A stretch of DNA of 22,646 nt from the IMG/VR virus record IMGVR_UViG_3300023116_004326, positions 1 to 22,646 of that record; one strand, 5' to 3'. The DNA comes from a virus. A model generated the notes under the pieces. That model had not been told where the DNA came from. It saw only the letters and a program-made list of their open reading frames with translations, and did no database searches. Position numbers and translations under genes: made by a program. Positions 1 through 22,646 of the stretch are shown here, one piece after another. Each line of letters begins with the position of its first letter. Positions within the stretch are counted from its first letter, which is position 1.

Positions 1-132
1 GCTACCGCTACCGCTTCGCGGGAGGAAAAATCTGCCGCTGACGCTTCGCGATCAGAGTCGGGCGTTCCCAATTTCAACGGTATAGCACACGCACTAGGCT
101 GTGTGTTTGCCCCTGACAGTTGCCAGAACTAG
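1..132 (+). CDS. 3' end of an upstream gene (partial, unknown)
   Basis: Frame 1 is open from the window edge to a TAG at 130-132 and encodes 43 residues. The first part is low-complexity and Ala/Ser/Arg/Glu rich. It contains two near-copies of a 14-base unit (7-20 and 37-50, 12 of 14 identical) in the same reading frame, each giving an A-x-A-S-R peptide, which supports coding in this frame. The last 23 residues look like a folded C-terminus with two cysteines (G-C-V-F-A-P-D-S-C-Q-N at the end). The next gene has its ribosome site inside the last codons. No family was recognised. Frame 2 is also open for part of this stretch but ends earlier and lacks the repeat logic. The start lies outside the window. 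Confidence 0.5.
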   Translation, partial: ATATASREEKSAADASRSESGVPNFNGIAHALGCVFAPDSCQN

Positions 133-143
133 AGGAGAACACC

Positions 144-332
144 GTGGCCTGGAACACCATTCGCAAACCCCTTCAACCACATATACGTGCTCTTACACGG
201 TATATAGATTATCTAAGTGAACAGCATGTTCGCACAGGAGATCCTTTTTTCCTACGAGAATATCATCACACAGTAGAGGCTGTACAGCGTCTTAAACAGT
301 GGATAGTTGATCAAGAAAATGCACAAAAATAA
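144..332 (+). CDS. Small protein of unknown function, GTG start (62 aa)
   Basis: I place the start at the GTG at 144 because an AGAGGAG ribosome site (131-137) lies six bases upstream. The longer reading from a TTG at 120 has no such site. The 62-residue product is soluble-looking, with His/Arg/Tyr-rich helical content (R-A-L-T-R-Y-I-D-Y-L and E-A-V-Q-R-L-K-Q-W) and no membrane segment or cysteine. It follows the partial gene by 11 bases and is probably cotranscribed with it. Its last codons overlap the start of a possible 41-residue gene at 319. No family was recognised and no function can be assigned. The strong ribosome site and clean spacing make a real gene likely. Confidence 0.65.
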   Translation: MAWNTIRKPLQPHIRALTRYIDYLSEQHVRTGDPFFLREYHHTVEAVQRLKQWIVDQENAQK

Positions 333-444
333 CACCTTTTGGGCGTGGTCCGTGCTGAGATCAGTAAATACTAGTAGAGTTGTTTATGTGATAAGATCAA
401 CACACACTCGAATGTCACAGGAACACTACGTTCTATATAATTAA
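319..444 (+). CDS. Possible 41-aa basic, aromatic peptide overlapping the preceding gene
   Basis: An ATG at 319 overlaps the end of the preceding gene by 14 bases in a different frame and reads to TAA at 442-444. The peptide is rich in Trp, Tyr, Val and Arg (F-W-A-W-S-V-L near residue 7, S-R-V-V-Y-V-I-R in the middle, ending H-Y-V-L-Y-N). It could be a small membrane-associated phage peptide. The overlap fits the compact style of the window, but there is only a weak purine run (gatcaagaaa) before the ATG. The composition looks protein-like, but the ORF is short and chance cannot be excluded. No homologue is claimed. Confidence 0.35.
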   Translation: MHKNNTFWAWSVLRSVNTSRVVYVIRSTHTRMSQEHYVLYN

Positions 445-491
445 AAAGGTTGTATAAAACTTCGATAAACAACTCCATTCCCCACAGTGTG

Positions 492-499
492 GATAAATA
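492..499 (+). promoter_or_regulatory. T4-type late promoter box (GATAAATA)
   Basis: This matches 7 of 8 bases of the T4 late consensus TATAAATA. It is followed by C and lies eight bases before the ATG at 508. In T4-like phages this box is read by the phage sigma factor gp55, with transcription starting about six bases downstream. The predicted transcript would therefore begin only about two bases before the start codon. A 5-bp inverted repeat with a 1-nt centre (CCACAGTGTGG, 481-491) sits just upstream. Confidence 0.55.
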
Positions 500-507
500 C
501 ACCCATA

Positions 508-642
508 ATGACACACACTTACAACGCTGGTAACTTCCAAGAATACGATTATGAAACCGAATGGTTAGAGTGTTCATGGAAACAGGTGTATGCTACAACA
601 CACTTGGTTACAGCATTTTTATATCCTTGGCTCGTACGATAA
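508..642 (+). CDS. Small protein behind a late promoter (44 aa)
   Basis: The ATG at 508 lies just after a GATAAATA late box, and the ORF runs to TAA at 640-642. The 44-residue product is acidic and aromatic in its first half (Y-D-Y-E-T-E-W-L-E-C-S-W) and ends in a hydrophobic stretch (H-L-V-T-A-F-L-Y-P-W-L-V-R). It could be a small membrane-interacting protein. No ribosome site precedes it. The stop codon TAA is embedded in the next late box (638-645), so gene end and promoter are merged. The same arrangement recurs at 3053-3060, which supports this being a real compact gene. Function unknown. Confidence 0.5.
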   Translation: MTHTYNAGNFQEYDYETEWLECSWKQVYATTHLVTAFLYPWLVR

Positions 643-645
643 ATA
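638..645 (+). promoter_or_regulatory. T4-type late promoter box (GATAAATA), overlapping a stop codon
   Basis: This matches 7 of 8 bases of TATAAATA and is followed by CTAAG. It contains the TAA stop of the 44-aa ORF. The predicted start of transcription is near 651, leaving a short leader with a GCGAGGG ribosome site before the ATG at 664. It is therefore a conventional leadered late promoter, useful for contrast with the boxes that abut start codons. Confidence 0.65.
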
Positions 646-663
646 CTAAGAGCGAGGGATAAC

Positions 664-906
664 ATGAAATGGTTAATATTGGTGCTGATGATGGGCACCT
701 ACCCAGATGGTAGCAAGGATACATTTCTCTATTTCGAACCAGAGTTTGATTCAGTAGAACAGTGTCAAAACTATGTGTATCGTACTGCACCAGAAATTAA
801 AAAGCACATGATGATTGAATTTATGGGCAAACCTATAGAAACAGTATTCTGTGTAAGACAGGATCGATTGCCAGATCTACTACAACAGCCTGGCACACCT
901 GCATAA
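664..906 (+). CDS. Small protein with hydrophobic N-terminus (80 aa); paralogue of the gene at 1068-1289
   Basis: The ATG at 664 follows a GAGGG ribosome site (about 653-658) and a late promoter box at 638-645. The N-terminus M-K-W-L-I-L-V-L-M-M-G is hydrophobic and could be a short signal or membrane anchor. The body shows F-D-S-V-E-Q-C-Q-N-Y-V near residue 29 and V-F-C-V-R-Q-D-R-L-P near residue 61. The same two blocks (E-Q-x-Q-x-Y and C-x-x-x-D-x-x-L-P) appear in the minus-strand gene at 1068-1289, so I infer they are diverged copies of one family. The two conserved cysteines could pair if the protein is exported. Probably a late gene. Function unknown. Confidence 0.7.
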   Translation: MKWLILVLMMGTYPDGSKDTFLYFEPEFDSVEQCQNYVYRTAPEIKKHMMIEFMGKPIETVFCVRQDRLPDLLQQPGTPA

Positions 907-937
907 TAATAAAAACCGGTTTTATCACCAAAATACT

Positions 938-1096
938 ATGAACAAAAAGAGAATTAGAAAATCACCTAAGGAACAGATACGGATCCTTGAAAGCAAACTC
1001 AAAAAAACACAGGATCCGCTAGAACAAGAATCAATACATCAAGCAATACACCATTGGCGTATGCAGATTAATCGTTCACAACAACAGGATCAGTAA
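938..1096 (+). CDS. Small basic, Gln/Lys-rich protein (52 aa)
   Basis: The ATG at 938 opens a 52-codon frame ending in TAA at 1094-1096. The product is highly charged, with a predicted helical stretch (E-Q-I-R-I-L-E-S-K-L-K-K) and a Gln/His-rich tail, and has no hydrophobic segment. It resembles small nucleic-acid or protein-binding phage peptides only in a general way. The ATG is preceded by CAAAATACT, a weak (6/8) version of the late box, and by no ribosome site. A 12-bp perfect palindrome (AAAACCGGTTTT, 912-923) lies in the 31-base gap before it. The 3' end overlaps the convergent gene at 1068-1289 by 29 bases. Confidence 0.5.
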   Translation: MNKKRIRKSPKEQIRILESKLKKTQDPLEQESIHQAIHHWRMQINRSQQQDQ

Positions 1097-1289
1097 CAGT
1101 AATATAGTGGTGTTCGAAGTTTGGGGGTAGTAGCACATGGTCCTTGTGCAAACAACTCATGCCCTTGTATTCTTCCGCAAGTACCTGATCGTAATACTGT
1201 TGTGCTTGTTCACAATTGGTAAACGTGCCTATGTATGTGTTGCAACACTGATACCACGATATGCTTACTGTAAGCACAAATTCTAGCAC
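1068..1289 (-). CDS. Small Cys-containing protein, GTG start (73 aa); inverted paralogue of 664-906
   Basis: A GTG start at 1289 is preceded by GGAG eight bases upstream (ATGGAGAAACACC-GTG). This is good evidence for a real minus-strand gene among plus-strand neighbours. The N-terminus is moderately hydrophobic (L-E-F-V-L-T-V-S-I-S-W), then come C-C and the block F-T-N-C-E-Q-A-Q-Q-Y-Y, then C-L-H-K-D-H-V-L-L-P. The last two blocks match those of the 664-906 product, so the two appear to be inverted, diverged copies. The cysteine-rich N-terminus suggests export or disulfide bonding. It lies tail-to-tail with 938-1096 and head-to-head with the riboswitch transcript. Function unknown. Confidence 0.65.
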   Translation of the reverse strand: MLEFVLTVSISWYQCCNTYIGTFTNCEQAQQYYDQVLAEEYKGMSCLHKDHVLLPPNFEHHYITVTDPVVVND

Positions 1290-1345
1290 GGTGTTTCTCC
1301 ATAATGATTAGTGGTAAATTTATTTAGTTTGTGCATACCTGCTAT

Positions 1346-1353
1346 GCTAAATA
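1346..1353 (+). promoter_or_regulatory. Weak late promoter box (GCTAAATA) feeding the riboswitch
   Basis: This shares the TAAATA core with the late box (6 of 8 bases). With the usual spacing, transcription would start near 1359, exactly at the first base of the riboswitch P1 stem (1360). That position fit is the main support. The match to consensus alone is weak. Confidence 0.4.
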
Positions 1354-1359
1354 TGTATA

Positions 1360-1412
1360 CGTTCGAGCGTTAGGCTTGGAAGTAGACATTATGTCGAAGG
1401 AACGCACCTAAC
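1360..1412 (+). promoter_or_regulatory. Glutamine riboswitch, Downstream-peptide type
   Basis: The stretch has the conserved elements of the glnA/Downstream-peptide glutamine aptamer in order. P1 is CGTTC (1360-1364) paired with GAACG (1400-1404). GGAAGTAG lies at 1378-1385. A short hairpin follows (GACAT/ATGTC, 1385-1395), then CGAAGGAACGC (1395-1405). GTTAGG (1369-1374) can pair with CCTAAC (1407-1412) downstream of P1, giving the pseudoknot expected for this class. The class is known to bind L-glutamine; the Downstream-peptide variant precedes short ORFs in cyanobacteria, cyanophages and marine metagenomes. Here it lies 18 bases before a 64-codon ORF with a strong ribosome site. Identification rests on consensus and pairing read by eye. 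Whether it switches expression on or off cannot be read from the sequence. Confidence 0.88.
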
Positions 1413-1430
1413 TTTAAAAAGGAGGGTGAC

Positions 1431-1625
1431 ATGGATAGACACTCATTTATGCTCAAGCAATATTCTGAGCAACAACTACGCAAAAAGAAGGAAATGGAAT
1501 TATGGAAGGCTCGTAATGAGGTGGAAGTAAATGGTCATGGTACTTCTGGATACGTAATAAAGCATGGTCCTAACAAAGATAAAATCTTAGGACATCAGTC
1601 TACTAAATCTACCAACAACTGGTAG
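1431..1625 (+). CDS. Riboswitch-controlled downstream peptide (64 aa)
   Basis: The ATG at 1431 follows an AAAAAGGAGGGTGAC ribosome site, the strongest in the left part of the window, and a glutamine riboswitch. The 64-residue product is strongly basic and helical at the start (H-S-F-M-L-K-Q-Y, Q-L-R-K-K-K-E-M-E-L-W-K-A-R), then Gly/His/Asn-rich, ending N-N-W. Short ORFs in this position are typical for the Downstream-peptide riboswitch. In cyanobacteria the related aptamer controls glutamine synthetase inactivating factors, which are small, basic, Arg-rich proteins. The size and charge here fit such a role, but I see only vague similarity (an R-H-x-F start), so that function is a hypothesis. 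The gene ends four bases before the convergent minus-strand gene. Confidence 0.8.
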   Translation: MDRHSFMLKQYSEQQLRKKKEMELWKARNEVEVNGHGTSGYVIKHGPNKDKILGHQSTKSTNNW

Positions 1626-1629
1626 TGTT

Positions 1630-1878
1630 CTAGCGTTTGCTAAACACAAATAGGTCATTGGCGGAATCATAATTAAAATCAAGATTCTGCCAATGGTCAA
1701 TCTGTTTGATGTTGTTAGTGAAATAGTATTTGTAGTTGGAGTCCCACGATGGTGCATCTACTTTTACCTGATATACACTAGAATCTTCTAGTGCTTGTGA
1801 CATGAGGTTGATCAGTTCTACGTCATGCATTGCACTGCTGTTGATCGTGAATTTTTTAGTATCTACTTTTTCTCGCAT
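1630..1878 (-). CDS. Small acidic protein of unknown function (82 aa)
   Basis: The frame is open further upstream, but I choose the ATG at 1878. Longer versions would run through the divergent late promoters and into the signal-peptide gene on the other strand, and a late box (AATAAATA, 1896-1889) lies ten bases before this ATG. The 82-residue product has no membrane segment and no cysteine. Aromatic residues are frequent (S-W-D-S-N-Y-K-Y-Y-F, H-W-Q-N-L-D-F-N-Y), and it ends D-L-F-V-F-S-K-R. It has no ribosome site. It is divergent from 1913-2272 and convergent with the riboswitch peptide. Family not recognised. Confidence 0.6.
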   Translation of the reverse strand: MREKVDTKKFTINSSAMHDVELINLMSQALEDSSVYQVKVDAPSWDSNYKYYFTNNIKQIDHWQNLDFNYDSANDLFVFSKR

Positions 1879-1888
1879 ACTAAATGTA

Positions 1889-1896
1889 TATTTATT
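1889..1896 (-). promoter_or_regulatory. Late promoter box, minus strand (AATAAATA)
   Basis: This matches 7 of 8 bases of TATAAATA on the minus strand, ten bases before the ATG at 1878. It is one half of a divergent pair with the plus-strand box at 1900-1907, separated by only 3 bp. Confidence 0.6.
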
Positions 1897-1899
1897 ATC

Positions 1900-1907
1900 T
1901 ATAAATA
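1900..1907 (+). promoter_or_regulatory. Perfect T4-type late promoter (TATAAATA) abutting a start codon
   Basis: An exact 8/8 match to the T4 late box, followed by CTAGT and then the ATG at 1913. With T4 spacing, the first transcribed base would be the A of the ATG, so the mRNA would be leaderless. The bases AAATACTAGTATGAA recur identically in front of the primase gene on the minus strand. Confidence 0.75.
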
Positions 1908-1912
1908 CTAGT

Positions 1913-2272
1913 ATGAAAAGAGCGGCCTTAATACTAGGACTTCTTTTTTGGGTCGCAACGTCAATTACAGTTTTTGCCCAAGAAGAACAGGAACAGAAAA
2001 GCAAACTGGTTCAGTTGCCTATACTGTTAGACTGTGGTTCTATACAAGCAATATCAGAGTTGTTAGTGGAATATCAAGAGATTCCGATTGCACAAGCAAA
2101 TGTTATGTGGCAATTGCCTTCCGGTCAATTTCTTGAAGGACCTATGACAATTTTTGCACACCCGACGAACTTTACTATTTCCATTGTGATTCAAGCAACA
2201 GAAGATTTTGGTTGCATTGCTTTTCCTGGAAAAGATTTTCGTCCATTCGCTTCTAATGGTACCAAGTTGTAG
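1913..2272 (+). CDS. Exported small protein with signal peptide (119 aa)
   Basis: I place the start at the ATG at 1913. It directly follows a perfect late box and begins a textbook signal peptide: M-K-R, a hydrophobic core A-A-L-I-L-G-L-L-F-W-V-A, and a likely cleavage site after V-F-A (residue 22) before Q-E-E. The frame is open for another 37 codons upstream, but that part covers the divergent promoters. The mature part has two cysteines, C41 and C101, which could form a disulfide in the periplasm. Its middle region is beta-rich (N-V-M-W-Q-L-P-S-G-Q-F). No family recognised. Late expression and export could suit a lysis or envelope role, but this is inference only. Confidence 0.75.
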   Translation: MKRAALILGLLFWVATSITVFAQEEQEQKSKLVQLPILLDCGSIQAISELLVEYQEIPIAQANVMWQLPSGQFLEGPMTIFAHPTNFTISIVIQATEDFGCIAFPGKDFRPFASNGTKL

Positions 2273-2276
2273 TTAA

Positions 2277-2284
2277 TTTAAATA
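2277..2284 (+). promoter_or_regulatory. Late promoter box (TTTAAATA) abutting a start codon
   Basis: This matches 7 of 8 bases of TATAAATA, followed by CTGTT and then the ATG at 2290. The five-base spacing is the same as at 1900-1907 and 3053-3060. A leaderless mRNA is predicted. Confidence 0.5.
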
Positions 2285-2289
2285 CTGTT

Positions 2290-3057
2290 ATGAAAGTAAC
2301 AGCAACACAACTTCCCATAACAAACGACCTTGATCAAAACACCACAAGCATACTAGAATTGCTGGAAGGCGATAAAGGTTACATGCTAACAGGTGAAGGA
2401 AGTCTCAGCGGTTACTTTGCTCCACCAGTGATCAACAACTGCACCAACACTGTTAGTTTAATGGACAGTGAACGACACATTGCTAACGAAGCAATAACAA
2501 AGAATATAAAATTATTACTGGGTACTGGATGGATGGAGCCGGATGGTATGCCCTACAATCAAGTTAGGGTATATGACGAAGGATACAAAGGTGCTTACTG
2601 CAAACGCCTATTGACAACAACTGCACAGGGTGGTGGCGAACGTAATGCTTATCTTCCTGGATGGGCACCTTTTGTATTTGACATGGGCAACAATCATAGA
2701 GGCGGTATTCTAATATGCAACGATATATGGGCAACACCTGTTGTTAGTCCACAAGGTAATCCCTATTATGTAAACGAGTATGCACGTATGGGTGTTACAG
2801 TATTGTTTTGTAGTGTAAACTGCAATGTAAGTGGGCGTGTAGAATGGGATCCTGTAATATACACTTGGCATGAAAATCATTTGCAGATGTATGCAAAGAC
2901 CTACGGCATGTACATAGTTGTAAGCGGAAGTAGTTTGAGCATGAACAGTGAACCTATTGAAAAACTGCAATGTCCTCTAGGTATCATAGGTCCGGACGGT
3001 AGTTGGTTAGAACAACTAGAACTTGGTGCGAGTCATGCATCAGTCATTTTAAAATAA
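2290..3057 (+). CDS. Carbon-nitrogen hydrolase (nitrilase superfamily)
   Basis: A 255-residue enzyme of the nitrilase/amidase superfamily, which cleaves amides or nitriles through a Glu-Lys-Cys triad. The triad is readable: E36 in T-G-E-G-S-L-S-G-Y, K105 in A-Y-C-K-R-L-L, and nucleophile C143 in G-G-I-L-I-C-N-D-I-W. The later parts I-G-P-D-G-S-W and the general length fit a single-domain family member. Substrate cannot be read. Deaminated or amide nitrogen compounds are typical, and nearness to a glutamine riboswitch makes a role in nitrogen recycling attractive but unproven. The start is the ATG five bases after a TTTAAATA box, with no ribosome site. The stop TAA lies inside the next late box, so the YqgE gene follows with almost no spacer. 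It could act as a host-derived metabolic gene. Confidence 0.85.
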   Translation: MKVTATQLPITNDLDQNTTSILELLEGDKGYMLTGEGSLSGYFAPPVINNCTNTVSLMDSERHIANEAITKNIKLLLGTGWMEPDGMPYNQVRVYDEGYKGAYCKRLLTTTAQGGGERNAYLPGWAPFVFDMGNNHRGGILICNDIWATPVVSPQGNPYYVNEYARMGVTVLFCSVNCNVSGRVEWDPVIYTWHENHLQMYAKTYGMYIVVSGSSLSMNSEPIEKLQCPLGIIGPDGSWLEQLELGASHASVILK

Positions 3058-3060
3058 ATA
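3053..3060 (+). promoter_or_regulatory. Late promoter box (AATAAATA) overlapping a stop codon and abutting a start
   Basis: This matches 7 of 8 bases of TATAAATA and contains the TAA stop of the hydrolase gene. It is followed by CTAAT and the ATG at 3066. The five-base spacing again predicts transcription starting at the ATG. Confidence 0.6.
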
Positions 3061-3065
3061 CTAAT

Positions 3066-3611
3066 ATGAATTACACAGGTAAACTGCTGGCGTCACAGCC
3101 AACAACACAGTCAGACTTTTTTAAAGAAAGTGTTATTCTTGTTGTCGACCACAGCGAAAAAGGTGCTTGGGGTTTGCAAATAAACAAGAGAACTGATACA
3201 CTTCGAGTTAATGAAGTTGTAAAAGACATCGGTGTTAGCATAGACTCTGAAGAACTATGTTATATCGGAGGTCCAGTGGAACAACAGGCTCTACATCTAG
3301 TACATTCAAGTGATTGTGTTATGAGTAACAGTATACCTGTTAATGACGAAATAAACATAACCAGTAACGGTACAATGTTTGCAGAATTACAAAGTGGTCG
3401 CGGTCCAAAAGATTGGATTTGCACACTGGGTATGTGTACATGGGCACCGGAACAACTTGACGGTGAAATGGGTGGCGAGCATCCGTGGACACCACAGCAT
3501 CGTTGGCTAGTCACTGATCCACCAAAGGATCTGTTGAATATTAATCCAAAGTTATTATGGAAACAGGTTGTTAAAAGTTGTGTTGAAGAAGCAACAGCGA
3601 ATATGTGGTAG
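3066..3611 (+). CDS. YqgE/AlgH family protein (DUF179)
   Basis: A 181-residue protein with the family hallmarks: an N-terminal G-K-L-L-A-S-Q-P, F-F-K-E-S-V-I-L-V-V-D-H-S around residues 18-30, E-K-G-A-W-G-L-Q-I-N at 31-40, and Y-I-G-G-P-V at 66-71. The biochemical role of the family is not well defined. Bacterial members are cytoplasmic and about this length. I use the ATG at 3066 because it starts at the family N-terminus and lies five bases after a late box. The longer frame from 3003 would overlap the hydrolase. No ribosome site. It ends 11 bases before the convergent helicase gene. Why a phage would carry it is unclear. Confidence 0.85.
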   Translation: MNYTGKLLASQPTTQSDFFKESVILVVDHSEKGAWGLQINKRTDTLRVNEVVKDIGVSIDSEELCYIGGPVEQQALHLVHSSDCVMSNSIPVNDEINITSNGTMFAELQSGRGPKDWICTLGMCTWAPEQLDGEMGGEHPWTPQHRWLVTDPPKDLLNINPKLLWKQVVKSCVEEATANMW

Positions 3612-3622
3612 AAGACAATTTG

Positions 3623-5044
3623 TTAATCTGCCTCAGTATTCATTGTTTTAAGAAGTTCTCGAAGTTTAGTTGATTGTGTTTTACCACTAACCTTACCTAT
3701 TGTAGATCCTTCTGTAGGATCACTTCTTGTAGAATCATTTTGTGCTGTGTCAACTGTGCTTTGTTGTTTGACTTTATCATAGATACTGCTTCCAGTTGAT
3801 TGTTGATATGAACTTTCATCTTCAACTAGATCTTTAATACGCAAACTATCCATATCAAATTCTAGATCTACTTTTTGTCCTACACCACTTGAACTACGTG
3901 TTTTCATAAACTGTATTTGATAACGTCCACGTTCTTTCATTGCTCGACTTGTAAAGATACCGATAACATTATCTGCTGTTTGAATCTTACTCAAACCACC
4001 TGAGATATGTGAATGATCAAATTCAATTTCTTCAACAGCCGCCCTGTTTAACTGCGATGCTGTAACAAATACACACCCTAGTTCCATTGCTAGGTTACGC
4101 AATTCTTCTGATACATATTTGTCTTTAACAAATAAATCACTTGGCGATACTTTTACACTCAATGGCATCATCAAATCCAAATAGTCAATCAGTAGCACGT
4201 CTGGCTTGCACTTGTTTTTAATTGACCATTCCTTAACGTAACTACGCAAGTCGTTTGCGTTCTTACCACTTGGCATATACTTGATTTGTATGCGTCCGCT
4301 TTTCTTGCCCATCATCCTGACTTTCATTTCTACATCATCAAGATTCTTAAACACATCACGTGTAGCAATACCTGTAAGCATACTGTCAATACGCATTGCT
4401 GTAAGTGCTTCTGAAAGTTCTAAACTTATGTACAACACGTTCATGCCTTCTGTGGCAAAGTTCACTGCCATGTTTTGCAAGAACAAACTCTTACCAGCAC
4501 CCGATCCACCTGCGAAAATATTAAGTTCACCTCTGTTGAATCCGCCAAACAGTTTCTTGTCAATGCTTGGCCATCCTGTGCTTACTTGTCCATTGTTGTT
4601 CTTAAGTCCTTCTAGTCTACCTTTAGGATCTGCAAAGTAATCAGTACCCATGTCTTTTGCAAGACCAATCTGTATTGCTTCTTTAACTAGTCCTTCAACT
4701 GGACCATAGTCACCTTTTTCTAATAGGTCAGCACTTTTAAGAATTGCACGTTCAAGTGCTTTGTGTCTACTAAATTTTTCAAATGTATCAAGTAACCAAT
4801 CAGTGTGTTCTTGTCCTACACCACTTGCATCTTTTAGATCTGTTTGACATGAACTGTTAACAATTTCAAGTTCAGGCATAACCTTATATTCGTCAACATA
4901 CTTTTTAATAAACTCTGCACTGTCTTTTAATTTTTGATCAAAGTTTTCACTTTCAAAAATACCTTGACATCTTACAAATGCTTCTGCATCTGATAGAAAC
5001 ATTTCCAAAAACAGTTTTTGTATGTCATGATTAAAATCTTGCAT
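3623..5044 (-). CDS. Replicative DNA helicase, DnaB/T4 gp41 type
   Basis: This 473-residue protein should be the hexameric replicative helicase that loads with the primase (8217-9227). The RecA-like core is clear: Walker A G-G-S-G-A-G-K-S (179-186), S-L-E-L-S-E (207-212), Walker B L-L-I-D-Y-L-D-L-M (284-292), T-A-S-Q-L-N-R (328-334), and the arginine-finger region K-T-R-S-S-S-G-V-G (381-389). The N-terminal 150 residues form the primase-contacting domain, and the Ser/Thr-rich tail after residue 410 looks disordered. The length matches T4 gp41 (475). The start ATG has AAAGG eight bases upstream. It is the last gene of the minus-strand group, 11 bases after the carbamoyltransferase, with a TATAAT-like sequence in the end of that gene. 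Confidence 0.92.
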   Translation of the reverse strand: MQDFNHDIQKLFLEMFLSDAEAFVRCQGIFESENFDQKLKDSAEFIKKYVDEYKVMPELEIVNSSCQTDLKDASGVGQEHTDWLLDTFEKFSRHKALERAILKSADLLEKGDYGPVEGLVKEAIQIGLAKDMGTDYFADPKGRLEGLKNNNGQVSTGWPSIDKKLFGGFNRGELNIFAGGSGAGKSLFLQNMAVNFATEGMNVLYISLELSEALTAMRIDSMLTGIATRDVFKNLDDVEMKVRMMGKKSGRIQIKYMPSGKNANDLRSYVKEWSIKNKCKPDVLLIDYLDLMMPLSVKVSPSDLFVKDKYVSEELRNLAMELGCVFVTASQLNRAAVEEIEFDHSHISGGLSKIQTADNVIGIFTSRAMKERGRYQIQFMKTRSSSGVGQKVDLEFDMDSLRIKDLVEDESSYQQSTGSSIYDKVKQQSTVDTAQNDSTRSDPTEGSTIGKVSGKTQSTKLRELLKTMNTEAD

Positions 5045-5055
5045 TCATTATACCT

Positions 5056-6042
5056 TTATTTTTCACTGTTATTATTATACCATATATCGTTGTTAAAGTC
5101 AACCTGAACTTTTGTTTTGGCAAACACAGCACCTAAACAACTTCCTGGATCACCCGGATGTTTTGGAACATGAATTTTTTCAAACATTCTCATTTCTCTA
5201 ACTTTATCAATAGCAGATTTATTTAATGCACACCCGCCCATAAAACATACTTGGTCGTATTGACAAACTTGTTTCAACCAAAGACTAATGCCCATAATAA
5301 GTTCTTCAAATTTCTTTTGTACTCCGGCCGCTAAATCTCTTACGTTAGCATCTGGAAGCCAAGCATTTAATCCTCTATGCATGTTAACATTGAACTTAAT
5401 GCTAGGATATTTTATATCAAACAGTTCGTTAATTTCTTTCATATAACGATCTGGGTCTCCTTCTTTAGCCATCTCAGCAATAATGTATTCATCTCTATTT
5501 GCTTTTAATCCAATGCGTTGTGTCATTGCACTGTACCACAGTCCAATTGAATGTGGATAACCTTGACTGTGAATACGTTTGATACGACCACCTAGTCCGT
5601 CCCATATAGTATAGGTTTCAAATTCACCAATGCTATCTAGTACAACTATACCCCATCGTGTGTTTCCTCTTGGCGCAGAATAATAACCATATGCGGCATG
5701 GCTTTCGTGATGTTTTGTAAAAGATAGTTTATGATCAGGCCCTGGACCCCAATGTTGTAAATAATTTTTTACATTTGAATCACTAAAAGGAATGTCTTGC
5801 CTTGCCCATAATTGTCGTAACCATTTGAGTCTTGGATATTCGTACCATACTATTTCGTCTGGCATACCATAAGATTGTTTTGCTACACTAACCATTGTGT
5901 GATTAAGGTGCGGATCGTTTTCTACACCACTAAAGTCTTTTGCTAAACACGCCCATACAGGATGTGCACCTTTAAATACAGCCAAACTGGCATCGTGGCT
6001 GTTTGCTACTATACCCCAGCGTATTGTTGTATCATTCATCAT
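5056..6042 (-). CDS. NodU/CmcH-type carbamoyltransferase, N-terminal (Kae1-like) half only
   Basis: The 328 residues match the N-terminal domain of NodU/TobZ carbamoyltransferases: S-H-D-A-S-L-A (15-21), metal-binding H-H-E-S-H-A-A-Y (111-118), L-D-S-I-G-E-F-E-T (135-143), G-Y-P-H-S-I-G-L-W-Y (161-170), then G-G-C-A-L-N and H-P-G-D-P-G-S-C-L-G-A near the end. Full family members are about 550-600 residues. The C-terminal YrdC-like half that makes carbamoyl-adenylate is absent, and no frameshift remnant follows before the helicase gene. The enzyme would need an activated carbamoyl donor from another protein. The target is unknown; related viral enzymes carbamoylate hydroxymethylated cytosine. 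It starts with ATGATG overlapping the TGA of the 37-residue gene, so it is translationally coupled. Confidence 0.8.
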   Translation of the reverse strand: MMNDTTIRWGIVANSHDASLAVFKGAHPVWACLAKDFSGVENDPHLNHTMVSVAKQSYGMPDEIVWYEYPRLKWLRQLWARQDIPFSDSNVKNYLQHWGPGPDHKLSFTKHHESHAAYGYYSAPRGNTRWGIVVLDSIGEFETYTIWDGLGGRIKRIHSQGYPHSIGLWYSAMTQRIGLKANRDEYIIAEMAKEGDPDRYMKEINELFDIKYPSIKFNVNMHRGLNAWLPDANVRDLAAGVQKKFEELIMGISLWLKQVCQYDQVCFMGGCALNKSAIDKVREMRMFEKIHVPKHPGDPGSCLGAVFAKTKVQVDFNNDIWYNNNSEK

Positions 6043-6152
6043 TTGTAGATAAAAGGGTCCTTCTCTTGTAATTTTTTAAGTTTCTTTTTTAATGCTCTCT
6101 TAGTTTGCCATTTAGCATACCAAATTTTTAATTTTATCCAATATTTTTTCAT
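6039..6152 (-). CDS. Very basic 37-aa protein, coupled to both neighbours
   Basis: A 37-codon gene fits exactly between the first SGNH hydrolase and the carbamoyltransferase. Its ATG shares an ATGA with the upstream stop, and its TGA overlaps the ATGATG of the downstream gene. These two overlaps are the main support. The product has about 14 Lys/Arg residues, with W-I-K-L-K-I-W-Y-A-K-W followed by a Lys/Leu helix (A-L-K-K-K-L-K-K-L) and an end D-P-F-I-Y-K. It could be an amphipathic membrane- or nucleic-acid-binding peptide, or a small partner of the carbamoyltransferase. No family was recognised. Lys and Asn codons are favoured in AT-rich DNA, so composition alone would not prove coding. Confidence 0.6.
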   Translation of the reverse strand: MKKYWIKLKIWYAKWQTKRALKKKLKKLQEKDPFIYK

Positions 6153-6913
6153 AAGTTTTCTTCTATGTATTTGCAAAGCAAACGACTATAATCACCGTGT
6201 GCTTTTTCAACAGGATGATGCAATTTCATTCTGTTATAATTATTTGTTGTTGTCCATTCATTGAAACTTTCTCCAGTAGGATCATAGTAGTTTATAAAAT
6301 CATAACAACTACTTCTTACTTCGCACGGATGTATGTTATTATGAAATAAAAAGTTACCTACATTATTTTGTAAGTAATTTTTAAGGAACAGAATATTAGT
6401 ATACCATCTTTCGTATTCTAGTTCGTAATCCCAAATGTACTTACCAAAGAAATTTTTAGTTTCATGATATGTCTCTATAAAAATATCGCCGTCGCCTTTG
6501 ACTACACTAGGATTTACATTTGGATTAATAAACAGTGTTTCAAAATGATTCATTTCAGAATGTTGTAATCTAGAAGTAAACTCTAATTTTAAATCTTGAT
6601 CGTGTGCAATGCTATCCTTAATAGATCTTATACTGACTTCACCTCTGTTAATACTTGACCAACCAACAATAACAAAAATATTTTTTAAATCTTCTCCGTT
6701 ACGTTTTAGTTCTTCAAGATCTTGCACACAACGTCTAGCAATCCATTCGTTAGTTGCACCAGGTAATGCTTTGTTAATACATTCATCGTAGTTTAATTTA
6801 TTTGCAATATACATAGGGTATGCATGTTGCTTATTTTGATCTGACATGTCTTCATCAGCAATGCATTCAGCACCTGCTGTAAGACTATCACCTATTGCAA
6901 ATAACTTTTTCAT
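6149..6913 (-). CDS. SGNH/GDSL-type hydrolase 1 (254 aa)
   Basis: The N-terminus has G-D-S-L-T-A-G with nucleophile S10 (block I). A-L-P-G-A-T-N-E-W-I-A-R (49-60) supplies the Gly and Asn of blocks II/III, and V-I-V-G-W-S-S-I-N-R (81-90) follows. The C-terminus has H-P-V-E-K-A-H (233-239) with a candidate catalytic His, but the Asp of the usual D-x-x-H is not evident. The family includes esterases and acyl- or acetyl-hydrolases on sugars. Substrate is unknown. It is a paralogue of the next gene upstream (6910-7698) over the full length, pointing to a tandem duplication. The ATG overlaps the upstream TGA (ATGA). No signal peptide, so likely cytoplasmic. Confidence 0.75.
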   Translation of the reverse strand: MKKLFAIGDSLTAGAECIADEDMSDQNKQHAYPMYIANKLNYDECINKALPGATNEWIARRCVQDLEELKRNGEDLKNIFVIVGWSSINRGEVSIRSIKDSIAHDQDLKLEFTSRLQHSEMNHFETLFINPNVNPSVVKGDGDIFIETYHETKNFFGKYIWDYELEYERWYTNILFLKNYLQNNVGNFLFHNNIHPCEVRSSCYDFINYYDPTGESFNEWTTTNNYNRMKLHHPVEKAHGDYSRLLCKYIEENL

Positions 6914-7698
6914 AGAATATGTTCCTTAATATAAGGTAGTATTAAATTTTTAAATTCTGTGTGTACCTGTTTATTATAATGACCTTCTCTACGCATTCCG
7001 TAACTGTGTTTTTGTTTTGCCCATTGACTGAAACTAAATGTATCAAATTTATAATACTCTTTGCCAACCACACTATCAATTAAAACATTTGGTCTTATTT
7101 TTAATAATCTGTTCCATTCATGAACATTATTGTGCATAAAATATTTGATGTTGTTTGCTTCACAAAAACTTTTTACAGCCATGATATATCCAAACCATTT
7201 TTCGTGTTCTAGGTCTTCGTCCCAAAGAAACTGAGCACAAAACATTTGTGCATCATCACCAAAGTTACAAATCATATCACCGTTGCCATCCTTGACCCAT
7301 TTGGTTGTATTTGGATTCACAAAGTTTGTACCAAACATTTCAATTTCAGTTGCTTCTAATCCTAGTGGCGGCCAATCACCTGTCTTCTTTAAATTTTTAA
7401 TTTCTTCTTTTGCTGTGATTTCTAATCTGTTAATACCACTCCAACCTACAATAACAAACACCTTAGACAGATCCTGTCCTTGTTTTTTTAGATTTAGCAA
7501 GTCTAGTATAGTTGTACGTGCAATCCATTCATTAGGTGCACCTGGTAATGCACTGTTCATGTTATTTGCTATACCAAGATCGTCTGTTATTTGCATTGGA
7601 TATGCATGGTACTTGTTTTCTTCGCTAACATTACAATCACCTAGAATTTCCATTCCGTGTGTAAAACTATCGCCACAAGCATATAAAAGTTCAAACAT
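6910..7698 (-). CDS. SGNH/GDSL-type hydrolase 2 (262 aa), tandem paralogue
   Basis: This shows the same order of motifs as its neighbour: C-G-D-S-F-T-H-G near residue 8, A-L-P-G-A-P-N-E-W-I-A-R, V-I-V-G-W-S-G-I-N-R, and a C-terminal G-H-Y-N-K-Q-V-H that could supply the His. As in hydrolase 1, the usual Asp three residues before the His is not seen. I set the start at the ATG at 7698 rather than the GTG at 7704, because the ribosome site GAGGTG covers that GTG and lies five bases before the ATG. It overlaps the oxygenase gene by 8 bases and the next SGNH gene by 4. The C-terminal regions of the two paralogues have diverged more than the N-terminal ones, which may mean different substrates. 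Confidence 0.75.
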   Translation of the reverse strand: MFELLYACGDSFTHGMEILGDCNVSEENKYHAYPMQITDDLGIANNMNSALPGAPNEWIARTTILDLLNLKKQGQDLSKVFVIVGWSGINRLEITAKEEIKNLKKTGDWPPLGLEATEIEMFGTNFVNPNTTKWVKDGNGDMICNFGDDAQMFCAQFLWDEDLEHEKWFGYIMAVKSFCEANNIKYFMHNNVHEWNRLLKIRPNVLIDSVVGKEYYKFDTFSFSQWAKQKHSYGMRREGHYNKQVHTEFKNLILPYIKEHIL

Positions 7699-8224
7699 TT
7701 TCACCTCTATAATTAAATGTTACCACAAGCCTGTGTCCAGGATTTCGTGGACTACTGCTACTGTGATATTCAAGTCCGTCAAATGTAATTAGCGTATTTG
7801 CTTTTGGATATACTACATCTCTGACTGTAAATTTAGTGTTCTTAGATGGATATTTTTCGTTGTAAAACACTGTTGGAGCATCACTATCGTTTACATAGAA
7901 CAAACTAGTTTTATGTTCAAATTCAAAATCAACATGCGGATCGTGATACTCATCTTGCTGTTGTCCTGAATAAAATATAAACCCAACACGACAACGTATT
8001 AGATCAATATCTCCTAGCAGTGCTTTTACAGGATTAAGCAAAACTGCAAGGCTAGGATTTTCAACTTTGTTATCTTCAAATACATTTGTACTGAATCCAT
8101 ATTGCATTTTACCTTCACCGTATGCTACATTATGATTATAGGTCCACGCCGTAAGATTACTAGTTAAGTTACTTTCCAACAACTTTAATTTGTCATTTGC
8201 TATTGCATTTTCGATCTTAATCAT
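7691..8224 (-). CDS. 2-oxoglutarate/Fe(II)-dependent oxygenase (177 aa)
   Basis: The double-stranded beta-helix signature is readable: H-D-P-H-V-D-F (94-100) with the H97-x-D99 pair, the distal H154 in L-E-Y-H-S-S-S-S, and R165 in G-H-R-L-V-V-T-F for 2-oxoglutarate. Enzymes of this group hydroxylate proteins, nucleobases or small molecules. Phage versions are common and mostly of unknown target. The length is normal for the compact phage type. The ATG overlaps the end of the primase gene by 8 bases, and the gene runs into the SGNH pair. Being in one unit with a carbamoyltransferase raises the idea of stepwise hydroxylation and capping of one substrate, which is inference only. Confidence 0.8.
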   Translation of the reverse strand: MIKIENAIANDKLKLLESNLTSNLTAWTYNHNVAYGEGKMQYGFSTNVFEDNKVENPSLAVLLNPVKALLGDIDLIRCRVGFIFYSGQQQDEYHDPHVDFEFEHKTSLFYVNDSDAPTVFYNEKYPSKNTKFTVRDVVYPKANTLITFDGLEYHSSSSPRNPGHRLVVTFNYRGENV

Positions 8225-9227
8225 TAAAATAACTTTTCGCTAATAGTTCTATTTTAAGTTTGTTAGTTTCAATGCTGTTGATAATTTTTGTCATAGTGTA
8301 TACTCTACCATACTTTTGTACAGCATCATTTACATCTTTTATATCATCGTCCCAGTCAGGAAAACTAACACTCCAGCCATAGTGCAATGCACTTTCTAAA
8401 AGGTCAGCACCTGCACGATCTCTATCAGGAACTACAACAATCTGTCTTTGTAAACTGTTTATTAGTGTTGCTTGTGTGTCTTTAACGTCATTACTTAACA
8501 CAGCAACACCATCTATACTAATTGCATCAACAGGTCCTTCTACTACAAAACAATAACGTCTATAGTAGTTTTGTCTATCCAAGTTAAACACATATCCTGG
8601 TTGACTATCTGTAATATATTTGGGGGAGCCATTTCCTATCTTTCTCGCAGTGTAGCCGACTATGTCCCCTTGATAATAGAACGGAATAATTAGCCTTGAC
8701 TTATAGGAACCTTCCGGTGTCCACATAAAATTATAATCATCTATCATCAGGCCTCTACTTAAAAGATATTCAATGGCTCCAAATAAATCTGGATCCAACC
8801 CTGACGGCTCTAGTGCCTTCCAGTCTGCACATTCCATAATTGGTCTTGCTCCAACTGGCAGTTCCTTACTCTGAAACGTAGGCGTAATAAAGTGTTCTTC
8901 TGATGAATCTGATTCAGTTTGTATTATCTTTAAAGCCTCAAGACTAAGTCTTGTTATTTCAGAATCTGGCACGCCAAGCCAGCCAAGTAGTTTACGCATC
9001 TTGTATGATATGTTTCTACCTGGAACATAACTTGCAGTATATCCACAGTTAAAACAATGATAACTCACTGTACCATCTGTGTTATGCATCATACCACCAC
9101 GCATACGTTTGTCTGCATTCTCTCCATTATACACACAACATGGTGCATTGAAACTAGTCCACCCGCTAGGAGTTTTCTTATGTTTCGGAGGTAAGGCGGT
9201 TAGTAATGTTTGTTGTATCAGATTCAT
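8217..9227 (-). CDS. DNA primase, T4 gp61 type (zinc ribbon plus TOPRIM)
   Basis: This 336-residue primase would make RNA primers with the gp41-type helicase. The N-terminal zinc ribbon has C30/C31 and H-C-F-N-C-G (57-62). The TOPRIM part has F-V-V-E-G-P-V-D-A (227-235) with E230, L-S-N-D (244-247), and V-V-V-P-D-R-D-R-A-G (264-273) with D268 and D270. The length is close to T4 gp61 (342). The ATG at 9227 has no ribosome site. It is preceded by GTAAAATACTAGT, and the TAA stop of the structural gene forms part of this sequence. The 15 bases around the start are identical to those of the late gene at 1913. It overlaps the downstream oxygenase gene by 8 bases. Confidence 0.9.
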   Translation of the reverse strand: MNLIQQTLLTALPPKHKKTPSGWTSFNAPCCVYNGENADKRMRGGMMHNTDGTVSYHCFNCGYTASYVPGRNISYKMRKLLGWLGVPDSEITRLSLEALKIIQTESDSSEEHFITPTFQSKELPVGARPIMECADWKALEPSGLDPDLFGAIEYLLSRGLMIDDYNFMWTPEGSYKSRLIIPFYYQGDIVGYTARKIGNGSPKYITDSQPGYVFNLDRQNYYRRYCFVVEGPVDAISIDGVAVLSNDVKDTQATLINSLQRQIVVVPDRDRAGADLLESALHYGWSVSFPDWDDDIKDVNDAVQKYGRVYTMTKIINSIETNKLKIELLAKSYFND

Positions 9228-9232
9228 ACTAG

Positions 9233-9240
9233 TATTTTAC
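9233..9240 (-). promoter_or_regulatory. Box-like sequence (GTAAAATA) abutting the primase start
   Basis: Only 5 of 8 bases match the late box, but the downstream CTAGT-ATG and the five-base spacing match the boxes at 1900 and 3053. TAAAAT would also serve as a bacterial -10 hexamer six bases from the ATG. Either reading predicts a transcript with almost no leader. Confidence 0.35.
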
Positions 9241-10043
9241 GATCTTACTAGTACTTTGTCAAGTGTTCCGGTGTTCGAATTGGAAGGAATATGCTTAATT
9301 CTTAGCCAATTGTATACTCCATTTACATTGAAGTAATCATTAACTGTTGCATTTGATAGGGTGACAGTTTTGATACTTACCCAATCTGTTCCATTACTAG
9401 GTTGATTATCTAGTGTTGCTTCTAGTTCAATAGTACCATCATAACCAGTGGTATAATATTGAACTGTGTGTAAATCATTTGCACGTTTTAATCTTGCGTT
9501 AGCATTTATATGACTGCTGTAATAACTTGAAACTTGTGTGTCGGGATCAGTGGTTTCTGAAAACGTTGTAACTTCATCACTGGCTTCATGCATAGCGTAA
9601 CATGCATCTAATATTTCTATTCTTCCACATGCATCGTGATATGTGTTTACATACATTGGTTTAATTTTGTTATCCACAGTTCTTGTAATGCTGAATCTAT
9701 ACATTTGTGAAACTAGATCAATTGTATCACTTTCGTTTAAATCAATTGTAACTACACCACGTGTAGAACGTGTGCTACCGTCATCTACCACAGTCATTGT
9801 TTTGTTTAGGAAACTTGCGCCGTTTTCTTTGTCAAGTATTGTAAATTTAAACGTGTTGCCTGAACTGATGTCAATCGGCTTTTGATCCTGATTCTTTACT
9901 GTAAATTTAAGGGTGTTTGCGACACCTTTAAAAACCTTTAAATCATTCTGATACATAGGTGCATATCCTTGTTCTACTCCGGTGTCCAAATCACTGTAAA
10001 TGGTACTACCGGTTTCATAAATATATATTGGTACTTTGAGCAT
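9237..10043 (-). CDS. Putative virion structural protein (268 aa)
   Basis: The protein is rich in Thr, Ser, Asp and Asn, with alternating beta-type patterns and no catalytic motif. Residues around 35-130 (V-F-K-G-V-A-N-T-L-K-F-T-V-K, then F-K-F-T-I-L-D-K and G-V-V-T-I-D-L) resemble the Ig-like upper-baseplate (BppU-type) fold. The C-terminal part (W-V-S-I-K-T-V-T-L and Y-N-W-L-R-I-K-H-I) looks like a second beta-sandwich. A perfect late promoter (TATAAATA, 10071-10064) precedes it, with a 15-base leader after the predicted transcription start and the ATG at 10043. Late timing supports a virion component such as a tail, baseplate or decoration protein. The exact position in the particle is not readable. 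It is the only clear late structural gene in this minus-strand block. Confidence 0.6.
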   Translation of the reverse strand: MLKVPIYIYETGSTIYSDLDTGVEQGYAPMYQNDLKVFKGVANTLKFTVKNQDQKPIDISSGNTFKFTILDKENGASFLNKTMTVVDDGSTRSTRGVVTIDLNESDTIDLVSQMYRFSITRTVDNKIKPMYVNTYHDACGRIEILDACYAMHEASDEVTTFSETTDPDTQVSSYYSSHINANARLKRANDLHTVQYYTTGYDGTIELEATLDNQPSNGTDWVSIKTVTLSNATVNDYFNVNGVYNWLRIKHIPSNSNTGTLDKVLVRS

Positions 10044-10063
10044 ATCATTGTGTCATCCAATTG

Positions 10064-10071
10064 TATTTATA
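10064..10071 (-). promoter_or_regulatory. Perfect T4-type late promoter (TATAAATA), minus strand
   Basis: An exact 8/8 match on the minus strand, followed by CAATT. Predicted transcription start is near 10058, 15 bases before the ATG of the structural gene, with a weak GGA ribosome element in the leader. The last base of the box is also the A of the divergent ATG at 10071, so promoter and opposite start codon overlap. Confidence 0.75.
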
Positions 10072-10451
10072 TGAAAGACATGACTATTAAAAACGAAGAT
10101 TTAGAACAAACAATACCGTTCGTAAGCGGCATAAAACATGCATCTAACGAGTATGTAGGTATTATCATCAATCAAGATCATGCTGTAACGAGCATCTACG
10201 ATCTAGCAAATTGCTCCGACGAGGAGAAAAAACTGATACTGCAATGCGGTGAAGTATGGTGGTGGGAATCAAATAGAAAAATTCCTATTAACATTTTTAT
10301 GAAACGTGAAATGCAAAACTTTAAACACATGATAAAAAGTTTTAATACTAAAGATGTTGAAATACTATTTGGTCCTGTTGTTAGACTACACGACATTGCA
10401 CAAAAACGTGTAAAGCGTAAAAGTATTCAGTTAGTTAGAAAGTTGAAGTAA
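10071..10451 (+). CDS. Conserved-looking protein of unknown function (126 aa)
   Basis: I place the start at the ATG at 10071. The open frame extends upstream to 9969, but that part lies inside the divergent structural gene. The product is mixed alpha/beta and ends in a very basic tail (Q-K-R-V-K-R-K-S-I-Q-L-V-R-K-L-K). Notable are E-V-W-W-W-E-S near residue 62 and M-K-R-E-M-Q-N-F-K-H-M-I-K-S-F further on. The basic C-terminus suggests nucleic-acid binding. It is a lone plus-strand gene between two minus-strand blocks, and its 3' end overlaps the convergent membrane-protein gene by 17 bases. No ribosome site, and no late box on its own strand. Family not recognised. Confidence 0.7.
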   Translation: MKDMTIKNEDLEQTIPFVSGIKHASNEYVGIIINQDHAVTSIYDLANCSDEEKKLILQCGEVWWWESNRKIPINIFMKREMQNFKHMIKSFNTKDVEILFGPVVRLHDIAQKRVKRKSIQLVRKLK

Positions 10452-10671
10452 TCTTTTTATACTGTATGTATATGATGTAATCAATTATTAGATAATTGAT
10501 AAAAAGTCCAACCGGTGTATATGTTATTCCAAACAACATAGGAATACCAACCAAAAAAATTGCAATCTTAAGCACATAATCAAATGCCAACTCTTCTGGT
10601 GAACTCCAAAAAGGCCAACTACCTAAATTAGGTTTTTTAGGTGGTCTTGGATTTTGCATTTCTGGAATCAT
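10435..10671 (-). CDS. Small membrane protein, two predicted TM segments (78 aa)
   Basis: The start at 10671 is chosen because its ATG shares an ATGA with the stop of the DnaE-like gene and follows AGGA. The open frame extends 11 codons further into that gene, which is less likely. The first 25 residues are Pro/Lys-rich and polar (N-P-R-P-P-K-K-P-N-L-G-S-W-P-F-W). Two hydrophobic segments follow, I-A-I-F-L-V-G-I-P-M-L-F-G-I and V-G-L-F-I-N-Y-L-I-I-D-Y-I-I-Y-I, then a short basic end. It is probably an inner-membrane protein with a cytoplasmic N-terminus. No family or function is known to me. It is the last gene of the long minus-strand operon. Confidence 0.65.
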   Translation of the reverse strand: MIPEMQNPRPPKKPNLGSWPFWSSPEELAFDYVLKIAIFLVGIPMLFGITYTPVGLFINYLIIDYIIYIQYKKITSTF

Positions 10672-11252
10672 GATCCTGCCCTTTGTTGGCTTACCATTTC
10701 GCACAACAAGTTCATGTGTACAACTATTGCATGAGCATAAGCAACTGCGTGTGCTTTTTTAAAATAATAACTTCCGTCAGTTGGTTTCTTCCACACTTCG
10801 TTCATCACCGTATCCCACTTCTTCCCGAGCAAATGTCTCTTCGCTGGACGGATAATTGCTAGTACTGCCGCTAGTTGTTCGATGCTCTGTGGTTTCATTT
10901 CTTTTAATATTGTACTGTGTTCTGCGACGTGAAATAAATTGTTGCTGAATTCTGGCTCTGTAAGTAATTCCCATAATGGCTCCTTGGCTAGTAGAGTATT
11001 TAAGTGTTCTTCGTTTCTCACACCTTCATATATGTGAACATTTAGCATGTCAATTTTAAAGTAACCACGATCATCTGCTTCTTTATGATCAATAGTACAC
11101 AATTCTGTAAATGGATTTATTGGAGCATCGTGAAAGTATACACCTGTATTATGTTTTTTCAATTCACCTTTTTCAATTCGTGATGCTTTGATGTGCTTAA
11201 ATTTTTCAAGCACTGCATCGCGATCAAAAAAATCTAAATCAATATCAGGCAT
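10668..11252 (-). CDS. Miniature DnaE-like (C-family DNA polymerase) protein (194 aa)
   Basis: Read along its length, this protein follows the E. coli DnaE catalytic core with large pieces missing. M-P-D-I-D-L-D-F (1-8) equals the palm motif P-D-x-D-x-D-F with two catalytic Asp. K-K-H-N-T-G-V (32-38) matches K-H-A-G-G-V. Y-F-K-I-D-M-L-N (64-71) matches V-K-F-D-F-L-G, the third Asp. L-F-H-V-A-E-H-S (106-113) through K-P-Q-S-I-E-Q-L-A-A-V-L-A-I-I-R-P (120-136) matches the fingers. F-K-K-A-H-A-V-A-Y-A (164-173) matches F-N-K-S-H-S-A-A-Y-A. PHP, thumb, beta-binding and tail domains are absent. Normal DnaE has about 1,160 residues. Activity is uncertain; it may have a structural or regulatory role beside a T4-type polymerase. 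It starts with TAATG overlap after the zinc-finger gene. Confidence 0.7.
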   Translation of the reverse strand: MPDIDLDFFDRDAVLEKFKHIKASRIEKGELKKHNTGVYFHDAPINPFTELCTIDHKEADDRGYFKIDMLNVHIYEGVRNEEHLNTLLAKEPLWELLTEPEFSNNLFHVAEHSTILKEMKPQSIEQLAAVLAIIRPAKRHLLGKKWDTVMNEVWKKPTDGSYYFKKAHAVAYAHAIVVHMNLLCEMVSQQRAGS

Positions 11253-11935
11253 TAAAGTATATTTGCTTCCTTTATAATTTCTTTTACTAGTTTAACATCT
11301 TCTGTATTTTTTGTAAAGTGTTTTTTCCAAAAAGAAATATCCAAAGCAGGTTCAACAATTTCTAAATGTTCATCATTAAAACTACCAACAAGTTCAATAC
11401 CAGCAGGTGTGTTTAACAGCAACCAAGGACTTATGCGTCCATATCTAATATCGTTAACTGCTCTATTATGATTTACATACTTGAAGTAATCATTATAAGG
11501 TGCTTCGTTTTTATCGCCCCACTCCATCATTGTTTGTAAAGATCTTCTTACTGCACCTTCTACTGGTTCTAGTTTGATCATTTCAAATAGATATGTATCA
11601 TACAGTTCATCTCTGCACCAATGATCTAATTTAACTCCGCTTTTAATTACAAAGTCAATAAACTTTTCAGGATAGATACAACTTACATTTGTAACAAAAC
11701 TACCAAACTTTACAAACGCATTGTAATAACTGCTTTTGCAAAAGTCTTCATATGTCTTTTCTTTTGAACGTTGTACTTGTTGATACCAACGATTGAATGT
11801 CAAAAAGCCTACTTGAACACGCTTCTCATCTTTTTGTAGATGTCTACGCTTAGGCTCGCACACATGAGCAATCAGCGTTTTTTCTTTTTGAAACGCTTTG
11901 CCGCAATGCACACATTCAAAATCTCTACTTGGCAT
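11252..11935 (-). CDS. Zinc-finger protein of unknown function (227 aa)
   Basis: I set the start at the ATG at 11935, which has AGGA five to six bases upstream and overlaps the preceding gene by 11 bases. The open frame continues 24 codons further into that gene. The N-terminus has one C2H2/C2HC-like finger, C-V-H-C-G-K-A-F-Q-K-E-K-T-L-I-A-H-V-C, followed by a basic stretch (K-R-R-H-L-Q-K-D-E-K-R). The remaining 180 residues are helical and aromatic (F-N-R-W-Y-Q, F-V-K-F-G-S-F-V, H-W-C-R-D-E-L-Y-D-T-Y-L-F-E). The finger and position between a gp62-like and a DnaE-like gene suggest a DNA-binding helper in replication or late transcription. A helicase-loader role was considered, but no motif supports it. 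Confidence 0.65.
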   Translation of the reverse strand: MPSRDFECVHCGKAFQKEKTLIAHVCEPKRRHLQKDEKRVQVGFLTFNRWYQQVQRSKEKTYEDFCKSSYYNAFVKFGSFVTNVSCIYPEKFIDFVIKSGVKLDHWCRDELYDTYLFEMIKLEPVEGAVRRSLQTMMEWGDKNEAPYNDYFKYVNHNRAVNDIRYGRISPWLLLNTPAGIELVGSFNDEHLEIVEPALDISFWKKHFTKNTEDVKLVKEIIKEANIL

Positions 11936-12377
11936 TTGGATCCTGTTCTTCCATATATTCTTTTTGTTCGCTTTTTGACATAACACTTGATAAGGTTGTT
12001 GCATCATCTACCTTCATATTAGGATTCTTATCTAAAAGATATTGTTCAAATTTATTCTTTGCTTGTTTCTTTGGCGCCGCTACATACTGATGAAAAAAGT
12101 TTTCATACGCACCACACATTGCCATTAGTTTCCAAAGCAAGCCTTTATGATTTTTGCTTAGAGTCCAATGATGTTTGTTAACAAACTCATTTGTCATTTC
12201 TAAATAATGTTCTTGAAAAAACCTATCACCTTTTACATTGCTTACGTAACGCATAGCAATAAACGGAGCAAATAACTTTTTATCATCATCGCTAAGTTTA
12301 TTATACCAGTCCTTGTCACGTTTGTCTACTGCACGTAACATTGCTTTTAAATCAAGAAACTTTTTCTTTTCAGCCAT
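11925..12377 (-). CDS. Possible clamp-loader small subunit, gp62-like (150 aa)
   Basis: The start is the ATG at 12377, overlapping the cupin gene by 8 bases and following GGAAAGAG. The frame is open upstream, but that part lies inside the cupin gene. The product is alpha-helical: F-L-D-L-K-A-M-L-R-A-V-D at the start, L-F-A-P-F-I-A-M-R-Y-V-S-N-V-K-G in the middle, then F-V-N-K-H-H-W-T-L-S-K-N-H-K-G-L-L and a Lys-rich region (A-P-K-K-Q-A-K-N-K-F). This general pattern, the size and the position among replication genes resemble gp62-type subunits of marine T4-like phages. There is no diagnostic motif, so this is a tentative call. The C-terminus is acidic. Confidence 0.45.
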   Translation of the reverse strand: MAEKKKFLDLKAMLRAVDKRDKDWYNKLSDDDKKLFAPFIAMRYVSNVKGDRFFQEHYLEMTNEFVNKHHWTLSKNHKGLLWKLMAMCGAYENFFHQYVAAPKKQAKNKFEQYLLDKNPNMKVDDATTLSSVMSKSEQKEYMEEQDPNAK

Positions 12378-12696
12378 ATCTCTTTCCATCAAATACGCAA
12401 ACAAAATATAATTCTTCGTTGCCTGCATGTACACGATGAAACACACCGTCCTCAATTAGCACAGTATCACCTGCTTCAACGTTGTGTGTAACATCATCTA
12501 GTTCCATAGTACCACTGCCTTCTAGAAACATGTAAACTTCTTCTTGTCCTTCATGTTTATGTCCGCTTGTGCTTTTGCGTGGATTTAATCTTGTACTACT
12601 AACAACAAGATTTTTTAATGTTGTGTTGTCTTTAACAATATAACGATCATCATTTTTTACAACCGTTCCTTCTATACTAGAACTTTTAAACTTCAT
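12370..12696 (-). CDS. Cupin-domain protein 1 (108 aa)
   Basis: A single conserved beta-barrel cupin. Motif 1 is G-H-K-H-E-G-Q-E-E-V-Y-M-F-L-E-G-S-G (45-62), with two His and a Glu as metal ligands. Motif 2 is G-D-T-V-L-I-E-D-G-V-F-H-R-V (76-89), with the fourth ligand His. Small cupins act as sugar epimerases, isomerases, dioxygenases or sensors. Nothing here picks one. The gene overlaps the preceding oxygenase by an ATGA and the following gene by 8 bases, so it is part of the operon. It differs from the second cupin (14153-14509) in motif spacing, so they are not recent duplicates. Confidence 0.85.
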   Translation of the reverse strand: MKFKSSSIEGTVVKNDDRYIVKDNTTLKNLVVSSTRLNPRKSTSGHKHEGQEEVYMFLEGSGTMELDDVTHNVEAGDTVLIEDGVFHRVHAGNEELYFVCVFDGKRYG

Positions 12697-13289
12697 CTTT
12701 TTACTCCTACTATATTCATACTCATAACAATTCTATTTTCATTAACTTTGTTTTCTTGCACTCTATGTGATAACCATGCAGGAAATAGTAACACATCGTT
12801 AGTATTACATTGTACTTCCTGATAGAAGTCTTGTCTACTAAAATCTGTATGACTTCTTGGCATATATGTCCAACTTGAATGTAAAGGATTTCGGAACTCT
12901 ATGTTACCGCTATCTTTAGGTTTATTTAAATAAACGCTAGCCGCCATATGTGCTGGACTATGATCGTGTTCGATTACATATCCTTTTTGATTTGTAATAT
13001 TAGTCCAACTATTCATTACTTCTAATGGAATATCTTGCATATCCCATTCTTTCCAAACTTGATTTACTATAGGTTGCAACCAAACCATAAAATCATGTAG
13101 TTCTTCCCATAGATGAGGATCTAGTATATTATGATTTGCATTTGTTTTTCCGCCGCCACGCATACTACCTGCGTTCTCCGGCATAAGCATTGTATCTTTA
13201 ATAGCACGAGAACTTGCAGATGAAAAATCACCTGGGTATGTTGCTTTCCATACAAGATTAGGTGTTGTATTAATCGGTGTAATGCTCAT
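12693..13289 (-). CDS. Putative 2OG-Fe(II) oxygenase (198 aa)
   Basis: The core matches the phage and cyanobacterial family of putative 2OG-Fe(II) oxygenases. Residues 107-135 contain E-H-D-H-S-P-A-H-M-A-A-S-V-Y-L-N-K-P, and 164-191 contain N-D-V-L-L-F-P-A-W-L-S-H-R-V with distal H175 and, further on, R186 in N-E-N-R-I-V-M-S-M. The N-terminal region includes a Gly-rich stretch (M-R-G-G-G-K-T-N). The target is unknown. It is distinct in sequence from the oxygenase at 7691-8224. It overlaps the 79-residue gene by 20 bases and the cupin by 4, so the three are likely cotranslated. Confidence 0.8.
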   Translation of the reverse strand: MSITPINTTPNLVWKATYPGDFSSASSRAIKDTMLMPENAGSMRGGGKTNANHNILDPHLWEELHDFMVWLQPIVNQVWKEWDMQDIPLEVMNSWTNITNQKGYVIEHDHSPAHMAASVYLNKPKDSGNIEFRNPLHSSWTYMPRSHTDFSRQDFYQEVQCNTNDVLLFPAWLSHRVQENKVNENRIVMSMNIVGVKR

Positions 13290-13509
13290 GATCTTCTTTT
13301 GTCAAATAGTAGATTGTTTTTAATTTTTTTAACATTTCTTGTAGTGTTCTATTACCTTCGTTTGCATAATCTACAATTTCACTTATCTCTAATTCTGTTA
13401 AATGCCATTCGGGCAATATTTCTTTTTCAATACAAATACGATCCCCAGTTTTAGTATCACGTTCGTAAACTGTTTTACCTCCATCTGGGGATTCGTATAT
13501 CTTAACCAT
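13270..13509 (-). CDS. Small protein of unknown function (79 aa)
   Basis: The N-terminus V-K-I-Y-E-S-P-D-G-G-K-T-V-Y-E-R looks like a beta-hairpin. A helical acidic C-terminal half follows (E-L-E-I-S-E-I-V-D-Y, L-Q-E-M-L-K-K-L-K). It has no cysteine or membrane segment. It follows the transporter gene by three bases and overlaps the oxygenase by 20, so it belongs to the same transcript. No clear ribosome site; translation may be coupled to the transporter. I do not recognise a family. Confidence 0.7.
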   Translation of the reverse strand: MVKIYESPDGGKTVYERDTKTGDRICIEKEILPEWHLTELEISEIVDYANEGNRTLQEMLKKLKTIYYLTKEDHEHYTD

Positions 13510-13512
13510 ATG

Positions 13513-14133
13513 CTATACTTTAGCACCTACTTTATTTCTAAGATAAGCAAGTAGCATACCATATGCTGGTAGGAACACAATAAGTCCTACTACAATTTTA
13601 GTAAGTGTATTATTAAACGCTACGCCATGTACCCAAGGTGCAGGATAAAACGCTGTATAGAAGAACGTGTACGTATCAATAATATTTGCCACGATAGTTG
13701 AAATCGCTGGCGCCGCCCACCATGCTTCTGTATAACGCTCTCTAATGTGCTGGAATACATATACGTCAAGCATTGTACCAACTGCATAAGCAGTACCTGA
13801 TGCAATACCTACTCTGTATGCGTGTTCATCACCAAGTGCTAATAGTACAAGCACTGATGCAACAATCGCAGGAATAATAGCCATTGCTACAACAGCACGA
13901 CCTGCTTCTTTACCAACAAGACGTACAGTCAAGTCAGTGGCAACAACTACGATCGGAAATGTAAATGCCGCCGCCGCAAGTGGAAACGAACCAAACAATG
14001 GTAAGTCTGCGCCAGGGAATACATCAAATCTAATTGTTACTAAGTAATTACTAACAGCAATTACAAGTGTGTGTAGAATTACTAACTTGCTTACAAGAGC
14101 CTTGTCTACACCTTCTAACATTTTAGTGAACAT
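13513..14133 (-). CDS. yhhQ: Queuosine precursor transporter, YhhQ/VUT family
   Basis: This 206-residue membrane protein matches E. coli YhhQ motif by motif: F-T-F-P-x4-A-T-D-L-T-V-R (58-71), Y-A-V-G-T-M-L-D-V-Y-V-F-Q (116-128), W-W-A-A-P-A-I-S-T-x3-N-x2-D-T (138-153), and F-L-P-A-Y-G-M-L-L near the end. It has about six hydrophobic segments. YhhQ imports 7-deazaguanine precursors (preQ0, preQ1) for queuosine in tRNA. In phages the same precursors can be built into DNA to block restriction. No insertion enzyme (Tgt or DpdA type) or synthesis gene is present in this window, so the use is open. It has the best ribosome site of the operon, AAGGAGG eight bases upstream. The high-Ala, less AT-rich coding differs from neighbours and may point to more recent transfer. 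Confidence 0.88.
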   Translation of the reverse strand: MFTKMLEGVDKALVSKLVILHTLVIAVSNYLVTIRFDVFPGADLPLFGSFPLAAAAFTFPIVVVATDLTVRLVGKEAGRAVVAMAIIPAIVASVLVLLALGDEHAYRVGIASGTAYAVGTMLDVYVFQHIRERYTEAWWAAPAISTIVANIIDTYTFFYTAFYPAPWVHGVAFNNTLTKIVVGLIVFLPAYGMLLAYLRNKVGAKV

Positions 14134-14152
14134 ATAGTTCCTCCTTATTTTA

Positions 14153-14509
14153 TTACTTTACTTTAGTACCGACAGTGCGTCTCACAATATCATCATGATT
14201 AAACTCTGCCCAATACAGTTCAAAGGCAACTCCGTCTTCAATGCCTTCAAATTGATGAACCTTACCAGGCTTAACCTGTGTAAATTCACCAGGACCAAGA
14301 ATAGTTTCATCAACTAATCCTTCTTGGTCATCTTGCCAAACACGAACAAGCATCTTGCCCGATTCAACAAAGAATCCATTCCATTTGTAACGATGCTCAT
14401 GCTCGCTACACTTGTAACCTTTCTTAAATTCAATACGGTGAAACTCTAGTACACCGTTAGCATGGATCAATTCTGTTTGACCCCAAATCTTTCCTGCTTT
14501 CATAGTCAT
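14153..14509 (-). CDS. Cupin-domain protein 2 (118 aa)
   Basis: A second small cupin. The likely metal ligands lie in S-E-H-E-H-R-Y-K-W-N-G-F-F-V (35-48), and the second motif in G-P-G-E-F-T-Q-V-K-P-G-K-V-H-Q-F (72-87). The spacing resembles sugar-binding cupins of the isomerase or epimerase type. The ATG overlaps the TGA of the preceding gene (ATGA). An internal ATG two codons later is possible. Nineteen bases separate it from the transporter gene, whose ribosome site lies in that gap. Substrate unknown. Confidence 0.8.
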   Translation of the reverse strand: MTMKAGKIWGQTELIHANGVLEFHRIEFKKGYKCSEHEHRYKWNGFFVESGKMLVRVWQDDQEGLVDETILGPGEFTQVKPGKVHQFEGIEDGVAFELYWAEFNHDDIVRRTVGTKVK

Positions 14510-15216
14510 TGCCCTTTCTCCTTCTGCATTCGCAGTCTTTGTTTGAAATTATTAACTCTCCATCCTTTGTAATTGTCTAAACGATGAAACTCTTCTGTTG
14601 TTACTAGGTGATGATTTACTTTAATTGGTTTATCACTTAATGGTATAAGTTGTGCAATAGGATCGCCAGGCTCTAAAGATAACCTACTTCCTTGTGGTAA
14701 AAAGAAATTAAATTCTGCTATATGTGTATATTTGAAATTGATAGTTCCGGGACTACTCCAATGGCTAAGAGGATTTTTTTGATGCCATGTGGGTTGCATC
14801 CATAGCCATTCAATGTCTTGACTAGTTTTAATTCTCCATGGCAAAGGAAATTTAATATGATGATAACCAGGCTTGTGATCAGCATAGTCATCTGAACTAT
14901 GACTGCTAGGCTGTTTAAATTTTTCTGGCATAACATCAAATGCAATCTTACCGTCCATAAAACGCTGTATCACAAAACTTGCAGGACTAGGAATAATAAT
15001 ACCACGTTTCATAATGTCTATAATTGCAGGGCAAGTTTTCATACCTGCAACTTCTAAACCTTGTACATGAACGTGTTCGTGATTGTCTGGTCTTGATATA
15101 GGTAACTTTTTCCACCAACGTGGAATAAAATATTTAGACAAGTTTGGCTTAAACATGTCGTATGCATGTTGATCGTCTGTGTATAAATCTACTGTGATAG
15201 GTTTATTAAAAAACAT
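14506..15216 (-). CDS. Conserved phage protein, possibly DUF6065-like (236 aa)
   Basis: The protein has an order of features I associate with DUF6065-type proteins: P-R-W-W-K-K-L-P early (about 32-39), T-C-P-A-I-I-D and G-I-I-I-P-S-P-A in the first third, F-P-L-P-W-R-I-K-T near 122, N-F-F-L-P-Q-G (170s), and E-P-G-D-P-I-A-Q-L-I-P near 182. No enzyme motif is known to me. It starts directly after the TAA of the next upstream gene (TAAATG) and overlaps the cupin by 4 bases. Function not assignable. The family name is a tentative recognition from pattern only. Confidence 0.6.
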   Translation of the reverse strand: MFFNKPITVDLYTDDQHAYDMFKPNLSKYFIPRWWKKLPISRPDNHEHVHVQGLEVAGMKTCPAIIDIMKRGIIIPSPASFVIQRFMDGKIAFDVMPEKFKQPSSHSSDDYADHKPGYHHIKFPLPWRIKTSQDIEWLWMQPTWHQKNPLSHWSSPGTINFKYTHIAEFNFFLPQGSRLSLEPGDPIAQLIPLSDKPIKVNHHLVTTEEFHRLDNYKGWRVNNFKQRLRMQKEKGQ

Positions 15217-15720
15217 TTAAAACAACAAACTATAATCTAGTGTTTCACTTGAACGAGAAACTTCTTTTACAAAAAATACACATTCAGGATTGTCTGCATC
15301 GCCCAAAGGTGTGGTTAATAATTGCCCTGCTTTTAGTTTAGGAAAGTACCATTTCACATCTTGATACACATTAACAACATCTACACTAACAAAGTCAGGT
15401 CTAAAAGATGTTAATGGATTGAATTGAAATGCTTCAAATCCTCTATCATTTAAACTTGTTAATGGCAGTACTTCCAGATCGCCGCCTTCGCTTGATCCAA
15501 TTAACATAGACCATTCTAGTGGCATTTGTACTTGATGTTTTCCTACTTGAAGTACAACAGCAGGTGCTGAAAAACTTTCTAAATATATTAAAGGCATAAA
15601 GAAATAATCCGGCTCTTTAGGATCCGAATTATCTAATACTGAATATCTAATGTCCTCGTTGATTTCTTTTGGAAGATTATTTAGATCATATGGTTTGTTT
15701 TCTAGTGTTAATATTTTCAT
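15217..15720 (-). CDS. Conserved T4-like phage protein of unknown function (167 aa)
   Basis: A beta-rich protein with distinctive, well-formed blocks: D-Y-F-F-M-P-L-I-Y-L-E-S-F (38-50), A-V-V-L-Q-V-G-K-H-Q-V-Q-M-P-L-E-W (54-70), L-T-S-L-N-D-R-G-F-E-A-F (87-98), F-R-P-D-F, and V-Y-Q-D-V-K-W-Y-F-P-K-L-K-A-G-Q-L. I have the impression that similar proteins occur next to UvsW in marine T4-like phages, but cannot name one. It directly follows UvsW with no spacer (TAA then ATG), so it is very likely coupled to it. No signal peptide, membrane segment or catalytic motif. Confidence 0.75.
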   Translation of the reverse strand: MKILTLENKPYDLNNLPKEINEDIRYSVLDNSDPKEPDYFFMPLIYLESFSAPAVVLQVGKHQVQMPLEWSMLIGSSEGGDLEVLPLTSLNDRGFEAFQFNPLTSFRPDFVSVDVVNVYQDVKWYFPKLKAGQLLTTPLGDADNPECVFFVKEVSRSSETLDYSLLF

Positions 15721-17175
15721 TTAATCAATTGTTATCCTTTCGATTGTAAAGGGGTAATTAGCCTCTTTATAAAATTTTTTACGTTGTGTAAGATGCCTTT
15801 TTGCAAACTTACATCTGCTTGTGATGTCCCATATTTGGACATGGTCTTTATCTTCAGCCTTTCTAATTCCTCTACCAATTGACTGAATAACACGTACAAA
15901 AGACTTACCAGGCTCAATAAGAATAAGGTTAAAAATCCTAGGAATGTTAATACCAACTGCGGCAACACCATAAGTTGCAATAAGAACTTTATTTTCAGCA
16001 GTTTTAACCTCGTCATATTGTTCCTTTCTATCATTGGCTTTTGTTTCTCCAGAGATAAAAACACTATTCTCTATATGTGATTGTAACATCTTTCCTGCAG
16101 AAAGTCTATCTACAAGTACCAAAGTATTGCCATTTTCGCTTATTTTGGCAATTAATTTTGAAATCCATTCTATTCTTTTTTCATTAGTTGTTAGATATTT
16201 TAATTCTTCTTGATAAGATCTAAACTCTTGTACATCTTCAGTTTGAATAACATTAACATGACAGTTAGCAAGTACACCTTTTGCTTGTAGATCACTTGCA
16301 CTAATATGATTAATAACTTCTCCTAGTCCTGCTCTAATACCTTGAAACTCAAATTGTTCTTTTGGAATAGTACCTGTAAGTCCCCAACGAATTGGAACGT
16401 GTGCAAAGTTTTGTGTAAGCAGTTGCTTCAAAACATCTGCTTTTGCTTGATGCACTTCGTCAACAATAACGCAACGTACATCTTCCATTGCTTCTTGAAA
16501 AGTTACAGCCGCTTCGTGGTTCTTAGTTTTCTTACTAAGAATGTTTAGACTTTGCCAAGTACAGATTGTATGTGTTCTACCTAATTCTTTTCGATCACCA
16601 AAGTATACACCGACATCTAATCCGCAATTAACATAGTCTTCTTCTGTCTGCGTTACTAACGATTTGTTAGGAACAATAACTAGGCTACGTCCATATGGTT
16701 CACACAGATGCGAAAGTGTAGCAGTGATAATAGTTTTACCTGCACCAGTAGCAACTTCTTGTAGTGCTTGTGGATTAGATAAAAAGTTGTTAATAACTTC
16801 AAGTTGGTAGTCACGTAAACGAATTGGTTGTCCTTCTGCTGGATGTCCTTTAGGCCAACAAGTGTCTCCCCAGTAGTCTTCTCTTATTTCATTAAATTTA
16901 ATTTGTATAGGAGTTCGCTGATCTTCAACTTCAACGTAAACACCTTTTTCGTCTAGTGCTTCTAAAACTTCTTTCAGCATACTAACATAAGTTGTACCGC
17001 CTAGTCCAAAGAAACTTACGGTACCGTCCCAACGTCCTAGTTTATATGCTGGCAAGTAACGTGCATACGGAATGTCATACTTAAACTTATTAACCAAGTG
17101 CTTACGCATTGATAAGTCCAAGCCTTCAAACTTTACGTTTACTTCATCTCTAATTACTAATTTACAGGATGCCAC
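15721..17175 (-). CDS. uvsW: UvsW-type recombination helicase (484 aa)
   Basis: UvsW is the SF2 helicase of T4-like phages that unwinds branched DNA and R-loops and drives the switch to recombination-dependent replication. The N-terminal nucleic-acid-binding domain has Y-K-L-G-R-W-D-G (about 44-51), matching F-x-Y-G-N-W-D-G of T4. The helicase motifs are A-T-G-A-G-K-T (142-148), D-E-V-H (239-242), L-T-G-T (266-269), and Q-S-I-G-R-G-I-R near the end of the second RecA domain. I choose the GTG at 17175 because AAGGAG lies nine bases upstream. The frame is open 17 codons further. Length fits T4 UvsW (503). It overlaps the preceding gene by 14 bases. Confidence 0.92.
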   Translation of the reverse strand: MASCKLVIRDEVNVKFEGLDLSMRKHLVNKFKYDIPYARYLPAYKLGRWDGTVSFFGLGGTTYVSMLKEVLEALDEKGVYVEVEDQRTPIQIKFNEIREDYWGDTCWPKGHPAEGQPIRLRDYQLEVINNFLSNPQALQEVATGAGKTIITATLSHLCEPYGRSLVIVPNKSLVTQTEEDYVNCGLDVGVYFGDRKELGRTHTICTWQSLNILSKKTKNHEAAVTFQEAMEDVRCVIVDEVHQAKADVLKQLLTQNFAHVPIRWGLTGTIPKEQFEFQGIRAGLGEVINHISASDLQAKGVLANCHVNVIQTEDVQEFRSYQEELKYLTTNEKRIEWISKLIAKISENGNTLVLVDRLSAGKMLQSHIENSVFISGETKANDRKEQYDEVKTAENKVLIATYGVAAVGINIPRIFNLILIEPGKSFVRVIQSIGRGIRKAEDKDHVQIWDITSRCKFAKRHLTQRKKFYKEANYPFTIERITID

Positions 17176-18370
17176 TTGCAGAGTCTCCTTTAAATGTATA
17201 ATGTACCAACAATGGTTTATTTGCAAGATACGTTTGTGTTTTGTAATGACTAGGTTCAGTTGCTAAGTCAACTATAACAACATTAGGTGTGATGTTATAT
17301 TTTACAAAGTTCTTATTGATTTTTTCGTTAGTAAGTATAATTTTGCTTTCAGGATCAAACTTATTAACTTTCCTATCTTTAATATAGTCGTTCATTTCTT
17401 TGTTCTTAGGATATCTAAATGCTACCGATGTTTGGTTTGAAAGACCTGCCCATTCTAGCAATTCAATCCATTTAATCAGACTTTCGTGCTCTACACTGCT
17501 TACCATAATAAGTGTTTGTTTACTAGGCTTAATAAGTTCCAAGAAATTTTGACGCTCGTGAACTTTTCTATTAACTGTCCAACGTGATTGATCTCCTAAC
17601 AATATTTTTCTAAACGTTTTATGTCCTAGTTTTTTAACCACCGGTGAATCATAAACAGTTACACCAAGCATTTTACTATACAATATTGCCTCAACAGGAT
17701 CGTCAATATCTTTAAAAGGTTGCAAGTAATTTGCAGGGATATCTGAATTATTAATTGTAAACTTGTTGTCTTGAATTGTCAACAACGGAAAATATTTTAA
17801 TCCTTCTTTTTTAACTGTATCTGTTTTCTTTTTAATGTCTGTAAGATTTTCGTCAATAGAAAATCCTTTTCCTCTTACAGCATCAAGTAAAAATTCAATA
17901 TTTTTTTCGTTAAAAGGAAAACTCCATTCTTTATTTTCGCCGTTATATGTACCAGCAAGGTATACATGTTTTTTTCTTTTCTTAAACTTATTAACTAGGT
18001 CTGCGATGAATGGACTTTTACAAACAATTTGGTCGCCATCGATGTGTAACGTTTTTGTTTTATCAATTACCCTAAACGGTCTTGCAAAAACTTTCTTAGT
18101 AATTAGTGTTTCAGTATCAAAACCAATCTTACGTAGTGCCGGTTCGTATCTTTTAACAATTCGTAGTCCGATTTCTCCTTGCTTTTCAGTAAGTGCAAGA
18201 TTTCGTTCTAGTTGCATTGCTAAACTTTTTACAATGTTTAGATCATATTGGTTGATTGCAACAGTAGGAAGTTGTTCATTACTAAAGTTATAGGCCCATA
18301 GAGTTCCACCTAAAAACTGTATTGCGTCATCAATTGTGTTGTTGATTCCTTGAGGTAATTTATTCACCAT
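17162..18370 (-). CDS. Large phage protein paired with UvsW, HARP-like segment (402 aa)
   Basis: The protein is basic (many Lys) and lies at the head of the long minus-strand operon, overlapping UvsW by 14 bases. Around residues 107-166 there is I-D-G-D-Q-I-V-C-K-S-P-F, then H-V-Y-L-A-G-T-Y-N-G-E-N-K-E-W-S-F-P-F. The pattern of a residue run ending W-x-F-P-F resembles the HARP domain that precedes SF2 helicases such as SMARCAL1. The C-terminal half (L-I-M-V-S-S-V-E-H-E-S-L-I-K-W, V-V-I-V-D-L-A-T-E-P) resembles the alternating strand-helix pattern of a helicase RecA2 domain, but no Walker A or D-E-x-H is present. I infer an inactive helicase-like partner; the family is not identified. Start ATG with weak GGTGAC upstream. 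Confidence 0.65.
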   Translation of the reverse strand: MVNKLPQGINNTIDDAIQFLGGTLWAYNFSNEQLPTVAINQYDLNIVKSLAMQLERNLALTEKQGEIGLRIVKRYEPALRKIGFDTETLITKKVFARPFRVIDKTKTLHIDGDQIVCKSPFIADLVNKFKKRKKHVYLAGTYNGENKEWSFPFNEKNIEFLLDAVRGKGFSIDENLTDIKKKTDTVKKEGLKYFPLLTIQDNKFTINNSDIPANYLQPFKDIDDPVEAILYSKMLGVTVYDSPVVKKLGHKTFRKILLGDQSRWTVNRKVHERQNFLELIKPSKQTLIMVSSVEHESLIKWIELLEWAGLSNQTSVAFRYPKNKEMNDYIKDRKVNKFDPESKIILTNEKINKNFVKYNITPNVVIVDLATEPSHYKTQTYLANKPLLVHYTFKGDSASGIL

Positions 18371-18408
18371 GACTATGTCACCAATGTTAAGTTATAAGTT
18401 ATGTTTTA

Positions 18409-18414
18409 ATTATA
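18409..18414 (-). promoter_or_regulatory. Candidate host-type -10 promoter (TATAAT) for the long operon
   Basis: On the minus strand TATAAT lies 38 bases before the ATG at 18370, in the only non-coding gap upstream of the UvsW operon. A second AT-rich candidate, CTTATAACTT, is closer to the gene. No -35 hexamer was clear because the region upstream is inside the next gene. No late box was seen here, which fits early or middle expression of replication genes. Confidence 0.4.
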
Positions 18415-18419
18415 GCAGA

Positions 18420-19280
18420 TTATACAGTTTTGTCAACCAAAAGTTCGTTTAATTTTGGCAGTAATCTTGCCAAAGGTAGACCTTCTGCTATTTCATCAAC
18501 GGTCCATTCTGTATGTGCGTAATCATTTAACCACTGTTGTCTTTCAGGCTTTATAGGGTCTTCAATAGTATCAAAACTGTGATTAGCAACGTCATATGCT
18601 AAACTTGATTGGCCTACAAATGCAGGAACTCCGCCTATAATACTTTGAATTCCTGGATTACTTGTCCAACTTACAACAGCATGAGCACCTTTAAAACTAA
18701 AATCAAAGTCGTCATATGTTCCTGTAACATGCAATGGTATTTGTCTAAACACATTTTTGAATTCGTGTTCTATTCCAGGTAACTGACATCTTGGGTGTGG
18801 CCTAAAGTATATTTTTCTTTCGGAGTATTTTCTAATTTCATCTATAACGTCTGATATCCATTTACTCATAGGAGGCATATCACGCCATTGATGACTTTTA
18901 TCATGTTGTCCACAAATTACAATATGTTCTCCAAATGACCACGGCTTTAATTCGAGTCCGAGTTGTCTAGCCCTACTGCTATCATTACTGCTAGGACCAA
19001 AAAAAGCATCTCTATTGATTCCATTTATTCCTACTTTCCATGTTGTTCCTCTTTTGATTCCGCCTACTTCTAATACTATTACAGGGATATTATTTTTTTG
19101 ACAATATTCCCACACAGGCTGATTATTTTTCATACGACCATGCCAGAGCACACTCCAAATAACTGCTACGTCAAAGTCTTCGTGTTCTTCGTGTCCTAGG
19201 TGTTTTAATCCTGTGCTAAATGCATCAAAAACTGCTGTACTGTTTAATGCACCATTCTCTCTGAATAATTTGAACTTCAT
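18420..19280 (-). CDS. Capsule-polysaccharide-type glycosyltransferase (286 aa)
   Basis: Features of the KpsS/CapS-like GT-B group are visible: I-Y-F-R-P-H-P-R (157-164), the nucleotide-sugar-loop-like S-W-T-S-N-P-G-I-Q-S-I-I-G-G-V-P-A-F (204-221), and V-L-E-V-G-G-I-K-R-G-T earlier (69-79). This family builds or extends surface polysaccharide. A phage copy might modify its own glycans or the host surface. It is divergent from the GT-A gene at 19327. A late box (AATAAATA, minus) sits 28 bases before its ATG. The gene ends 49 bases before the start of the UvsW operon. Length is near the usual 300 residues. Acceptor unknown. Confidence 0.7.
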   Translation of the reverse strand: MKFKLFRENGALNSTAVFDAFSTGLKHLGHEEHEDFDVAVIWSVLWHGRMKNNQPVWEYCQKNNIPVIVLEVGGIKRGTTWKVGINGINRDAFFGPSSNDSSRARQLGLELKPWSFGEHIVICGQHDKSHQWRDMPPMSKWISDVIDEIRKYSERKIYFRPHPRCQLPGIEHEFKNVFRQIPLHVTGTYDDFDFSFKGAHAVVSWTSNPGIQSIIGGVPAFVGQSSLAYDVANHSFDTIEDPIKPERQQWLNDYAHTEWTVDEIAEGLPLARLLPKLNELLVDKTV

Positions 19281-19293
19281 CTATTGCCTACTA

Positions 19294-19307
19294 AATATAC
19301 GTATATT
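19294..19307. repeat. 14-bp perfect palindrome in a divergent promoter region
   Basis: AATATACGTATATT lies between the two divergent sugar-transfer genes, about 14 bases from one start and 20 from the other. Palindromes of this size in divergent promoters can be operator sites for dimeric regulators. In AT-rich DNA it can also arise by chance. Confidence 0.35.
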
Positions 19308-19308
19308 A

Positions 19309-19316
19309 TATTTATT
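19309..19316 (-). promoter_or_regulatory. Late promoter box, minus strand (AATAAATA)
   Basis: This matches 7 of 8 bases of TATAAATA on the minus strand. Predicted start of transcription is near 19303, giving a leader of about 22 bases before the ATG at 19280. The box lies beside the 14-bp palindrome. Confidence 0.5.
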
Positions 19317-19326
19317 AGAGGATTAA

Positions 19327-20142
19327 ATGTCAAGAAAATTTGCGGTTGTTACAACGTTCAATAAAGCAGGCATGGACTTGTACGGACAAAAAATGATAGA
19401 CAGTTTTGAAAAAAACTGGCCTGCTGAAGTTGATCTTTATGTATATGCAGAAGGTTGCACACCTAACAAAACTAGAAACAATACATACGTTAGAGAATTG
19501 ATGCAAAATGCAGGCATTGTAAAATTTAAAGCAAAGTGGAAAGACGTTCCTAAGGCAAATGGATTAGAAAATCCAAAAGGTAGAGTAGATGCACACAAAG
19601 GGTTTAAGTGGGACGCTATTAGATTTTGCCATAAAGTTTTTGCTATCTTTGACTGTGCGAAAAGCCTAGACGGCTCAAATGTTGATGAATTAATTTGGAT
19701 GGATGCTGATACACTGTGCCATAGTGCAATGCCAAAAGATTTCTTAGACAAATTTATTCCACACAATAGTCATATTTGTTATTTTAGTAGAGAACCTAAA
19801 TGGCCTGAGTGCGGATTTTATTCTATGAAACTAAAAGAAGATATTACTAAAAAGTTTTTAAGTAGATTTCAATGGGTATATGATCATGCCGAAGAAGGTA
19901 TTTTTACAATGAAGGAATGGCATGACAGTTTTGTATTCTATGAAATTGTAAAAGAATTTAGACAGGTGCAAGGTTTTGTAGAACATAGTTTAAGTAATGT
20001 AACAATACAAGGTGAAGGACATCCTATTATCAACAGTAAGTTAGGTGCATATATCGACCATATGAAGGGCAATAGAAAAGTTGATGGAAAGTCATATGCA
20101 AAAGATCTTAAAGTAAAACGTAAAGAAGATTACTGGAAATGA
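19327..20142 (+). CDS. GT-A-fold glycosyltransferase-like protein (271 aa)
   Basis: The product begins with a strand F-A-V-V-T-T-F-N-K-A-G-M-D-L-Y typical of nucleotide-sugar binding. It carries W-M-D-A-D-T at 124-129, in which D-A-D is the metal-binding DxD motif of GT-A enzymes. E-C-G-F-Y-S-M-K-L (near 160) and E-W-H-D-S-F-V-F (near 199) follow, like the acceptor-side motifs of such enzymes. The sugar and acceptor are unknown. AGAGGA lies four bases before the ATG. It is first in a five-gene plus-strand operon in which most junctions are ATGA overlaps; it shares 4 bases with the methyltransferase gene. Probably acts on phage or host glycans. Confidence 0.7.
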   Translation: MSRKFAVVTTFNKAGMDLYGQKMIDSFEKNWPAEVDLYVYAEGCTPNKTRNNTYVRELMQNAGIVKFKAKWKDVPKANGLENPKGRVDAHKGFKWDAIRFCHKVFAIFDCAKSLDGSNVDELIWMDADTLCHSAMPKDFLDKFIPHNSHICYFSREPKWPECGFYSMKLKEDITKKFLSRFQWVYDHAEEGIFTMKEWHDSFVFYEIVKEFRQVQGFVEHSLSNVTIQGEGHPIINSKLGAYIDHMKGNRKVDGKSYAKDLKVKRKEDYWK

Positions 20143-20768
20143 AGAAAAGTTTATTTGGCCCGTGGTCTAGTTTACTAGATGTTATGTTCAAAGATGCCGA
20201 AAGTGTTTCTATATGTGAAATAGGAACGCACAGAGCAAAAACAGCAGAACAAATATGCTTACACATATTACAAAATCATAATTGCAAGTTGCGTTATGTA
20301 GGTTATGATGCCTTTGATTTAGCAACCCCAGATAGTGACAATGACGAAATAAATGGAAAAGGTCCAGGTGATTATATGTATGCTAATCATATGCTTAGAC
20401 GTATAAACAACAAAAATTTTAAATTCAAACTAATCAAAGGTTGGACACAGAACACACTAGAACAAGGCAAGTACGATCTAGTTTATATAGATGGCGGTCA
20501 TAGTTATGAAACTGTAAAACATGATCACGAAAAGTTAGAAATGAGCAATATTGTAGTGTTTGATGATTATCAGATACCTGATGTAAAGAGATATGTAGAT
20601 GAATACATATATAAAAATTCTATTGTACAAGTTGATTGGGATTTAGATAAAATAAAAAATCTAAACGAAACTGTATATTCGTTTATGCCACACAAAGTTA
20701 AGAAACAAAAACAGTTTGTTCTTGGACAACCAACAGGACACATACAGCCTGTAATATTTAGGAAGTAA
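20139..20768 (+). CDS. Class I SAM methyltransferase (209 aa)
   Basis: Motif I is S-I-C-E-I-G-T-H-R-A-K-T-A (24-36). Motif II-like Y-V-G-Y-D-A-F-D (53-60) holds the acidic residue for the ribose. Motif IV is Y-D-L-V-Y-I-D-G-G-H-S-Y-E-T-V (112-126), then I-V-V-F-D-D-Y. This is the Methyltransf_24-like pattern often found in glycan or lipopolysaccharide-modifying clusters. The ATG overlaps the stop of the GT-A gene (ATGA), and the GT17-like gene begins one base after its stop. Acceptor unknown; an O-methylated sugar is the simplest guess. Confidence 0.75.
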   Translation: MKKSLFGPWSSLLDVMFKDAESVSICEIGTHRAKTAEQICLHILQNHNCKLRYVGYDAFDLATPDSDNDEINGKGPGDYMYANHMLRRINNKNFKFKLIKGWTQNTLEQGKYDLVYIDGGHSYETVKHDHEKLEMSNIVVFDDYQIPDVKRYVDEYIYKNSIVQVDWDLDKIKNLNETVYSFMPHKVKKQKQFVLGQPTGHIQPVIFRK

Positions 20769-20769
20769 T

Positions 20770-21639
20770 ATGATTATTGATGCATTTCCATATTTTAATG
20801 AAGAAGAACTTTGTTTAATTAGATTAAACTATCTTCAAGATGCAGTAGACAAATTTATAATTGTCGAAAGCAATCAAACATGGCGTTGTCGCCCTAACAA
20901 ACAAAAGTTTTTGAAAGTTTTAGAAAAAGTTCCACAACACATAACAGATAAAATAGTTTACAAATGGGTAGAACACCCTGACGAGTATTTAGACAGTGAA
21001 GAACACACTAACCTTAAAACAATACAAAATATTACTAGAGATAACCTAGTATATGAAGCACGTAAAATAACTGACAAAGCAATTTTCTTTTACAGTGACC
21101 TAGATGAAATTTGGGATAAAAGAGGATTGGCAGAAATTAAACGTTTGTTAAAAGCAGGAGAAAAACAAATTGTTTGTGATCAAGATTTAAGAGTTGTATA
21201 TCTTGATTGGTATGCACGTATGCGTAATTGGCCTGGTACACGAATTACTAATTTAGAAAATCTACCAGAAGAAAAGCCATTAAGCACAGGTGCGTTCAAA
21301 TACACTAAAGCAGGTGCTTTTAAAAGACACACTGTAATTAAAAATGGTTGGCACTTTAGTTACTTTGGCAGTGACAATCAACGTACTGAAAAAATTGCAA
21401 ACATTAAAAATGCAATGGACTGGGAACGCAAAGCAGGAATGAGTTATGCACAAATTGCCACAAGAGTAAAAACAATACAAGAGTGGAATAACGTTGTACG
21501 TAAAAAGAAAATTCAAGGCAGACAACTAGATGATAATTTACAAATAGATACAAGTTTACAAAAAGAGTTTTTAAAATTTGATCTACTAAGTCCTTGGTTT
21601 AAAAACAAATATGAATCACATTTAAGGAGTACAAAATGA
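20770..21639 (+). CDS. Family 17-like glycosyltransferase (289 aa)
   Basis: The N-terminus I-I-D-A-F-P-Y-F-N-E-E-E-L-C-L-I-R-L (2-18), V-E-S-N-Q-T-W-R (32-39), F-Y-S-D-L-D-E-I-W (108-116) and G-W-H-F-S-Y-F-G (about 196) are the recurring motifs of GT17, the beta-1,4-N-acetylglucosaminyltransferase family. D-L-D is the likely metal site. Bacterial and viral members are common in polysaccharide clusters, with varied substrates. It follows the methyltransferase by a single base and overlaps the FkbM gene by 4. No membrane anchor, unlike animal members. The basic region K-K-K-I-Q-G-R-Q is near the C-terminus. Confidence 0.8.
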   Translation: MIIDAFPYFNEEELCLIRLNYLQDAVDKFIIVESNQTWRCRPNKQKFLKVLEKVPQHITDKIVYKWVEHPDEYLDSEEHTNLKTIQNITRDNLVYEARKITDKAIFFYSDLDEIWDKRGLAEIKRLLKAGEKQIVCDQDLRVVYLDWYARMRNWPGTRITNLENLPEEKPLSTGAFKYTKAGAFKRHTVIKNGWHFSYFGSDNQRTEKIANIKNAMDWERKAGMSYAQIATRVKTIQEWNNVVRKKKIQGRQLDDNLQIDTSLQKEFLKFDLLSPWFKNKYESHLRSTK

Positions 21640-22337
21640 AAAAGTCCGGCGATTGGTGGATATGTGACGAAGAACAAAATATGATGAAGTATACTGAGGT
21701 TGCTAAAAGGGGCGATCCTAGTTGGCAAGGTAACTTTCCTTTATATTTAAATAAGTTTGTACCAGAAGATAAAAGAGGTGTATTTGTTGACATTGGCGCT
21801 AATTATGGATTTATGGTAACTGCTATGAGTAAGTTCTATAATCGTGTAGAAGCGTTTGAAGTAATTCCAAAAACATTTGACTGTTTAAAATTAAACTGTG
21901 AAGGGTTTGATAATGTTGTATTACACGATTGTGGACTAGGTAAATCAAACGATAAGATGTATGCAAAGCGTAGAAAGAAAACAGCAGGGCATAGTCAAAT
22001 TATAAATGATCAACAACAGTTAGATTTATATCTGTCAGGCAAACACCCTAAACAACATATGGTAGAAATTGTAGAAATACCTATTAAAACATTAGATAGT
22101 TTTAATTACGATAGAATAGATTTAATGAAAATTGATGTTGAAGGTTTTGAAGAGTTTGTACTTGCAGGTGCAGAAGAAACAATTAAAAGATGTAAGCCTG
22201 TAATTGCACTTGAAGTTACACGCGAAAAGAAAACTACTGTAAAACGTAGTAGTATTAACACTGTAAAATTAGTCGAAAGTTGGGGATATAAATTTGTGGA
22301 GCAACGTAAAGACGATTATATGTTGATCCCTCAATGA
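21636..22337 (+). CDS. FkbM-family methyltransferase (233 aa)
   Basis: The SAM-binding loop is V-F-V-D-I-G-A-N-Y-G-F-M (49-60), the acidic residue is in V-E-A-F-E-V-I-P (71-78), and the family signature is T-L-D-S-F (152-156) followed by D-L-M-K-I-D-V-E-G-F-E-E (162-173) and L-A-G-A-E-E-T-I. FkbM enzymes O-methylate hydroxyls on sugars or polyketides. AGGAG is seen nine bases before the ATG (TTTAAGGAGTACAAA), and the gene overlaps the GT17-like gene by 4. It shares an ATGA with the next, partial methyltransferase gene. Length is in the normal range. Confidence 0.88.
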   Translation: MKKSGDWWICDEEQNMMKYTEVAKRGDPSWQGNFPLYLNKFVPEDKRGVFVDIGANYGFMVTAMSKFYNRVEAFEVIPKTFDCLKLNCEGFDNVVLHDCGLGKSNDKMYAKRRKKTAGHSQIINDQQQLDLYLSGKHPKQHMVEIVEIPIKTLDSFNYDRIDLMKIDVEGFEEFVLAGAEETIKRCKPVIALEVTREKKTTVKRSSINTVKLVESWGYKFVEQRKDDYMLIPQ

Positions 22338-22646
22338 AACACTTTTACCAAGATATTTTAGGGTACACTTACCCACAAAATTTAATTTTCTTTGACATGG
22401 TTATACCTACACTACCTAATAACAGTACATGGGTAGAATTAGGGTCATGGACAGGAAAAAGTGCGGCTTACTGTGTTGTAGAGTTATATAATGCAAATAA
22501 GTTAGGAAAGTTTGTTTGTGTAGATACATGGGAAGGTAGTCCCATACATTTTACAAGAGATACATTGCCCCATGACTTAGATAATATCGACGATTTATAT
22601 ACTACATTTTTAAAAAACACTAATCCTATAAAAGACAAAATTACAC
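22334..22646 (+). CDS. Class I SAM methyltransferase, 5' part (truncated by window end)
   Basis: About 104 codons are visible. T-W-V-E-L-G-S-W-T-G-K-S-A-A-Y (32-46) is motif I, and F-V-C-V-D-T-W-E-G-S (60-69) carries the ribose-binding acid, as in Methyltransf_24 proteins. The ATG shares an ATGA with the FkbM stop. It resembles the methyltransferase at 20139 in type but is not a close copy. The C-terminal part, including the catalytic motif, lies beyond the window. Confidence 0.75.
   Translation, partial: MKHFYQDILGYTYPQNLIFFDMVIPTLPNNSTWVELGSWTGKSAAYCVVELYNANKLGKFVCVDTWEGSPIHFTRDTLPHDLDNIDDLYTTFLKNTNPIKDKIT

Follow-up and report, generated by a model that had tools for sequence, protein, structure and literature searches.

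Promoters set at start codons suggest leaderless late and replication genes in a marine T4-like phage clade

Three consecutive genes of an environmental virus each begin exactly five bases after an A/T-rich box resembling the late promoter of phage T4, which raises the question of whether their mRNAs begin at the start codon itself. The window, the whole stretch of DNA that was analysed, is a complete IMG/VR fragment record of 22.6 kb. It encodes a UvsW-type helicase, a DnaB-type helicase, a primase and a DnaE-like polymerase piece, and, judged by these helicase, primase and polymerase genes, we place it near jumbo T4-like phages. The polymerase piece is a separate gene (10668–11252, minus strand) whose 194-aa product matches DnaE-like DNA polymerase families, and the same is seen in PA5oct, Phosso and Atu_ph07. 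The nearest named relatives (Sinorhizobium phage Phosso, Agrobacterium phage Atu_ph07, Escherichia phage 121Q, Pseudomonas phage PA5oct and Pectobacterium phage CBB) all have less than 60% protein identity to the window, and in a megablast search with the entire window, named phages gave nothing beyond one short helicase match.

Late boxes and a sigma-70 promoter in the window

The three sites and the genes that follow them are:

1900–1912, plus strand: T4-type late box TATAAATA (1900–1907, perfect octamer) and spacer CTAGT; predicted +1 at 1913
1913–2272, plus strand: candidate leaderless late gene for a 119-aa protein with a signal-peptide-like N-terminus and no family match
2277–2289, plus strand: late box TTTAAATA (2277–2284, one mismatch) and spacer CTGTT; predicted +1 at 2290
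2290–3057, plus strand: candidate leaderless late gene for a 255-aa protein with no PHROG or Pfam match
3053–3065, plus strand: late box AATAAATA (3053–3060, one mismatch) and spacer CTAAT; predicted +1 at 3066
3066–3611, plus strand: candidate leaderless late gene for an AlgH-like protein (DUF179)

The sequence-only reading had placed late boxes exactly five bases before the ATGs at 1913, 2290 and 3066, and the letters bear this out exactly; a Shine-Dalgarno (SD) core was sought at these three starts and is absent from all of them. Matches to TATAAATA with at most one mismatch are no more frequent in the window than expected (55 found versus 69), so the signal lies in the spacing. This spacing recurs in relatives: one (G006) has the same box and ATG arrangement at the orthologue of gene 1913–2272, relatives of gene 2290–3057 carry TTAAATA or GTAAATA at unchanged spacing, and [A/T]TAAATA stands at distance 5 before the orthologues of gene 3066–3611 in 7 of 10 relatives. 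The box at 3053–3060 overlaps the stop codon of the preceding gene. The AlgH protein was also used as a query for the host and found no relative in the genome contigs searched. Elsewhere in the window, GATAAATA stands 8 bases ahead of an ATG at 508 (44-codon ORF; 492–510, plus strand), where a start at the predicted +1, position 505, would leave three bases of leader.

A fourth site, 9227 on the minus strand, had also been taken for a late-box site. CTAGT-ATG is present there, but the octamer GTAAAATA has three mismatches to TATAAATA, and the letters ahead of the gene form a sigma-70 promoter instead (TTGACA-N17-TAAAAT-ACTAGT-ATG):

9228–9262, minus strand: sigma-70 promoter, TTGACA at 9262–9257, 17 bases, TAAAAT at 9239–9234, 6 bases; predicted +1 at 9227
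8217–9227, minus strand: DNA primase, a candidate leaderless sigma-70 gene and not a late gene

In this primase region (8217–9262, minus strand), the −35 element of the promoter lies inside the end of the preceding virion gene.

The T4 late box occupies positions −13 to −6 (PMC2988020), which makes +1 the sixth base after the box. The earlier claim that this spacing, carried over from E. coli and possibly not that of the host, puts +1 on the A of the ATG is supported by the bases around the predicted start and by an ATG-only peak described below. In leadered genes of the clade, whose base composition was tabulated upstream to about −21, the base at box+6 is A60/G22 and the preceding base T58/C6, that is, a pyrimidine-purine (YR) step, and T4 has A57/G20 after T57 at box+6; the base before the ATG of genes with the box at distance 5 is T88/C9. 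From this spacing we infer leaderless transcription, since an mRNA with its +1 on the A of the ATG would have no 5' leader.

Spacing, ribosome sites and start codons across the clade

Relatives (n = 80) were obtained by helicase search, with longer contigs taken whole or almost whole, including a 116-kb relative (G002, helicase identity 90%) and a 185-kb relative (G019). Distances from box to ATG were counted over 81 related contigs (1.75 Mb) of these A/T-rich phages (GC about 0.36), with [A/T]TAAATA as the late box and homologous gene groups as families. We found 31 families at distance 5 versus about 2.5 per distance at 0–4 and 6–12 (Poisson P about 2e-23), and ATAAATA stood at distance 5 from an ORF-opening ATG in 62 cases, with at most 7 at any other distance from 0 to 11. 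In 28 related records, ATAAATA-N5-ATG occurred 54 times and its reversed pattern 3 times. With GTAAATA added, 115 genes in 40 families show the distance-5 arrangement. Further from the ATG, the distances form another, broad mode at about 16–30 bases.

Ribosome sites divide along the same distances. An SD core is present at 2 of 68 distance-5 starts (2/45 with ATAAATA and 0/23 with TTAAATA) and at 52 of 68 ATAAATA starts at distances 16–28, compared with 9% of random positions. At distance 5 the box takes up the place of an SD core, which in part dictates the absence, so this contrast is supportive and not independent evidence. The distance-5 starts comprise 64 ATG, 2 GTG and 2 TTG codons and the peak is formed by ATG only; GTG or TTG opens 117 of 567 SD-led genes in the same phages. 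Leaderless initiation reportedly prefers AUG strongly, and in Sinorhizobium meliloti all leaderless starts are AUG (171/171; PMC3616915). The count of box-to-ATG distances against ribosome-site status that the sequence-only reading had proposed gives a sharp peak at 5 where SD is missing, and its suggestion of two start modes in one phage is supported across the clade, one at distance 5 without SD and one at 16–30 bases mostly with SD.

Sigma-70-like promoters, searched as TTGAC plus TANNNT with a scrambled −35 as control, have an ATG peak of their own in the clade at 6–7 bases, where the scrambled −35 is flat; no such peak at 6–7 was found in T4, CBB, PA5oct, Syn9 or the analysed parts of Phosso and Atu_ph07. 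Leadered sigma-70 genes (21–35 bases) have SD sites in most cases. Promoter and ATG spacing are retained in 50 of 51 primase orthologues, in forms such as TTGACT-N17-TATAAT-N6-ATG. Primase accounts for 50 of the 120 genes of the sigma-70 set, which also holds genes whose length and N-terminus suggest the replicative helicase and the DnaE-like piece. Between the 40 late families and the 16 sigma-70 families only one is common to both, and leaderless starts seem to span host-sigma and late-sigma gene sets. The earlier proposal joined late sigma factor and start codon in one element, and the late boxes do appear fused to the ATG; sigma-70 promoters also place their canonical +1 on the ATG, so the arrangement is not peculiar to the late sigma factor.

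A gp55-type sigma factor is found in the 185-kb relative (phrog_12791, E 3e-79) and none in the window, which is a fragment. The gp45-type clamp, sought in the clade records as phrog_223, was unmatched there; the cultured SAR11 phage HTVC008M has phrog_223, and the authors describing CBB likewise remarked that it has no gp45-type clamp (PMC5259590).

Leadered genes and orthologues that switch mode

Two genes of the window combine a late box with a leader:

638–663, plus strand: late box GATAAATA (638–645) and SD GAGGG (654–658) ahead of gene 664–906; predicted +1 at 651
10044–10071, minus strand: late box TATAAATA (10071–10064) and a weak SD ahead of the virion protein gene 10043–9237; predicted +1 at 10058

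The genes that had been set against the distance-5 sites as having a purine-rich site or at least a leader are as described: 144, 1289 (minus), 1431, 14133 (minus) and 17175 (minus) have SD-like sites, and at 664 the box is followed by 18 bases to the ATG with GAGGG within. At 10043 (minus), where 20 bases follow the box, the site is only weak (TTGGATGA; relatives carry AAGGATGA). The virion protein encoded there is leadered in the window and has the leaderless arrangement in 16 relatives, a count obtained from a raw 19 by removing three starts inside the protein (G002, L005 and L006).

In a close pair of relatives the two modes differ by one block. Their orthologous virion genes (L058, 15125–15172; L036, 18690–18737) have box and spacer in common and very similar N-termini, and read ATAAATATGTGT-AAGGGATTATAAAATT-ATG in L058 versus ATAAATATGTGT-ATG in L036. 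In L058 an SD-bearing leader precedes the ATG and in L036 the ATG follows directly, so that one 16-base block is present or absent with the predicted +1 unchanged. For the DnaB-type helicase gene, the sigma-70 promoter lies 29 bases from the ATG in the window (5044–5110, minus strand) and 6–7 bases from it in 12 relatives, so the sigma-70 class switches mode too.

Among the distance-5 genes of the relatives are those for terminase, tail tube, head-tail adaptor and virion proteins as well as auxiliary metabolic genes. One leaderless candidate among the relatives (L087, 13292–14089) encodes a cytidylyltransferase fused to a mannose-6-phosphate isomerase-like cupin domain.

Candidate explanations and known systems

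Our reading of the observed spacing, SD absence, ATG specificity, conservation and distribution is as follows. The boxes at 1900, 2277 and 3053 would be T4-type late promoters, recognised by RNA polymerase together with a gp55-like late sigma factor, with +1 on the A of the ATG and hence an mRNA without a 5' leader, and translation would proceed through recognition of the 5'-terminal AUG and not through SD pairing. Sigma-70 promoters of replication genes, such as that of the primase (9227), would likewise have their +1 on the ATG. The remaining genes would use a leader with SD, and orthologues would change mode, in the close pair by a 16-base leader block. Transcription very probably begins at the A of the ATG with a gp55-type holoenzyme at 1913, 2290 and 3066 and with a sigma-70 holoenzyme at 9227, and ribosomes very probably load on the 5'-terminal AUG; the exact 5' ends, the assignment of sigma factors to boxes and leaderless translation are what we infer from the letters.

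The promoters could instead be real with starts scattered by a few bases, giving leaders of 1–6 bases and 70S or short-leader initiation that is not strictly leaderless. By family, distances 6–11 exceed background without SD sites (about 30 family-distance counts, which suggest scattered starts or, in some genes, leaders of very few bases), and sigma-70 sites are divided between 6 and 7 bases. However, 31 families have distance 5 versus 9 at distance 6, and the ATG-only rule and the YR step indicate the A itself, which leaves scatter improbable. We give even less credit to the view that the boxes contribute little and that translation of these genes depends mainly on coupling to the gene upstream, on longer read-through mRNAs. 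At 2290, 3066 and 9227 a same-strand upstream gene does stop 9–17 bases before the ATG, but the upstream neighbour lies on the opposite strand at 41 of 92 distance-5 genes, so coupling is not general, and box spacing is kept among orthologues. That the A/T-rich word acts in translation, or is an artefact of base composition, and is no promoter is barely credible: it stands in the place of an SD site, in phages of high A/T content, but an enhancer would need no one-base spacing, the identical box also occurs 16–30 bases upstream alongside SD sites, and sigma-70 promoters with a −35 likewise peak at the spacing canonical for them.

Two sources of error were considered separately. Control words give no peak at 5, the reversed pattern is rare and the scrambled −35 is flat, which rejects composition as an artefact. 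An in-frame downstream SD start exists in 18 of 92 distance-5 genes versus 35 of 111 leadered genes, and since it is no commoner than in leadered genes, wrongly chosen start codons are unlikely.

Beyond this clade, ATAAATA-N5-ATG occurs in the cultured SAR11 phages HTVC008M (9 versus 1 reversed) and Mosig (8 versus 0) and in the OM43 phage Melnitz (4 versus 0). The sites fall exactly on annotated CDS starts in 9 of 9 cases in HTVC008M and 7 of 8 in Mosig (16/17 together), and their genes include tape measure, baseplate, tail tube and DNA end protector. Among the IMG/VR matches listed for the 15-mer ATAAATACTAGTATG, in 112 of 120 contigs the match starts an ORF that reaches 60 aa or continues past the contig end, compared with a background of 27%, and 114 of these 120 listed contigs affiliate with the T4-like references used, mostly as HTVC008M-like or members of this clade. 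No distance-5 genes were found in T4, CBB or Syn9, and PA5oct has 2 in 280 kb.

The T4 late promoters (gp55/gp33/gp45) share with the clade the TATAAATA-type box, a predicted +1 six bases on, virion genes and a gp55 homologue. T4 differs in that no gene has the box five bases from its ATG, its genes are leadered and mostly have SD, and the gp45-type clamp is unmatched in the clade records. For CBB, ATAAATA late promoters of virion genes and a gp55-like sigma are predicted as in the clade (PMC5259590); every box found there, however, is at least 14 bases from the ATG, with no leaderless peak. Late promoters of the NATAAATA type are predicted in cyanophages (PMC2984593). The Thermus phage phiYS40 has leaderless middle and late mRNAs (PMC3594737, citing Sevostyanova 2007), and resembles the clade in that, within one phage, a large class of genes has leaderless transcripts and other genes have ordinary ones; it is an unrelated phage, whereas the arrangement in the clade combines T4-type late with sigma-70 promoters. 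Among alphaproteobacteria, the S. meliloti starts noted above were mapped, all of them on AUG (PMC3616915), and in this resemble the clade; the S. meliloti leaderless mRNAs are a cellular minority class.

IF3 is a reported antagonist of leaderless initiation. An IF3_C domain is encoded by CBB (L494), Phosso (L492) and Atu_ph07 (L493), none of which shows the distance-5 peak (Phosso and Atu_ph07 covered in part only), and none was found on searching the clade records, HTVC008M, Mosig and Melnitz, all of which show it. T4, Syn9 and PA5oct are also without IF3, so this inverse pattern is only a lead.

In the open full-text literature, with most subscription papers outside reach, we found no report of leaderless T4-type late genes and no phage reported to use both promoter classes in this way. 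We consider it likely that in this marine T4-like clade both the sigma-70 replication set and the gp55-type late set are partly leaderless, with the +1 of each promoter on the ATG, and that single genes switch mode when a short leader is gained or lost.

In T4, the textbook case of such late transcription, the mRNAs have leaders and ribosome sites, and in these ocean phages, including cultured SAR11 phages, the promoter is apparently fused to the start codon. With cultured SAR11 phages, leaderless translation can be tested directly in real pairs of phage and host. The arrangement also predicts start codons that gene finders based on SD may overlook, and orthologue pairs differing mainly by a leader offer natural material on why a virus picks either mode. 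If the arrangement is true, its possible roles may include a fit to the host ribosome or the control of translation during infection.
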